Assembly: GCF_001697225.1 (NCBI RefSeq)
Contig: NZ_CP014671.1
Location: 3,162,001 to 3,226,000 of the forward strand
Length of the DNA stretch: 64,000 nt
From: Immundisolibacter cernigliae
GTDB lineage: Bacteria; Pseudomonadota; Gammaproteobacteria; Immundisolibacterales; Immundisolibacteraceae
Direction of reading: 5' to 3'
How positions within the stretch are numbered: position 1 is the stretch's first letter; each line of letters opens with the position of its first letter. Shown here in pieces: positions 1-64,000 of the stretch. A program made the translations under genes and the position numbers. A model generated the notes under the pieces. That model was not told the DNA's origin. It did not search any database and saw nothing but the letters and a program-made list of their open reading frames with translations.

Positions 1-469
1 GGGTCCAGTCCCTCACCACTCTGGATTCCGGCTTTCGCCGGAATGACGAAGGTGTCGGAGTCACGTAGGTGGGCAAAGCGCAGCGTGCCCACGCGGACAC
101 CGCATGCGGCTCATCGAAAGCTCGTCAGAACTGCCTTATCGCCTTTGCCCACCCGCTGGCTTGTGCCTTGGCGGGCCACACGCGAAGTCCCCAGTAGGAT
201 GGGTGGAGGCCGCCAGGCCGTAACCCATCGTTCCGGCGCCGGCCACCGGCGCGGCCGGTGCATCTTGTCTTCCGGCGCGTGCGTCGCTTGGGGATCAATG
301 GGTTTCGTTGCGCTGCACCCATCCTGCGGCGCCTACGCTGGCTTTGCGGGACGGGTGGAACCGCCGTCGGAGCGGCGCCCCGCCGCGAATCTTCCAGGCA
401 AAGATTCGGCCCGGGGGCGGGCCTCCCACGGTCAGAGGCCGCGCAGCCCGCTGGCGGGGACAGGCCGGC
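1..469. repeat. Gene-free mosaic of short palindromic repeats
   Basis: No convincing gene is visible in this stretch. It is built from several repeat types. A perfect hairpin with 8-bp arms (ATTCCGGC/GCCGGAAT) lies at 25-44. A unit at 69-154 is bounded by inverted GTGGGCAAAG-type ends and has a second copy at 4055-4157. A unit at 194-327 has GGATGGGT and ACCCATCC ends in opposite orientation. A GGAGCGGCGCC-type repeat at 366-430 recurs at 6079-6142, 6174-6240 and 35476-35545. Open frames across the stretch have repetitive, low-complexity translations and are read as chance. Confidence 0.7.
366..430. repeat. GGAGCGGCGCC-type intergenic palindromic repeat, copy 1
   Basis: About 65 bp. One end reads GGAGCGGCGCCCCGCCGCGA and the other GGGGGCGGGCCTCCCAC, with AAAGATTCGGCC in the middle. 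Three more copies in this window are all intergenic. It resembles REP-type dispersed repeats. The 26 bp before it (GCGGGACGGGTGGAACCGCC) also precede copy 3. Confidence 0.75.
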
Positions 470-2473
470 TCAGTTGCCGCCCCGCCCCTTGGCAATCGCC
501 GCATCGAGTTCCGCAATCTGTCGGTCCAGGCGCTGATAGGCGTCTTCGTTGGCGGCGCGGATGCTGTCCAGCACCAGCGCCGCCGTGTCCCACTGGCGCA
601 GGCTCAGCAGGATGTTGGCCTGCGCGAACAGCGGGTGCAGGTACTTGGGGTCCAGATCATGCGCGCGCTGGAAGGCGTTCAGCGCGTCCTGGATGCGCCC
701 CTGCTCGCGGTAGCCGATGCCCAGCAGGTATTCGATGTACGAGCGGTCGAAGGTCGGCCGCCCGGAGTCCCGGTACGCCTCCAGCCAGCCGACCACGTCC
801 GCCAGCAGGTAGCGGCAGCCCTGGCCCAGGCATTCGCTGTAGCGATGCAGCGTGCTGCTGCCAAACGCGCTCAGCGGCTCCTCGCGGATGCGGCGCAGGA
901 TTTCGGTCGCGAGCGCGTCGGGGGGTTCCAGCTTGTCCACCCGGTAGGCGCCTACCAGGTTCATGGGATAGCCCACCTCCCACGGCGCCAGCTCGATGGC
1001 CGCTTCCAGCTGCTCGCGCGCCTCGGCGTAATGGCCGCGCCACACCAGGTCCGCCGCCAGGTTGTTGCGCGCCTGCGCGGAGTTCGGATGATGGCGCACC
1101 TCGTAGCGGCTCATGCCGAGCTCATTGCCCCACTGATCGGCACGCAGCGCGGTGGTGCCGGCCAGCACGGCGCCCAGCGTCCCCAGCAGCGCCACCGTCG
1201 CCCGGCGCTGCCAGTGTTCGACCACCGGCAGCAGCACGCCCGCGCCGGCCAGCAGCAGGCCCAGCAGCGGCAGGTAGTTGCGGTGTTCGTGGGCGATTTC
1301 GAGCGGCACCACGGTCGATTCCAGCACGTGTCCTGCCAGGAACCACAGCAGCCCCAGGCCCACCAGCGGCCGGCGGTCGAGATACCGCCAGCCCAGCAGC
1401 GCTAGCCCGGCCAGCCCCAGCACCGCCGGCAGCGTGGTCCACGGCGCCAGCAGCCCGCTGGAGATGGCGATGTCGTCGTGGTGCAGGCCAAAGGCATTTA
1501 TGCGCGGCAGCGCCACCAGGCCAATGTAGAACCACAGCACCCGCGCCTGCGTCAGCACGCGTTCGGTCAGCGTGAACGGCCGGCCGGCGTAGCCGGGGGC
1601 GTAATGCCAGGCGGCGAGGCCGAACACCACCGCCAGCGCCGCCACCAGCAGCGCCAGCCGCAGCCCGGCCGGCAGGCGCAGCCAGCGTTGCCAGTACGGC
1701 GCGTCCGGGTACAGCACCCGGTCCAGCGCCAGCGCGTACAGCGGCAGCAGGACGGCGGTTTCCTTGGTGAAGGCGCCCAGCAGGGCAAACGCCACGCCGG
1801 CCAGCAACCAGCCCAGCGGCGCCAGCCAGCCCGCCACGCCGATGCTGTAGGAGCGGGCCATGCCCGCGACCGCAGCGGCGGGTAAATGCGCATCGTCATG
1901 CCCAGGCACGGCGTCCCGGTCGCGGGCATGGCCCGCTCCTACAAAGATGCGCTCGCGCGCCTGCAGCCAGCACAGCAGCGCCGCCAGCGTGAAGGTGCCG
2001 GACAGACTCGTCATGCGCTGCACCACGTACAGCACGCTGGAGATCTGGATCGGATGCAGCGCCCACAGCGCGGCCAGCGCAAGCGCCGCGCCGGGCACCA
2101 TCCGCGCCGGCAGTGCGCCGCGCTGCGCCAGCCGGAGCAGCACCGTCATCAGCAGCGCCGCCATCAGCAGCGCGTTCACGCCGTGGATGGCGAGGTTGGT
2201 CGCCTTCCAGGCATACGGGCTGGCGTCGCCGTGCAGGTAGTGGTTCAGCGCGAAGCTGAAATAGGCCAGCGGCCGGCCGAGCGGGCCGGCTTCGAGCGAA
2301 CCCGCCGCCGCGCCCAGCGACTGCCAGTCCAGCGCGGTGACGCGCAGAAAGGCATTGCCGTGGATGTTCGAGAAGTCGTCGAACAGCCACGGCCCGGACA
2401 GGCCGGGCCAGTAGACCAGGCCGAGGAGCAGGAGTAGGCCGGCCAGCGCGGGGGCGAGGGGCTCGCGGGTCAT
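470..2473 (-). CDS. Polytopic membrane protein with C-terminal TPR repeats, downstream of pilA
   Basis: A 667-residue protein. The first two thirds alternate strongly hydrophobic segments with short loops, and a LFDDFSN motif near residue 30 recalls the acidic loop of PMT/TMTC-type glycosyltransferases. The last third (about residues 430-640) has TPR-like helical repeats rich in Leu, Ala and Tyr. The ATG at 2473 was chosen because the hydrophobic N-terminus starts there; upstream codons overlap the pilA terminator. It lies 85 bp downstream of pilA on the same strand, a position where several bacteria carry a pilin glycosyltransferase or a pilus accessory gene, so a role in pilin modification is plausible but inferred. 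Residues 178-209 are encoded by an inserted palindromic repeat doublet (see 1847-1942). The exact function is unknown. Confidence 0.7.
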   Translation of the reverse strand: MTREPLAPALAGLLLLLGLVYWPGLSGPWLFDDFSNIHGNAFLRVTALDWQSLGAAAGSLEAGPLGRPLAYFSFALNHYLHGDASPYAWKATNLAIHGVNALLMAALLMTVLLRLAQRGALPARMVPGAALALAALWALHPIQISSVLYVVQRMTSLSGTFTLAALLCWLQARERIFVGAGHARDRDAVPGHDDAHLPAAAVAGMARSYSIGVAGWLAPLGWLLAGVAFALLGAFTKETAVLLPLYALALDRVLYPDAPYWQRWLRLPAGLRLALLVAALAVVFGLAAWHYAPGYAGRPFTLTERVLTQARVLWFYIGLVALPRINAFGLHHDDIAISSGLLAPWTTLPAVLGLAGLALLGWRYLDRRPLVGLGLLWFLAGHVLESTVVPLEIAHEHRNYLPLLGLLLAGAGVLLPVVEHWQRRATVALLGTLGAVLAGTTALRADQWGNELGMSRYEVRHHPNSAQARNNLAADLVWRGHYAEAREQLEAAIELAPWEVGYPMNLVGAYRVDKLEPPDALATEILRRIREEPLSAFGSSTLHRYSECLGQGCRYLLADVVGWLEAYRDSGRPTFDRSYIEYLLGIGYREQGRIQDALNAFQRAHDLDPKYLHPLFAQANILLSLRQWDTAALVLDSIRAANEDAYQRLDRQIAELDAAIAKGRGGN
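1847..1942. repeat. Inverted palindromic repeat doublet inside a coding region
   Basis: The 96-bp segment starts GTAGGAGCGGGCCATGCCCG and ends with its near-exact inverse CGGGCATGGCCCGCTCCTAC. It lies inside the membrane TPR gene. Its length is 32 codons exactly, so the frame is kept, and it adds a Gly/Ala/His/Asp-rich stretch from V178 to Y209. A single arm of the same family sits at 40294-40312 after mutS. Confidence 0.85.
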
Positions 2474-2506
2474 GGGCGGGTCCGGGCCAATGGCCATGCG
2501 GCCGGC

Positions 2507-2535
2507 AAAAAAAAGGGCGGCCGGAGCCGCCCTTT
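2507..2535 (-). terminator. Rho-independent terminator of pilA
   Basis: Read on the minus strand, a stem of ten pairs (AAAGGGCGGC / GCCGCCCTTT) with a 4-base loop is followed by a run of eight T. It lies 24 bp past the pilA stop codon and just before the downstream membrane protein gene, so most pilA transcripts should end here. Confidence 0.9.
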
Positions 2536-2558
2536 GTGAAATCAGGTCGTGTCTGGTG

Positions 2559-3017
2559 TTAGCGGCGTGGCAGATACTTGGGCGGTGCCGTGCTGCCCGA
2601 GCTGACAACCCACTCAAGGTTGCCGGCGTTTACGATAGGCGTATAGAGCACCCTGTCATTGCGCGCTTGACCAAGCTCTGCCAGATCTTGCAGCTGAATG
2701 ACAATTTGGCCATTACCAACGGTGGTTGCGCCGTTGGCCCCCACAGCCACATAACTCACGTACTTCGCGTTGTACGACCTAGGTTGAGAAATCCCAAGCG
2801 AAACATGCGATACAGCGGCGAGCGGCAGAGTCCCATTCTCGCTGAAGTAGACATCCACCGCTGTGCGCGCCGCCGAGGCCAGCGAAGCGGACTCACCCAC
2901 CTTCGAACGAATGGTGTAGTCCTGGTACGCCGGCACGGCCAGCGCGGCGAGGATGCCGATGATGGCGACCACGATCATCAGTTCGATGAGCGTGAAGCCC
3001 TGTTGAAGTTTCTGCAT
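2559..3017 (-). CDS. pilA: Type IV pilin major subunit PilA
   Basis: Prepilin of 152 residues, the building block of the type IV pilus. The leader MQKLQQG is followed by the class IIIa cleavage site and [20 protein letters not shown], with Glu at mature position 5. The rest is a short globular domain lacking the C-terminal cysteine pair seen in many PilA proteins. The ATG at 3017 was chosen because GGAGATT lies 6-12 bases upstream and because it starts the canonical leader; a longer open frame upstream has no such support. A sigma-54-type promoter is at 3145-3160 and a strong terminator follows the gene, so it is probably transcribed alone at high level under PilS/PilR-type control. Confidence 0.95.
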
Positions 3018-3144
3018 CTGCGTAATCTCCCGTAAGGATGAATGATTGCCAGTCGGCGTCGGCGGCAATCCGCCCCGTACCACCGTGGCCGAATAGTCAT
3101 CGACCCGATGCGGGCGACCTTGAGCCGGCGCGCGGTCGGAGTAG

Positions 3145-3160
3145 AGCAATTCACATGCCA
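3145..3160 (-). promoter_or_regulatory. Sigma-54 (-24/-12) promoter of pilA
   Basis: On the minus strand the sequence reads TGGCATGTGAATTGCT, which matches the TGGCAC-N5-TTGC consensus at every key position, with GG and GC 12 bp apart. Transcription would start near 3133, giving a leader of about 115 bases before the pilA ATG. Sigma-54 control of pilA through PilR is well known in gammaproteobacteria. Confidence 0.85.
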
Positions 3161-3409
3161 GCGCCGGGCGGCGGGCGGCCGGGGTGCCGTGGCGAGCGCC
3201 GCAGCGGGGGGCAGCCGGCTTCACCGCGCGCTGCACAAGGTGTTGATATGGCTATCGAACATTGGACAAGCCCGGCATTTGCGCGGGCTCCGGCAGGTGC
3301 CGGGGCCGAGCGGGCCGGCGCAGCGTTTGTTTGCACGGTATTGCCCACAGTGCCGGCCACGGCCGCGCCGCGGGACGCAAATTGTCAAAAGTTGACAAAA
3401 ATAGTCGCC

Positions 3410-4053
3410 CGTCGTCCTGAGGAGCGGGAGCGACGTGAGGACCCTGCCTTTCCAGCCGGCACACCCGCGGCGGTTCGAAGGCAAGGTTGCCACGTCGCGC
3501 TGCGCGCTCCTCGCAACGACGGGGTGAGGTGTTGATGCGCTGGCGGCCAGGGCGCTGTACGCACCGCGCCGCACCAACACCCCCCCGTCGTCCTGAGGAG
3601 CGCCAGCGACGTGAGGACCCTGCCTTTCCAGCCGGCACACCCGCGGCGGTTCGAAGGCAAGGTTGCCACGTCGCGCTGCGCGCTCCTCGCAACGACGGGG
3701 TGAGGTGTTGATGCGCTGGCGGCCAGGGCGCTGTACGCACCGCGCCGCACCAACACCCCCCGTCGTCCTGAGGAGCGGGAGCGACGTGAGGACCCTGCCT
3801 TTCCAGCCGGCACACCCGCGGTGGTTCGAAGGCAAGGTTGCCACGTCGCGCTGCGCGCTCCTCGCAACGACGGGGTGAGGTGTTGATGCGCCGGCGGCCA
3901 GGGCGCTGTACGCACCGCGCCGCACCAACACACCCCCGTCGTCCTGAGGAGCGGGAGCGACGTGAGGACCCTGCCTTTCCCGCCGGCACGCCCGCGGCGG
4001 TTCGAAGGCAAGGTTGCCACGTCGCGCTGCGCGCTCCTCGCAACGACGGGGTG
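3410..4053. repeat. Tandem array of about 176-bp units made of REP-like palindromes
   Basis: Four units start at 3410, 3586, 3761 and 3937 (spacing 176, 175 and 176), and the last is cut after about 117 bp. Each begins CGTCGTCCTGAGGAGCG, carries GACGTGAGGACC, then the inverted partner GGTTGCCACGTCGCGCTGCG and GCGCTCCTCGCAACGACGGG. The remaining 55 bp or so is a spacer ending in CACCAACACCCCC. Copies differ at only a few positions. The two inverted REP-like parts per unit resemble bacterial interspersed mosaic elements. Open frames running through the array are periodic translations of the repeat and not genes. The non-repeat part of 3018-3409 holds only the pilA promoter and leader. Confidence 0.9.
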
Positions 4054-4054
4054 A

Positions 4055-4157
4055 GGGCAAGGCGCAGCCCACGCGGACACGGCGCCGGTCGCCGCAGCCG
4101 GCTCATGGAAAGCTCGTCAGAACCGTGTGGGCACGGCCTTGGGGCCTTTGCCCACCC
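4055..4157. repeat. Second copy of the GTGGGCA-ended repeat (with 69-154)
   Basis: It shares CCCACGCGGACAC, GGCTCATNGAAAGCTCGTCA and GCCTTTGCCCACCC with 69-154 in the same order. It directly follows the tandem array. Confidence 0.75.
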
Positions 4158-4180
4158 TATGCTGGCCAAAATCAGCGGCT

Positions 4181-4330
4181 GTAGGAGCCCGGCTGTGCCG
4201 GGCGATGATCGCGCAGCAAAGCTGCGCTCCTACAAGCGATCATCGCGCGGCGAAGCTGTGCTCCCACAAGGGTTTTGGATGGCGGGCGCTGGGAAATCCA
4301 GGCCTGCCCCGGTGGAAACCGGGGATGGAT
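4181..4330. repeat. Palindromic repeat cluster, left copy of an inverted pair
   Basis: It holds two GGAGC...GCTCC palindromes with GCGATGATCGC centres, then a 70-bp segment with its own hairpin (CCCCGGT/ACCGGGG). Bases 4236-4330 recur inverted at 8151-8249 with about seven differences by eye. Confidence 0.85.
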
Positions 4331-4345
4331 GTGTTCGGCGCTTCT

Positions 4346-6034
4346 TCAGGCGTCGTAGCTGCGCAGCATCCGGCCCTTGCGCGGGCCTTGCCGGTAGGCG
4401 CCGTTCTCGAACAGCACGTCGCCGCCGACGATGGTGGCGCGGATGCCGGTGGAGCGGGTCACGAAGCGCCGCCCGCCGCCGGGCAGGTCGTGCGCCCATT
4501 CCTTGTCGCCACAGGCCACGGTGGCCGGGTCGAAGATGACCAGATCGGCTGCCTTGCCGAGCGCCAGCACGCCGCGGTCGATGCCGAAGAACCGGGCCGG
4601 GATGGAGGTGAGCTTTTGCACGCCCTGTTCCAGGGTCAGCGCGCCGGTCTCGCGCACCCAGCGTTGCAGCAGGTGGGTGCTGTAGCCGGCGTCGCACAGC
4701 ATGTCCAGGTGCGCACCGGCGTCGGACAGGCCGATCAGCAGCCGGTCGTCCCGCACCAGCGGGATGGTGTCGGCGGCGTCGTAGTTCAGGGCCACCATGT
4801 CGAAGGTGGTGCGCAGTTGGTCCTCGACGGCGATCTCAACCAGCAGGTCCATCGGGTCGCAGCGTTGGGCGTCCGCCAGTTGCCGCAGGCTCTGGCCTCC
4901 CTTGGCCAGGCCGCGCGCCTGATCGCTGATGCCGTCGAGCACGTAAAAGCGGCTCCAGATGTCCTTGCCGAAGGCCGGAATGTTTTTCAGGTCGTCGCGG
5001 AAGGCCTGCCGAAACGCCGGGTCCGCGTAGCGGGCCAGTTTCTGCTCGCGCGACAGGCGCATCACCGGTTGCCAGGTCGGGAACACGCCCAGGATGTACG
5101 GGTTGGCGAGGTTCAGCTGAAAACGCAGCGGCCGGCAGGTGGTCTGCGGCACAGCCATGTCCCAGGCGGTCAGGTCCGCCACGGCGGCCATGCGCTCCTC
5201 GTAGGAACGCGGCTGCTCGGCGGCGTTGACCACCGCCAGCCAGGTGACCGGGCGCGTGCTCTCGCGCACCAGCAGTTCCAGGAAATCGTGCTCCTCGCCG
5301 CTGACCACGCCGCCGAGCTTGAGTGTGAGCTCCACGTTTCCGCGGCCGGCCTGGCGCAGCACGCCACACAGGGCGCGGTGCTCGTCCGGGCTGGCGTTGC
5401 GGCAGGCCACGGGCTTGCCCTGGTAGCCGACATGCACGCCCTCGCGGGTGGTGGAATAGCCGAAGGCGCCGGCTTCCATGGCGCCCGCGAAGGCGGCTGT
5501 CATGGTGGCGATTTCGTGCGCATCGGCGGCGCGGCCGAGCGAGGCCTCGCCCATCGCGTAGTGCCGCAGCGGCGTCATGGCGACCATCGCCGCCACGTTG
5601 ATGCCAAGGCCGCGCCGGTCCATGGCGTCCATGTACTGGCCAAAGTGTCCCCACTGCCAGTCGATGCCGGCCTGCATGACGTCCTGCGGGATGCCCTCGA
5701 CGTTGACCAGGTCGCCCATCAGGAAGTCGTGCATGGTCGGGCGCACCGGCGCCACGCCGACGCCGCAGTTGCCCATCACGGCGGTGGTCACGCCGTGTTC
5801 GGCCGAGGGCGTGAGCAGGGAGTCCCACGCAATCTGCGCGTCGTAGTGCGTGTGTGGATCAACGAAGCCGGGCGCCAGCACCTGGCCGGCGGCGTCGATG
5901 ACTTCGCGCGCCTCCCGGTTGTGGACTGCGCCCAGGGCCACGATGCGGCCGTCCTTGACCGCCAGGCTGCCGGGGTAGGCCGGCGCGCCGGTGCCGTCGA
6001 CGATGCGGGCGTTTTCGATGAGCAGGTCGTACAT
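4346..6034 (-). CDS. D-aminoacylase-type amidohydrolase
   Basis: A 562-residue metal-dependent hydrolase of the amidohydrolase superfamily, closest in pattern to N-acyl-D-amino-acid deacylases. The N-terminal beta-sandwich portion (MYDLLIENARIVDGTG) is followed near residue 55 by FVDPHTHYDAQ with the metal-binding His-x-His pair. MGNCGVGVAP lies near residue 105, and LIGLSDAGAHLDML near residue 440 holds the expected catalytic Asp. The C-terminus rebuilds the sandwich. Length is slightly above that of classical D-aminoacylases. It lies 217 bp after the Rieske beta subunit on the same strand, separated by two intergenic repeats. It may cleave an amide or related bond in the compound handled by the cluster; the substrate cannot be told from sequence. 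Confidence 0.8.
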   Translation of the reverse strand: MYDLLIENARIVDGTGAPAYPGSLAVKDGRIVALGAVHNREAREVIDAAGQVLAPGFVDPHTHYDAQIAWDSLLTPSAEHGVTTAVMGNCGVGVAPVRPTMHDFLMGDLVNVEGIPQDVMQAGIDWQWGHFGQYMDAMDRRGLGINVAAMVAMTPLRHYAMGEASLGRAADAHEIATMTAAFAGAMEAGAFGYSTTREGVHVGYQGKPVACRNASPDEHRALCGVLRQAGRGNVELTLKLGGVVSGEEHDFLELLVRESTRPVTWLAVVNAAEQPRSYEERMAAVADLTAWDMAVPQTTCRPLRFQLNLANPYILGVFPTWQPVMRLSREQKLARYADPAFRQAFRDDLKNIPAFGKDIWSRFYVLDGISDQARGLAKGGQSLRQLADAQRCDPMDLLVEIAVEDQLRTTFDMVALNYDAADTIPLVRDDRLLIGLSDAGAHLDMLCDAGYSTHLLQRWVRETGALTLEQGVQKLTSIPARFFGIDRGVLALGKAADLVIFDPATVACGDKEWAHDLPGGGRRFVTRSTGIRATIVGGDVLFENGAYRQGPRKGRMLRSYDA

Positions 6035-6078
6035 GGCTTGAACACTCCGTCAAAGGGCTTTTGCGAAACCGAAACATC

Positions 6079-6142
6079 GTGGGAGCGGCGCCCCACCGCG
6101 AATCCTCCCGCCAAAGATTCGGCCCGGGGGCGGGCCTCCCAC
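6079..6142. repeat. GGAGCGGCGCC-type palindromic repeat, copy 2
   Basis: About 64 bp from GTGGGAGCGGCGCC to GGGCGGGCCTCCCACG, matching 366-430. It lies between the amidohydrolase and Rieske beta genes, in direct orientation with copy 3. Confidence 0.8.
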
Positions 6143-6173
6143 GGGCACGCTTCGCGGGACGGGTGGAACCGCC

Positions 6174-6240
6174 GTGGGAGCGGCGCCCCCGCCGCGAACC
6201 CTCCAACCAAAGATTCGGCCCCGGGGGCGGGCCTCCCACA
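6174..6240. repeat. GGAGCGGCGCC-type palindromic repeat, copy 3
   Basis: It begins CCGTGGGAGCGGCGCCCCCG and ends GGGCGGGCCTCCCAC. The upstream GCGGGACGGGTGGAACCGCC is shared with copy 1. Copies 2 and 3 fill most of the 217-bp gap between the two genes and may form alternative stem-loops in the transcript. Confidence 0.8.
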
Positions 6241-6251
6241 GGGCGGCGCTC

Positions 6252-6746
6252 TCAGACGTGGTACAGGTCGAGCACGGTCGGGATGAAGTCGTTCATCAGC
6301 GTGATGCGCTTGCCGGCGATGCGCCAGGCCTCGCCGTGCGCTACCAGCCGGTGCTCGTAGTGCCCGAAGAAGGCCCCGGTCTTTTTCTGGTGGAAGTAGT
6401 CGACCCGAAACGCCGAGTGCAGCGTCATGCGGCCTTGCGCATGGTCCAGCAGCAGGATGTTGCTGACCTGATGACAGGTGCGCGGCAGCGGCACCGATGC
6501 CGGCGAGGCGCCGGACACGAAGCGTTCCACCCGCTCCAGCAGCCGGCCGTGGCCGGCCAGGTACAGCAGCGAGATTTCCGATTGCGGGTCGGTGATCTGC
6601 CGGTGCTCGCCGATCCACGATGGCGCCCACAGCTCGCAGTCGGTGGTGTACAGCGCCAGCCAGTCCTGCCACTGCTGGCGGTCCAGGTAGTAGCCCTCGC
6701 GGTACAGCAGCTCGCTGCCGGCCGCCAGCAGGCCGGCCCGGCTCAT
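6252..6746 (-). CDS. Rieske ring-hydroxylating oxygenase, beta (small) subunit
   Basis: A 164-residue protein of the SnoaL-like/NTF2 fold family that forms the structural subunit of alpha3beta3 ring-hydroxylating dioxygenases. It has the family features SELLYREGYYLD near the start, WLALYTTDCELWAPS near residue 35 and RVDYFHQKKT near 120. Its ATG overlaps the alpha-subunit stop by four bases (ATGA), so the two are translationally coupled. No ferredoxin or reductase gene is adjacent, so electron transfer partners must be encoded elsewhere. Confidence 0.9.
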   Translation of the reverse strand: MSRAGLLAAGSELLYREGYYLDRQQWQDWLALYTTDCELWAPSWIGEHRQITDPQSEISLLYLAGHGRLLERVERFVSGASPASVPLPRTCHQVSNILLLDHAQGRMTLHSAFRVDYFHQKKTGAFFGHYEHRLVAHGEAWRIAGKRITLMNDFIPTVLDLYHV

Positions 6747-8119
6747 GGCTGCATCCGGGCGGCGTGAGCCTGACCGCGTTCCATCTGCTCCAGCCAGGCC
6801 CGATAGGTGCCCAGGTACACGGCCTCACCCTGAATGCCGATGTTGCCGCTGATGGAGTGCAGGGGCTCGATGCCTATGCGCCGCGCGGCCTCGTCCGGCC
6901 CTTCGCGCAGCAGCGCAAGACCCCGGTGGTAGCCCTGGTTCCACTCGATGCTGCGCGCCTGGTCGCCCTGCTGCACGCGTTCGTAGACGGTGGTGTCGTC
7001 CGGCGTGGCGACGCCGGTGGCGCTGAAGAAATCCTCGTACTGGCGGATGCGCAGCGCGCGCGCCGGGGCCGGCTCGCCCTTGGGTGCCAGGCAGAAGGCG
7101 TAGACCTCGGTCTTGTCCACGGACACCGGGCGGATCAGGCGCATCTGGAAGGTGGCGCTTTCCACCAGCAGGATGTTCGGGAAGATGGCCACCACCCGGC
7201 CGCTGACCATCATGTCGGCCTTGTCCTCGCCCACGCGGGCGGCCATTTCCTGCCACATGGCGTAGCTTGGCCGATCCTCGCGCCTGCCGGCGCCGCGCAG
7301 CCACATGCCGCCGTGGCCATTCGGGAAGGTGTAGTACGACACCTCGGCCTCGGCGCTGATGAAATTGTTCAGGTCCACCGAGCGGTTCTCGTCCGCGCCC
7401 TGGCGCTTGACGCGGTTCATCACCATGGTGCCGAAACTCGCGTGCAGGGTTTTGGCGTGGTAGATGTCCAGACAGTTCTCGAACACCATCTTCCAGTTGC
7501 CGCCATACGTGAAATTGGCGTCGCCGCGCACCACCTCCAGCCCGTCCGGTGACTGGTCGATCCACGAATCCATGAACACCGCCGCGTCGCCCAGGTACTG
7601 GCGCAGCGGCATCACGTCCGGATTGAGGCTGGCAAAGAAAAAGCCGCGGTATTCCTCAAGGCGCGCCACCTGCGGCAGGTCGTGGCTGAGCTGGCGAAAG
7701 GCATCCGTGTAGCCGCCGGGCGCCTCGTCGGCCACCTGCAGGCACTTGCCGGTGCTGTCGAACATCCAGCCGTGGTAGGGGCATTTGTGACGCGGGGTGT
7801 TGCCGGCCTGGGTGGTGGCCACGGTGGCGCCGCGGTGGCTGCAATGGTTCAGCAGCGCCCGCACCTGGCCATCGCCGCCGCGTTGAAGAATGATGGGCGT
7901 GCGGCCGACGACGCCGGTCAAAAAGTCGTTTGGCTGCGGAATCTGCGCCGCGTGGCCCACGAACACCCAGCTGCGCTCGTAGATGTAGCGCATCTCCAGC
8001 TCGAACAGCTCCGGATCCCGGAACAGGTCCAGGTGCATGCGCAGCACGCCGTCCTCGGGACGGGCGTCGACGTAGCGGGAGAAATCACGCAGCGGCAGTT
8101 CGCGCACTCGGGCGTCCAT
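6743..8119 (-). CDS. Rieske ring-hydroxylating oxygenase, alpha (catalytic) subunit
   Basis: A 458-residue catalytic subunit that should add oxygen to an aromatic or other hydrophobic ring. The Rieske 2Fe-2S motif is complete (CSHRG near residue 90, CPYHGW near 110). The mononuclear iron site reads ENCLDIYHAKTLH near 213-225, with the bridging Asp and both His in the usual spacing. The ATG at 8119 was chosen because GAGGAG lies 7-12 bases upstream; a start 51 bases further out has none. The beta subunit follows with a four-base overlap. The substrate class cannot be assigned; the neighbouring LLM, hydrolase and DUF1329 genes hint at a multi-step oxidative pathway. Confidence 0.92.
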   Translation of the reverse strand: MDARVRELPLRDFSRYVDARPEDGVLRMHLDLFRDPELFELEMRYIYERSWVFVGHAAQIPQPNDFLTGVVGRTPIILQRGGDGQVRALLNHCSHRGATVATTQAGNTPRHKCPYHGWMFDSTGKCLQVADEAPGGYTDAFRQLSHDLPQVARLEEYRGFFFASLNPDVMPLRQYLGDAAVFMDSWIDQSPDGLEVVRGDANFTYGGNWKMVFENCLDIYHAKTLHASFGTMVMNRVKRQGADENRSVDLNNFISAEAEVSYYTFPNGHGGMWLRGAGRREDRPSYAMWQEMAARVGEDKADMMVSGRVVAIFPNILLVESATFQMRLIRPVSVDKTEVYAFCLAPKGEPAPARALRIRQYEDFFSATGVATPDDTTVYERVQQGDQARSIEWNQGYHRGLALLREGPDEAARRIGIEPLHSISGNIGIQGEAVYLGTYRAWLEQMERGQAHAARMQP

Positions 8120-8150
8120 TCGTTTCTCCTCGTTATGGCAGCACTGAATA

Positions 8151-8269
8151 AATCCATCCCCGGTTTCCACCGGGGCAGGCCTGGATTTCTCAGCGCCCGC
8201 TACCGAAAAACCTTGTGGGAGCGCAGCTTCGCTGCGCGATGATCGCCCGGCGCAGCCGGGCTCCCACAG
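8151..8269. repeat. Palindromic repeat cluster, right copy of the inverted pair
   Basis: Bases 8151-8249 match the reverse complement of 4236-4330 with about seven differences, and 8250-8269 complete a GGAGC...GCTCC palindrome. Together the two copies bracket the amidohydrolase, Rieske beta and Rieske alpha genes in opposite orientation. The repeat lies just 31 bp upstream of the Rieske alpha start. Confidence 0.85.
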
Positions 8270-8284
8270 TTTTGCGATGGCTCA

Positions 8285-8480
8285 CACAATCAGCAGCTTA
8301 TAGCCGCTGATTGTGGCAGCGCACCCCTGCGCTGCGGGAAACGCTGAATACTTCAGCGTTTCCTTGTGGGTCGCAATTCATTTGTTGCCGCCCCGGGACG
8401 TTGCCCATGCCCAGTCCCGCGGCGGTCTCTTGTCGCTACCTCCGTATCGTCAACGGCGCGCTACCCCGGCAGGGCCGGGG
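8285..8480. repeat. Five consecutive hairpins after the DUF1329 gene
   Basis: In order: 8285-8315 (10-bp arms CACAATCAGC/GCTGATTGTG), 8316-8335 (8-bp arms, CCCC loop), 8337-8363 (12-bp arms GGAAACGCTGAA/TTCAGCGTTTCC), 8388-8425 (12-bp arms, one mismatch) and 8464-8480 (7-bp arms). None has a T-run, so simple intrinsic termination is unlikely. The last touches the DUF1329 stop codon. With 8151-8269 they fill the gene-free stretch 8120-8480. Confidence 0.8.
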
Positions 8481-9926
8481 TCAGCGAACCCCGTACTTGC
8501 GCAGGCCGGCCGGGGTGAAATACGCCGAGTCCGGCGGATTGACGAAATCCGGCGGACTGCCGCCCCGGCCGGCACCGACGTTGAAGAAGGTGTTGTTCGA
8601 GGACTGCCGGCCGTTGATGATGTCCATGTGGTTGTCGCCCCAGAAGCTGAGCATCGGCACCTCGTAGAACTGCATCAGATACGCTTCCTGGACGCGCCAC
8701 AGCTGATCGCCGGCGTCATACATCTCGCCGGCGGCGCCCGCCCAGCTGTCCTCGTCGAAATAGACGACGCGATGCGGCGACAGGTGCCGGTACTTCGGTT
8801 TCAGGCGCATCTCGACGGCCCACACGCGGTGCAGTTCGTACCGGATCGGATCCGGGTTCAGATGCCCGCGCATGACCAGTTTCTTGAAGTCGCCGTTCTC
8901 GGGCGCCGCCAGTTTGTAACTGTTGTAGGGAATGAAATATTCCTTGCGCTGCGGCTCCGAATACTCGTACCACTCCTCGTCGCCGGTCATGCCGAACATG
9001 GTGGTCGAATCGGCCGTGCGCAGGCCATCCGAACCGGTGCTGGGACTGTCGTAGAAGCCGATTTCCGGCGCCTTGCGCACGCGTCGCTGGCCGGGCACAT
9101 ACAGGTAGGCGCTGAAGTCCTGGGAGGTGAAGTAGTTGCAGCCGCCGTACATGGAGCCGGCCTGGCGTGGCGGCTCGACCATCTCCGAGGAGCGGCACCA
9201 CATGGCCCCGCCGTTGCCGGTGAACAGCGGATCCTTGGGCTTTTCTTCCGGTGTCATGTACTGGAGCAGGAGCGAGCGCTCGATGGCCACCGTCTCGGCG
9301 AAGGTGCCGTCGGCAAAGGCGTTGAAGGCGTAGCCGCGCCACACATAAGACTTGCCGAAAAAGTACATGGTGTGGTTGTAAACGACCTCGGCGCCGTTGT
9401 TGGGAATGGGAAAGGCCACACCGGGGCGGTAGGTGCTCGTGTCCAGGCAGCGATACTCGCGGTCCGGTCCGGGCGGCGGGTCACAGAAGCGCGTGCGGCT
9501 GGCGTTCCAGACCGAATTCTCGTAATGCCATTGCGGCAGCGCGGCGCTGCGGCGGCTGGGGTAGACGTTCAGATGGAACGTGTCCGGATATTTCTTGAGC
9601 AGCGCGATCGTGCCCGGCATGAGGCGATCGGCGTACTGCTGGTAATTCTTGGCATCGATGGTGAACAGCGGCTTGTCGTCGGCGTACGGATCGATGTACC
9701 AGTCGCCTTGCTTGTAGCCGGCCGGCGGTGTGGCGATGCCGCCTTCCCAGGCCGGAATCGAGCCGTCCGCGTTGCCCGCGCGGATCGCCCCCAGGGGCGT
9801 GAGCGGCGTGCCCGTGAGGCCGATCTGGGCGGCCTTTTCCGCCGATACGGCAGCCATGACCGTCGAACTGGCCGTCAGAGCCAGCCCCGCCGCCAGCGCA
9901 CGCGTTGTGTACCGAAGTTTTTTCAT
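8481..9926 (-). CDS. DUF1329 family exported protein
   Basis: A 481-residue protein with a Sec signal peptide (MKKLRYTTRALAAGLALTAS, cleavage probably after AAVMA-like small residues near 24). The mature part has the DUF1329 family look: LGAIRAGNADGSIPAWEGG near residue 45, RSSEMVEPPRQAGSMYGG in the middle and a Tyr/Trp/Asp-rich C-terminal half. DUF1329 proteins are outer-membrane-associated, related to the LolA/LolB-like fold, and are often found beside DUF1302 and RND genes in hydrophobic-compound degraders; their role is not established. The ATG at 9926 has GAGGAA upstream. A palindrome at 9951-9967 could be an operator. It lies between the hydrolase and the oxygenase genes. Confidence 0.85.
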   Translation of the reverse strand: MKKLRYTTRALAAGLALTASSTVMAAVSAEKAAQIGLTGTPLTPLGAIRAGNADGSIPAWEGGIATPPAGYKQGDWYIDPYADDKPLFTIDAKNYQQYADRLMPGTIALLKKYPDTFHLNVYPSRRSAALPQWHYENSVWNASRTRFCDPPPGPDREYRCLDTSTYRPGVAFPIPNNGAEVVYNHTMYFFGKSYVWRGYAFNAFADGTFAETVAIERSLLLQYMTPEEKPKDPLFTGNGGAMWCRSSEMVEPPRQAGSMYGGCNYFTSQDFSAYLYVPGQRRVRKAPEIGFYDSPSTGSDGLRTADSTTMFGMTGDEEWYEYSEPQRKEYFIPYNSYKLAAPENGDFKKLVMRGHLNPDPIRYELHRVWAVEMRLKPKYRHLSPHRVVYFDEDSWAGAAGEMYDAGDQLWRVQEAYLMQFYEVPMLSFWGDNHMDIINGRQSSNNTFFNVGAGRGGSPPDFVNPPDSAYFTPAGLRKYGVR

Positions 9927-9950
9927 TGCTTCCTCTGTTGATGGTCCCAA

Positions 9951-9967
9951 TGGTCACGCGTTGACCA
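9951..9967. promoter_or_regulatory. Candidate operator palindrome upstream of the DUF1329 gene
   Basis: TGGTCA and TGACCA arms separated by five bases, 25 bp upstream of the DUF1329 start codon. The size and spacing suit a dimeric repressor. No promoter boxes could be assigned with confidence in the 244-bp gap 9927-10170, where nothing else stands out. Confidence 0.4.
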
Positions 9968-10170
9968 AAGGCTCGTTGGCTTACAAAAAATGCTGAAAAA
10001 TTCCATCCGTGGAGTTTCTCGGCTCGCTGCGCAGCCGCGATCTGCTGCGCGAAGCAACGATCACGGACCGTGGTCGCGCCGGGGCATCCTGCTCCGGACG
10101 GTGAGGGTGAGCACTTTGGCCCATCGCTGGGGTGTCGTGATCCCGCCCTGGTGTTTTCCGGTTGCCCGCG

Positions 10171-10977
10171 CTACGGCGCGTCACCGGCCGGCCACTGCAG
10201 GGCCTGCAGGGTCAGGCTCAGGGCCTCCGGCAGGCGTTCGAGCTGCACCAGGTGCGAGGCCTGGTCCAGCACCTCCAGGCGGGCGTTCGGGATCAGGCTG
10301 CGGAAGGTCTCGCCGTAACCCACCGGGATCAGGCCGTCCTGGCGGCCCCAGATCACCAGCGTCGGCGCCTTGATGCGCGGCAGGCGGCGGATCAGGCCCT
10401 TGTCCGGGATCGGCCACAGGAACTTGGCGGCGGCGTTGAGTGTGCTCAGGCGCTGGATCAGCACTTCCACCTGTTCGTCCACGTCGTCGGGCAGCGCACC
10501 GAGCATTTTTGCCAGCTCGGACTGCGGGTCGATCAGAATCCGCCCGGCGAGCTCCTGCGGCAGCATGGCGAAGATGTCCGGCATCGGGTTTTCCATGTCG
10601 AACAGGCCGGCCGGGGCGATGGCAATCAGCCGCGCCACGCGGCTCTGGTCCACGGCCGCCATCTCGCAGGCGATCATGCCGCCCATGGAGTGGCCAATGA
10701 CGTCGGCACTGGCGATGCCGAGCGCGTCCAGCAGGTCGTAGTAGCACAGCACCAGGTCCCACAGGTCACGCACCTGGCTGATGTCGTTGGATTTGGACGT
10801 GCCGGGCAGGTAGGGCGCGATCACGCGCCGGCGCTCGGCCAGCGCGTCCAGGTACGGATCCCAGGCCAGCCCGCCGGCACCGTGCAGGAACAGCAAGGGT
10901 TCACCGCTGCCGGCCTCCAGCGTGTCGATGGCCAGGCGGGCGTTGACCTGATAGGTGTGCGTGGTCGGGTTGGCCAT
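10171..10977 (-). CDS. Alpha/beta-fold hydrolase
   Basis: A 268-residue serine hydrolase. The oxyanion-hole motif LLFLHGAGG is near residue 30, the nucleophile elbow GHSMGG near 100, an acid in TLVIWGRQDGLIP near 215 and the catalytic His in LDQASHLVQLERP near 245. This pattern matches the meta-cleavage-product hydrolase and epoxide-hydrolase-like branch. The ATG at 10977 has GAGGAA upstream, and the gene starts 11 bp after the LLM monooxygenase stop, so they are one unit. It probably cleaves an ester, lactone or C-C bond formed by the monooxygenase; the substrate is unknown. Confidence 0.88.
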   Translation of the reverse strand: MANPTTHTYQVNARLAIDTLEAGSGEPLLFLHGAGGLAWDPYLDALAERRRVIAPYLPGTSKSNDISQVRDLWDLVLCYYDLLDALGIASADVIGHSMGGMIACEMAAVDQSRVARLIAIAPAGLFDMENPMPDIFAMLPQELAGRILIDPQSELAKMLGALPDDVDEQVEVLIQRLSTLNAAAKFLWPIPDKGLIRRLPRIKAPTLVIWGRQDGLIPVGYGETFRSLIPNARLEVLDQASHLVQLERLPEALSLTLQALQWPAGDAP

Positions 10978-10988
10978 GCTGCGTTTCC

Positions 10989-12248
10989 TCAGGCCACGTC
11001 GCGGTGGGCGGCGGGCTGCGACGGATCGTCGCCAAACCCGCTTGGCCAGAACGGCGCGGCGTCCCACTGCGGCCACAGGTTGCGGATGTGCGGCAGCACG
11101 CCCTCGGCGAACAGGTGCAGGTTCTTCAGGGTCAGGTGCTGCGGCATGGAGCCGACATGGAACAGCCAGATCAGGTTGCCGACGTGCAGCTCGCGCGCCG
11201 CCTCGATGATCTGCTCGCGCACGGTCTGCGGCGAGCCGGCGATGATGTAACCGCTCTCGACCAGCTCCTTCCAGCCGAAGCCCTGGTCCAGGATGGCCTT
11301 GCCGACCTTGGCCGTGCCGTCCAGCTGCGAGCGCAGGCCGGCGCGCAGCGAGGCTACGGTGCGATAGCCCGGTGCCTCGAAAAAGCGCGGGTCGATGTGC
11401 ATGCACTTGGCGAAGAAGTACTTGACGTGCTCCTCGTAGTCGATCTGCGCCTGGGCGTCGGTCTCCGACACGCAGATGAACTGCGCGTAGCCGGCGCGGT
11501 AGGGGTTGCGGTCCTTGCCGAGCGCGTCGGCGCGGTCCCAGAACGGCCCCATCACCTTCTTGGCGTACTTGTGGCCGAAGAACGACAGGTACGAGAAGGA
11601 GTAGTCGTTCAGCAGCGAGAAGTCATAGGTCTCGACGCTGCCGCCGCCGGGAATCCACACCGGCGGGTGGGGCCGCTGGGCGGTGCGCGGCCAGGTGTTG
11701 ACGTAGCGCAGCTGGTTGTACTTGCCGTTCCAGGTGAACACCTCGTCCGAGGTCCAGGCCTTCATCACCAGCTCGTGCGCCTCGTAGTAGCGCTCGCGCA
11801 TCTCGGACGGGTTGATGCCGTAGACGTAGTTGGTGTCCATGGAGGTGCCGACCGGAAAACCGGCGATGAACTTGCCGCCCGACAGCACGTCCAGCATGGC
11901 CATCTCCTCGGCCACGCGGATCGGCGGGTTGTACAGCGCCAGGCTGTTGCCCAGGACCACCAGTGAGGTGGTGTCCGAATGGCGCACCTTGCGCGACAGG
12001 ATCGACGCCATCAGGTTCGGCGACGGCATCAGGCCGTAGCCGTTGCTGTGGTGCTCGTTCACGCCGACCGCGTCGTAGCCCAGATCGACCGCCGTTTCCA
12101 GCGCGTCCAGGTAGTCGTGGTAGTACTGGTGGCCCTTGCGCGGGTCGTACAGCGTGCGCGGGATGCTGACCCACACGCTGTCGTATTTCTTCTCGAAATC
12201 GGCCGGCAGATCCTTGTACGGCATCAGGTTGAAGGCGACGGTTTTCAT
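10989..12248 (-). CDS. LLM-class flavin-dependent monooxygenase
   Basis: A 419-residue member of the bacterial luciferase-like superfamily, which uses reduced FMN or F420 and O2 to insert oxygen, often as a Baeyer-Villiger or hydroxylation step. Family features are GVNEHHSNGYG near residue 65, LGNSLALYNPPIRVAEEMAM near 100, DVLSGGKFIAGFPVGT near 123 and IAGSPQTVREQI near 320. GAGCACCC precedes the ATG. It is the first gene of the minus-strand catabolic run; no regulator is adjacent and the upstream flank is an IS remnant and tRNA terminator. Confidence 0.88.
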   Translation of the reverse strand: MKTVAFNLMPYKDLPADFEKKYDSVWVSIPRTLYDPRKGHQYYHDYLDALETAVDLGYDAVGVNEHHSNGYGLMPSPNLMASILSRKVRHSDTTSLVVLGNSLALYNPPIRVAEEMAMLDVLSGGKFIAGFPVGTSMDTNYVYGINPSEMRERYYEAHELVMKAWTSDEVFTWNGKYNQLRYVNTWPRTAQRPHPPVWIPGGGSVETYDFSLLNDYSFSYLSFFGHKYAKKVMGPFWDRADALGKDRNPYRAGYAQFICVSETDAQAQIDYEEHVKYFFAKCMHIDPRFFEAPGYRTVASLRAGLRSQLDGTAKVGKAILDQGFGWKELVESGYIIAGSPQTVREQIIEAARELHVGNLIWLFHVGSMPQHLTLKNLHLFAEGVLPHIRNLWPQWDAAPFWPSGFGDDPSQPAAHRDVA

Positions 12249-12348
12249 GCGGGTGCTCCTGCCTGGCCCAGGGCGGCCGGCTCCTTAACGACTGTATAGC
12301 AAACTGCGCGGCGCGCGTCATGTGGCCGGACCGGCGGCATCACAGACC

Positions 12349-12489
12349 TGTCGACGTCCCCCCGTAGTGGGGTGGCGGAGCGGTTTGAATCCAAGTCTTG
12401 CGACGAGGGAGAGATTGGACGTGAAGAGGCGGTTCAGCGAAGAGCAGATCATCGGCTTCCTGAAGGAAGCCGACTCAGGGGCATCGGGT
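12349..12489 (+). pseudogene. Remnant of an IS3-family insertion sequence (5' end of orfA)
   Basis: From 12421 a GTG-started frame reads VKRRFSEEQIIGFLKEADSG, the conserved N-terminus of IS3-family OrfA transposase subunits. Similarity stops after about 22 residues. TGTCGACGTCCCCCCGTAGT at 12349 could be the left terminal inverted repeat because it begins with TG and lies the expected short distance before orfA. No orfB, right end or target duplication is visible. The rest of 12249-12567 holds no gene. Confidence 0.7.
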
Positions 12490-12567
12490 GGCCCAACCGC
12501 GCAAGGCAGCGCCAGGCCGGCGCCGCACTTCACATTTGCAGGAAGGTCATCGCAGCGCGAAAAACCC

Positions 12568-12601
12568 AAAAAAAAGGGGTCAGGCCCGAGCCTAACCCCT
12601 T
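12568..12601 (-). terminator. Rho-independent terminator of the tRNA operon
   Basis: On the minus strand AAGGGGTTAGGC pairs with GCCTGACCCCTT around a 4-base loop, with one mismatch, followed by a run of eight T. It lies 9 bp beyond the tRNA-Lys CCA end. Confidence 0.88.
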
Positions 12602-12609
12602 GTTCTTAA

Positions 12610-12685
<76 letters not shown>

Positions 12686-12703
12686 GAAACGCAAACATCA
12701 AAC

Positions 12704-12780
12704 TGGGGTGAGCGATGGGGATCGAACCCACGACCACCGGAATCACAATCCGGGGCTCTACCGACTGAGCTACGCTCACC
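12704..12780 (-). tRNA. tRNA-His (anticodon GTG)
   Basis: A 77-base cloverleaf with encoded CCA, anticodon loop TTGTGAT and discriminator C, as expected for tRNA-His. An extra 5' G is available to pair with the discriminator (G-1). Confidence 0.95.
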
Positions 12781-12797
12781 ATAAACCTGTGGCGACA

Positions 12798-12875
12798 TGG
12801 CGCGCCCGGCAGGATTCGAACCTGCGACCGACGGCTTAGAAGGCCGTTGCTCTGTCCTGGCTGAGCTACGGGCGC
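12798..12875 (-). tRNA. tRNA-Arg (anticodon TCT)
   Basis: A 78-base cloverleaf with encoded CCA. The acceptor stem GCGCCCG pairs with CGGGCGC and the anticodon loop is CTTCTAA, reading AGA codons, which are rare in this GC-rich genome. Confidence 0.95.
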
Positions 12876-12914
12876 AGCAAACCAGAAACCTGCCCCAATC
12901 CTGCCGCGACGAAC

Positions 12915-12992
12915 TGGTCGGGGTAGAGAGATTCGAACTCCCGACATCCAGCACCCAAAGCTGGCGCGCTACCAGACTGCGCCATACCCCGA
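12915..12992 (-). tRNA. tRNA-Pro (anticodon TGG)
   Basis: A 78-base cloverleaf with encoded CCA. The acceptor stem CGGGGTA pairs with TACCCCG and the anticodon loop is TTTGGGT. First gene of the cluster, 37 bp downstream of the promoter at 13029-13058. Confidence 0.95.
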
Positions 12993-13028
12993 GATTTCGC
13001 CTGGCCCGTGCCGTTGCGCGGGGCGCGA

Positions 13029-13058
13029 ACTATACAGCGCCGCTCGGCGGAGGGTCAA
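13029..13058 (-). promoter_or_regulatory. Sigma-70 promoter of the tRNA cluster
   Basis: On the minus strand TTGACC and TATAGT are separated by 18 bp, and a GC-rich discriminator follows, typical of stringently controlled stable-RNA promoters. The start site would be close to 13022, about 30 bases before tRNA-Pro. Confidence 0.8.
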
Positions 13059-13138
13059 CGCATCCGGGCGGGGTACCGACAAGCTGTTAGAATTCGCCGC
13101 CCCTGAAATCTGCCGTCTAGCCCATCCTGAATTACACC

Positions 13139-13570
13139 ATGGCCACTGAACGCACCCTGTCCATCATCAAGCCCGACGCCGTCGCCAAGAACGTCATTGG
13201 CGCCATCTATTCCCGCTTCGAGCAGGCCGGCCTGAAGATCATCGCCGCCCGCATGGAGCACCTGACCCGCGAGCGCGCCGAGGGCTTCTACGCCGTGCAT
13301 CGCGAGCGGCCGTTCTTCAAGGACCTGGTCGCGTTCATGACCACCGGCCCGGTGATGATCCAGGTGCTGGAGGGCGACAACGCGGTCGCCAGACACCGTG
13401 AGCTGATGGGTGCCACCGATCCGGCCAAGGCCGCGCCCGGCACCATCCGCGCCGACTTCGCGAGCAACATCGAAGAAAACGCCGTTCACGGTTCCGACAG
13501 CGTCGAGAACGCCGCGACCGAGATCGCCTATTTCTTCGAGCCCGGGCAAATCTGCCCGCGTACGCGCTAA
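13139..13570 (+). CDS. ndk: Nucleoside diphosphate kinase
   Basis: A 143-residue enzyme that moves the gamma-phosphate from ATP to other nucleoside diphosphates through a phospho-histidine. Full family length. [13 protein letters not shown] opens the protein, [16 protein letters not shown] is near residue 57 and the active-site His is in NAVHGSDS near 117. A possible -10 box (TAGAAT) lies about 50 bp upstream of the ATG, back to back with the tRNA promoter. rlmN follows 12 bp downstream, an arrangement common in Pseudomonas and relatives. Confidence 0.97.
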
Positions 13571-13582
13571 GCCCCGGACGTC

Positions 13583-14677
13583 TTGGACGCGACCTGCACC
13601 AAAACCAACCTGCTGGACCTGGATCGACCGGGTCTGGCCGGTTTGCTGACGCAGCTGGGTGAGAAGCCGTTTCGGGCCGATCAGTTGCTGCAGTGGCTGC
13701 ATGCGCGCGGCTGCGACGATTTCGCGGCCATGACCAACTTGAGCAAGGCGCTGCGCGAACGGCTGGCGCAGGAAGCCGAAATTCGGGTGCCTGAAGTCAC
13801 TGCCGACCAGCAGGCGGCGGACGGTACCCGCAAATGGCTGCTGCGCCTGCCCGGCGGCAGTGCCATCGAGACGGTGTACATCCCCGAGACGCGCCGCGGC
13901 ACGCTGTGCGTGTCCTCGCAGGTCGGCTGCCAGCTCAATTGCAGCTTTTGCCAGACCGCCCAGCAGGGTTTCAACCGCAACCTGAGTGTCGGAGAAATCC
14001 TGGGCCAGATGTGGACTGCCAGCCGGCTGCTGCCGCCGCACGCCGTGCGTGAGAAACCCATCACCAACGTCGTGTTCATGGGCATGGGCGAGCCGCTGCT
14101 GAACTTCGACAACGTGGTGGCGGCCATCCGCGTGCTGCTGGACGATCTGGCCTACGGCCTGTCCAAACGGCGCGTGACGGTCAGCACCGCCGGCGTGGTC
14201 CCGATGATCGACCGCCTGCGCGAGGAATGCCCGGTGGCGCTGGCGGTGTCGCTGCATGCGCCGGACGACGCGCTGCGCGACGAACTGGTGCCGCTGAACC
14301 GGCGCTACCCGATCGCCGAACTGCTGGACGCCTGCCGCCGTTACGTGGCCGGCGACGATCGCCGCCGCGTCACCTTCGAGTACACGCTGCTGGCCGGCGT
14401 CAATGACCACCCGGCGCAGGCCAGGGCATTGGCCAAGCTGCTCGCGCGCGTGCCGGCCAAGGTCAACCTGATTCCGTACAACCCGGTCGCCGGGCTGCCC
14501 TACGAGACCTCGCCCCCGGAGGCGGTCGCGAAATTCCGCGACGAGGTGCTGCGTCACGGCCTGGTCGCCACGGTCCGCAAGACCCGCGGCGATGGCATCG
14601 ACGGCGCCTGCGGCCAGCTTGCGGGCAAGGTGTTGCCGCGCCAGCGGCGCAGCACGCACGTGCCTGTGGTGGTCTGA
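13583..14677 (+). CDS. rlmN: Dual-specificity 23S rRNA/tRNA adenine-C2 methyltransferase RlmN
   Basis: A 364-residue radical SAM enzyme that methylates C2 of A2503 in 23S rRNA and A37 in some tRNAs. The radical SAM cluster is CQLNCSFC near residues 115-122 with the CxxxCxxC spacing. [10 protein letters not shown] near 167 is the GGE-like SAM motif, and [15 protein letters not shown] near 335 holds the methyl-carrying Cys. The start is a TTG at 13583, because the conserved [10 protein letters not shown] stretch begins soon after and no ATG lies near it; the ribosome-binding site is weak. Head of the run to der. Confidence 0.95.
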
Positions 14678-14682
14678 GTCCG

Positions 14683-15495
14683 ATGTACAGGCAGGTCGGA
14701 ATCATGATCGCCGCCCTGGTCCTGGCCGGTTGCGCCACCACGCGCGATCCGGCGCTGCGGGACGCGTCCGGCGGTGAACTGGCAATCGACATGGACACCT
14801 GCAGCCGTGTCGCCAGCGATCCGGAGCGCAAGCTGAGCAAGAACGAGCGCCTGTCCGAGCTGCGCATGGCGCTGGGCGCAGGTTACCTGCAGGAGGGGGC
14901 GCTCGATGTGGCGCTGCAGGAGCTCGAGCAGAGCCTGCAGCTGAACCCGCGCAACGCCAGCGCGCATGCCGCCATGGCCCTGCTGCAGCTGCGGCTGGGC
15001 AAGCCGCAGGTGGCCGAGGAGCATTACCGGCGCGCGCTGGCCCTGTCGCCGAGTGACCCCGAAATCCGCAACAACTACGGGGTATACCTGTGCGGTCAGG
15101 GCAAGGCGCGCGAAGCGGACGCGCAGTTTCGCTGCGCCATTGCGAACCCGCTTTACCAGACGCCGGCCCTGGCCTATACCAACGCCGCCGAGTGCGCGCT
15201 GCGCCACGGCGACGGTGAACGTGCCCAGATCGACCTGGCGACCGCCGTGCAGCTGGACCCGGGCTTTGCCACGGCCAGCCTGATGCTGGCTGACCTGCAG
15301 TTCAAGAAAGGCGACGCCCGCACCGCCCGTGCGCATCTGGCCCGCTATGTCCGCAGCGCCGGTCAGACGCCGGCCGGGTTGGCGCTGGGGATCCAGGTGG
15401 AAACGGCTCTTGGCGACCTGGACCGGGCCGCCAGCTACCGCATGCTGCTCAAGAACCGTTTCCCCGATTCGCGCGAAGCGCAAGAGCTGCATTGA
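14683..15495 (+). CDS. pilW: Type IV pilus biogenesis/stability lipoprotein PilW (PilF)
   Basis: A 270-residue TPR lipoprotein, the pilotin that helps the PilQ secretin assemble in the outer membrane. The signal peptide ends in the lipobox LAGC near residue 20. At least five TPR-like helix pairs fill residues 55-255 (for example ALGAGYLQEGALDVALQELE). Its place between rlmN and rodZ is the standard one in gammaproteobacteria and fits with the pilA gene in this window. Its last base triplet overlaps the TTG start of the next gene. Confidence 0.93.
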   Translation: MYRQVGIMIAALVLAGCATTRDPALRDASGGELAIDMDTCSRVASDPERKLSKNERLSELRMALGAGYLQEGALDVALQELEQSLQLNPRNASAHAAMALLQLRLGKPQVAEEHYRRALALSPSDPEIRNNYGVYLCGQGKAREADAQFRCAIANPLYQTPALAYTNAAECALRHGDGERAQIDLATAVQLDPGFATASLMLADLQFKKGDARTARAHLARYVRSAGQTPAGLALGIQVETALGDLDRAASYRMLLKNRFPDSREAQELH

Positions 15496-16451
15496 CCGTG
15501 GAAGTGGAGCATGACACGGCGCCGGCGGCTGCCGCTTCGATCGGCGAGCAGCTGCGCCAGGCTCGCCTCGGGCGCGGTTGGTCGACGGCGGAAGCCGCCA
15601 ACCGGCTGCGTCTGCGCGCGGCATTGATCGAGGCCCTGGAAGCCGGCGACTACGCACCGTTTGGAGCTGCCACCTACGCCCGCGGGCAGCTGCGCAACTA
15701 CGCGATCCTGCTGGGACTGGACGAGCAGGCCCTGTTGCGCGGTTTCCGGCCGGCGCCAGCCGATGGGCACACGAAGACCCTGCGCCGCGCGCCCGAACTG
15801 CACCCCGGACGCCCCCGGCTGGTGCGCGTGGGTGGGCTGCTGGTCGTGGTGGCATCCGCGGTGTTGGCAGCCATCTGGGCCGGTGCCGGACGCGAGCCGC
15901 CCGCCGTGGATGGCGAACCCGCGCCCGTGCAGGCCGATTCGAGTTTTGTGCCTGCCGACCCGCCGCGGGACGATGCGCTGCCGCAAAGCCCACCGCCGGT
16001 GGAGGCGAGTGCCGATTCTCCAGGCGCGCCGGGAGACCAGATCGTTGTCACTGAGGCGCAGCCGACTGTGGGGAACGAACCTGCACCGGCACCGGGGGCC
16101 GGCCCGCAGCTGGCCGCGGACGCTGCTGACGCTGCCGGCCAGAGCGAGGCGGAACTGCGCCTGCGCAGCCGGGCCGTCAGCTGGGTGGAAGTCACCGACC
16201 ACGCCGGCCGGCGCCTCGTTTACGAACTGGTCAGCCCGGGTCCGGAACGCACCGTGCGTGGACAGCCGCCGCTGCGGGTGTTGCTCGGCAACGCGCCGGC
16301 GGTCGACGTTTTCTACAATGACGAGCCGGTCACGTTGCCGGCCGGCCAGCATGTGGTGCGCATGACGCTGGGCACCCAGCCGCCGCAGGCGGCGCACGCA
16401 TCCTCCGGCACACCGCCGTCCGGCGCTGCGCCGCCCGCCACGACTCCCTGA
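15492..16451 (+). CDS. rodZ: RodZ-like helix-turn-helix membrane protein
   Basis: A 319-residue bitopic protein linking MreB to the cell-wall elongation machinery. The N-terminal HTH (residues 15-85, [20 protein letters not shown]) is the MreB-binding domain. A single membrane segment lies near 110-130, followed by a Pro/Ala-rich periplasmic linker and a C-terminal DUF4115 domain (about 225-305, with [13 protein letters not shown]). The start is a TTG overlapping the pilW stop or a GTG two codons later. In most relatives ispG follows directly; here hisS does. Confidence 0.9.
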
Positions 16452-16459
16452 TACCGATC

Positions 16460-17742
<1,283 letters not shown>

Positions 17743-17746
<4 letters not shown>

Positions 17747-18357
17747 GCACCGCCGACGCCGATCAGATCGAACACCTGCGCCGCCTGTGGGACCAGTACG
17801 GACGCCTGCTGACAGTCGTCATTGTGGCCGTGCTGGCCGGGCTGTTGGGCAAGCATTTTTACGGCAGTTATCAGCAGCGCCAGGCGACCGAGGCGGCGGC
17901 CCTGTTCGCCGCCTATCAGCAGCCACCGGCCGGGCAGACGGCCGACGCCCTGGCCGCGCAGTTGCGCGCGCAGTATCCGCGCACCAGCTACGCGAGCTTC
18001 GTCACCCTGGCGCAGGCCAAGCAGGCCGTCGAGGCAGGCAAGCTCGATGTCGCCGAGCAACACCTGCGCTGGGTGGTGGAACATGCCGGTGAGCCGACCG
18101 ACCGGGCACTGGCCAGCCTGCGCCTGGCGCGCGTACTGCTGGACCAGGGCAAGGTACAGGCCGCGCAGGATGCCTTGGGCAAGGACATCCCCGCCACCTC
18201 GCCGGCCCTGGCCGAACTCAGGGGCGACATCGCCCGTGCCCAGGACCGACTGCAGGATGCGCGCCAGGCTTATCAGGAGGCGCTGGCCGGGTTGCCGCCA
18301 GAGTCCGGACAGGCAGCTCTGATCAAACTCAAGCTCGATGCGCTGGGCCAGCCATGA
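17743..18357 (+). CDS. yfgM: YfgM-family SecYEG-associated TPR protein
   Basis: A 204-residue inner-membrane protein with one N-terminal membrane segment (residues 23-42) and a periplasmic TPR domain. Full length for the family, which works with PpiD at the Sec translocon. It overlaps hisS by four bases (ATGA) and bamB by four bases, so translation is coupled through the run. Confidence 0.93.
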
Positions 18358-19592
18358 TCCATACAACTCTTTCAATGCCGGTGCGCTTCCTGGCCATTGG
18401 CCTGCTGGCCACTGCGCTTGCGGCTTGTGGCACCGTGTCCAGTCTGGGCAAGGGGGCCGTGCGCGGGGTGAACCGGGCCGGCGAGTCCGTCGCCGGGCGC
18501 CTGACCGCCAGCGACAAGCCGGAAATCACGGCCGAGCTGCCGGAACTGACCGGCTCGATCACTGTCGAGGTGCTGGCCGAGCGCCGCATCACCGACGGCA
18601 CGCCGGATGGCTATCCGAAACCCTGGCCGGCCTTCGATAGCGAGGTCGTCTACACACTCGGTGAGTCCCGGCGCCACCTGTTTGCCCACGCGCTGGCGGA
18701 CGGCAAGCGCCTGTGGAAGGCCGGCCTCGAGGATGAGATCACCGGGGGCGTCGGTGTCGGCGACGGTCTGGTGCTGGTCGGCACGGCCAACGGCGAGCTG
18801 ATCGCACTGGCGGCGACCGATGGCAAGGAACGCTGGCGCGTGCCGCTGGAAAGCGAGATTCTGGCGCCGCCGACGGCGCGTGATGGCGTGGTGGTGGTCG
18901 CCACCGGTGATGGCCACCTGTATGGCCTCAGCAGCGCCGACGGCGCCCGCAAATGGAGCATTGAGCGCGATGTGCCCACGCTGTCGCTGCGCGGCGGCAG
19001 CGCCCCGCTGACCACCCCGACGCTGGCCGTGCACGGCTTTGCCGACGGACATCTGGTGGCCGTCGACCTGCACACCGGCCGCGAGGCCTGGGACACGCCG
19101 ATCGTGCAGCCGCGCGGGCGCACCGAGCTGGAACGCATGGTCGATGCCGACTGCCAGCCGGTCATCGAGGGCAGCGCGGTTTTCGCGGGCGCCTATCAGG
19201 GACGCGCCAGCGCCATCGAGCTGGCCACCGGCACGGTCGGCTGGGCGCGCGAGCTGTCGTGCGATACCGCCCTGGCGGCAGACAGCTTCAACGTCTACGG
19301 CGTTGACACCGACGACAAGATCAGCGCCTTCGATCAGCGCAGCGGCGCCGTCTACTGGGAGCAGGACGCGCTCAAGGGGCGCCACCTGACGGCCCCGGCG
19401 GTGGTGGGTGCTTACGTTGCAGTCGCCGACATCGAAGGCTATGTGCACTGGCTGAGGGCCGATGACGGTACGCTGGTCGGACGCACGCGGCCGACCAAGG
19501 ATGCCTTCCTGCTGACGCCGTACGTGCGTGATGGCGTGGCCTACTTCCTGTCCGAAGGAGGGCGCCTGTATGCCCTGCGACCGGCCAACTGA
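18354..19592 (+). CDS. bamB: Outer membrane protein assembly lipoprotein BamB
   Basis: A 412-residue beta-propeller lipoprotein of the BAM complex that inserts beta-barrel proteins. The signal peptide ends in the lipobox LAAC near residue 24. The mature part has repeated PQQ-type blades, seen as GLVLVGTANGELIALAATDG and similar Trp/Gly-rich units. Slightly longer at the N-terminus than E. coli BamB. It is 8 bp before der. Confidence 0.95.
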   Translation: MIHTTLSMPVRFLAIGLLATALAACGTVSSLGKGAVRGVNRAGESVAGRLTASDKPEITAELPELTGSITVEVLAERRITDGTPDGYPKPWPAFDSEVVYTLGESRRHLFAHALADGKRLWKAGLEDEITGGVGVGDGLVLVGTANGELIALAATDGKERWRVPLESEILAPPTARDGVVVVATGDGHLYGLSSADGARKWSIERDVPTLSLRGGSAPLTTPTLAVHGFADGHLVAVDLHTGREAWDTPIVQPRGRTELERMVDADCQPVIEGSAVFAGAYQGRASAIELATGTVGWARELSCDTALAADSFNVYGVDTDDKISAFDQRSGAVYWEQDALKGRHLTAPAVVGAYVAVADIEGYVHWLRADDGTLVGRTRPTKDAFLLTPYVRDGVAYFLSEGGRLYALRPAN

Positions 19593-19600
19593 GCACTGCC

Positions 19601-21001
19601 GTGACACCCGTAATCGCCCTGCTGGGTCGACCTAACGTCGGCAAGTCGACCCTGTTCAACCGCCTCACGCGCAGTCGCGACGCGCTGGTGGCGGACTTCC
19701 CTGGCGTCACCCGCGACCGCCTGGTCGGCGCCGGGCGCCTGGGCGAGCGCCCGTTCTGGGTGGTCGACACCGGCGGCATGCTGGGCGAGGACCCGGAACT
19801 GTCCGGCAAGGTCAGCGCCCAGGCGCTGATGGCGGCGCAGGAGGCCGACGCGGTGATCCTGGTGGTCGATGGCCGTGGCGGTCTGACCGCCGACGATCGC
19901 AGCATTGCCAACACCCTGCGCGGCCTCGGCCAGCCGGTGTGGTTGGCGGTCAACAAGGCCGAGCATCTGGATACCGAGCTGGTACGCGCCGATTTTTTCG
20001 AGCTCGGCCTGGGTGATCCGTGGCCGATCTCCTCCAGCCACGGCCATGGCGTGGCCGACCTGCTGGAGACCGTGCTGGCGGGTTTTCCGGACGACGAGCC
20101 GGCGGCCGCGGAAGAAGCCGACCCGCGGCCGGTGTTTGCCGTCGTCGGCCGACCCAACGCCGGCAAATCCACGTTGATCAACCGCCTGCTCGGTGAGCAG
20201 CGGCTGATCGAAAGCCCGCTGCCGGGCACCACCCGCGACTGCGTGCGCGTGCCGGTGGTGCTGGACGGGCGCGAATGCGTGCTGCTGGACACCGCCGGCC
20301 TGCGGCGCAAGGCGCAGGTGCACGAGGCGATCGAAAAATTCAGCGTCATCAAGACCCTGCAGGCCATCGACCAGGCGCAGGTGGTGATCCTGATGCTGGA
20401 CGGGGAACTGGGCGTCGGCGAGCAGGACGCGCACATCGCCGGCCAGGCGCTGCAGCGCGGGCGCGGCCTGGTGCTGGCGGTGAACAAATCCGACACGCTG
20501 GACGACGCCGCGCGCAAGGCGCTGCGGATGGAGGTGAGGCGCCGGCTGCCGTTCGTCGAGTTCGCGCCGATCGAGTTCATCAGCGCCAAAAACGGCCGCG
20601 GCGTGAAAGCCCTCACCAAGGCCGCGTTTGCCGTGCAGCACAGCGCACTGGCGCGCACGCCCACCTCGGAACTGACGCGCCTGCTCGAGACCATCGTCGC
20701 TGCCAACCCGCCGCCGATGGCCGCCGGCCGTCGCGCCAAGTTGCGCTATGCCCACCAGGGCGGCCATGCGCCGCCGACCATCGTCATCCATGGCACGCAG
20801 GTGGACAAGCTGCCGCCCAACTACCTGCGCTATCTGGAAAACAGCTTTCGCGAGGCGCTGGGCCTGGTTGGTACGCCGGTACGCATCGTCACCAAGCAGG
20901 GCGAGAACCCCTACGCCGGGCGCGTGAACGCGCTCACCCCCAGTCAGCTGGAGCGCAAGCACCGCGCCCGCCGCCGCGGGCGCAAATTGTTCGGCGACTG
21001 A
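19601..21001 (+). CDS. der: Ribosome biogenesis GTPase Der (EngA)
   Basis: A 466-residue GTPase needed for 50S subunit assembly. It carries two tandem G domains: first Walker A GRPNVGKSTLF near residue 8 with DTGGM, second GRPNAGKSTLI near 180 with DTAGL and NKSD. The KH-like C-terminal domain (about 350-440) and basic tail (KHRARRRGRK) are present. The start is GTG at 19601. It closes the rlmN-to-der run; the next gene is on the opposite strand. Confidence 0.97.
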   Translation: MTPVIALLGRPNVGKSTLFNRLTRSRDALVADFPGVTRDRLVGAGRLGERPFWVVDTGGMLGEDPELSGKVSAQALMAAQEADAVILVVDGRGGLTADDRSIANTLRGLGQPVWLAVNKAEHLDTELVRADFFELGLGDPWPISSSHGHGVADLLETVLAGFPDDEPAAAEEADPRPVFAVVGRPNAGKSTLINRLLGEQRLIESPLPGTTRDCVRVPVVLDGRECVLLDTAGLRRKAQVHEAIEKFSVIKTLQAIDQAQVVILMLDGELGVGEQDAHIAGQALQRGRGLVLAVNKSDTLDDAARKALRMEVRRRLPFVEFAPIEFISAKNGRGVKALTKAAFAVQHSALARTPTSELTRLLETIVAANPPPMAAGRRAKLRYAHQGGHAPPTIVIHGTQVDKLPPNYLRYLENSFREALGLVGTPVRIVTKQGENPYAGRVNALTPSQLERKHRARRRGRKLFGD

Positions 21002-21044
21002 GCGCGCGGCTCGTCATCGCGCCGGCGCGCCAGTCGGGCCGGCC

Positions 21045-22025
21045 TCAGCTGACCCCATCCCCCGCATACAGCGCTGCCGCCTCACGCAGCCGGGATGAAA
21101 CCTCGGCGCGCAGCAACGGCGGCTCCAGCACCTCCACCTGCGGCCCGTAGCGCAGGATGTCCAGGATCAGCTCGGTCGGGTCGCCGTAGGGCACCACCAG
21201 TTCGTAGCGGCCATCCTCCAGCCAGCGCCCAAACTGCGCCGGATGCCAGCGCTCGGCCGCCACCCAGCGCGCCCGACTGGCGGCAAAGCGCAGCACCGCC
21301 CGCTGCGCCGCCGGTCCGGCGAAAATGCCGTAGGCGGCCCCGAAGTGCGCGTCCAGTTCCGCCTGGGGAATGTCCTGCGCCGGATCATCGGTGGTCTGCA
21401 GGGCCTCGATGGCGTCGATTGCAAAACTGCGCAGCGCCCTGCGCCAGTGGCACCAGGCATCCAGGTACCAGTTGTCGCGGTAGCGCACCAGCCGCTGTGG
21501 GCTGACCTGGCGCGTGCTGATTTCACCGCTGCTGCGGGCCAGGTAGCGAATGTCGATTCGACGCCCGGCCAGGGTGGTCGCCACCACCTGCCGGAATATC
21601 AGCGGATCGCAGCTGCGGCCACCCAGCGGCAGGATGCGCAGCGCCTCGGCAGCGCGCTGCGGGACCACGCCGCCGTGCGCCAGCAGGGTCATGATGCGTC
21701 CGCGAAGGGCGTCGATCTGGTCCGGTATCAAGCCTTCGCCGAGCCCGGACAGCAGGTTCTGGGCCAGCAGCAGGGCCTGCAATTCATCGGCCGAGAACCA
21801 CAATCCGGGCAGCTGCGCACGGGGCGCCGCGCCGTCCAGCCGATAGCCGCGGGCGGCGCCATCCCACACCAGGGGCGTGCCCAGCAGATCGCGCAGCTCG
21901 GCGATGGCCCGCATCAAGGTGGCCCGCGAGCAGCCGAGGTCGGCCTGCAGCGATGCCGCAGAACGCGCCTCGCGGCTGGTCGTGAACAGCGTGTACAGAC
22001 GGTATATGCGGTCGAAGCGGTCCAT
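21045..22025 (-). CDS. WYL-domain transcriptional regulator
   Basis: A 326-residue regulator with an N-terminal DeoR-like winged helix (residues 1-60, LGCSRATLMRAIAELRDLLG) and a WYL domain at about 140-220 (RQVSPQRLVRYRDNWYLDAW), followed by the usual WCX C-terminal part. WYL proteins sense ligands such as nucleic acids and often control DNA-damage or defence genes. It is divergent from the GST gene across about 100 bp, which suggests it may control that gene or itself. Confidence 0.9.
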   Translation of the reverse strand: MDRFDRIYRLYTLFTTSREARSAASLQADLGCSRATLMRAIAELRDLLGTPLVWDGAARGYRLDGAAPRAQLPGLWFSADELQALLLAQNLLSGLGEGLIPDQIDALRGRIMTLLAHGGVVPQRAAEALRILPLGGRSCDPLIFRQVVATTLAGRRIDIRYLARSSGEISTRQVSPQRLVRYRDNWYLDAWCHWRRALRSFAIDAIEALQTTDDPAQDIPQAELDAHFGAAYGIFAGPAAQRAVLRFAASRARWVAAERWHPAQFGRWLEDGRYELVVPYGDPTELILDILRYGPQVEVLEPPLLRAEVSSRLREAAALYAGDGVS

Positions 22026-22127
22026 GCTGGCAAATGCTACATCAGACGGCTGCGCCGGCTTGCGCTGTGCTCGTGCACCATGCCACGCTTGCGCGGCTTG
22101 CCAACACCCACCCGAGGAGACTCACCC

Positions 22128-22742
22128 ATGCTCAAGCTTTATGGCCAGTTCATGTCGCGCGCCCAGCGCTGTCTGTGGACGCTCGAAGAACTTGGCGTGC
22201 CCTACGAGCACGTCAAGACCAACCAGGGCGCCGGCGAGTCGCGCACGCCCGAGTTCCTCAAGATCAACCCCAACGGCCATGTGCCGGTGCTTCAGGATGG
22301 CGATTTCGTCCTCTGGGAGTCGATGGCGATTGCCCAGTACGTGGCCAAGAAATACGGCCAGGGCAGCCTGTGGCCGGCCAGCGTCGAGGACGAAGGGCGG
22401 GTTTTCCAGTGGGCGCTGTGGGCGTCGCTGGAAATGGAAATCTACGTCGTCAACTACCTGCGCCACGCCATGCTGTATCCGCCCGAAAAGCGCCGTCCGG
22501 AGCTGGCCAAGGAAGCCACCGACACGCTGCCGGCGCCGCTGCGTGTGCTCAACGACAGCCTGGCCGGCAAGGACTACCTGGTCGGCAATCGCTTCAGCGT
22601 CGCCGACATCAACGTCGCCACCGTGCTGCTGTTGGCCGACATCTACAAGCAGATCGGCGTCGATCAGTACCCGAACATCATCGCCTGGCTGAACCGCGTG
22701 GCGGCCCGTCCGGCCTGGCAGAAACTGCCGACCCTGAAGTGA
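22128..22742 (+). CDS. Glutathione S-transferase family protein
   Basis: A 204-residue protein with an N-terminal thioredoxin fold (MLKLYGQFMSRAQRCLWTLE, cis-Pro in NGHVPVLQDG near residue 55, ESMAI glutathione-binding motif near 68) and an all-helical C-terminal domain with NRFSVADINVA near 160. GAGGAGA lies 8-14 bases before the ATG. A conjugation or reductive role fits a cell handling reactive aromatic intermediates, but there is no direct link in the neighbourhood. Confidence 0.92.
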   Translation: MLKLYGQFMSRAQRCLWTLEELGVPYEHVKTNQGAGESRTPEFLKINPNGHVPVLQDGDFVLWESMAIAQYVAKKYGQGSLWPASVEDEGRVFQWALWASLEMEIYVVNYLRHAMLYPPEKRRPELAKEATDTLPAPLRVLNDSLAGKDYLVGNRFSVADINVATVLLLADIYKQIGVDQYPNIIAWLNRVAARPAWQKLPTLK

Positions 22743-22881
22743 TTCCCAGCCCCCGGTGCCGCCGCCGGGCGGCATCGGGGGCAGCGTGACCTGATTCGGA
22801 TCATGGGCACCTTGGGGCCGACCGCCTAGCCTTGTGCACCTCTGCGGGCGGCAGTTCCGCCTATCCCCGAGGAGACGTGCC

Positions 22882-23403
22882 ATGGCTGAAAAATCCACCC
22901 AGGTCGAAGTCAGGAAAACCACCCCGGGGGCTGGCGTCGGCCAATCCCTGACCAGCCTGCGCGAGCGCTGGGATCACCTGTTCGATGATTTCTTCGCCGA
23001 TTTTCCGCGCTGGCCTTCGCTGCGCCGGCCGCTGGACATCGAACCGCTGCGCCTGCTCACCGGCGGCGACCTGACACCGGCGGTGGACATCAAGGAACAG
23101 GACAACGGTTACCTGATCAGCGCCGAGTTGCCCGGCATGGACGAGAAGGACATCGCCGTCGAGGTGCAGGACGATCTGCTGACCGTGCGCGGCGAGAAGC
23201 GCGCCGAGCGGGAAGAAAAAGACAAGGGCTACCACCTGACCGAACGCAGCTACGGCAGCTTCACGCGCAGCTTTCGCCTGCCGCCGGATGCCGATGCCGG
23301 CCAGGCCAGCGCCAGCTTCAGCAAGGGTGTGCTCAGCATCAGCGTGCCCAAGAGCGCCGAGGCGCACAGCAAGGTGAAGAAAATCGACGTCAAGGCGTCC
23401 TGA
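22882..23403 (+). CDS. Hsp20-family small heat shock protein
   Basis: A 173-residue holdase chaperone. The alpha-crystallin domain spans about residues 60-155 (PAVDIKEQDNGYLISAELPG, then GVLSISVPK), preceded by an N-terminal arm rich in Trp and Phe (DDFFADFPRWPS). It lacks a clear C-terminal IxI motif, ending KIDVKAS. GAGGAGA precedes the ATG. No clear sigma-32 promoter was found in the 139-bp upstream gap. Confidence 0.93.
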   Translation: MAEKSTQVEVRKTTPGAGVGQSLTSLRERWDHLFDDFFADFPRWPSLRRPLDIEPLRLLTGGDLTPAVDIKEQDNGYLISAELPGMDEKDIAVEVQDDLLTVRGEKRAEREEKDKGYHLTERSYGSFTRSFRLPPDADAGQASASFSKGVLSISVPKSAEAHSKVKKIDVKAS

Positions 23404-23470
23404 AGCGGCGGGGCGGGTGGCGACCGGACACGCTGCCACCCGCCCACAGCCCGGCGCCCGGTGGCGGCGA

Positions 23471-24994
23471 ATGCTGGACGCACTGGTCGACACACTGGCC
23501 CGCGAAGCCGGCCCGGTCAGCGTCATCGAAACCCACATCTCGGCCGTGCTGCTGGCCGGCGAGCGCGCCTACAAGCTCAAGAAACCGGTCGATCTGGGCT
23601 TTCTGGACTTCACCGGTCTGCGCCAGCGCCGGCACTTCTGCCGCGAAGAACTGCGTCTGAACCGCCGCCTGGCGCCGGACCTTTATCTTTCCGTACTGCC
23701 GATCACCGGCACCGCCGCGGCCCCGCGCCTGGGTGGCAGCGGCCGGGCCATCGACTGGGCGGTCGAAATGCGTCGCTTCCCGCAGGAGGCGTCGTTCGAT
23801 CGTCTGCTCGCAGGCGGGCAGCTCGAAGGCACGCACATCGATGCGCTCGCCGAGTGCATCGCGGCCTTTCACCAGCGCCTGCCGCCGGCGCCGGTGGATT
23901 CGCCCTACGGCCGCCCCGGCGATCTTCTGCAAGCCGCCCGCGACAACTTCACCGCTTTGCGCGACGGTGCCAGTCCACGCAGCCGCGCGCGACTGGATCG
24001 CCTCGCCGCCTGGACCGAGGCCGAATACCGGCGCCGCCGCGCGCTGCTGGCGCGGCGCCGGATCGACGGCCGGGTGCGCGAATGTCACGGCGACCTGCAC
24101 CTTGGCAACATCGTGTGGCTGGACGGCCAGCCGGTGCCGTTCGACGGCATCGAATTCGACCCCGCCCTGCGCTGGCAGGATGTACACGGCGAGCTGGCCT
24201 TCCTGACCATGGACCTGGCCCGCCGCGGCCGGCCGGATCTGGCCCGGCGGGTCCGCGACCGCTACCTGCAGGCCACAGGCGACTATGGCGGCGTGCCACT
24301 GATCGACTTTTTCGAGGTCTACCGGGCCCTGGTGCGTGCCAAGGTGGCGCGCCTGCGCGCGGCCGGGGCGCAGGCGCCCGGCCTGCGTTTTCAGGCCCTG
24401 CGCGAGTGCATCGGCTGCCTGCGCCTGGCCGAGGCGCTGATCCGCCCGCGCCGGCCGTGGCTGGCCATCACCCACGGCCTGGCCGGCTCCGGCAAGACCC
24501 ACTACGCCGACTGGCTGGTCGAACGGCTGCCGCTGATCCGCTTGCGCTCGGACGTGGAGCGCAAGCGCCTGCTGGGTCTTGCCGCCGCCGCGCGCACCGG
24601 GTCCGGGATCGATCAGGGCGCTTACCAGGCCAAGGTCAGCGCCGCCACCTACCGGCATCTGGCGCGTCTGGCGCGGCGACTGCTTCGCGCCGGCTGGCCG
24701 GTGCTGGTGGATGCCAGCTTCCTGGCCGCGGCCGAGCGCCGGCGCTTCGCCGATCTGGCAGCGAGTCTTGGCGTGCCGTTTCGAATCCTCGCCTGCACCG
24801 CCCCGCCGGATGTGCTGCGCAGCCGGGTCGAGCGCCGTGCCGCCCAGGCCGGCGATGCCTCGGAGGCGAATCTGGCCGTGCTCGACGCGCAGCGCGCGCG
24901 CTACCAGCCGCTCGGCGCGGAGGAACAGGCGCTGGCGATCGTCATCGACACCAGTCGCCCATATGCCGTGCCCGAGTTTATGGATGCTGAGTAG
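23471..24994 (+). CDS. Aminoglycoside-phosphotransferase-like and P-loop kinase fusion protein
   Basis: A 507-residue two-domain protein. The first half is kinase-like: LKKPVDLGFLDF near residue 40 and HGDLHLGNI near 205 form the Brenner-type phosphotransferase motif. The second half has a P-loop GLAGSGKT near 336 and resembles gluconate-kinase-like/Zeta-type ATPases. This fusion is a known widespread family whose substrate is unknown; true aminoglycoside resistance is not implied. The ATG at 23471 was preferred to a GTG at 23417. It lies 67 bp after the Hsp20 gene on the same strand. Confidence 0.8.
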   Translation: MLDALVDTLAREAGPVSVIETHISAVLLAGERAYKLKKPVDLGFLDFTGLRQRRHFCREELRLNRRLAPDLYLSVLPITGTAAAPRLGGSGRAIDWAVEMRRFPQEASFDRLLAGGQLEGTHIDALAECIAAFHQRLPPAPVDSPYGRPGDLLQAARDNFTALRDGASPRSRARLDRLAAWTEAEYRRRRALLARRRIDGRVRECHGDLHLGNIVWLDGQPVPFDGIEFDPALRWQDVHGELAFLTMDLARRGRPDLARRVRDRYLQATGDYGGVPLIDFFEVYRALVRAKVARLRAAGAQAPGLRFQALRECIGCLRLAEALIRPRRPWLAITHGLAGSGKTHYADWLVERLPLIRLRSDVERKRLLGLAAAARTGSGIDQGAYQAKVSAATYRHLARLARRLLRAGWPVLVDASFLAAAERRRFADLAASLGVPFRILACTAPPDVLRSRVERRAAQAGDASEANLAVLDAQRARYQPLGAEEQALAIVIDTSRPYAVPEFMDAE

Positions 24995-25109
24995 AGGCCA
25001 CGTCGAACTATTCAGCGTTTCCTTGGCGCGAAAGCCGGGGGGCGGCGCAGGATCATTGCCGCAGCAGCGCCGCTTGCCAGCGCGCTGATCGCAGGGCGTG
25101 GCCGGGCGC

Positions 25110-25460
25110 TTACTCGCTACCTGGAATGCGGGGGAGCTGGTTCAGCAGTGCCGGCAAGGCGGTCTGTACGGTTTCCCAGACCACGTCGAGATTGATGTCG
25201 AAGTAGCCGTGGGTGATGCGGTTTCGCATGCCACGCATGCTGCGCCAGGGTACCTGTGGGTGTTGCGCGGCAAATTCGGCGTACTGATCCATGACCTTCG
25301 TCGCGGCCTCGCCGATGATGACGAGGCTCATGATCACGGCTTGCTGGGTTCGGCGGTCCGCAAGGAACTGTGTCTTGCTCAGACCGTGGACGAAACTGCG
25401 CGCCTCTGTCGCGGCTCGCCGTATGTGGTCGAGGTAGTCGGGTAGGCGGTTCCCGTTCAT
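25110..25460 (-). CDS. hepT: HepT-type HEPN toxin
   Basis: A 116-residue HEPN ribonuclease-like protein of a type VII toxin-antitoxin pair. The catalytic Rx4H motif is RNRITH near residues 79-84, followed by GYFDI. IIGEAATKV near 50 is the second conserved block. Known HepT toxins cleave tRNA or mRNA and are silenced by AMPylation of a Tyr close to the motif. It overlaps the antitoxin stop by four bases (ATGA). Confidence 0.88.
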   Translation of the reverse strand: MNGNRLPDYLDHIRRAATEARSFVHGLSKTQFLADRRTQQAVIMSLVIIGEAATKVMDQYAEFAAQHPQVPWRSMRGMRNRITHGYFDINLDVVWETVQTALPALLNQLPRIPGSE

Positions 25461-25747
25461 ACCGGCTGTGCCTGGGCAAGAATCTGCGCGCGGAATCTGG
25501 CTGGTAAATCGCCGGGGGTCAGCAGATCGACCCGAACGCCAAGCAGGTCTTCCAGTTCGGCCTGCAAGCCTCCGAGGTCGAACAGCGTTGCTCCGGGTAA
25601 CGCATCTACCAACAGGTCCAGATCGCTGCCCTCTTCGTCGGTGCCGTGGAGTACCGATCCGAAAATGCGCGGGTTGGCGGAGTGAAAGCGGCCGGCTGCC
25701 TCGCGCACGGCGCTTCGTTTGAGGTCAAGGGCAACGGAGGGTTTCAT
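25457..25747 (-). CDS. mntA: MntA-type nucleotidyltransferase antitoxin
   Basis: A 96-residue minimal nucleotidyltransferase with the exact GSx10DxD motif (FGSVLHG...GSDLDLLVD, residues 30-47). In characterised pairs MntA transfers AMP to HepT and so blocks the toxin. It precedes hepT in the order and overlaps it. The gene ends with a Gln/Pro-rich tail. It lies 96 bp beyond the 3' end of metH. Confidence 0.88.
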   Translation of the reverse strand: MKPSVALDLKRSAVREAAGRFHSANPRIFGSVLHGTDEEGSDLDLLVDALPGATLFDLGGLQAELEDLLGVRVDLLTPGDLPARFRAQILAQAQPV

Positions 25748-25842
25748 CGCGGTCCACTGCGACTTCGGAGTTCATGGTTCTGTCCGCACCGAAAACGCGC
25801 CACGGACCAGTGTACTGACTGCCGTTCCCATCGTCCTCACGG

Positions 25843-29523
<3,681 letters not shown>

Positions 29524-29667
29524 GGCAAAGGCGGGGCAGTCGGCGGGGGGCGGCATTGTAGCGTGCCGCTATTGCGGGCCTTTCGGCATACGGTCCTTAT
29601 CCGGGCGCCGATCGACCAACACTGTCGGCGCCGGGACCGCCACCCGGCACCAGCGGAGCAGCCTGCG

Positions 29668-30843
29668 TCAGGCGGCGTAAACCTTCTGTGCCGCGGCCAG
29701 CGCCGCGCCGCAATCGCTCGGCCGGCCCTGCGCCGCCATTGCGCTGCCGAGCGCCGTCAGGCAGGCCAGTACGTGGCGGCGGCTGGCGGACTGGCCCATG
29801 AGGCCGATGCGCCAGGCCTTGCCGGCGAATTCGCCAAGGCCGGCGCCGATTTCCAGGTCGTAGTCGTCGAGCAGGGTCTGGCGCACGCGGGCATCGTCCA
29901 CCCCGTCCGGAATGCCGACCACGTTCAGCTGCGGCAGGCGCTCGCCGTCGGCGCCTGCCAGGCGCAGGTCCATGGCCTCCAGGCCGGCGCGCAGCGCCCG
30001 GTGGTGCAGGGCGTGGCGCGCCCAGGCGGCTTCCAGGCCTTCCTCGTGCAGCATCAGCAGCGCCTCGTGCAGGCCGTACAGGGCGTTGATGGGCGCGGTG
30101 TGGTGGTAGCTGCGCCGGGCGGCGCCGGACCAGTAGCCGAGCACCAGGTTCAGGTCCAGGAACCAGCTTTGCACCGGCGTCTTGCGGGCGCGCAGTTTGT
30201 CCAGCGCGCGGGCACCGAAGCTGACCGGCGACAGGCCGGGCGGGCAGGACAGGCACTTTTGCGTGCCGCTGTAGATGGCGTCGATGTCCCAGCCGTCGAC
30301 GTCGAGTGGCACGCCGCCCAGCGCCGTGACCGCATCGACGATGGCCAGTGCGCCGTGACGATGGGCGATCTGCACCAGCGTGCTGGCGTCCGACAGCGCA
30401 CCGGTGGAGGTCTCGGCCATCACGAAGGCGACCAGCCTGGCCTGCGGGTTGGTCTCGAGCGCGTCTTCCAGGCGCTGCGGGTCCACGGCCCGCGTCCACG
30501 GATCGTCGACGACTATGGCAACGCCACCGGCGCGCTCGACGTTCTCCTTCATGCGTCCGCCGAACACGCCGTTGCGACACACGATTACCGTGTCGCCCGG
30601 TTCGACCAGGTTCACGAAGCAGGCTTCCATGCCCACCGAGCCGGGGCCGGAGATCGGGAAGGTCACTTCGTTGCGGGTCTTGAAGGCTTGGCGCAACAGC
30701 GCCTTGATGTCGTCCATCAGGCCGACGAAGGCCGGATCGAGGTGACCGATGGTCGGCCGCGCCATGGCCGCCAGCACGCGCGGGTGCACGTCGGACGGAC
30801 CGGGGCCCATGAGGGTGCGCAGTGGCGGATTGAAGCTCGGCAT
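29668..30843 (-). CDS. Class V aminotransferase (alanine-glyoxylate/serine-pyruvate type)
   Basis: A 391-residue PLP enzyme. MGPGPSDVHPRVLAAM at the start and SGTQKCLSCPPG near residue 195, with the PLP-binding Lys, match the alanine-glyoxylate and serine-glyoxylate aminotransferases. GAGGAG precedes the ATG. It is 40 bp downstream of aguB and probably in the same transcript. It could supply glycine or handle glyoxylate; the amino donor cannot be read from sequence. Confidence 0.9.
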   Translation of the reverse strand: MPSFNPPLRTLMGPGPSDVHPRVLAAMARPTIGHLDPAFVGLMDDIKALLRQAFKTRNEVTFPISGPGSVGMEACFVNLVEPGDTVIVCRNGVFGGRMKENVERAGGVAIVVDDPWTRAVDPQRLEDALETNPQARLVAFVMAETSTGALSDASTLVQIAHRHGALAIVDAVTALGGVPLDVDGWDIDAIYSGTQKCLSCPPGLSPVSFGARALDKLRARKTPVQSWFLDLNLVLGYWSGAARRSYHHTAPINALYGLHEALLMLHEEGLEAAWARHALHHRALRAGLEAMDLRLAGADGERLPQLNVVGIPDGVDDARVRQTLLDDYDLEIGAGLGEFAGKAWRIGLMGQSASRRHVLACLTALGSAMAAQGRPSDCGAALAAAQKVYAA

Positions 30844-30883
30844 GGTTGATCTCCTCGGTTTTTTTGGCGGCGGCGCGCGGCGC

Positions 30884-31768
30884 TCAGTCGCTGACGCGGC
30901 GAATCAGGTTCTGGTAGGCATCGATCCGCCGGTCGCGCAGGAAGGGCCAGATGCGGCGCACCTGCTCGCTGCGGGCAAGGTCGAGGTCGGCGCAGATGAC
31001 GGCCGGCGCGTCGGTCGGCGCCTGGGCGAGGAGCTCGCCCTGCGGGCCGGCGATGAAGCTGCTGCCCCAGAAGCGCGCGCCCTGCGGCGCACCGCCCGGG
31101 ATGTGCTCGTCGCCGACGCGGTTGCAGACCAGCACCGGCAGGCCGTTGGCGATGGCGTGCGCGCGCTGGATGGTGATCCAGGCCTCGTGCTGGCGGGCCT
31201 GTTCGGCCGCCTCGTCGGTCGGGTCCCAGCCGATGGCGGTGGGGTACAGCAGCAGCTGCGCGCCGGCCAGCGCCATCAGCCGCGCGGCTTCCGGGTACCA
31301 CTGGTCCCAGCACACCAGCACGCCCAGGCGCCCGACCGAGGTGTCGATGGGCGCGAACGGGCCATCGCCGGGGGTGAAATAGAACTTCTCCAGATAGCCC
31401 GGATCGTCCGGGATGTGCATCTTGCGGTAGCGGCCGGCCAGCGTGCCGTCGCGCTCCAGCACCACGGCGGTGTTGTGGTACACGCCCGCCAGGCGGCGCT
31501 CGAAAACCGAGCCGACGATGACCACGCCCAGCTCGCGCGCCAGGGCGGCCAGGAAGTCCGTGGTCGGGCCGGGGACGGACTCGGCCAGATCGAACAGGGC
31601 CGGATCCTCGACCTGGCAGAAGTACTGCGTGCGGTGCAGTTCCTGCAGGAGCACCAGTTGGGCGCCCTGCGCGGCGGCGGCGCGGATACCGGCTTCGCTG
31701 GCCGCCAGATTGGCGGCCGGATCGCTGCCGCAGGCGTGCTGCACGCAGGCGACGGTGAGCCTACTCAT
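30884..31768 (-). CDS. aguB: N-carbamoylputrescine amidase
   Basis: A 294-residue carbon-nitrogen hydrolase that turns N-carbamoylputrescine into putrescine. The Glu-Lys-Cys triad is in LLQELHRTQYF (residue ~42), GRYRKMHIPDDPGY (~115) and GVLVCWDQWYPEAARLM (~150). FTPGDGPFAPIDT is typical of the AguB branch. Its ATG overlaps the aguA stop (ATGA). Second enzyme of the agmatine deiminase route. Confidence 0.93.
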   Translation of the reverse strand: MSRLTVACVQHACGSDPAANLAASEAGIRAAAAQGAQLVLLQELHRTQYFCQVEDPALFDLAESVPGPTTDFLAALARELGVVIVGSVFERRLAGVYHNTAVVLERDGTLAGRYRKMHIPDDPGYLEKFYFTPGDGPFAPIDTSVGRLGVLVCWDQWYPEAARLMALAGAQLLLYPTAIGWDPTDEAAEQARQHEAWITIQRAHAIANGLPVLVCNRVGDEHIPGGAPQGARFWGSSFIAGPQGELLAQAPTDAPAVICADLDLARSEQVRRIWPFLRDRRIDAYQNLIRRVSD

Positions 31769-32805
31769 GGCGCCGCCGGAATCTGCATGCTGGCGCAGTG
31801 CAGGCTGCCGTTCTGGCCGACGATGGCGCGCGCCGGCACCGGCACGATGGCGCGGTCAGGAAAGCAGTCGCCGAGGCGGGCGAGGGCGGTCGCGTCGTTG
31901 GCGTCGCCGTAGGTCGGCACCAGCACGGCGCCGTTCACGATCAGGAAATTGGCGTAATTGGCCGGCAGACGGCGGCCGTCGGCGTCGTACAGCGGCGCCG
32001 GCACCGGCAGGGGCACCAGTTGATACGGGCGCCCGTCGGCCCGGCGCAGCGCCCGCAGTTGTTCTTCCAGGCCGTCCAGGGCGGCGTGCTGCGCGCGGTC
32101 GGCCGTATCGGCGCAGGTATAGGCCAGCGTGTGCGGATCGCAGAAGCGCGCCAGGGTGTCGATGTGGCCGTCGGTGTCGTCGCCCAGCACGTCGCCGCGG
32201 TCCACCCACAGCAGACGGGTGACGCCCAGCAGCGTCGGCAGCGCCGCCAGCAGGGCCTGCGCGGCGGCCGGGTCGTTGCGCGTCTGGCTCATCAGGCAGG
32301 GGCGGGTGGCCAGCAGGGTGCCCTGGCCGTCGACCTCGATGTTGCCGCCTTCGAGTACCCAGGGCAGGGCCTCCAGGCCCAGCGTACCGAGAGCGCCCTG
32401 ACCGGCGAGCACCGCGGTGACGGTATTGTCGAGCTCGGCGCGGTACTTCCCGCCCCAGCCGTCGAAGCGGAAATCGAGCGCCACCCGCCAGCCGTCGCGC
32501 AGCACGGTCAGCGGGCCGTGATCGCGCACCCAGACGTCGTTGGAGGGCGCGATCGCCAGCGTCAGGCGCGCCTGCGGCACACTGGCATGGGTCAGGCGCT
32601 CCGCCACGTGGCGGCGATGGGCCGCATCGTGGCAGGCGACGATCAGCGGCTCGCGGGCCGCGATGGCGGCCGCGAAGCCGACGAATTCGGTTTCCGTTTC
32701 CCCCAGAGTGTCGGCCCAGTCGCCGTGCGCGTGCGGCCAGGTCAGAACGACGGCTGCCTGTGGCGCCCATTCGGGCGGCAGATAACCCGGCGTAATCGTC
32801 GTCAC
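31765..32805 (-). CDS. aguA: Agmatine deiminase
   Basis: A 346-residue enzyme of the guanidino-group-modifying family that hydrolyses agmatine to N-carbamoylputrescine and ammonia. Conserved blocks are LTWPHAHGDWADTL near residue 20, DVWVRDHGPLTV near 95, GGNIEVDGQGTLL near 150, GDDTDGHIDTLARF near 210 and the catalytic Cys in GSLHCASM near the end. The start is a GTG that overlaps the ccmE stop (GTGA), so polyamine genes are translationally joined to the ccm genes. Confidence 0.93.
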   Translation of the reverse strand: MTTITPGYLPPEWAPQAAVVLTWPHAHGDWADTLGETETEFVGFAAAIAAREPLIVACHDAAHRRHVAERLTHASVPQARLTLAIAPSNDVWVRDHGPLTVLRDGWRVALDFRFDGWGGKYRAELDNTVTAVLAGQGALGTLGLEALPWVLEGGNIEVDGQGTLLATRPCLMSQTRNDPAAAQALLAALPTLLGVTRLLWVDRGDVLGDDTDGHIDTLARFCDPHTLAYTCADTADRAQHAALDGLEEQLRALRRADGRPYQLVPLPVPAPLYDADGRRLPANYANFLIVNGAVLVPTYGDANDATALARLGDCFPDRAIVPVPARAIVGQNGSLHCASMQIPAAP

Positions 32806-33248
32806 GGTTTTGGCCCGGGATGCGCGGCGCCGGATTTCTTGAGCGCCTGGGCGACCTCGGGCGGCATGTAGTTCTCGTCGTGCTTGGCCAGGATGGTCCT
32901 GGCCTGGAACTCGCCATCCGGGCCAAGCCGCCCCTCGGCAACCACGCCCTGGCCTTCGCGGAACAGGTCCGGCAGCGAGCCGATGTAGTGCACGCGCATT
33001 TCCTTGCTCAGATCGGTGACAGTGAAGCGCAGCTCCAGGGGGGCGGGGCCTTTCTGGATTGAACCTGTCGTCACCAGCCCGCCGATGCGAAAGGTACCGT
33101 TGGCCGGCGCCTTGCCGGCCGCAACCTCGGTCGGGCTGAAGAAGAACACCAGGTTGTCGCGAAAGGCGTTCATCACCAGCAGCGCGGCGGCCACCAGCGC
33201 GAGCACGGCCAGCGAGATGAACAGCAGACGTTTGTGACGGGTTTTCAT
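32802..33248 (-). CDS. ccmE: Cytochrome c maturation heme chaperone CcmE
   Basis: A 148-residue periplasmic heme chaperone anchored by one N-terminal membrane segment (residues 6-27). The heme-binding motif is LAKHDENYMPPEV near residue 127, with the covalent His. The OB-fold core includes GTFRIGGLV near 55. Its ATG overlaps the ccmD stop, and its own stop overlaps the aguA start. Confidence 0.95.
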   Translation of the reverse strand: MKTRHKRLLFISLAVLALVAAALLVMNAFRDNLVFFFSPTEVAAGKAPANGTFRIGGLVTTGSIQKGPAPLELRFTVTDLSKEMRVHYIGSLPDLFREGQGVVAEGRLGPDGEFQARTILAKHDENYMPPEVAQALKKSGAAHPGPKP

Positions 33249-33394
33249 GGCTCGTTGCGGGTTTGGCGGGCGCGCAGCAGACGGCGGTGTCGGCGCCACG
33301 GCAGCCAGGCGTTCAGGCCCAGCACCAGCGCGGCCAGCGCGTAGGACGGCCACACGTAGGCGCCGTAGCCGCCCATGGCCAGGAATTCGCTCAT
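33245..33394 (-). CDS. ccmD: Heme exporter subunit CcmD
   Basis: A 49-residue one-span membrane protein (segment about residues 12-32, then the basic run RRHRRLLRAR) that releases holo-CcmE from the CcmABC complex. Position between ccmC and ccmE and four-base overlaps on both sides identify it. Confidence 0.9.
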   Translation of the reverse strand: MSEFLAMGGYGAYVWPSYALAALVLGLNAWLPWRRHRRLLRARQTRNEP

Positions 33395-34128
33395 GGTGCG
33401 TCCAGCTCCGTCAGCCAGCGCGCCTGCTGTTCGCGCTCCAGGATTTCGCAGCGCATCCGCTGCAGCAGCACCGCCGCGAAGTACACCGTGAAGCCGGCGA
33501 TCATCAGCAGCAGCGGCGTCAGCATGGCCGGATGAATGGCCGGTCCAGCCATGCGCGTCAGGGAGGCCGGCTGGTGCAGCGTGTTCCACCACTCGACCGA
33601 GAAATGGATGATCGGGATGTTGACCACGCCGACCAGCGCCAGCAGCGCGGTCGCCCGGCCGGCGCGCTGCGGCTCGTCGATGGCGCCGCGCAGCGCGATC
33701 AGCCCCAGATACAGGAACAGCAGTACCAGTTCGGAAGTCAGGCGCGCGTCCCAGGCCCACCAGGTGCCCCACATCGGCTTGCCCCACAGCGAGCCGGTGA
33801 CCAGCGTCAGCGCGGTGAAGGCGGCGCCCAGTGGCGCGCAGCACTTGGCCAGCATGTCGGCGAGCTTCATGCGCCAGACCAGGAACACGAATGCGCCGCC
33901 GGCCATCACCATGTAGGTGAGCATCGACAGCCAGGCCGCCGGCACGTGGATGAACATGATCCGGTAGCTGTCGCCCTGCTGGTAATCGGCCGGCGCGACG
34001 CCGAGGCCCCAGCCGGCGCCCAGCAGCAGCAGCCCGGCCGCCAGCCAGCCCAGCCACGGCAGCAGCCGCCCGGCAAAGGGGTAGAAGAACTTGGGCGCGG
34101 CGAGGCGGTCCAGGGTGGGGCCGAACAT
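33391..34128 (-). CDS. ccmC: Heme handling protein CcmC
   Basis: A 245-residue protein with six membrane segments that presents heme to CcmE. The tryptophan-rich WWD motif GTWWAWDARLTSE is near residue 125, with flanking heme-ligand His in IMFIHVPAAW and NIPIIHFSVEWW. It starts 6 bp after ccmB and overlaps ccmD. Confidence 0.96.
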   Translation of the reverse strand: MFGPTLDRLAAPKFFYPFAGRLLPWLGWLAAGLLLLGAGWGLGVAPADYQQGDSYRIMFIHVPAAWLSMLTYMVMAGGAFVFLVWRMKLADMLAKCCAPLGAAFTALTLVTGSLWGKPMWGTWWAWDARLTSELVLLFLYLGLIALRGAIDEPQRAGRATALLALVGVVNIPIIHFSVEWWNTLHQPASLTRMAGPAIHPAMLTPLLLMIAGFTVYFAAVLLQRMRCEILEREQQARWLTELDAP

Positions 34129-34134
34129 GGGCGG

Positions 34135-34794
34135 TCAGTCCAGTGATATGCGCAGCGCGGCGGCCGTGGCCCAGGGCGCGAACACCAGTGCCAGGGCCAG
34201 CATGGCGGCCAGCAGCGACAGGTTGGCGCCGGCGCCAAAACCCAGCGCGGCGGCCTGCACCGCGCCGCTGCCAAAAATAAGCACCGGCACGTACAGCGGC
34301 AGCACCAGCAGGCCAAGCAGGGCGCCGCCACCGCGCAGGCCGAGCGTCAGCGCGGCGCTGATGGCGCCCAGCAGATTCAGCAGCGGTGTTCCCAGAAGCA
34401 GCCCGGCCAGCAGCACGCCAAGGTCGCCAAAGTTTAACCCGAAGCCCAGCGCCAGCAGCGGCGCGGCCAGCGCCAGCGGCAGGCCGGACGTGAGCCACTG
34501 CGCCAGCACCTTGACCGCCACCAGCAGCGCCAGTGGCGCGGGGCTCAGCAGCAGTTGTTCGAGCGCACCGCTTTGCTGGTCGGCGGCAAACAATCGCGGC
34601 AGGCCCAGCAGCGTGGCCAACACCGCGGCGATCCACACCGCGCCGGGGCCAATGCTGCGCAGGAGCACAGGCTCGGCGCCCACGCCGAGCGGGAACAGGC
34701 TGCCGACGATGATGAAAAACGTCAGCGGCAGCAGCGTGTCGCCTGGCCGGCGCCAGGCGAGCAGCAGTTCGCGGCGAAAGACTTGTCCGATCAT
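34135..34794 (-). CDS. ccmB: Heme exporter membrane subunit CcmB
   Basis: A 219-residue permease with six membrane segments (for example LLPLTFFIIVGSLFPLGVG and the Leu/Gly-rich C-terminal half). The ATG at 34794 follows the ccmA stop by one base. Full family length. Confidence 0.95.
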   Translation of the reverse strand: MIGQVFRRELLLAWRRPGDTLLPLTFFIIVGSLFPLGVGAEPVLLRSIGPGAVWIAAVLATLLGLPRLFAADQQSGALEQLLLSPAPLALLVAVKVLAQWLTSGLPLALAAPLLALGFGLNFGDLGVLLAGLLLGTPLLNLLGAISAALTLGLRGGGALLGLLVLPLYVPVLIFGSGAVQAAALGFGAGANLSLLAAMLALALVFAPWATAAALRISLD

Positions 34795-34795
34795 G

Positions 34796-35401
34796 TCAGG
34801 CGCCAAGGTCCAGGTGCCGCAGCACGCCGTCCAGGCCCGGCAGATCCTGGTGGGTGGTCAGCACGGCCAGACCCCCGTCGGCCAGATGCTGCGCCAGCAG
34901 GTGGGCGGTCAGCTCCACGCCCTGACGGTCCAGTCCCGTCAGCGGCTCGTCCAGAACCCACAGCGGAACGGCGCGCAGCAGCAGGCGGCCAAGTCCGAGA
35001 CGGCGGCGCTGGCCCTGCGACAGGAAGCGTGCCGGCTGGTCGGCCAGCGTGCGAAGGCCGACCTGTTCCAGCACCTCGTCCACGACGGAGCCGGTCACGG
35101 GCTGGCCAGCCAGGCGCAGGTTCTCGGCCGCGGTCAGGTCACCGAAGTGTCCTTCCTGGTGGCCCAGAAAAGCCAGCCGGGCGCGGTATTCGTCGCTCAG
35201 TGCGCTGATCGGCGTGCCGTCCCAGCACACCTGGCCGCGGGCCGGCTCGGTCAGGCCGCAGATCACGCGCAGCAGCGTGGTCTTTCCGGCGCCGTTCGGA
35301 CCGGCCACGCGCAGCGCCTCGCCGGCGTGCAGCAGCAGGTTCAGGCGCCGGAACAGCAGAGTGTTGGACCGCACCGCGGCCAGGTCGCGCAGTTCGAGCA
35401 T
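34796..35401 (-). CDS. ccmA: Heme exporter ATPase CcmA
   Basis: A 201-residue ABC ATPase of the CcmABCD complex. Walker A is GPNGAGKTT near residue 36, the signature LSQGQRRRLGL near 128 and Walker B LWVLDEPLTGLD near 150. The ATG at 35401 starts MLELRDLAAV; longer upstream frames run into a repeat. First gene of the minus-strand ccm group, divergent from ccmF. Confidence 0.94.
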   Translation of the reverse strand: MLELRDLAAVRSNTLLFRRLNLLLHAGEALRVAGPNGAGKTTLLRVICGLTEPARGQVCWDGTPISALSDEYRARLAFLGHQEGHFGDLTAAENLRLAGQPVTGSVVDEVLEQVGLRTLADQPARFLSQGQRRRLGLGRLLLRAVPLWVLDEPLTGLDRQGVELTAHLLAQHLADGGLAVLTTHQDLPGLDGVLRHLDLGA

Positions 35402-35475
35402 GAGGCGGGCGGTAGGAAATTCTTGGGTTCTTGTACTGGCGCTGGCGGCTGATCGGACTGGGTTGAGGCGCCTTT

Positions 35476-35545
35476 GTGGGAGCGGCGTCCCGCCGCGAAT
35501 CCGAATCCTCGAATCATGCATTCAGCCCGAGGGCGGGCCTCCCAC
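35476..35545. repeat. GGAGCGGCGCC-type palindromic repeat, copy 4
   Basis: It begins GTGGGAGCGGCGTCCCGCCG and ends GGGCGGGCCTCCCAC, with a different centre (GAATCATGCATTC) from the other copies. It lies between ccmA and ccmF. The rest of the 312-bp gap 35402-35713 shows no gene; it must hold the two divergent ccm promoters, which could not be assigned. Confidence 0.75.
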
Positions 35546-35713
35546 ACAGGAGAACCGCGCCTGTGGACCTTCGGCCCGGGGGCGGCATTGGTGGCCCTGC
35601 GACGGCGGCATTACACTGCCCCGCCGTGCCAATCCGGCCGCACACGCGCCTGTCAGGTGCCGCGCATTGTCGCACTGTCTTTCCCGGCCTCGCGGCCGGA
35701 TCCGGAACATCCT

Positions 35714-37672
<1,959 letters not shown>

Positions 37673-37707
37673 GCGCCGCGCGCGGTTTTTCGAGCCAGGT
37701 TCCGGAC

Positions 37708-40287
37708 ATGGCCCAGACGCCCGCTGATCCGCTGGCCGGCCACACGCCGGCCATGCAGCACTACCTGCGCCTGAAGGCTCAGCAGCCGCAGGCCCTGCTG
37801 CTGTATCGCATGGGCGATTTCTACGAGCTGTTCTTCGACGATGCGGTCGAAGCGGCCCGGCTGCTGGACATCACCCTGACCAGCCGCGGCGAGTCGGGCG
37901 GCAAGAAAGTTCCGATGGCCGGCGTGCCGGCGCACGCGCTGGAAAACTACCTCGGCCGGCTGGTGCGACGCGGCCGCACGGTGGCCATCTGCGAGCAGGT
38001 CGGCGTGCCGGACGGGCGCGGGCCGATGCAGCGCGAGCTGGTGCGCGTGGTCACGCCCGGCACGCTGACCGACGATGCACTGCTCGACCAGCGGCGGGAC
38101 AACCTGATCGCGGCGGTGCTGCGCCAGGGCGAGTGCGCCGGACTGGCGGTTCTGGAGCTGGCCAGCGGCCGCTTCACGGTCGGTGAGCTGGCTGGCGAGG
38201 CGGCGCTGGCGGCCGAACTGGCGCGCCTGGCGCCGGCCGAGCTGCTGCTGCCGGACGGCGAATCGCCCTTGCCGGACGGGCCCTGGAGCGTGACCGCCCG
38301 CCCGCCGTGGCAGTTCGAGGCCCAGAGCGCGCAGCGGCGGTTGTGCGAGCAGTTTGGCGTGCACGACCTGGCCGGCTTCGGCTGCGCCGGGATGGCGCTC
38401 GCCATCGGCGCCGCCGGCGCGCTGCTGCAGTACGCGCAGGACACGCAGCTGGCGGCGCTGCCGCATTTGCGCGGCCTGCGCGTGCAGGCGCCGGACGCGG
38501 TGCTGGTGCTGGACCCGGCCACCCGCCGCAATCTTGAAATCGACCGCAGCCTGTCGGGCGACGAGCGCGCCACGCTGGTCGGCGTGCTGGACGCCTGCGT
38601 CGGTGCCATGGGCAGCCGCCAGTTGCGGCGCTGGTTGCTGGGGCCGATTCGCGATCACGCCGAGTTGCGCCGTCGTTACGGGGCCATTGCCGTGCTGTTG
38701 CAGGACCAGGCCTACGCGCGGCTGCAGGAGGGACTGCGCGGCGTGGGGGACGTGGAGCGCATCCTCGGCCGCGTGGCGCTGCGTTCCGCACGGCCACGGG
38801 ATCTTGCTGCGCTGCGTGACAGCCTGGGATTGCTGCCGGGACTGGCTGCCTTGCTCGCGGATCTCGAGGCGCCGCTGCTGGCAGACCTGCGCGCCGCGCT
38901 GCCGGGCTTCGAGCCGCTGCACGAGCTGCTCTGTCGCGCGGTGGAGGCGACGCCGCCGGCCTTGCTGCGCGATGGCGGGGTGATCGCGGCCGGTTTCGAC
39001 GCGCAGCTCGACGAGCTGCGGTCCATCGGCCGCGATGCCGGCGCCTACCTGCTGGAGCTCGAGCAGCGCGAGCGCGAGCGCACCGGCATCGCCGGCCTCA
39101 AGGTCAGCTACAACCGCGTGCATGGCTATTACATCGAGCTCAGTCGCGCCCAGGCGGCGGCGGTGCCGGCCGACTACACGCGCCGCCAGACGCTCAAGAA
39201 CGCCGAGCGCTACCTGACGCCGGAGCTCAAATCCTTCGAGGAACGGGCGCTCGGCGCCCGCGAACGCGCCCTGGCCCGCGAGCGCCTGCTGTTCGAGCAG
39301 TTGCTGGATGCCATCACGGCCGAGCTGGCGCCGCTGCAGGCCGCGGCCAGCGCGCTGGCGCAGCTGGACGCGCTGACCTGTCTTGCCGAGCGGGCCGAGC
39401 GTTTCGGTTATGTCGAGCCGCAGCTGGACGAGGCACCGGGCATCCACATCGACGGCGGCCGCCACCCGGTGGTCGAGCGCCTGGTCGGCGAGCCGTTCGT
39501 GGACAACGATCTTGAGCTCGACGACCGGCGACGCATCCTGCTGATCACCGGCCCCAACATGGGCGGCAAGTCCACCTACATGCGCCAGGTGGCGCTGATC
39601 GTGCTGCTGGCGCATGCCGGCAGCTACGTGCCGGCGCGCGCGGCGCGCATCGGGCCGGTCGACCGCATCTTCACGCGCATCGGCGCCGCCGATGACGTGG
39701 CCGGCGGGCGATCCACCTTCATGGTGGAGATGACCGAGACTGCCAACATCCTGCACAACGCGACCGATTGCAGCCTGGTGCTGCTGGACGAGGTCGGCCG
39801 CGGCACCAGCACCTACGACGGCCTGGCCCTGGCCTGGGCCTGCCTGATGCACCTGGCGCAGCGCGTGCGGGCCTTCACCCTGTTCGCCACGCATTATTTC
39901 GAGCTCACCGCGCTGGCGCAGGAGCTCGACGGCGTCGACAACGTGCACCTGGATGCGGCCGAGCACGCCGGCGGCATCGTGTTTCTGCACCGCGTACAGC
40001 CGGGCCCGGCGCGGCGCAGCTACGGCCTGCAGGTGGCGGCCCTGGCCGGCGTGCCGGCGGCGGTGCTGGCATTGGCCAGCGAGCGGCTGGCGCAGCTGGG
40101 CGAGGGCCTGCCGGTACCGGTGGCCAGTGCGCCGCCGCAGCGCCAGCTGGGGTTGTTCGAGCCGCAGCCCGGCCAGGCGGTGCTGGACCGGCTGGCGCGG
40201 ATCGATCCGGACCAGCTCGCGCCGCGGGCAGCGCTCGATCTGCTGTACGAACTGCGTGCGCTGGCCGGTGGCGGCGGGCCGCCGTAA
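37708..40287 (+). CDS. mutS: DNA mismatch repair protein MutS
   Basis: An 859-residue mismatch sensor. The mismatch-binding [11 protein letters not shown] is near residue 35 (Phe and Glu intact), the core and clamp domains span about 125-560 and the ATPase domain has Walker [14 protein letters not shown] near 615, [14 protein letters not shown] near 693 and the helix-turn-helix and tail to the end. GCCGGCC-rich leader only; the ATG at 37708 is the natural start. fdxA follows 93 bp downstream, as in Pseudomonas. Confidence 0.97.
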
Positions 40288-40293
40288 GTCTGG

Positions 40294-40312
40294 GCATGGC
40301 CCGCTCCTACGA
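40294..40312. repeat. Single arm of the GGGCATGGCCCGCTCCTAC repeat
   Basis: GGGCATGGCCCGCTCCTAC occurs 7 bp after the mutS stop, identical to one arm of the doublet at 1847-1942. It could fold into a short hairpin. Confidence 0.65.
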
Positions 40313-40380
40313 ACCGTCATGCGGGTTCACGCCAGACGCGGCCGCTATAATTGCCCGCTTTTTTGTCCCGGAGAACGGTC

Positions 40381-40704
40381 ATGGCCTTCGTCGTCACCGA
40401 AGCCTGCATCAAGTGCAAGTACACCGATTGCGTGGAAGTGTGTCCGGTGGACTGCTTCCGCGAAGGCCCGAACATGCTGGTCATCGACCCCGACGAGTGC
40501 ATCGACTGCACGCTGTGCGTGGCCGAGTGCCCGGTCGAGGCCATCGTCGACGAGGAAGAGGTCGCCGCCGACCAGCAGGAGTTCATCGAACTGAACGCCC
40601 GCCTGTCGCAGCAATGGCCGCCGATCACCCAGCGCAAGGACGCCCCGGCCGACGCCGAGCAGTGGGCCGGTGTGCCGGCCAAGCGCAAGCTGCTGGAAGA
40701 GTAG
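40381..40704 (+). CDS. fdxA: 7Fe ferredoxin FdxA
   Basis: A 107-residue ferredoxin with one 3Fe-4S and one 4Fe-4S cluster. The motifs are [19 protein letters not shown] (residues 8-26) and [17 protein letters not shown] (37-54). The C-terminal half is the usual FdxA extension ending KRKLLEE. The mutS-fdxA order is conserved in gammaproteobacteria. A TATAATTG-type -10 box lies about 35 bp upstream of the ATG, so it has its own promoter. It ends three bases before the next start. It could pass electrons to oxygenases, but that is not shown. Confidence 0.95.
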
Positions 40705-40707
40705 GGC

Positions 40708-41637
40708 GTGCGCATCGGCATCGTCGGGGCTGGCGGCATCGGCTGCCTGCTGGGTGCGCGTCTCGCCGCCACCGGTCAGGCCAAAGTGCTGCTGCTGGCG
40801 CGCGGTGAGCATGCGGCGCGCCTGGCCGAGCAGGGTCTGGTTCTGGACTTCAATGGCGTGCGGGAAACGCACTGCCTGCCCGTGATCGACACCGCGAACG
40901 AGGCTGCGCTCGGCCAGCTTGCCGGCTGCGACTGGCTGCTGTTTGCCTGCAAGAGCCAGCACACCCGTCGCCTCGCCGAGCAGCTGAAGCCATACGTGAG
41001 TGCCGACTGCCGGTTGGGCTCGCTGCAAAACGGCGTCGACAACGAGCCGATCCTGGCCGAGGTGTTCGAGCGGCCGGTGATGGGCGGCCTGATGCGCAAG
41101 TTTTTCGCCCACATCACTGCCCCTGGCGAGGTGGAAGTGCGCGGCGTGCTGGAGGCTGTGCTGGGTGACTATCCGACCGGCTGCGGCCGCGAAACGACGG
41201 CCATGGTCGAACTGCTGCGCCAGGCCGGCATCACCGTTTACGCGAGCGAGGACATCCGCCGCGAACTGTGGCGAAAGCTGGTCCTGAACAACGGCTGCAA
41301 TCCGCTGGCGGCGGTGACCTTCCTGGACACCCAGCGCATGGCGAATGACCCCGACATGGCCTGGGTGATGCGCAACCTGATGCGCGAGGCCGGCGCCGCG
41401 GCGGCAGCCGACGAGGTCGAGTTCAGCCCGCACGAACTGGAAGCCGTATTCCAGTGGATCAAGGGCATCGACCCCATCACGCCTTCCATGCAGGCCGATG
41501 CGCAGCGCGGCAAGCCGCTGGAGCTGGATGGCATCACCGGAGCCATCCTGCGCCGGGCGGGGCTGCTGGGCATCGAGGTGCCGGTCACGGCCACGCTGCA
41601 CCACATTCTGCTGGGCAAGTACGGCAGTTCGGACTGA
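40708..41637 (+). CDS. Ketopantoate reductase family protein
   Basis: A 309-residue NADP-dependent dehydrogenase with an N-terminal Rossmann fold (MRIGIVGAGGIGCLLGARL) and a C-terminal all-helical domain with catalytic Lys in WRKLVLNNGCNPLAAV near residue 190. The PanE/ApbA family reduces 2-dehydropantoate for CoA synthesis, but many paralogues act on other 2-oxo acids, so no symbol is assigned. The start is GTG, 3 bp after fdxA. Confidence 0.88.
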   Translation: MRIGIVGAGGIGCLLGARLAATGQAKVLLLARGEHAARLAEQGLVLDFNGVRETHCLPVIDTANEAALGQLAGCDWLLFACKSQHTRRLAEQLKPYVSADCRLGSLQNGVDNEPILAEVFERPVMGGLMRKFFAHITAPGEVEVRGVLEAVLGDYPTGCGRETTAMVELLRQAGITVYASEDIRRELWRKLVLNNGCNPLAAVTFLDTQRMANDPDMAWVMRNLMREAGAAAAADEVEFSPHELEAVFQWIKGIDPITPSMQADAQRGKPLELDGITGAILRRAGLLGIEVPVTATLHHILLGKYGSSD

Positions 41638-41713
41638 GCCTGCCGCGCGGGCGCGCGGCATATGTAGCCAGCGCTTCAGGCCGGCAAGATCTGCGAATGA
41701 CTTCCTTCGAGCG

Positions 41714-42319
41714 TCAACTCATCTGTGCGCGCAACCGCGCCTGCAGCGGGCTTGAACGCGGAAAATGCGCCAGCAGGAATTCCATCTGGTCGGCCAGGAT
41801 GCGCCGCCCGCGCAGGTAGACGTACTCGGCGTGGGTGGGCACGAACGGGATCGCCAGCAGCTGCATGCCGGCCTGCTCGGGCGTGCGGTTGGCCTTGTGG
41901 TTGTTGCAGCGCTTGCATGCGGTGACCACGTTCGCCCAGGTATCGGCGCCCTTTGCGCTCAGCGGACGCACATGGTCTCGCGACAGGTCGCGTGACAGGA
42001 AGTGTTGGCCGCAGTAAAGGCAGGTGTGGCCGTCGCGCTTGAACAGCGCCGGGTTGTTCAGCGGCGGGGAGTACACCTCGCGGCTGCGGCGCAGCGCCGA
42101 CTGGTCGCCTGACGTGGCGATGATGGAATTGACCTCCACCACGCTGCGCTGGCCGCTGGCGGCGTTCATGCCGCCATGCACCCGGTACAGCGGCGTGCCG
42201 CAGGTGTAGGCCACGTGGCCAAAGTGGTACAGGCGCACCGCGGTCTGGTAATCCACCCATTCGAGCGGCATTCCGGACACGTCCGTGCGCAGGACCTGTT
42301 GAGCAAGCTGCTGTGTCAT
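41714..42319 (-). CDS. HNH endonuclease
   Basis: A 201-residue protein. The HNH core lies at about residues 115-170: CLYCGQHF (zinc Cys), LSRDHVRPLSAKG with the catalytic His, WANVVTACKRCNNHKANRT. This pattern is typical of stand-alone housekeeping HNH nucleases found across proteobacteria, of unknown role. The ATG at 42319 starts MTQQLAQQVLRTD. It is divergent from the RuBisCO-like gene across 167 bp with no obvious shared function. Confidence 0.88.
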   Translation of the reverse strand: MTQQLAQQVLRTDVSGMPLEWVDYQTAVRLYHFGHVAYTCGTPLYRVHGGMNAASGQRSVVEVNSIIATSGDQSALRRSREVYSPPLNNPALFKRDGHTCLYCGQHFLSRDLSRDHVRPLSAKGADTWANVVTACKRCNNHKANRTPEQAGMQLLAIPFVPTHAEYVYLRGRRILADQMEFLLAHFPRSSPLQARLRAQMS

Positions 42320-42486
42320 GTGCGTCCCCGTCGGTGCGCGCACCGACGCCAAAAACGGCCATCCATCAAGCTTGGACCGCGATTGTGTAACCGGTATTTC
42401 GGCACGCGGCAAGCGGTGATGATGGCGGGGTCGCAGTTGGAGCGGCTGGGATAGAATTCCCAGCCCCCCCTGCAAGCCGAGTTTCA

Positions 42487-43710
42487 ATGTCCGCCACTGT
42501 TCGTCGGCTTGCCGATGCCAACGCTCGCTTGCACGTCACTGCGGCGTCAGATCAGCTATCGGTATCGACGCCGGCCAGCGCGACACAGGCCGGTCTGCGT
42601 GTGGATGGCCGACTGGGCGTGCACTACGCGCTGAATCTGGCTGCCGGTGAGGACGCGGCTGGCAAGGCCGCTCTGATAGGGCTCGAACAAACGGTCGAGC
42701 TGCCGCGGTCGCTGCTGACGGCGGAGTTGGCCGAGCGCTTCGCCGGACGGGTCGAGGCGGTGCAACAGACCGGGCCGCGGCGCGCACGGGTGGTGCTGTC
42801 GTACAGTCTGGACGCCATTGGCGCGGACCTGCCGCAGTGCCTGAACCTGCTGTTCGGAAACATTTCCCTGAAGCCGGGAATTCGCGTGGTCGACCTGGAA
42901 TGGCCGGCCGCGCTGGTGACTGCGCTGGGTGGTCCGGGACATGGCATCGCCGGCCTGCGCAGGCTGACCGGGGTGAGCGGTCGTGCCCTGCTGTGCACCG
43001 CGCTCAAGCCCATGGGCCTGTCGGCGACAGAACTGGCCTCGTGCTGCGAGGCCTTCGCCCGCGGCGGGATCGACATCATCAAGGACGACCACGGCCTTGC
43101 CGACCAGCCGGCGGCGCCGTTCGCCGAGCGTCTGGCGCGCTGTCAGGAGGCGGTGACGCGCGCGAATGCCGCCACCGGCCGGCACAGCCAATACTTCCCG
43201 AACGTGACCGCACCGGCCGCGCTGCTGGCGCAGCGTCTGGCGGCGGCGCGCGAAGCCGGCTGCCTTGGCGTTCTGATCAGCCCGTGGCTGGTCGGCCTGG
43301 ACACGCTGCGCCTGATCCGCGACCAGTACGGCCTGGCCATCCTCGCGCATCCGGCGCTGACCGGCAGTCTGTTCGGACGCGGCGCCGGCATGGCGCCGCA
43401 GCTGGTGCTGGGCGATCTGTTCCGTCTGGCCGGTGCCGATGCGGTCATCTACCCGAACGCCGGCGGGCGTTTCGATTTTTCAGCCGCGACCTGTGCGCGC
43501 ATCAACGACCACCTGCGTCGGCCGCTGGGCACGCTGCGGCCCAGCCTGCCGGCGCCGGCAGGTGGCATGGACGTCGCGCGCGCCGGGCAGTGGGTACGAC
43601 GTTACGGGCCCGACACGCTGCTGCTGATCGGCGGCAGCCTGTATGCGCAAGGCGACTTGCAACGCGGCGCGGCTGCCCTGCGCGCAGTCGTGGAAGGCTT
43701 GGGCTCATGA
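42487..43710 (+). CDS. RuBisCO-like protein (type IV large-chain homologue)
   Basis: A 407-residue relative of the RuBisCO large subunit. The N-terminal domain covers about 1-140 and the TIM barrel 150-400. TALKPMGLS near residue 174 keeps the active-site Lys, and GIDIIKDDHGLADQ has the carbamate-type Lys at 199 followed by Asp-Asp-His instead of the Asp-x-Asp-Glu of true RuBisCO. Loop 6 (KxGKLEGE in RuBisCO) is missing. So carbon fixation is not expected. In Rhodospirillum rubrum such a protein isomerises methylthioribulose 1-phosphate, and a cupin enzyme acts next; the gene here overlaps a cupin gene in the same way (ATGA). Confidence 0.9.
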   Translation: MSATVRRLADANARLHVTAASDQLSVSTPASATQAGLRVDGRLGVHYALNLAAGEDAAGKAALIGLEQTVELPRSLLTAELAERFAGRVEAVQQTGPRRARVVLSYSLDAIGADLPQCLNLLFGNISLKPGIRVVDLEWPAALVTALGGPGHGIAGLRRLTGVSGRALLCTALKPMGLSATELASCCEAFARGGIDIIKDDHGLADQPAAPFAERLARCQEAVTRANAATGRHSQYFPNVTAPAALLAQRLAAAREAGCLGVLISPWLVGLDTLRLIRDQYGLAILAHPALTGSLFGRGAGMAPQLVLGDLFRLAGADAVIYPNAGGRFDFSAATCARINDHLRRPLGTLRPSLPAPAGGMDVARAGQWVRRYGPDTLLLIGGSLYAQGDLQRGAAALRAVVEGLGS

Positions 43711-44168
43711 GCGGCGCCGATTCGCACGTCGTGCATGGCGCCGGTTTCGAGTGGCCGGCCGTGGCCTTGCGTGAGTACAAGAACGATGGCAGCCCGCACC
43801 GGGACATCACCCGCCGCACGCTGCTGGGCGAGGCGCCGGGCGAGCAGGCGCTCGATGCCCTGGTGCGCTATTTCGAGATCAAGGCGGGCGGCTATTCCAC
43901 GCTTGAACGCCACCAGCACCCGCATGCGGTGGTGATTCTGCGCGGGCGGGGGCAAGTGATTCTGGGCGAGCGGGTCGAGTCCGTGGCCGCCTTCGATTGC
44001 GTGTACGTGGCACCGCAGTGCTTTCATCAGTTCCTGGCCACGGCCGGCGAGGAACTCGGCTTCCTGTGCGTGGTCAGCCGCGAGCGCGACCGGCCGTTGC
44101 TGCCAACGCCGGCAGAACTGGCTCGGCTGCGGGCCGTGCCGGCGGTGGCGCGGCTGCTGAGGGTCTGA
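43707..44168 (+). CDS. Cupin-domain protein coupled to the RuBisCO-like protein
   Basis: A 153-residue single-domain cupin. The first cupin motif gives the metal-binding His pair in ERHQHPHAVVILRG (residues ~65-78), and the second is VYVAPQCFHQFLAT near 100, with the third His. The usual Glu of motif 1 is not evident. It overlaps the RuBisCO-like stop by four bases, so the two are made together. By comparison with R. rubrum it may be a methylthioxylulose 5-phosphate methylsulfurylase, which yields 1-deoxyxylulose 5-phosphate; this is inference. A hairpin terminator follows. Confidence 0.8.
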   Translation: MSGADSHVVHGAGFEWPAVALREYKNDGSPHRDITRRTLLGEAPGEQALDALVRYFEIKAGGYSTLERHQHPHAVVILRGRGQVILGERVESVAAFDCVYVAPQCFHQFLATAGEELGFLCVVSRERDRPLLPTPAELARLRAVPAVARLLRV

Positions 44169-44200
44169 GCGATGCCGGCTTGCGCTGAACGCCGGTCAAC

Positions 44201-44236
44201 AAAAAAGCCCGCCGACATGAGCTGCCGGCGGGCTTT
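44201..44236. terminator. Bidirectional rho-independent terminator
   Basis: 11-bp stem AAAGCCCGCCG/CGGCGGGCTTT around an 11-base loop. Read on the minus strand it is followed by six T, ending the CsgG/SH3 gene; on the plus strand TTTCCTT follows, ending the cupin gene. It lies between the two convergent genes. Confidence 0.88.
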
Positions 44237-44271
44237 CCTTGTGCGCGGCGCAATGCGCCGCGCGGGTCCGA

Positions 44272-45222
44272 TCAGCGGGTGATGTAGTCGCCGTGTATCC
44301 AGCCAGCGCGGCCGTTGGCTTCGACACCCCACCAGGCGCCCTGCTTTTCGCCGTTGGGCGACACCGGCGTGCCCTTGGGCACCAGCATGACCACCGGCGA
44401 CTGTGTCGACGGGCCGGAGCGCATGTTCACATCCGACAGCGTCATGTAGCCGGAAGCTGAGGGCCGGGTGGCCGCCGGTTGGGTTACCTGCACCTGCGCC
44501 ACCAGTTTGTTGTGGGCGTCCAGGAAGGCCGCTGAGACGATCTTGCCGATATCGGTGCTGGCATACGCGCCGCCACCGGCGCCGACCAGACCACCGAATG
44601 CCAGGCCGCCGAAGCCCAGGTCGCGCTTGCTGGCGCTGCCCTCGGCGGCGGCTTCCTGCTCACCGGTACGCACGTTGGTCAGGAACAGCGTGACCTGCGA
44701 CTCCATGTTGGTCCACTTGATGCCACCGGCGATGGCGCCACCGATGCCCGGAATCAGGGCACCCAGCCCGGCGCCGCCGCCGCCGGCGTTGGAATCCTTG
44801 AACACCACGTTGGGCGTGATCAGGAAATCGGCCGCCTTCATCTGGCCGGCGCCCATGTTGCTGCCGCTTTGCAGGTCCCCACCGGCGGCCATGGCCCGCT
44901 CGCGCTGCATGGCCTGACTGGCCTGGCCGCGGTCGACCACGCGGAAGCAGCCGCTCTGCGCCATCATGATGCGCAGCAGCGGGATCGGGCTGGTCAGGCC
45001 GGCCTGCGCCAGCATCGGGTTGTCCTGCTCGATCAGCGCGGCGGTACCGATGGGCGTGGCGCAGCGGGTCAGCTGGGGTGCCGCGCCCTGCGCGCCAGCC
45101 GCACCGGCCGACCCGCTGACCATGCTGCCGCCGCTGCCGAGCTGCGTCTGGGTGGAGGCGCAGCCGGCGAGGGTCACGGCAACCAGGCCGGCCAAGCTGG
45201 AGATGAGGTTTTTATTGAACAT
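44272..45222 (-). CDS. CsgG-like lipoprotein with C-terminal SH3 domain
   Basis: A 316-residue lipoprotein. The signal peptide ends in LAGC near residue 21. Residues about 50-235 resemble the CsgG/curli-assembly and peptidoglycan-linked lipoprotein family (CFRVVDRGQASQAMQRER, then KAADFLITPNVVFKDS and a long Gly-rich stretch). The last 60 residues form an SH3b domain (VNMRSGPSTQSPVVMLVP, GWIHGDYITR), likely to bind peptidoglycan. GGGAGC precedes the ATG. Function unknown; curli genes are not nearby. Confidence 0.8.
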   Translation of the reverse strand: MFNKNLISSLAGLVAVTLAGCASTQTQLGSGGSMVSGSAGAAGAQGAAPQLTRCATPIGTAALIEQDNPMLAQAGLTSPIPLLRIMMAQSGCFRVVDRGQASQAMQRERAMAAGGDLQSGSNMGAGQMKAADFLITPNVVFKDSNAGGGGAGLGALIPGIGGAIAGGIKWTNMESQVTLFLTNVRTGEQEAAAEGSASKRDLGFGGLAFGGLVGAGGGAYASTDIGKIVSAAFLDAHNKLVAQVQVTQPAATRPSASGYMTLSDVNMRSGPSTQSPVVMLVPKGTPVSPNGEKQGAWWGVEANGRAGWIHGDYITR

Positions 45223-45319
45223 TGAAGCTCCCTGAATGATTGGCTGGGCGAGGTTCCGGCACGCCGGCCGGGCAGCGCCGACTATATCGAACGTGCGCGC
45301 GGGTGTGTTGTACCGTGGT

Positions 45320-46327
45320 TCACATGCGCACCACGATCTTGCCGAAGTGCCTGCCGGCCGCCATGTGCTCGAAGGCGGCGCCTATGTCGGCGCGCTCGAA
45401 CACGCGATCGATGACCGGTTCGATGTGGTGGGTGGTGATGGCGCGGTTCATGGCCTCGAACATCTCGCGCGGGCCGACGAACACGCCATGCAGGCGCAGG
45501 CCCTTCATCAGCACCGGACGCAGATCCATTTCCGAGGCGTTGCCCGCCAGCACGCCGATGATGGTGATGGTGCCGCCCATGCGAGCCGAGTTGATCGACT
45601 TGCCGATGGTGCCGGCACCGCCGACCTCGACCACCTGATCGACGCCGGCCTTGTCGGTGAGCGCCAGCACCGCCTTGTCCCAGTCCGGTTCGCTCGCGTA
45701 GTTGACGCCGTGATCAGCGCCCAGCGCCTTGGCGCGGGCCAGTTTCTCGTCGCTGCTGGAGGTGATGATGACCTTGGCGCCGGCCGCCTTGGCGAACTGC
45801 AGCGCAAACAGCGACACGCCGCCGGTACCCAGCGCCAGCACGGTGTCGCCCGGCTTGACCTGACCCTGCACCACGACCGCGTTCCAGGCCGTGACGCCGG
45901 CGCAGGGCAGCGTCGCCGCCTGCTCGAAGGAAAGATGCTCGGGGATCGGCAACAGGCCGTCTTCGTCGAGTGCCACCAGTTCCGCCGCCATGCCATCGCC
46001 GGGGCCGCCAAGCGTGGAGCCGCGGGCCGCCGGTGTGGCATCGCCGCCCAGCCATTTCTGCGCAAAGATCGCCACCACCCGGTCGCCGGGCTTGAAGCGG
46101 CGCACGCCGGGACCGACCGACACTACCTCGCCGGCACCGTCGGACAGCGGGATCAGCGGCAGCTTCTGGCGCGGGTTGTACTGGCCCTGCACGGTCATCA
46201 GGTCGCGGAAATTCAGCGACACGGCCCACACGCGCACCAGCACCTGACCGGGGCCGGGCTGCGGGTCGGGACGCTCGACGACCGCCAGCTTGGCGACGCC
46301 GAATTCGGGAATTTCGATCACCTTCAT
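45320..46327 (-). CDS. Zinc-independent NAD(P)-dependent alcohol dehydrogenase
   Basis: A 335-residue MDR-superfamily oxidoreductase. It has the GroES-like fold (1-120) and a Rossmann domain with LALGTGGVSLFALQFAKAAG near residue 165. SLNFRDLMTVQG replaces the zinc-binding Cys site, and no structural Cys lobe is present, so it is of the quinone-oxidoreductase/zinc-free type. GAGGAG precedes the ATG. It is divergent from the SYLF gene across 147 bp. Confidence 0.88.
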   Translation of the reverse strand: MKVIEIPEFGVAKLAVVERPDPQPGPGQVLVRVWAVSLNFRDLMTVQGQYNPRQKLPLIPLSDGAGEVVSVGPGVRRFKPGDRVVAIFAQKWLGGDATPAARGSTLGGPGDGMAAELVALDEDGLLPIPEHLSFEQAATLPCAGVTAWNAVVVQGQVKPGDTVLALGTGGVSLFALQFAKAAGAKVIITSSSDEKLARAKALGADHGVNYASEPDWDKAVLALTDKAGVDQVVEVGGAGTIGKSINSARMGGTITIIGVLAGNASEMDLRPVLMKGLRLHGVFVGPREMFEAMNRAITTHHIEPVIDRVFERADIGAAFEHMAAGRHFGKIVVRM

Positions 46328-46474
46328 CAGGAAGTCTCCTCGGGGGTACGCGAACTGCCGGTGGGCAGCCGGGTCAGATTTTCGAGCGCGATTATAGGCA
46401 CGCTGCGCCGGCGAGTCGGCGCCGCTGTGCCATCATTGCGCGGCGCGCCCGGGGCGCATCAACGAGGAAATCGC

Positions 46475-47170
46475 ATGAAATCGAGTTTTGCAAGTCGGCC
46501 CGTCCTACTGATGTGTCTGGCACTGCTGGGCCCAGCGATCGCCAGCGCCGGCCAGGCCGAGGATGACCGCCTGCACGCGGCAACCGATGTGCTGCATCAG
46601 ATCAGCGAAATTCCCGAGAATGCCATTCCGCCCGAACTGCTGGCGAACGCCTACGGCATCGCCGTGATTCCCGGCGTGATCAAGGCCGGTTTCGTGATTG
46701 GCGGGCGCTGGGGCAAGGGCGTCATCGCCGTGCGTCAGGACAGCGGCTGGAGCAACCCCAGCTTCATCACCCTGGCCGGGGGCAGCATCGGTTGGCAGAT
46801 CGGCGCCCAGTCGACCGACATCATCCTGGTGTTCAAGACCCGCCGCGGGGTCGAGAACCTGGCCGCGAGCAAGGTCACCCTGGGCGCGGACGCTGCCGTC
46901 GCCGCCGGGCCGGTCGGTCGCCAGGCTTCAGCCGCCACCGATGCGCAGATGAAGGCCGAGATCTACTCGTACTCACGCAGTCGTGGCTTGTTCGCCGGCA
47001 TCGCGCTGGAAGGCGCTGTCCTGCAGCCGGACGAGGAGGCGAACGCCGCCGCCTACGGGGGCAATGTGTCGTCGTGGGACGTGTTCGACAACCGCGTGTT
47101 CAGCACGCCGCCGCTGGCGCAGAAATTTCGGCAGGCCCTCGTTCAGTACGCGCCGCCGCCGACCCGCTGA
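46475..47170 (+). CDS. SYLF-domain lipid-binding protein
   Basis: A 231-residue exported protein with a Sec signal peptide (cleavage near AIASAGQA, residue 25). The mature part is a SYLF/Ysc84 domain: IPGVIKAGFVIGGRWGKGV near 65 and SRGLFAGIALEGAVLQPDEE near 175. SYLF proteins bind phosphoinositides in eukaryotes and are exported in bacteria with unclear roles. GAGGAAA precedes the ATG. It ends exactly where the Mla-like permease begins, so all five genes look like one lipid-related operon. Confidence 0.88.
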   Translation: MKSSFASRPVLLMCLALLGPAIASAGQAEDDRLHAATDVLHQISEIPENAIPPELLANAYGIAVIPGVIKAGFVIGGRWGKGVIAVRQDSGWSNPSFITLAGGSIGWQIGAQSTDIILVFKTRRGVENLAASKVTLGADAAVAAGPVGRQASAATDAQMKAEIYSYSRSRGLFAGIALEGAVLQPDEEANAAAYGGNVSSWDVFDNRVFSTPPLAQKFRQALVQYAPPPTR

Positions 47171-48286
47171 GTGCATCGGCCGGCAATGCCGCAGGCCGCC
47201 GGCCTGTCCAGCGAGCCGCAGTCGCGCACGCTGCGCGCGCGCGGTTGTTGGACGGTCGAGTGTCTGGACGAGGTGATGCGCAGCCTCGAGGCCTGGCAGG
47301 AACAGGGCGACTGGCATCTGAATACCGATGCGGTGACGCAACTGGACACCGCGGGCGCCTGGGCCCTGCACCGGCTGGGCGCTGTGGCGCAGGCCCGCGG
47401 CGCACAGATCGACTATGGTGCCCTGCCACCCCGGCACGCAGCATTGCTGGAACTGGTGCGCGGCCGCCTGTTGGGTGCGCCACCACCGGCATCGCGGACT
47501 GGCGGCCCGCTGGAACAGATCGGCCGAGCGGTGGTGCAAAAGCTCGCCGATGTTCTGAATTTTCTGGATTTCTGGGGCCAGCTGATCCTGGACGGCGCGG
47601 CTCGCCTGCGCCGGTTCCGGCTGGATCGACTGGTGCAGGAAATCGACGCCGCCGGCGTGCGCGCGCTGCCGTTGCTGGGGGTGCTGGCGTTCCTGATGGG
47701 GGTGGTCATCACCTACCAGGCGGGCGAGCCGCTCAAGACCTTCGGCGCCAACATCCTGGTGGTGAATCTGGTCGGCGTGACCATGTTGCGGGAGATGGGG
47801 CCGCTGCTGGCGGCCATCATCGTGGCCGGACGCACCGGCTCTGCCTACACCGCGCAGATCGGCACCATGCGCCTGACCGAGGAGCTCGATGCGCTGCGCA
47901 GCATCGGCATCACGCCGATGGAAATGCTGGTGCTGCCCAAGGTGCTGGCGCTGATGCTGTGTCTGCCCCTGCTCACGCTGTACGCGTCGGCGCTGGGCAT
48001 ATTCGGCGGCATGGTGGTGGCCGATGGCCTGTACGGTGTCGGCTATGCCGATTTCCTGCGTCGACTGCCGAACACCTTTGCGCCCAGCACCTTCTGGGTG
48101 GGCCTGATCAAGGCGCCGGTGTTCGCCCTGCTGGTGGCCAGCGTCGCCTGCCACCGCGGACTTCGCGTCGGGCGCAGTGCCGAGAGCATCGGGCGCGAAA
48201 CCACCACCAGCGTGGTGCAGAGCATCTTTCTGGTCATCATTGCGGACGCCGTGTTCTCGGTGGTGTTTCAGGTGATGGGCCTGTGA
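47171..48286 (+). CDS. MlaE-family ABC transporter permease with N-terminal STAS-like domain
   Basis: A 371-residue permease. Residues about 20-100 resemble an MlaB-type STAS domain fused in front (LNTDAVTQLDTAGAWALHRL). The MlaE part has five or six membrane segments, the conserved EMGPLLAAIIVAGRTGSAYTAQIGTMRL block near 205 and LEELDALRSIGITPM. This makes a separate MlaB unnecessary. The start is a GTG at 47171, directly after the SYLF stop. It overlaps the ATPase GTG. Confidence 0.9.
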   Translation: MHRPAMPQAAGLSSEPQSRTLRARGCWTVECLDEVMRSLEAWQEQGDWHLNTDAVTQLDTAGAWALHRLGAVAQARGAQIDYGALPPRHAALLELVRGRLLGAPPPASRTGGPLEQIGRAVVQKLADVLNFLDFWGQLILDGAARLRRFRLDRLVQEIDAAGVRALPLLGVLAFLMGVVITYQAGEPLKTFGANILVVNLVGVTMLREMGPLLAAIIVAGRTGSAYTAQIGTMRLTEELDALRSIGITPMEMLVLPKVLALMLCLPLLTLYASALGIFGGMVVADGLYGVGYADFLRRLPNTFAPSTFWVGLIKAPVFALLVASVACHRGLRVGRSAESIGRETTTSVVQSIFLVIIADAVFSVVFQVMGL

Positions 48287-49059
48287 GCGACGCCCCCGCC
48301 ATTGAGGCCGTATCCCTGGCCACGCTGGCCGGCGGGCGGGTGCTGCATCGCGACCTGAGCCTGACCGTGCATCGCGGTGAGGTGCTGGCCGTGGTGGGTG
48401 GCTCCGGGTCCGGCAAGACGGTGCTGCTGCGAACGCTGAGTCTGCTGCAGCCGCCCGCCGGCGGGCAGCTGACCGTGCTCGGGCAGGATGCGGCGCGTCT
48501 GGACGCCGGCGGCTTGCGGGCACTTCGCCGATGCATCGGCATCCTGTTCCAGCAGGGCGCGCTGTTCACCGGCCTGAGCGTGCTCGACAATGTCTGCCTG
48601 CCGCTGGCGGAGTACACCGGCTTGTCGCTGGCCGATCGTCGCGAGCTGGGCATGCTGCGCCTGGGTCAGGCGGGCCTGCCGGCGGATGCGGCCGGCAAGT
48701 TTCCAGACGAGCTCAGCGGCGGCATGATCAAGCGTGCCGCCCTGGCCCGGGCACTGGCGCTGGATCCGGAGCTGCTGTTCCTGGACGAACCCTCGGCCGG
48801 ACTCGACCCGGTGACTGCCGCCGGTCTGGACGAACTCCTCGGCGATTTGCGCGACCTGCTGGGACTGACCGTACTGATGGTGACGCACGATCTTGACTCC
48901 ATCGCCCGTGTCAGCGACCGGGTTGCCTTTCTCGGCCGCGGGGCACTGCTGGCGGTGGCGCCGGTGGCCGAGCTTGCCGCCTCGCAGGAGCCGGAGATTC
49001 GCGCCTATTTCGCCGCCTCGCCACGCGATTTCGGAAAGCCGACATGCAGGCCCGCGTAG
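48283..49059 (+). CDS. MlaF-type ABC transporter ATPase
   Basis: A 258-residue ATPase for the lipid transporter. Walker A is GGSGSGKTVLLR near residue 40, the signature DELSGGMIKRAALARALAL near 145 and Walker B LLFLDEPSAGLDP near 165. The GTG start overlaps the permease stop (GTGA), and the last 16 bases overlap the next gene. Confidence 0.93.
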   Translation: MSDAPAIEAVSLATLAGGRVLHRDLSLTVHRGEVLAVVGGSGSGKTVLLRTLSLLQPPAGGQLTVLGQDAARLDAGGLRALRRCIGILFQQGALFTGLSVLDNVCLPLAEYTGLSLADRRELGMLRLGQAGLPADAAGKFPDELSGGMIKRAALARALALDPELLFLDEPSAGLDPVTAAGLDELLGDLRDLLGLTVLMVTHDLDSIARVSDRVAFLGRGALLAVAPVAELAASQEPEIRAYFAASPRDFGKPTCRPA

Positions 49060-49961
49060 CGTACGTCGCGGTCGGCGCCTTCGTGCTGCTGCTCGGGGCC
49101 GCGCTGATCGGCCTCGGGCTGTGGCTCGGCTCGGGGCGGGAAGCCGGCGAGTTTCGCTTCTACTATGCCTATACCAAAGACTCGGTTGCATCGCTGAGTC
49201 CGTCTTCGCGCGTGACGTATCGGGGCGTCGAGGTGGGTCGGGTGGAGGCCGTCGAGCTGGATCCGGCTGATTCCACGCAGGTGCGGCTGACCTTCAAGAT
49301 CCGTCGCGATGTACCCATCAAGACGGACACCGTGGCGACCCTCGCCGTGCAGGGCCTGACCGGTCTGGGCTCGGTCGAACTCAGCGGCGGCAGTCCGGAC
49401 GCGCCGCTGCTCGAGCACACCAAGGGCAGCGACTATCCGGTGATTCAAATGCAGCCCTCCCTCATGACACGTCTGGATACCGCGCTCACGCTTGCCATGA
49501 GCACGCTGGAACAGGCAAGTCACCGCCTGCTGGTGATCCTCAACGACGACAACGCCCAGGCCATCGGCGCCATTCTGGCCAACACGAAGCACATCACCGG
49601 TGCGCTGGCCGGACAGAGTGACCGACTGGACCGCACCCTGGGCGATCTGGAACGGCTGGCCAAGTCGGGTGCCCAGGCTGGTGAAACGCTGGCGCCGCGC
49701 ATCGAGCAGGTGCTGCGGCAGACCGAACAGCTGCTGGCGACCCTGCGCAGCACCGGCGAGCAGGTTGGCACCACCGCCCGCGACAGTCGCCGTCAGCTCG
49801 AATACACCGGCGGTGTGCTGTTGCCCCAGGTCGAACGTGCGGTGGATGAGCTCGGTTCCGCCGCCGGCAGCCTGCGCGAACTGGGTGATCGGCTCAGCGC
49901 CAATCCGCAGATGTTGCTGCTTGGCCCGCCGCAGCGCGAGCCCGGCCCGGGGGAACGATGA
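49044..49961 (+). CDS. MlaD-type MCE-domain substrate-binding protein
   Basis: A 305-residue protein with one N-terminal membrane anchor (5-32), an MCE domain at about 40-115 (VASLSPSSRVTYRGVEVGRV, VQGLTGLGSVELSGG) and a long helical C-terminal region, probably coiled coil, to the end. Longer than E. coli MlaD and similar to PqiB/YebT-like single-MCE proteins. It bridges lipid to the outer membrane. It overlaps the ATPase gene by 16 bases and the lipoprotein gene by four. Confidence 0.92.
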   Translation: MQARVAYVAVGAFVLLLGAALIGLGLWLGSGREAGEFRFYYAYTKDSVASLSPSSRVTYRGVEVGRVEAVELDPADSTQVRLTFKIRRDVPIKTDTVATLAVQGLTGLGSVELSGGSPDAPLLEHTKGSDYPVIQMQPSLMTRLDTALTLAMSTLEQASHRLLVILNDDNAQAIGAILANTKHITGALAGQSDRLDRTLGDLERLAKSGAQAGETLAPRIEQVLRQTEQLLATLRSTGEQVGTTARDSRRQLEYTGGVLLPQVERAVDELGSAAGSLRELGDRLSANPQMLLLGPPQREPGPGER

Positions 49962-50551
49962 AGCATCTGATCGCCGCCGCGCTGTTGTCGCTGCTGGCCG
50001 CCTGTTCGCTGCCGCTGACGGCGCCCCAGGCGGACATCACGCATACCCTTGCGCTGCCCGCGCAGGCGAGCATCCCGTTGGCCATACCGGTGGGCAGTAC
50101 CATCCAGGTGGCCACGCCGACCGCGGCGCCCGGTTATGACACCGCGGCCATGGCGTACCGACCGTCTGCGCACGAGCTGCGCTACTTCGCCCGCCAGCGA
50201 TGGATCGACCGGCCGGCACGCCTGTTCGGGCAGGCGCTGATGGATGGCTTCTCGGCCGGCGGCGCGCGGGTGCTGGCACCGGGCAGCGGCGTGCGTGCCG
50301 ACTACCGCCTGCTCAGCGAACTGCTGCAACTGGAACAGGACTTCACGCGCCAGCCAAGCCGGATCCTGCTGTCCGTACGACTGCAGCTGGTGGACGTGGG
50401 CAAAAGGCGCGTGCTGGGCAGCCGCACGCTGCGGCTGGAGCAAGCCGCCGCCAGCGACGATCCGGCCGGTGGCGTCGCCGCTGCCAATGCGCTTGTGCAG
50501 CGCGCGGTGGTCGAAAGCGCCGGCTTTTGCCGGGAACTGCTCGGCAACTGA
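49958..50551 (+). CDS. ABC-type transport auxiliary lipoprotein (PqiC-like)
   Basis: A 197-residue lipoprotein with lipobox LAAC near residue 16 and the auxiliary component fold (DUF330/PqiC family): GSTIQVATPTAAPGYDTAAM near 45, LRYFARQRWIDRPARLFGQA near 73. It presumably sits in the outer membrane as the partner of the MCE protein. Last gene of the plus-strand lipid operon; mtgA converges 8 bp away. Confidence 0.85.
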   Translation: MKHLIAAALLSLLAACSLPLTAPQADITHTLALPAQASIPLAIPVGSTIQVATPTAAPGYDTAAMAYRPSAHELRYFARQRWIDRPARLFGQALMDGFSAGGARVLAPGSGVRADYRLLSELLQLEQDFTRQPSRILLSVRLQLVDVGKRRVLGSRTLRLEQAAASDDPAGGVAAANALVQRAVVESAGFCRELLGN

Positions 50552-50559
50552 AGGTTGTC

Positions 50560-51270
50560 TCACAAACCCTGCAGGTAGCCCGGCCCCAGAAGGCGCATCT
50601 GGTTGAGCACCCAGCGCTGGCGCTGGCGCAGATAGTCCGACGGGGCGTCCACCCGCAGCAGGGATGGCGACGGCAGCGCTGCCGCCAGCAGGGCGGCTTC
50701 ATGGCGGGTCAAGGCCGCCGCGGGTTTGTTGAAGTAGGTTTGCGCGGCGGCTTCTACGCCAAACACGCTGCCGCCGAACTGGGCCACGTTCAGGTACACC
50801 TCCAGAATCCGCTGCTTGGGCCACAGCAGTTCCAGCAGGCCGGTGAAGTACAGCTCGATGCCCTTGCGCAGCAAGGTCTGGCTGCGCCACAGGAACAGGT
50901 TCTTGGCCGTCTGCTGGGTGATGGTGCTGGCCCCGCGCGGGCGGTTGCGATACTGGTTGTCGCGAATCGCCTGCCGGATGCCGGTCAGGTCCAGGCCATG
51001 GTGCTCGCGAAAGCGCTGGTCCTCGGCCGCCACCACGGCCAGCGCCATGACCGGCGCGATGCCTTCGTAATCCACCCATCGGTACGGGTAGGGGTAAAAG
51101 CCGTACCCGGCGCGCAGGGCTGCAATGCGGTTTTGCAGGATGAACGAGGTGGACGGCGGCGGCAGCCAGCGCAGCACCAGCACTGCCCCGACAGTCACCG
51201 CCAGCAAGATCAGCAGCGCGTAACGCAGTGCCCGCAGCAGTCCGCGCAGCGCGCGCGCTGCGCGGTTCAC
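50560..51270 (-). CDS. mtgA: Monofunctional biosynthetic peptidoglycan transglycosylase
   Basis: A 236-residue glycosyltransferase family 51 enzyme that polymerises lipid II. One membrane anchor near residues 17-36. Conserved motifs are VVAAEDQRFREHHGLD near 85 with the catalytic Glu, GASTITQQTAKNLFL near 125 and YLNVAQFGGSVFG near 170. The start is a GTG overlapping the stop of the upstream methyltransferase-like gene (GTGA). Confidence 0.94.
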   Translation of the reverse strand: MNRAARALRGLLRALRYALLILLAVTVGAVLVLRWLPPPSTSFILQNRIAALRAGYGFYPYPYRWVDYEGIAPVMALAVVAAEDQRFREHHGLDLTGIRQAIRDNQYRNRPRGASTITQQTAKNLFLWRSQTLLRKGIELYFTGLLELLWPKQRILEVYLNVAQFGGSVFGVEAAAQTYFNKPAAALTRHEAALLAAALPSPSLLRVDAPSDYLRQRQRWVLNQMRLLGPGYLQGL

Positions 51271-51728
51271 AGCCAGCGGCGCACCCGTGCGCAGTAGTCT
51301 GCGTATTCCTGGCCGAAGCGCCAGCGCAGGTGCTCCTCCTCGCGTGCGACGACCAGCCGCTGCATGACCGGCAGCACCCACAGCAGCATCAGCAGCACCC
51401 AGGTGCTGCTGGCGAGCAGGCCGACGCCGACCAGCAGCACGGTCAGGCTGAGGTAGATCGGGTTGCGGCTGAAGCGAAACGGGCCTGTTTCGACCAGATT
51501 GCTGGCCGCCCGGTGCGGATTGATGGTGGTCTGGTGGCGCCGCAGCTCGCGCAGGCACAGCCCAAACAGCGCCACGGCCAGCGCGATCAGAACCACGCCG
51601 CTCCAGAATCGCAGTGCGCCACCCGGCAGCGGCCACGGCAGGGGACGCTCCAGCCACAGGCCAAGGCCGATGGCGACGGCATACAGAATCGGCGGTGGTA
51701 GGGGTACGCGCGGGGTTTCGGCGCTCAT
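51267..51728 (-). CDS. Isoprenylcysteine carboxyl methyltransferase-like membrane protein
   Basis: A 153-residue four-span membrane protein. The C-terminal third carries the ICMT/PEMT signature: ETGPFRFSRNPIYLSL near residue 80, then EEEHLRWRFGQEYADYCARV. Such small bacterial members may methylate phospholipids or other lipids; the substrate is unknown. It overlaps both neighbours by four bases. Confidence 0.85.
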   Translation of the reverse strand: MSAETPRVPLPPPILYAVAIGLGLWLERPLPWPLPGGALRFWSGVVLIALAVALFGLCLRELRRHQTTINPHRAASNLVETGPFRFSRNPIYLSLTVLLVGVGLLASSTWVLLMLLWVLPVMQRLVVAREEEHLRWRFGQEYADYCARVRRWL

Positions 51729-52708
51729 TTCGTGTCCTCCGGAATCAGCAGCACCTTGCCGGTGGTGCGGCGCGCGCCAAGGTCGGCGATGGCCTGCGGC
51801 GCGTCGCGTAGAGGGCGGCGCTCGGACACCAGCGGCGCGATGGCGCCCTGTCGCCACAGCTCGAACAGGGTGGCCATTTGCACTGCCGCGGCCGGCCGAT
51901 TGCGGCGGCGCCAGGCGCCCCAGATCACGCCCAGCGCCGACAGATCCTTCAGCAGCAGCCGGTTGGCCGGGATTTCCGGAATCGCTCCGGCGGCAAAGCC
52001 CACGATCAGCAGCCGGCCGCCAAAGGCCAGCAGGCGCAGCGCCTGGCCGGTGTAGTCGCCACCGACCGGGTCGAGCACGGCATCCACGCCGCGGCCGTCG
52101 GTGGCCGCCTTGACCTGTTCGGCCCAGGTCGGCTCGCGATAGTCGACGGCCTGCTCGGCGCCGTGCTCAAGGCACAACGCACACTTGTCCGGCCCACCGG
52201 CGGCGGCCAACACGCGCAGGCCCAGCGCACGCCCCAGTTGCACGGTGGCCAGTCCGACACCACCGGCCGCTGCCAGCACCAGCAGGGTCTCGCCGGCCTG
52301 CAGGCGGCCACGCTCCAGCAGGGCATGGTGAGCGGTGCCGTAGACCACGGGCAGCGCAGCGGCATCGACCAGATCGACGGCGTCCGGCACCCGGTACAGG
52401 TCGCCGGCATCGACGCAGGCGTACTCGGCGAAGGCGCCATGGCCGACCAGCCCGCACACGCGATCGCCGACCGTGAGCGCGGCATCCGTGCCCACGGCGT
52501 CCACGGTGCCGGACAGTTCGACGCCGGGCGCGAACGGCAGGGGCGGGCGTTCCTGGTAGCGCCCGCCGATCATCAGCGTGTCCAGAAAGTTGAGCGCTGC
52601 GGCGGCGATCTTGATGCGCACCTGCCCGGGGCCCGGCTCGGGCAGTGGCAGGTCGGTCCACTGCATCTGTTCGGGCGTGCACCAGTCGCGGACCAGCCAG
52701 GCGTTCAT
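51725..52708 (-). CDS. NADPH:quinone oxidoreductase family protein
   Basis: A 327-residue MDR-superfamily enzyme. GroES-like N-terminal half with AAALNFLDTLMIGGRYQ near 45, then LVLAAAGGVGLATVQLGRAL near 150 for NADPH binding, DPVGGDYTGQALRLL near 215 and GKVLLIPE near the end. No zinc sites, typical of quinone reductases and enoyl reductases. GAGGA lies upstream of the ATG. It is 43 bp after the RND pump gene on the same strand. Confidence 0.9.
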   Translation of the reverse strand: MNAWLVRDWCTPEQMQWTDLPLPEPGPGQVRIKIAAAALNFLDTLMIGGRYQERPPLPFAPGVELSGTVDAVGTDAALTVGDRVCGLVGHGAFAEYACVDAGDLYRVPDAVDLVDAAALPVVYGTAHHALLERGRLQAGETLLVLAAAGGVGLATVQLGRALGLRVLAAAGGPDKCALCLEHGAEQAVDYREPTWAEQVKAATDGRGVDAVLDPVGGDYTGQALRLLAFGGRLLIVGFAAGAIPEIPANRLLLKDLSALGVIWGAWRRRNRPAAAVQMATLFELWRQGAIAPLVSERRPLRDAPQAIADLGARRTTGKVLLIPEDTK

Positions 52709-52751
52709 CGCGTTCGTATCCTCGGGCAGGGGGTGGCGAGGATTTTCCTCG

Positions 52752-55700
52752 TCAGACGGGCGGCGGCGCAGCGGGTGACGATCGGACCCTGAAGCAGGCC
52801 GCATACAGCGTCGGGACGAACAGCACGGTCAGCATCGTGGCCACCAGCAGGCCACCCATCATGGCATAGGCCATCGGTCCCCAGAAAGGATCGGTCAGCA
52901 ACGGAACCAGCGCCAGGATGGCGGCAGCGGCGGTCACCACGATGGGCCGAAACCGGCGTACGGTCGATTCAATGACCGCCTCGTGGCGGCTCAGGCCGGC
53001 CGCCACGTCCTGGCGGATCTGATCCACCAGGATCACCGTGTTGCGCATGGTGATGCCGGCGAGCGCCAACACCCCCAGCTGCGCCACCAGGCCCAGCGGC
53101 AGGTCCGCCAACCACAGCGTGACCAGCACGCCGATCAGGCCCAGCGGCGCCGAGGCCAGCACCAGCAGCGTCAGGCCCAGGTGCTGCAACTGCATCATCA
53201 GCAGCGTGACGATGGCGACGGCAATGATCGGCATGACGGCGCCGATGGCCTCATCCACCTCGGCGCTGAGCTCGCCGATGCCGCCAATCTCGAGGTGATA
53301 GCCCAGCGGCAGGCGCTGGCGTATGGCATCGAGCCGCTCCCGCAGCTGGGCGTCCACGTCCAGCGGTTGCACGTACCAGGGCAGGTCGGCATACACCATG
53401 ATGGCCGGCATGCGGTTGTAGTGGCTCACCACGCCTTCCTCCACCGCCGGCTGAAGGTGCGCCAGCTGGCCAAGGGGCAGGCTGCTGCCGTCGGCAAGCG
53501 GCACCGGTACGTTGGGCAGGTAGCCCAGGCGCGTGCGCTCGTCCTCGGTCAGGCGCAGCACCACGTCGATGGTCTCGTCGCCGTCGCGCAGCTGGGTCAC
53601 CGGCCGCCCCGACAGCAGCATGTCGAGCGACTCGCCCAGGCGCTGCGCGGACAGTCCCAGCGCCGTCAGGCGCGCCTGGTCCAGATCCAGCCGCACCGTG
53701 CTGACCGGCCCGCGCCAGCTGTAATGGACGCCGCTGGTCTGCGGGTGATCGTGCATGACGGCGCGGACCTGCGCGGCGAACTCGCGCAGCGTGTGCCGGT
53801 CCGGCCCGGTGATGCGGTATTCGATCGAGGACGGCGCCGGCATGCCGAACGGAAACACGTTCACCCGCGCCCGGGCCTGCGGCAGATCGCGGGCGATGCG
53901 CGTTCGCAGCGCCTCGCGCAGGCGGTCGCGCGTTGGCCGGTCGGTGGTCTGGATGTAGGTCTTGATGACATTGTGGGCCGGCAGCTCGATCCACAGGTCC
54001 GTGAAGATGCGCGGCGTGTCCGAACCGATGTAGCTCACCCAGCTGTGCACGCCCGCTTCGCCTTTGAGCAGGCGGTCGATGTCCTTGGCCAGCGCCTCGT
54101 TGGCGGCGAACGAGCTGCCTTCCGGCAGCCAGGTTTCGACGATCAGGTCCGGCCGGTCGGTGAGCGGAAAGAACTGTTTCTCGACCTGCCTTCCGGCCAC
54201 GGCGGCCAGGCCCACGAGCAGCGCCACCGTTGCCACCATCCACCCGGGGCGGTTGACGCAGGCGCGCACCAGGTCGCGCAGGCGCCTGTAGAAGGGCGTG
54301 TCGTACACCTCGTCGTGATGCCCCACCTGCGCCGGCAGCATGCGGTAGGCAAGGTAGGGCGTGAACAGCACCGACACCAGCCAGGACACCAGCAAGGCCA
54401 CCGCAATCACGCCGTAGAGGCCGAACATGAACTCGCGCAGCGCCGTTTTTGCCAGCGCGATCGGCATGAAGCCGGCGATCGTGACCAGTGTGCCGGTCAG
54501 CATCGGCAGCGAGGTGCTGGTGTAGGCAGCGCTGGCGGCGTGGAAGCGGTCCAGGCCCTGACGCATCTTCACCTGCATCATCTCGACGATGATGATGGCG
54601 TCGTCCACCAGCAGGCCGAGCGAGATGATCAGCGCGCCCAGCGAGATGCGCTGCAGGTCGATGTCCATCACCTTCATGGCCATGAAGGTCGCGCCCAGCA
54701 CCAGCGGAAAGGCGGTGGCCACCACCAGGCCCGACCGCCAGCCCAGCGTGGCGTAGCTGACCAGCAGCACGATGCCGACGGCCACCGCCAGCTTGAACAG
54801 GAACTTGTCGAGCGTGTGCGTGACCACCTGCGGCTCGTCGGCGACCAGCGTGGCCTGCACGCCCACCGTCAGGCCGGCCTGCAGGCGCCCCATCAGCGCC
54901 ACCACGTCGCGGCGCAGATCGACCACATTGCCGCCGGCAGCCATCGAGATGGCGAGTCCCACCGCCGGATGGCCGTTCACGCGCATGAGCTGTTCTGCCG
55001 GATACTGGTATCCGGCGCTGATTTCGGCCAGATCGCCCACCGTCAGCAGCCGGCCATCGGCGGCCGGAACCGGCACCCGGCGCACGTCTTCCACGCTGCC
55101 GAACTGGCCGCCCAGGCGCAGGCGCAGGCGATCGGTGGTGTTCTCGATATGGCCGGCCGCCTGCATGGCGTTGTGGCCGGCGATGGCCTCGGTCAGCGCC
55201 AGTGGGCTCACACGCAGATTGCCCAGCCGTGCCGTCGACAGGTTCAGGTACACCCGCTGCGGCTGGGCACCGATCAGGACCACTTTCTCGACGATCGGCA
55301 GGCGCAGCAGCTCCTCGCGCAGCCAGTCGGCCTGATCCTTCAGCTCCGCATAGCTGAACTCGTCGCCCCAGATGCCATACACCAGCGGGTAGACGTCGCC
55401 GAACTCGTCGTTGAAATACGGGCCCTGCACGCCCGGCGGCAGGGTGTCGCGGATGTCGCCGACCTTCTTGCGCACCTGGTACCAGATGTCTGGCACCTTG
55501 GTCTTCGGATCGGTCAGGCTGTTTTCGAGGTTGACCCAGATCCATGCCTCGCCGGGCTTCGATGTGCTGATCAGACTGTCCAGATACGGCGTGTCCTGCA
55601 GCTTGCGCTCGATCTTGTCGACCACCTGCTGCTCGATCTGCTCGGCACTGGCGCCGGGCCAGAACACGCGTATCGGCATGGCGCGCATGGTCCAGTTCGG

Positions 55701-55820
55701 CATGTCGGTCTGCCCCAGGCCAAAAAATGCCACCGCGCCCCCCAGCAGGAGCAGACCGATCAGGTAGACCGTCAGGGCAGGGCGGCGCAGACCCCATTCA
55801 GCCAGGTTGTAGCGGGACAT
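52752..55820 (-). CDS. RND efflux transporter, inner-membrane pump subunit
   Basis: A 1022-residue AcrB-type pump, full length, with 12 membrane segments and two large periplasmic loops. The proton-relay Asp pair is in GLLVDDAIIIVEMM near residue 400. PNWTMRAMPIRVFWPGASAEQ near 40 is the usual porter entry. It starts 8 bp after the adaptor gene. It probably exports hydrophobic compounds or cell-envelope lipids; no outer-membrane TolC gene is adjacent. Confidence 0.95.
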   Translation of the reverse strand: MSRYNLAEWGLRRPALTVYLIGLLLLGGAVAFFGLGQTDMPNWTMRAMPIRVFWPGASAEQIEQQVVDKIERKLQDTPYLDSLISTSKPGEAWIWVNLENSLTDPKTKVPDIWYQVRKKVGDIRDTLPPGVQGPYFNDEFGDVYPLVYGIWGDEFSYAELKDQADWLREELLRLPIVEKVVLIGAQPQRVYLNLSTARLGNLRVSPLALTEAIAGHNAMQAAGHIENTTDRLRLRLGGQFGSVEDVRRVPVPAADGRLLTVGDLAEISAGYQYPAEQLMRVNGHPAVGLAISMAAGGNVVDLRRDVVALMGRLQAGLTVGVQATLVADEPQVVTHTLDKFLFKLAVAVGIVLLVSYATLGWRSGLVVATAFPLVLGATFMAMKVMDIDLQRISLGALIISLGLLVDDAIIIVEMMQVKMRQGLDRFHAASAAYTSTSLPMLTGTLVTIAGFMPIALAKTALREFMFGLYGVIAVALLVSWLVSVLFTPYLAYRMLPAQVGHHDEVYDTPFYRRLRDLVRACVNRPGWMVATVALLVGLAAVAGRQVEKQFFPLTDRPDLIVETWLPEGSSFAANEALAKDIDRLLKGEAGVHSWVSYIGSDTPRIFTDLWIELPAHNVIKTYIQTTDRPTRDRLREALRTRIARDLPQARARVNVFPFGMPAPSSIEYRITGPDRHTLREFAAQVRAVMHDHPQTSGVHYSWRGPVSTVRLDLDQARLTALGLSAQRLGESLDMLLSGRPVTQLRDGDETIDVVLRLTEDERTRLGYLPNVPVPLADGSSLPLGQLAHLQPAVEEGVVSHYNRMPAIMVYADLPWYVQPLDVDAQLRERLDAIRQRLPLGYHLEIGGIGELSAEVDEAIGAVMPIIAVAIVTLLMMQLQHLGLTLLVLASAPLGLIGVLVTLWLADLPLGLVAQLGVLALAGITMRNTVILVDQIRQDVAAGLSRHEAVIESTVRRFRPIVVTAAAAILALVPLLTDPFWGPMAYAMMGGLLVATMLTVLFVPTLYAACFRVRSSPAAPPPV

Positions 55821-55828
55821 GCGGCCGC

Positions 55829-56905
55829 TCAGGGCAGGCTGACGGCCTGTCCGTCGCGCAGATCGTGCACGCCGGCAGTCACCACCCAGTCACCGGCGCC
55901 AAGGCCGTCGGCGATGGAGACCCGATCGCCCTGCACCGGGCCGAGTGTCACCGGGCGCAGCCGGACCGCCCCGTTGGTGTCGACCACCCACACCGCCGGC
56001 TGGCCGTCATCACGCTTGAGCACGGCAGCGGACGGAATGGCCGGCAGCGCGACCGGCCCAGCAAATGCGACAGTGGCGCTGCTGCCAAGGCCGGGCGGCG
56101 GGCCATCGGTAACCGGCAGCGTGGTGCGCACGCGGTAGGTGCGGCTGCCGTCGGCGGCCTGCGGCGCGATTTCCCGCACCTTCGCCGTGAGCGGATGATC
56201 CGGCTGCGTCCACAGCGTGACCTGAACGGTGTCCGGCAACCCGGCGCGCTGGTGTTCGGGCAGGTCGAAGACCGCCTCGATCTGCCCGGCCTGCGCAAGG
56301 CTGAAGGCCGGCTGGCCGGCGCTCACCACCTGGCCGGCTTCGATCATGCGGGCGGTGATGACGCCCGCGGTCGGCGCCGTCAGCGCAGCGTAGGCCAGAT
56401 CCCGACGGGCCAGTTGCAGCTGCGCGGTCAGTGCCGCGACCTGCGCCGCGGCAGCCTGGTCCCGGTAAGTGGCGCGGTCAAAATCGGCCTGGCTGACGAA
56501 GCCCTTGGGTCGCAACTCATTGGCCCGGCGCAGCGCTGCCCCGGCGTCCCCGCGCTCGGCGCGACTGGCGCTCAGGCGGGCGCTCAGCTCGCGCACGCGC
56601 AGGCGAAGATCGGTGCTATCGATACGGGCCAGCACGGCGCCTGCCGCGACCGTGTCACCGACTTCGGCCTGGCGGGCGCTGACCCGGCCGCTGACCTGAA
56701 ACGCCAACACCGTCTCGTGCCGGGCTTCGATACGGGCCGCGTAGCGTTGCTGGGCCGCGAACTCACCCGCTGCCGGCACCTGCACGGCGCGCACCGGACG
56801 CGGCGGCGGGAGTTCCGCTGGTTGCCGTGAACAGCCGGCGAGCGGCAGACCTGCAGCCAACATCCCGGCGCCAACAATCCGTCGAAGAGCCGTAATAAAA
56901 GTCAT
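55829..56905 (-). CDS. RND efflux periplasmic adaptor lipoprotein
   Basis: A 358-residue membrane fusion protein. Signal peptide with lipobox LAGC near residue 26. Barrel-sandwich and hairpin domains follow: ETVLAFQVSGRVSARQAEVG near 62, a coiled-coil hairpin at about 95-175 and LTAPTAGVITARMIEAGQVV near 180. The start at 56905 (MTFITALRR) or 56923 (MDRAVSMTF) cannot be settled because neither has a good ribosome-binding site. First gene of the run to mtgA. Confidence 0.92.
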   Translation of the reverse strand: MTFITALRRIVGAGMLAAGLPLAGCSRQPAELPPPRPVRAVQVPAAGEFAAQQRYAARIEARHETVLAFQVSGRVSARQAEVGDTVAAGAVLARIDSTDLRLRVRELSARLSASRAERGDAGAALRRANELRPKGFVSQADFDRATYRDQAAAAQVAALTAQLQLARRDLAYAALTAPTAGVITARMIEAGQVVSAGQPAFSLAQAGQIEAVFDLPEHQRAGLPDTVQVTLWTQPDHPLTAKVREIAPQAADGSRTYRVRTTLPVTDGPPPGLGSSATVAFAGPVALPAIPSAAVLKRDDGQPAVWVVDTNGAVRLRPVTLGPVQGDRVSIADGLGAGDWVVTAGVHDLRDGQAVSLP

Positions 56906-57119
56906 GCTGACCGCGCGGTCCATTGCGAGGGGGCGGTAGGGTAGCACTGCCGATTGAACCGCCGAACGCGCCAGCCGTGGCCGCTGCGCCGGCACGGTAC
57001 GCATGCGCCGGCGAGAGAAAAAAGCCATGAACGCCATGAACGCCGGCGGCGCGCCTTGTGCAGGCGGCTGCGCGCGCGTAAGGTGCCGGCCACCGTGCGC
57101 TGTGAGGAGGGAGTCGCTG

Positions 57120-57689
57120 TTGGATATCCGCTTTTTGCGTTCCTTTCTTGCCAATCCACTGCGCATGGGGTCGGCATTTCCCAGCAGTCCGGCATTGGCC
57201 GGCCAGATCACCGACCCGATCAACTTTGCCCGCGCCCGGGTGATCGTGGAACTCGGACCGGGCACGGGTGCCTTCACGCGTCTTCTGGCACAGCGGGCTC
57301 ACCCGGCGTGCCGAGTTCTGGCGCTGGAGCTTGATACCGAGCTGGCGGCTTACGTGGCTACCCGCTACCCGCGCGTCGAGGTGATCAACGCCGCCGCACA
57401 GTGCCTGCCCGAGGTGCTTGCCGAGCGCGGCATACCGCAGGTCGATGCGGTGGTCTGCGGGTTGCCGTTTGCCAATTTCAGCGCCGCGCACCAGGCCTCG
57501 GTCGTCAACGCCGTGCGCGCGGCACTGCGGCCGGGCGGGTCGTTTGTGTCCTACAGCTTCGTGCATGCACAGGTGCTGCCGACCAGTCGTCGTTTCCGGC
57601 GCAGTCTGCAGGATCTGTTCGGGCATCTGGACATTCATCCGGTGTTCCTGAACGCGCCGCCGGCGTTGGTCTACAGTTGTGTTGCGTGA
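57120..57689 (+). CDS. PmtA-like phospholipid N-methyltransferase
   Basis: A 189-residue class I SAM-dependent methyltransferase. VIVELGPGTGAFTRLL near residue 40 is the SAM-binding motif I, VLALELDTEL motif II and DAVVCGLPFANFSAAHQ near 105 the post-motif. FLANPLRMGSAFPSSP at the start is typical of the PmtA phosphatidylethanolamine methyltransferase branch and of rRNA-dimethylase relatives. The start is a TTG at 57120 with GAGGAGGG 8-15 bases upstream. Confidence 0.8.
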   Translation: MDIRFLRSFLANPLRMGSAFPSSPALAGQITDPINFARARVIVELGPGTGAFTRLLAQRAHPACRVLALELDTELAAYVATRYPRVEVINAAAQCLPEVLAERGIPQVDAVVCGLPFANFSAAHQASVVNAVRAALRPGGSFVSYSFVHAQVLPTSRRFRRSLQDLFGHLDIHPVFLNAPPALVYSCVA

Positions 57690-57766
57690 CATGGCGTTCG
57701 CTCGCGCCTGACGCGATGGTTGCCAATCCGGCGTCGGCTCAGGCAATTTAACGGACAGTCGTTTGT

Positions 57767-57782
57767 ACCGCGGTAGCGCGGT
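57767..57782. promoter_or_regulatory. Candidate operator palindrome upstream of the second Rieske pair
   Basis: ACCGCG and CGCGGT arms separated by four bases, 22 bp upstream of the Rieske alpha ATG and just before its ribosome-binding site (GGAGGAA). It could be an operator or a small stem-loop in the leader. No clear -35/-10 boxes were found in the 114-bp gap. Confidence 0.35.
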
Positions 57783-57803
57783 TCGTTCACGGAGGAACGC
57801 GGC

Positions 57804-59114
57804 ATGAAGATCGACGATCTTGGTCACCCGGGCCAACTGGTGGACCCCGAAACCGGCCTGGTCAGCCGCCGCATATTTACCGATCCGGAAATTCACCGCC
57901 TGGAGCTGACGCGCGTTTTCGCGCGCAGCTGGCTGTTTGTGGGCCACGACAGCGAGCTGCCCAAAGCGGGTGATTACCTGCGCCGGGTAATGGGTGACGA
58001 TCCGGTGATCCTGGCCCGCGGGCAGGATGGCGCGCTGCGCGTGTTCCTGAACGCCTGCCCGCATCGGGGCGCACTGCTGTGCCGTGCCGACGCCGGAAAT
58101 GCCATGGGCTATGTGTGTCCGTATCACGGCTGGAGCTTCGACAACACCGGCCAGCTCACCGCCATGGCGGACGCGCCGGAGGCCTACAAGGGCCGCGTGG
58201 ATTTGGCCACCTTCAACCTGGTGCAGGCGCGCGTTGGCGTGCACGCCGGGCTGATCTTCGCCACCTTCGATCCGCAGGCGCCGAGTCTGGACGAATACCT
58301 GGGCGACGCCCGCTGGTACATCGACATGTTGTTCGCGCGCACGCCGGGCGGCGCGCAGGCGCTCGGCGCGCCGATCCGCTGGGTGGCGCAGAAAAACTGG
58401 AAATACGGCGCCGTCAACTTCGCCGCCGACGGCCCGCATGCACTCAAGACGCACGGCCCGATCACGCGCAAGATTGCAGGCGGCATGCCGCTGGAGGTGC
58501 TGCGCGACCTGGCCATCGAAGGCCCGGCGGTGCGTGCCGGCAACGGCCACGGCTGCATTTTCGTGGACCTGCCACCGGGCATGCCGCCGTGGGTGGGTTT
58601 TCACCCGGACATGGTGGCGCTGTACCAGAAGACGCTCACGCCGGGCCAGTTACAGCTCAAATCGAAGCTGTTCAACAAGGTGATGACCATCTTCCCGAAC
58701 CTGTCCTGGGTGCATTTCCCGATCACGTTCCGGCCCGACCAGCCGCCGGTGAATTTTTTCAACGTGCGCGTCTGGCAGCCGACCGGGCCGGATCGCACCG
58801 AGATCTGGAACTGGTTCTTCGCCGACCGCGAGGCGCCGGACGAGTACAAGCAGGCGAGCCTGCAGGCCGGCATCCGCACCTTCACCGCCGCCGGCACCTT
58901 CGACCAGGACGATGCCGAGGCCTGGGCTGCCATCGACGCCGGCAGCCGCGGCACCATCGGCCGCGAGCGCATGAGCAGCTTTCAGATGATTCTGGCCTCG
59001 CAGGACGAACGTATTGCGGACTTCCCCGGGCCGGGCGAGGCTTACCGCTCGACCTACTCGGAAATGTCCGAGTTCGGGCTGTTGCTGCGCTGGCGCGAGT
59101 TGATGGCAGGCTGA
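57804..59114 (+). CDS. Second Rieske oxygenase, alpha (catalytic) subunit
   Basis: A 436-residue catalytic subunit. The Rieske cluster motifs are CPHRG near residue 84 and CPYHGW near 104. The mononuclear iron site is NFAADGPHALKTHG near 205-218; the spacing of Asp and both His is canonical, but the Glu that usually stands four residues before Asn-Phe's Asp region is replaced by Val (YGAVNF where ENF is common). FDQDDAEAW near 370 should hold the Asp iron ligand. GGAGGAA precedes the ATG. It differs widely in sequence from the first alpha subunit (6743-8119), so a different substrate is likely. Confidence 0.92.
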   Translation: MKIDDLGHPGQLVDPETGLVSRRIFTDPEIHRLELTRVFARSWLFVGHDSELPKAGDYLRRVMGDDPVILARGQDGALRVFLNACPHRGALLCRADAGNAMGYVCPYHGWSFDNTGQLTAMADAPEAYKGRVDLATFNLVQARVGVHAGLIFATFDPQAPSLDEYLGDARWYIDMLFARTPGGAQALGAPIRWVAQKNWKYGAVNFAADGPHALKTHGPITRKIAGGMPLEVLRDLAIEGPAVRAGNGHGCIFVDLPPGMPPWVGFHPDMVALYQKTLTPGQLQLKSKLFNKVMTIFPNLSWVHFPITFRPDQPPVNFFNVRVWQPTGPDRTEIWNWFFADREAPDEYKQASLQAGIRTFTAAGTFDQDDAEAWAAIDAGSRGTIGRERMSSFQMILASQDERIADFPGPGEAYRSTYSEMSEFGLLLRWRELMAG

Positions 59115-59124
59115 GGTCGGGGCG

Positions 59125-59643
59125 ATGGAAAACAACCCACAAGTCGACGACGCCACCTACCGGCGCATCCTGAATTTTCTGTACGACGAGGCCGAGCTGT
59201 TCGACCAGCACGCCTACGGTCGCTGGCTGGAGCGGGTCACGCCGGATATTCGCTACCGGATGCCGGGACGGGGTTTTTACGAAGGCCAGGCGCCGCAGTC
59301 GCAGTTCGTGAATGGCTACTTCGACGACGACTACGCCACCCTGGCAACGCGCATCGAGCTGTGGTCGCGGCCTTCGACGACGACGGCCGAGAGCCCGCCG
59401 ACCATCACTCGCCACTTCGTGACCAACATCCGCGCCTACGACGGCGGTCAGCCGGGCACGTTCCTGGTGACCAGCCACGTGCTGGTATTTCGCGTGCGCC
59501 CGACGCAAAGCACGCCGTATTTCTTCTCCGGTCGCCGCGAGGATCGGCTGCGCGAGGAGGGCGGCGAGCTGCGCCTGGCGGCGCGCGACATCCTGATGGA
59601 CGAGGTCGTGCTGATGAGCCCGAACCTGAGCTTCCTGGTCTGA
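59125..59643 (+). CDS. Second Rieske oxygenase, beta (small) subunit
   Basis: A 172-residue subunit with the SnoaL-like fold. RRILNFLYDEAELFDQHAYG at the start, WLERVTPDIRYRMP near 37 and AARDILMDEVVLMSPNLSF at the end match the family. It begins 10 bp after the alpha stop. No ferredoxin, reductase or regulator gene is adjacent; the next gene is a mobile-element integrase. Confidence 0.9.
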   Translation: MENNPQVDDATYRRILNFLYDEAELFDQHAYGRWLERVTPDIRYRMPGRGFYEGQAPQSQFVNGYFDDDYATLATRIELWSRPSTTTAESPPTITRHFVTNIRAYDGGQPGTFLVTSHVLVFRVRPTQSTPYFFSGRREDRLREEGGELRLAARDILMDEVVLMSPNLSFLV

Positions 59644-59754
59644 GCGGCTGCGTGAATCAGCCTCGCCCGCCCTCGGGTAGGCAGCGTCGATAAACCGCCG
59701 GCTGGGCGGTTTCGGGGGGAATGGAATTGGCGGAGAGGGTGTCCGCTGTATGGG

Positions 59755-59833
59755 GTTCCAGCGCGTTCCCAAGACTTCCGGCAAACGTAAGCACTGGAGC
59801 GGTTTTCAAGGGAATTGAGTTCCAGCACGTTCC
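59755..59833. repeat. Direct repeats upstream of the integrase, possible arm-type sites
   Basis: GTTCCAGCGCGTTCC at 59755-59769 recurs as GTTCCAGCACGTTCC at 59819-59833 (14 of 15 identical, 64 bp apart), and TTCCGGCAAA follows each copy. A third small set, AAACATGGGAC twice 12 bp apart (59861 and 59873), overlaps the integrase leader. These lie in the 246-bp gap 59644-59889, which has no gene. Tyrosine integrases often bind such repeats beside the att core. The core itself could not be recognised. Confidence 0.55.
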
Positions 59834-59889
59834 GGCAAAAGCCTGTACTATCCTGATCCGAAACATGGGACAAAACATGGGACAGAATC

Positions 59890-61113
59890 ATGGGAAAGCA
59901 CACGCTGCACCGACTCACGGCGCGCGAGGTGACAGGCGCCAAGGATAGGGGGCACTACCCGGACGGCGGGGGGCTTTACCTTCGCGTCGGTGCGTCCGGC
60001 ACCCGATCCTGGATATTCCGGTACACCCGCCAAGACAAAACCCGCGAGATGGGTCTGGGCGCCGTCAAGGACGTGACGCTGGTCAAGGCCCGGCACCTGG
60101 CCGCTGAGGCCCGCGAGCTGCTGCGCGGGGGGCTGGACCCGATCGACACGCGCACGGGCAGCACCACACGGGCCGCCCGCGCATCGGCCGTCACGTTCCA
60201 GCAGTGCGCCGAGCGCTACATCGAGGCCAAGCGGGCCGGCTGGAAGAACGCCAAGCACGCCGCGCAGTGGGGCGCCACGCTGGCGCAGTACGCGAGCCCG
60301 ATCATCGGCGCGCTGAGCGTGGCCGACGTGACGCTACCGCACGTCCTGCAAATCCTTGAACCGATCTGGACCACGAAAACAGAAACCGCGTCACGGCTTC
60401 GCGGGCGCATTCAGTCGGTTCTGGACTACGCCACGGCGCGCGGCTACCGCACCGGCGACAACCCGGCCCGGTGGACTGGCCACCTAAAGGAACTGCTGCC
60501 GGCACCCGGCAAGGTGGCGAAGGTCGAGCATCACGCCGCACTGCCGTGGCAGGAGATCGGCGCATTCATGGCCGAACTGAGGCAGCAGGCCGGCATGGGC
60601 GCCCGTGCGCTTGAACTGGCCATTCTGACGGCCGCGCGATCGGGTGAGGTGCGGGGCGCGACCTGGGCCGAAGTCGGTCTAGCGCAGGCCGTGTGGACGA
60701 TACCGGCCGCCCGGATGAAGGCCGCGAAAGAGCACCGGGTTCCGCTGTCCGCTGAGGCCGTGGAACTGCTGCGAACCCTGCCGCGCATAGACGGCAGCGA
60801 ACTGCTGTTCCCGAACAGCAAGGGCGCCGCGCTATCCGACATGACGCTGTCGGCCGTCCTGAAGCGCATGGGCCGGGCTGTCACAACGCACGGCTTCCGA
60901 AGCACCTTTCGGGACTGGGCCGGCGAATGCACAGCCTACCCGCGCGAGGTCATCGAACACGCGCTGGCGCACCAGTTACGGGACCGAGCCGAGGCCGCCT
61001 ACGCACGCGGCACGCTGTTCGACAAGCGGCGCCGGCTGATGGCCGAGTGGGCGCAGTTCTGCGGCATTGTGGCGCCCGTGGCCGGCGTGGTGCCGCTGCG
61101 CCGTGGCGCATGA
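59890..61113 (+). CDS. Tyrosine recombinase integrase (P4-like)
   Basis: A 407-residue integrase with an N-terminal DUF4102 arm-binding domain (residues 1-90, YPDGGGLYLRVGASGTRSWIF), a core-binding domain and the catalytic domain. Catalytic residues are Arg in AARSGEVRG near 250, HGFRSTFRDW (His334 and Arg337), His in HALAHQ near 360 and the nucleophile Tyr371 in EAAYARG. It marks the left end of an integrated element that runs off the window. GACAGAATC only weakly resembles a ribosome-binding site. No tRNA lies beside it. Confidence 0.95.
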   Translation: MGKHTLHRLTAREVTGAKDRGHYPDGGGLYLRVGASGTRSWIFRYTRQDKTREMGLGAVKDVTLVKARHLAAEARELLRGGLDPIDTRTGSTTRAARASAVTFQQCAERYIEAKRAGWKNAKHAAQWGATLAQYASPIIGALSVADVTLPHVLQILEPIWTTKTETASRLRGRIQSVLDYATARGYRTGDNPARWTGHLKELLPAPGKVAKVEHHAALPWQEIGAFMAELRQQAGMGARALELAILTAARSGEVRGATWAEVGLAQAVWTIPAARMKAAKEHRVPLSAEAVELLRTLPRIDGSELLFPNSKGAALSDMTLSAVLKRMGRAVTTHGFRSTFRDWAGECTAYPREVIEHALAHQLRDRAEAAYARGTLFDKRRRLMAEWAQFCGIVAPVAGVVPLRRGA

Positions 61114-61114
61114 C

Positions 61115-61129
61115 TAATCCTTTGGATTA
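61115..61129. promoter_or_regulatory. Operator-like palindrome of the toxin-antitoxin pair
   Basis: Perfect inverted repeat TAATCC-TTT-GGATTA, 13 bp before the toxin ATG. Toxin-antitoxin operons of this reversed type are normally repressed by the antitoxin bound to such a site. Confidence 0.7.
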
Positions 61130-61141
61130 CAATTGCTGCCC

Positions 61142-61486
61142 ATGTTGACCATCGGCGAGCTGCCCGAATACATCCGCCGAGCGGACAAACTGCTGACTGA
61201 AGCGCAGCGCCGGGGCGTAATCGACTACCTGGCGGCACACCCGAAAGCAGGCGACTTACTGGAAGGCACCGGCGGTATTCGAAAGCTGCGCTGGGGGCGC
61301 GACGGCCGCGGCAAGAGTGGCGGCGTGCGAGTGATTTACTACTTCCACAGCGAGGCCATGCCGCTGTACCTGCTGACGCTGTTCGCCAAGAACGAACGGG
61401 CCAACCTGAGCAAGGCCGAACGCAACGCGCTGGCTGAGCTGGTGGACGTGTTGCAAACGGCGTGGATCAAAAGGAGCAAACCATGA
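61142..61486 (+). CDS. RelE/HigB-type toxin
   Basis: A 114-residue protein of the RelE/ParE superfamily. WGRDGRGKSGGVRVIYYF near residues 55-72 is the conserved core strand pair, followed by LYLLTLFAKNERANLSKAE. Proteins of this group cleave mRNA on the ribosome. The gene precedes its antitoxin, the reversed order typical of higBA-like pairs, and overlaps it by four bases (ATGA). Confidence 0.85.
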   Translation: MLTIGELPEYIRRADKLLTEAQRRGVIDYLAAHPKAGDLLEGTGGIRKLRWGRDGRGKSGGVRVIYYFHSEAMPLYLLTLFAKNERANLSKAERNALAELVDVLQTAWIKRSKP

Positions 61487-61770
61487 GTGAGGCATTCGAA
61501 AGTATTCGGCAAGGGCTGCAAGAGGCCATCGCGCACGCCAAAGGCGAGCCGGTGGCGGCACGCGTGCATGCCATGCGCCCCGTGGACGTTAAAGCGCTGC
61601 GCCAAGGGCTGGGGCTCACACAAGCACAGTTCGCGGCGCGCCTTGGGTTTTCCGTGGCGACGCTGCGGCATTGGGAACGCGGCGACCGCACGCCCAAAGG
61701 CCCGGCGCTGGTATTGCTCAACGTAATACAGCGCGAACCGAAGGCCGTGCTGCGGGCGCTGGCCGCCTGA
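61483..61770 (+). CDS. XRE-family antitoxin (HigA/NadS-like)
   Basis: A 95-residue protein with an N-terminal toxin-binding helix and a C-terminal helix-turn-helix (about 45-80, LGLTQAQFAARLGFSVATLR). AAGGAG lies 7-12 bases upstream of the ATG. It should neutralise the toxin and repress the operon through the palindrome at 61115-61129. Confidence 0.87.
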   Translation: MSEAFESIRQGLQEAIAHAKGEPVAARVHAMRPVDVKALRQGLGLTQAQFAARLGFSVATLRHWERGDRTPKGPALVLLNVIQREPKAVLRALAA

Positions 61771-61794
61771 ATCGAAGTGCACGGAAGGGGTGGC

Positions 61795-62229
61795 ATGGAC
61801 GAAAGCGAATGGCAAGCGCTGGTGGAGGTGGCGCGGGCCGGCAATGTCGCGCCGCTGGTCGCTGCGACACAGAGACTCGGCACCGAGATAAAGGTTTTGC
61901 ATGAACGGGCATTTGCATTCACCGACTTCCCGCCTTGTGTCCGCGACTACCTGACCGAGATATACGGCACAAAGCAAACCCGTCGTGGTCGGCCTGGCCT
62001 TACGGAATGGGAACGCGAAATAACGCGCGGCGCTTACGAAATTAATCGACTGATTGCCGAGATAACGAAGCACCATGCCGGCAGTGGCGAACTGATAGGG
62101 GGGCGCGTTTACCCGATTGACGAGAAACCTTCCGATTACGCGCTGCGGGTGGTGGGCGCTGATCTTGGCCTGACCGCCGACGCGGTAAGGGATCGAATTC
62201 ACCCAAGGAAACGCAAGCCGCCCGAATAA
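61795..62229 (+). CDS. Hypothetical protein of the integrated element
   Basis: A 144-residue protein that I do not recognise. It starts MDESEWQALVEVARAGN after AAGGGGTGG. It is mostly helical by composition, with DYLTEIYGTKQTRRGRPGLT near residue 50 and a basic C-terminus (RIHPRKRKPPE). LGLTADAVRDRIHP near 125 could be a helix-turn-helix. It may be a regulator of the element. Confidence 0.6.
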   Translation: MDESEWQALVEVARAGNVAPLVAATQRLGTEIKVLHERAFAFTDFPPCVRDYLTEIYGTKQTRRGRPGLTEWEREITRGAYEINRLIAEITKHHAGSGELIGGRVYPIDEKPSDYALRVVGADLGLTADAVRDRIHPRKRKPPE

Positions 62230-62312
62230 AACACATCGACGCCGCGCGGCCGCATTGCCAACATGCGCCCATGAGTTCCGGCCGGTGCCGGGGCCTTGCA
62301 TGGGGTTCAATC

Positions 62313-62519
62313 ATGACGCAACGCAACAACGATTCCATCCTGCGCCGGCCGCAGGTCGAGGCGATGACCGGCTTGTCGTGCAGTTCGATTTACGCAGCGA
62401 TGGCCGAGGGCAGTTTCCCGCGCCCGGTGCGGCTGGGCGTCCGCGCCGTTGGCTGGGTCGAGAGCGAGATAACCGCCTGGATCGAGTCGCGAATCACCGC
62501 GAGCCGGAAGGCTGCCTAA
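62313..62519 (+). CDS. AlpA-family phage transcriptional regulator
   Basis: A 68-residue MerR-like helix-turn-helix protein. ILRRPQVEAMTGLSCSSIYA, then GSFPRPVRLGVRAVGWVESE and ITAWIESRI are the complete AlpA pattern. AlpA proteins switch on integrase or excision genes in P4-like elements, which fits the integrase upstream. Its stop overlaps the next ATG by one base. Confidence 0.9.
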   Translation: MTQRNNDSILRRPQVEAMTGLSCSSIYAAMAEGSFPRPVRLGVRAVGWVESEITAWIESRITASRKAA

Positions 62520-62731
62520 TGGCCAGCAAAAACCCCGCACCCGGCGGCAACCGGGGCGGGGCGGGCACTTCAAAACACTTCGTCGCCGATTGTACCGCGT
62601 GGCGCCGCTGGGCGATCATTGCCAGTGTAGAACGCATGAGCGGGCGTCAAAGGCGCGCAGTTCGCCTGCTGGCTACGGGACTAGCCGCAACGCCCGAAAG
62701 CGCCTTCAAGTCGCTGGGAAGGCGCCTATGA
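62519..62731 (+). CDS. Small hypothetical protein
   Basis: A 70-residue protein, basic, starting MASKNPAPGGNRGG. RMSGRQRRAVRLLATGLA is a possible helical DNA-binding segment. It overlaps AlpA at its start and the next gene at its stop (ATGA), so it is translated as part of the set. No family recognised. Confidence 0.55.
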   Translation: MASKNPAPGGNRGGAGTSKHFVADCTAWRRWAIIASVERMSGRQRRAVRLLATGLAATPESAFKSLGRRL

Positions 62732-63195
62732 GCGCAAAGAGTGGGCTGCGCGCGAAGGGCCGGTCAAGCAGTAAGCCGTTTCTATCGCTGCCGCGCGACG
62801 CTCTTAACAGTCCGGCCTGGTCCGCAATGACGGCGCATGAAGTGAAGCTGCTGATTGACGTGGCCGCAGCGTATCGCGGGCGAAACAATGGCGACCTAGC
62901 GTGCACTTTTAGCCTAATGCAAAAGCGCGGCTGGTCGAGCAAGGACACGCTAGCCAAGGCGCTATCCGGGCTGCTGGAGAAAGGCTTCCTGACGCAAACA
63001 CGGCAGGGCGGCCGCCACCGTTGCAGCCTATATGCGATCACCTGGGAGCCGATTCACGAGTGCGACGGCAAGCTAGACGTGCGGGCCAAGCCGGTTCCGT
63101 TGAACGCATGGCGCGAATGGCAGCCGCAAAAAATCGCTGCCCCGGCTGGCGGGGTACATTGCCCCGGCTGGCGGGCAATGGCCATTCCAAGGTAA
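62728..63195 (+). CDS. Winged-helix-like DNA-binding protein, likely replication-related
   Basis: A 155-residue protein of a type common in integrative elements and plasmids. ALNSPAWSAMTAHEVKLLID near residue 20, YRGRNNGDLACTFSLMQKRG near 48 and LEKGFLTQTRQGGRHRCSLY near 85 suggest a winged helix. No named function is established. The end of the gene carries the first two iteron-like repeats (63138-63178), and two more follow, so it may be an initiator binding its own origin. Confidence 0.6.
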   Translation: MSAKSGLRAKGRSSSKPFLSLPRDALNSPAWSAMTAHEVKLLIDVAAAYRGRNNGDLACTFSLMQKRGWSSKDTLAKALSGLLEKGFLTQTRQGGRHRCSLYAITWEPIHECDGKLDVRAKPVPLNAWREWQPQKIAAPAGGVHCPGWRAMAIPR

Positions 63196-63262
63196 CCCTA
63201 TTGCCCCGTGTGGCGGGGTAGTCGGGCCGTTTTTCCATATTTTTGTGCCCCGCCAGCCGTAC
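63138..63262. repeat. Iteron-like repeat cluster with AT-rich gap, candidate origin
   Basis: Three direct copies of TGCCCCGGCTGGCGGGGTA-like 19-mers start at 63138, 63160 and 63202 (spacing 22 and 42 bp, close to two and four helical turns). An inverted copy lies at 63246-63262. Each copy is itself near-palindromic (CCCCG...CGGGG). A run of 16 bases rich in A and T (63231-63246, TTTTTCCATATTTTTG) lies between copies three and four. The first two copies lie inside the preceding gene. The rest of the gap to 63399 has no other visible feature. Confidence 0.65.
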
Positions 63263-63399
63263 ACCTTTATAGAATCTACCATGGGCCTTTACTTGCTTCA
63301 GCTTTGATCGCTGTACAGGCAGCAATCCGGCCTAATCGCCAGCCTGACCGATTGACTAATCCGCGCCGGCCGGCTGCCGGTAAATCTTGAGGACTCTAC

Positions 63400-64000
63400 C
63401 GTGAGCAAATTTTCTGATTTTCCTGAGTACGTCGCTGCCGAATTAAAGCTGACCGAAGTCAAAGCGCGACTGGTCGATGCCGAAGCCGAGTGCACCGCAT
63501 TGCTGGCGACTCTTGAAGGCGCGCGGGATCGTCGCGAGACGCTGGCGGATCAAGCGCAGCGAATGCTGGCCGGCGACGATGCCGCCGTCGCTGACCTTGG
63601 TTCGATGCGCGAGCAGTACGCGCGAGCGTGCCGGCAAGTCGGGTTGCTGCAAGAGGTTGTCAGGCTAGCGACGCAGCAAGCCGAGATAGAGCGCGCCAAG
63701 GCGTCGCGTGAGATTTGCGAAGCCGTCCGGCCGGCATTCGCGAAGCTGGTGCAGGATGAACTGAAAGCCGCTCGCGACCTGCTGGTGGCGCAGGATCGCC
63801 GCCGGGAGTTCTGGCAGGGCTTACACGATTCTGGCGTTTCGATGGGCACCCTGCCGCAGGTGTCGCAGTTGGTTCGCGGGTACCTGAACGAGCCTGGTTC
63901 GCTGTTTTGGCTGCGCGTGGCTGAGGGCGAGCGCCTGGGCTACGTCGAGGCTGGCACCTTCACGCCGCCCGAGGTCAAGGTCGATCGCATGGGCATTGGC
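63400..64000 (+). CDS. Coiled-coil protein of unknown function, cut by the window edge
   Basis: An open frame from the GTG at 63400 to the window end, at least 200 residues with no stop. TGAGGACT lies just upstream. Residues about 10-150 are strongly helical and charged with heptad-like Leu/Ala spacing (LKLTEVKARLVDAEAE, LLQEVVRLATQQAEIERA), suggesting a coiled coil. After that FWQGLHDSGVSMGTLPQVSQ leads to a compact part. No family recognised. It belongs to the integrated element. Confidence 0.65.

Follow-up and report, generated by a model that had tools for sequence, protein, structure and literature searches.

The RuBisCO-like protein (RLP) gene of Immundisolibacter cernigliae and the cupin gene overlapping it are predicted from their sequences to recycle MTA from polyamine synthesis into methanethiol and the isoprenoid precursor DXP, a reading to which we give a probability of about 0.9. 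The window analysed comprises bases 3162001–3226000 (64,000 nucleotides) of the 3.24-Mb single-contig genome. The prediction is based on the genes themselves, homology, phylogenetic place, fold, conserved residues and gene content, from which substrates, products, coupling and the use of a metal and a thiol are deduced. Homology, tree, fold and gene content give good support to a function like that of the Rhodospirillum rubrum enzymes, as proposed in an earlier note on this DNA; the same note's idea that this might be a compact form of the pathway, or a new one, lacks such support. The window pair is a known pathway and a known gene layout in a new host, and is mostly ordinary.

The RLP–cupin unit and its conserved residues

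The following features were located on the forward strand (window positions):

42487..43710, +, RLP gene, 407 aa; predicted 5-methylthioribulose-1-phosphate 1,3-isomerase (DeepYkr/RLP1 type)
43006..43008, +, RLP Lys174 codon; equivalent of the RuBisCO active-site lysine, invariant in the RLP alignment
43081..43092, +, RLP Lys199-Asp200-Asp201-His202 codons; carbamate lysine and metal ligands, His replacing the RuBisCO Glu
43707..43710, +, ATGA stop/start overlap of RLP and cupin genes, 4 nt; putative site of translational coupling
43707..44168, +, cupin gene, 153 aa; predicted 1-methylthioxylulose-5-phosphate methylsulfurylase
43905..43925, +, cupin E67-x-H69-x-H71-x-H73 motif; putative metal site
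44025..44027, +, cupin His107 in the second cupin motif; invariant
44067..44069, +, cupin Cys121; invariant, candidate catalytic thiol

The ORF coordinates confirmed that the stop codon of the RLP gene overlaps the cupin start, four nucleotides being common to both genes. The same −4 overlap was present in two further Immundisolibacter genomes (loci L003 and L004/L032) and is thus not a matter of chance, and we infer that RLP and cupin are translationally coupled via the ATGA. A search for a sigma-70 promoter-like site at the pair found none, and an Rfam search of positions 41500–45000 gave no match. Between the cupin gene and a convergent CsgG/SH3-domain gene lies an inverted repeat (AAAGCCCGCCG...CGGCGGGCTTT, 44205–44236), possibly a terminator common to the two. 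No second RuBisCO-family gene was found in the whole genome, the RLP gene being the only one.

The RLP matched Pfam RuBisCO_large with 78.3 bits (cut-off 30.1). Alignment bore out the positions previously assigned to the active-site lysine (174) and the carbamate-type lysine (199), as well as the lack of loop 6, the corresponding stretch of RuBisCO being occupied by YPNAGGRF. The Asp-Asp-His reading was likewise correct, but the Asp-x-Asp-Glu with which it had been contrasted was not, as the true RuBisCOs in the alignment read KDDE; the metal motif therefore differs in one residue, His for Glu (KDDH for KDDE). With KDDH in place of KDDE, and YPNAGGRF instead of loop 6 with its lysine, membership among the RuBisCO carboxylases was rejected. 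K174, K199, D200, D201 and H202 were invariant across 32 aligned RLPs and present in the solved structure 3qfw as well. Since KDDH is common to 3qfw and nearly all relatives examined, it marks the RLP family and is its normal motif, not a peculiarity of the window.

By sequence, profile and fold alike, the best match of the RLP was 3qfw, deposited as 'Rubisco-like protein from Rhodopseudomonas palustris' (best PDB match, E 1.4e-76), on which the RLP model (pLDDT 90.9) superimposed with a Z score of 46.4 and an rmsd of 1.8 over 348 residues. The cupin matched Pfam Cupin_2 with 36.5 bits (cut-off 27.2), and its best solved relatives were 3ibm, 3jzv (Rru_A2000 of R. rubrum) and 3kgz. Rru_A2000, identified as the MTXu-5P sulfurylase in R. 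rubrum (PMC4958253), was matched by phmmer with E 1.5e-37, and 51.9% of 135 aligned columns are identical. When 40 cupins, comprising those of the RLP loci and the solved relatives including Rru_A2000, were aligned, Glu67, His69, His71, His73, His107 and Cys121 were invariant in all 40.

The predicted route and its supply in the genome

In the proposed route, MTA from spermidine synthesis, probably once deaminated to methylthioinosine, would be converted to MTR-1-P by an MtnP-family phosphorylase, and MTR-1-P to MTRu-1-P by MtnA, both enzymes being encoded outside the window. The RLP would then shift the carbonyl group of MTRu-1-P, yielding 1-methylthioxylulose-5-P, with Mg2+ presumably held by carbamylated Lys199 and Asp201/His202, and the metal-binding cupin, together with a thiol such as glutathione, would take off the methylthio group to leave DXP and methanethiol. 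DXP could enter isoprenoid synthesis via Dxr, and methanethiol could be returned to methionine by O-acetylhomoserine sulfhydrylase.

It had been remarked earlier that no mtn genes lie near the pair; this is true for the window, and the mtn genes sit elsewhere in the genome. When the genome was searched for mtnP, mtnK and mtnA, an MtnP-family phosphorylase and MtnA were found and MtnK was not. The phosphorylase gene (genome coordinates 868360–869091) scored best as an S-methyl-5'-thioinosine phosphorylase (PRK09136; 327.9 bits, cut-off 223) and fell just under the cut-off of the MTAP model (268.9 against 274.85 bits), and it has genes for spermidine synthase (speE) and pyruvoyl-dependent arginine decarboxylase no more than a few kb away (862500–872500). 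MtnA is encoded at 2678661–2679635 (422 bits, cut-off 279), and two O-acetylhomoserine sulfhydrylases scored above the cut-off. Dxs and Dxr are both present, and with Dxs this genome has a source of DXP independent of the shunt. The genome is thus predicted to supply the source of MTA, the steps of entry and sinks for the products, to which entry through methylthioinosine would add the need for an MTA deaminase. A FucA-like class II aldolase (2476938–2477453 of the genome), under all curated cut-offs, could be of the Ald2 type and belong to a parallel DHAP shunt.

Three other readings were weighed against MTA recycling. The two chemical steps might be unchanged and the main substrate be another 5-deoxypentose, e.g. 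5-deoxyribulose-1-P from 5'-deoxyadenosine, on which the RLP reaction alone would formally yield DXP. According to two reports, 5-deoxyribose is salvaged in other bacteria by a kinase, an isomerase and an aldolase, and the DHAP shunt takes both MTA and 5'-deoxyadenosine (PMC6079011, PMC12632272). However, a dedicated, overlapping and sometimes fused cupin of the methylsulfurylase type is sensible only for the removal of a methylthio group, and we regard this reading as improbable. It is very improbable that the RLP acts as DK-MTP-1P enolase (MtnW/YkrW) in oxygen-dependent methionine salvage, with the cupin resembling acireductone dioxygenase (ARD): ARD likewise has a cupin fold and the MtnW models were the second-best family matches of the RLP, but their scores of 181.7 and 137.8 bits were far under the curated cut-offs (409 and 513.6, respectively), so that membership was rejected. 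Moreover, the nearest structure is 3qfw and not an MtnW, the RLP carries KDDH, the cupin is related to Rru_A2000, and a genome search for ARD (MtnD) gave no match. A different sugar-phosphate isomerase/lyase pair with no relation to MTA, conceivable as RLPs have several functions, is also very improbable in view of the close kinship to characterised pairs, the supply route in the genome and the score of 87.5 bits against OiaX (3-oxo-isoapionate-4-P decarboxylase; curated cut-off 700), a family that was rejected for the RLP.

Known pairs and the phylogeny of the RLP family

The layout of the pair was reported in 2016 (PMC4958253) and 2018 (PMC5893883) for Nitrococcus, Halorhodospira, R. palustris and others, the later study counting at least 25 species. 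For RLP1 and its cupin in R. palustris (RPA2169/RPA2170), gene deletions were combined with metabolite tracing and an in vitro assay of RLP1: the enzyme converts MTRu-1-P to MTXu-5-P with a kcat of 1.3 per second, and in vivo it acts together with RPA2170 (PMC5893883). We take 3qfw to be this RLP1 (RPA2169), because RLP2 was deposited separately (2qyg) and 3qfw falls in the cupin-linked clade described below. The window pair resembles RPA2169/RPA2170 in having neighbouring genes (by locus number in R. palustris), in RLP clade, KDDH motif and cupin family; in contrast, RLP identity is ∼40%, and RuBisCOs, a Photo-type RLP2 and the DHAP shunt are further found in R. palustris. With Rru_A1998/Rru_A2000 of the R. 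rubrum MTA-isoprenoid shunt it shares a 52% identical cupin with matching invariant E/H/H/H/H/C residues, and a genome that encodes MtnA along with an MtnP-family enzyme; the differences are the 4-nt overlap of the window genes and a phosphorylase that fits the methylthioinosine model best. The nearest orthologous pairs outside Immundisolibacter were those of Nitrococcus, Alkalilimnicola, other Ectothiorhodospiraceae and Gemmatimonadota (49–59% RLP identity), with the cupin directly downstream of the RLP as in the window; their genes overlap by up to 14 nt or leave a short gap and, unlike in the window, the ATGA overlap is rare.

A 90-row RLP tree, constructed without MtnW and the R. rubrum RLP (Rru_A1998), divided the family into two halves. 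The cupin-linked half (support 98/95) contained the window RLP and 3qfw along with 35 further rows, of which 31 have a cupin; of the 47 rows making up the sister half (98/92), 44 lacked a cupin of the same type in the DNA examined. The window RLP thus fell on the same side as 3qfw, and forcing it into the transketolase-linked group was rejected (p-AU 1.3e-7). At 80 public-genome loci a cupin was present in the DNA examined in 33 (mostly adjacent), a gene for a transketolase C half lay upstream in 31, and none had both; the Fisher p for these counts is small but overstates independence, because related loci have common ancestry. The partner beside the RLP, be it cupin, fused cupin or split transketolase, tracks RLP phylogeny.

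The flanking DNA examined at the 33 cupin-bearing loci held mtnA, mtnP or mtnK beside the RLP in no case, and short RLP–cupin spacings or overlaps were common among the loci compared. As the layout is, in addition, already published, the pair is not new in kind; the genes for forming and isomerising MTR-1-P exist in the genome and the bare pair is usual in relatives, which speaks against both a compact shunt and a new pathway. RLPs encoded on plasmids (∼34–44% identical to the window RLP) were seen in Ensifer, Rhizobium, Shinella and Vibrio nigripulchritudo, and in Pararhizobium the plasmid match coincides in part with an annotated transketolase C-terminal region as well.

Fused proteins and the transketolase-linked branch

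RLP and cupin were found fused in one ORF (523–573 aa) in several gammaproteobacterial genera, in a second family and in a Nitrospirae MAG, as follows:

G051:C1:442737-444305 (L007/L153), fused RLP–cupin ORF of genome G051, 523 aa
L154–L158, L160 (1387-3084) and L050, further fused RLP–cupin loci

The G051 fusion had near-full-length matches in five further genomes of the same family (three genera); the ORF is 565 aa long in G086, which belongs to a different family, and 573 aa in the Nitrospirae MAG. In G051 the RLP motif is KDDQ instead of KDDH. Folding of a fused RLP–cupin without an alignment gave a pLDDT of 33, and the model was set aside. In G051, a single contig of 99% completeness, no Dxs match exceeded 51.5 bits, and Dxr, MtnA, an MtnP-family match and MetY are present; the shunt could be the sole DXP source of this genome.

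RLPs of the sister clade were encoded directly downstream of a split transketolase (∼314 + 335 aa) at L065, L070, L083, L088 and ∼27 further loci, none of which has a cupin. The C half of the split transketolase also resembles Dxs (199.7 bits). Some of these operons add mtnK and mtnA, the order mtnK-mtnA-TkN-TkC-rlp being seen in Clostridium ljungdahlii and partly in Anaerosolibacter and a Lokiarchaeota MAG. In C. ljungdahlii, where MtnK and MtnA exceed their cut-offs, an apparent ribose-type ABC transporter lies upstream. No description of an RLP linked to a transketolase and the methylthioribose pathway was found in the open-access literature, which is weak evidence of novelty, and a broader open-access search, at the level of titles and the opening lines of abstracts, returned none of an RLP–transketolase pathway. 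With slightly less than even confidence, we suggest that this second, apparently undescribed RLP branch passes its product to the upstream split transketolase/Dxs-like enzyme and that the family also comprises a fused branch with a Dxs-less genome, the window representing the plain two-gene state. The transketolase–RLP operons can include methylthioribose kinase (MtnK), MtnA and a ribose-type transporter, as in C. ljungdahlii and partly in Anaerosolibacter and the Lokiarchaeota MAG.

The fused RLP–cupin, the Dxs-less fusion genome and the transketolase-linked clade are more interesting than the window pair, and with the partner gene tracking RLP phylogeny the fate of the RLP product becomes testable lineage by lineage. 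Immundisolibacter, a genus that includes a PAH-degrading soil bacterium, joins the bacteria predicted to make methanethiol and DXP from MTA without oxygen chemistry.
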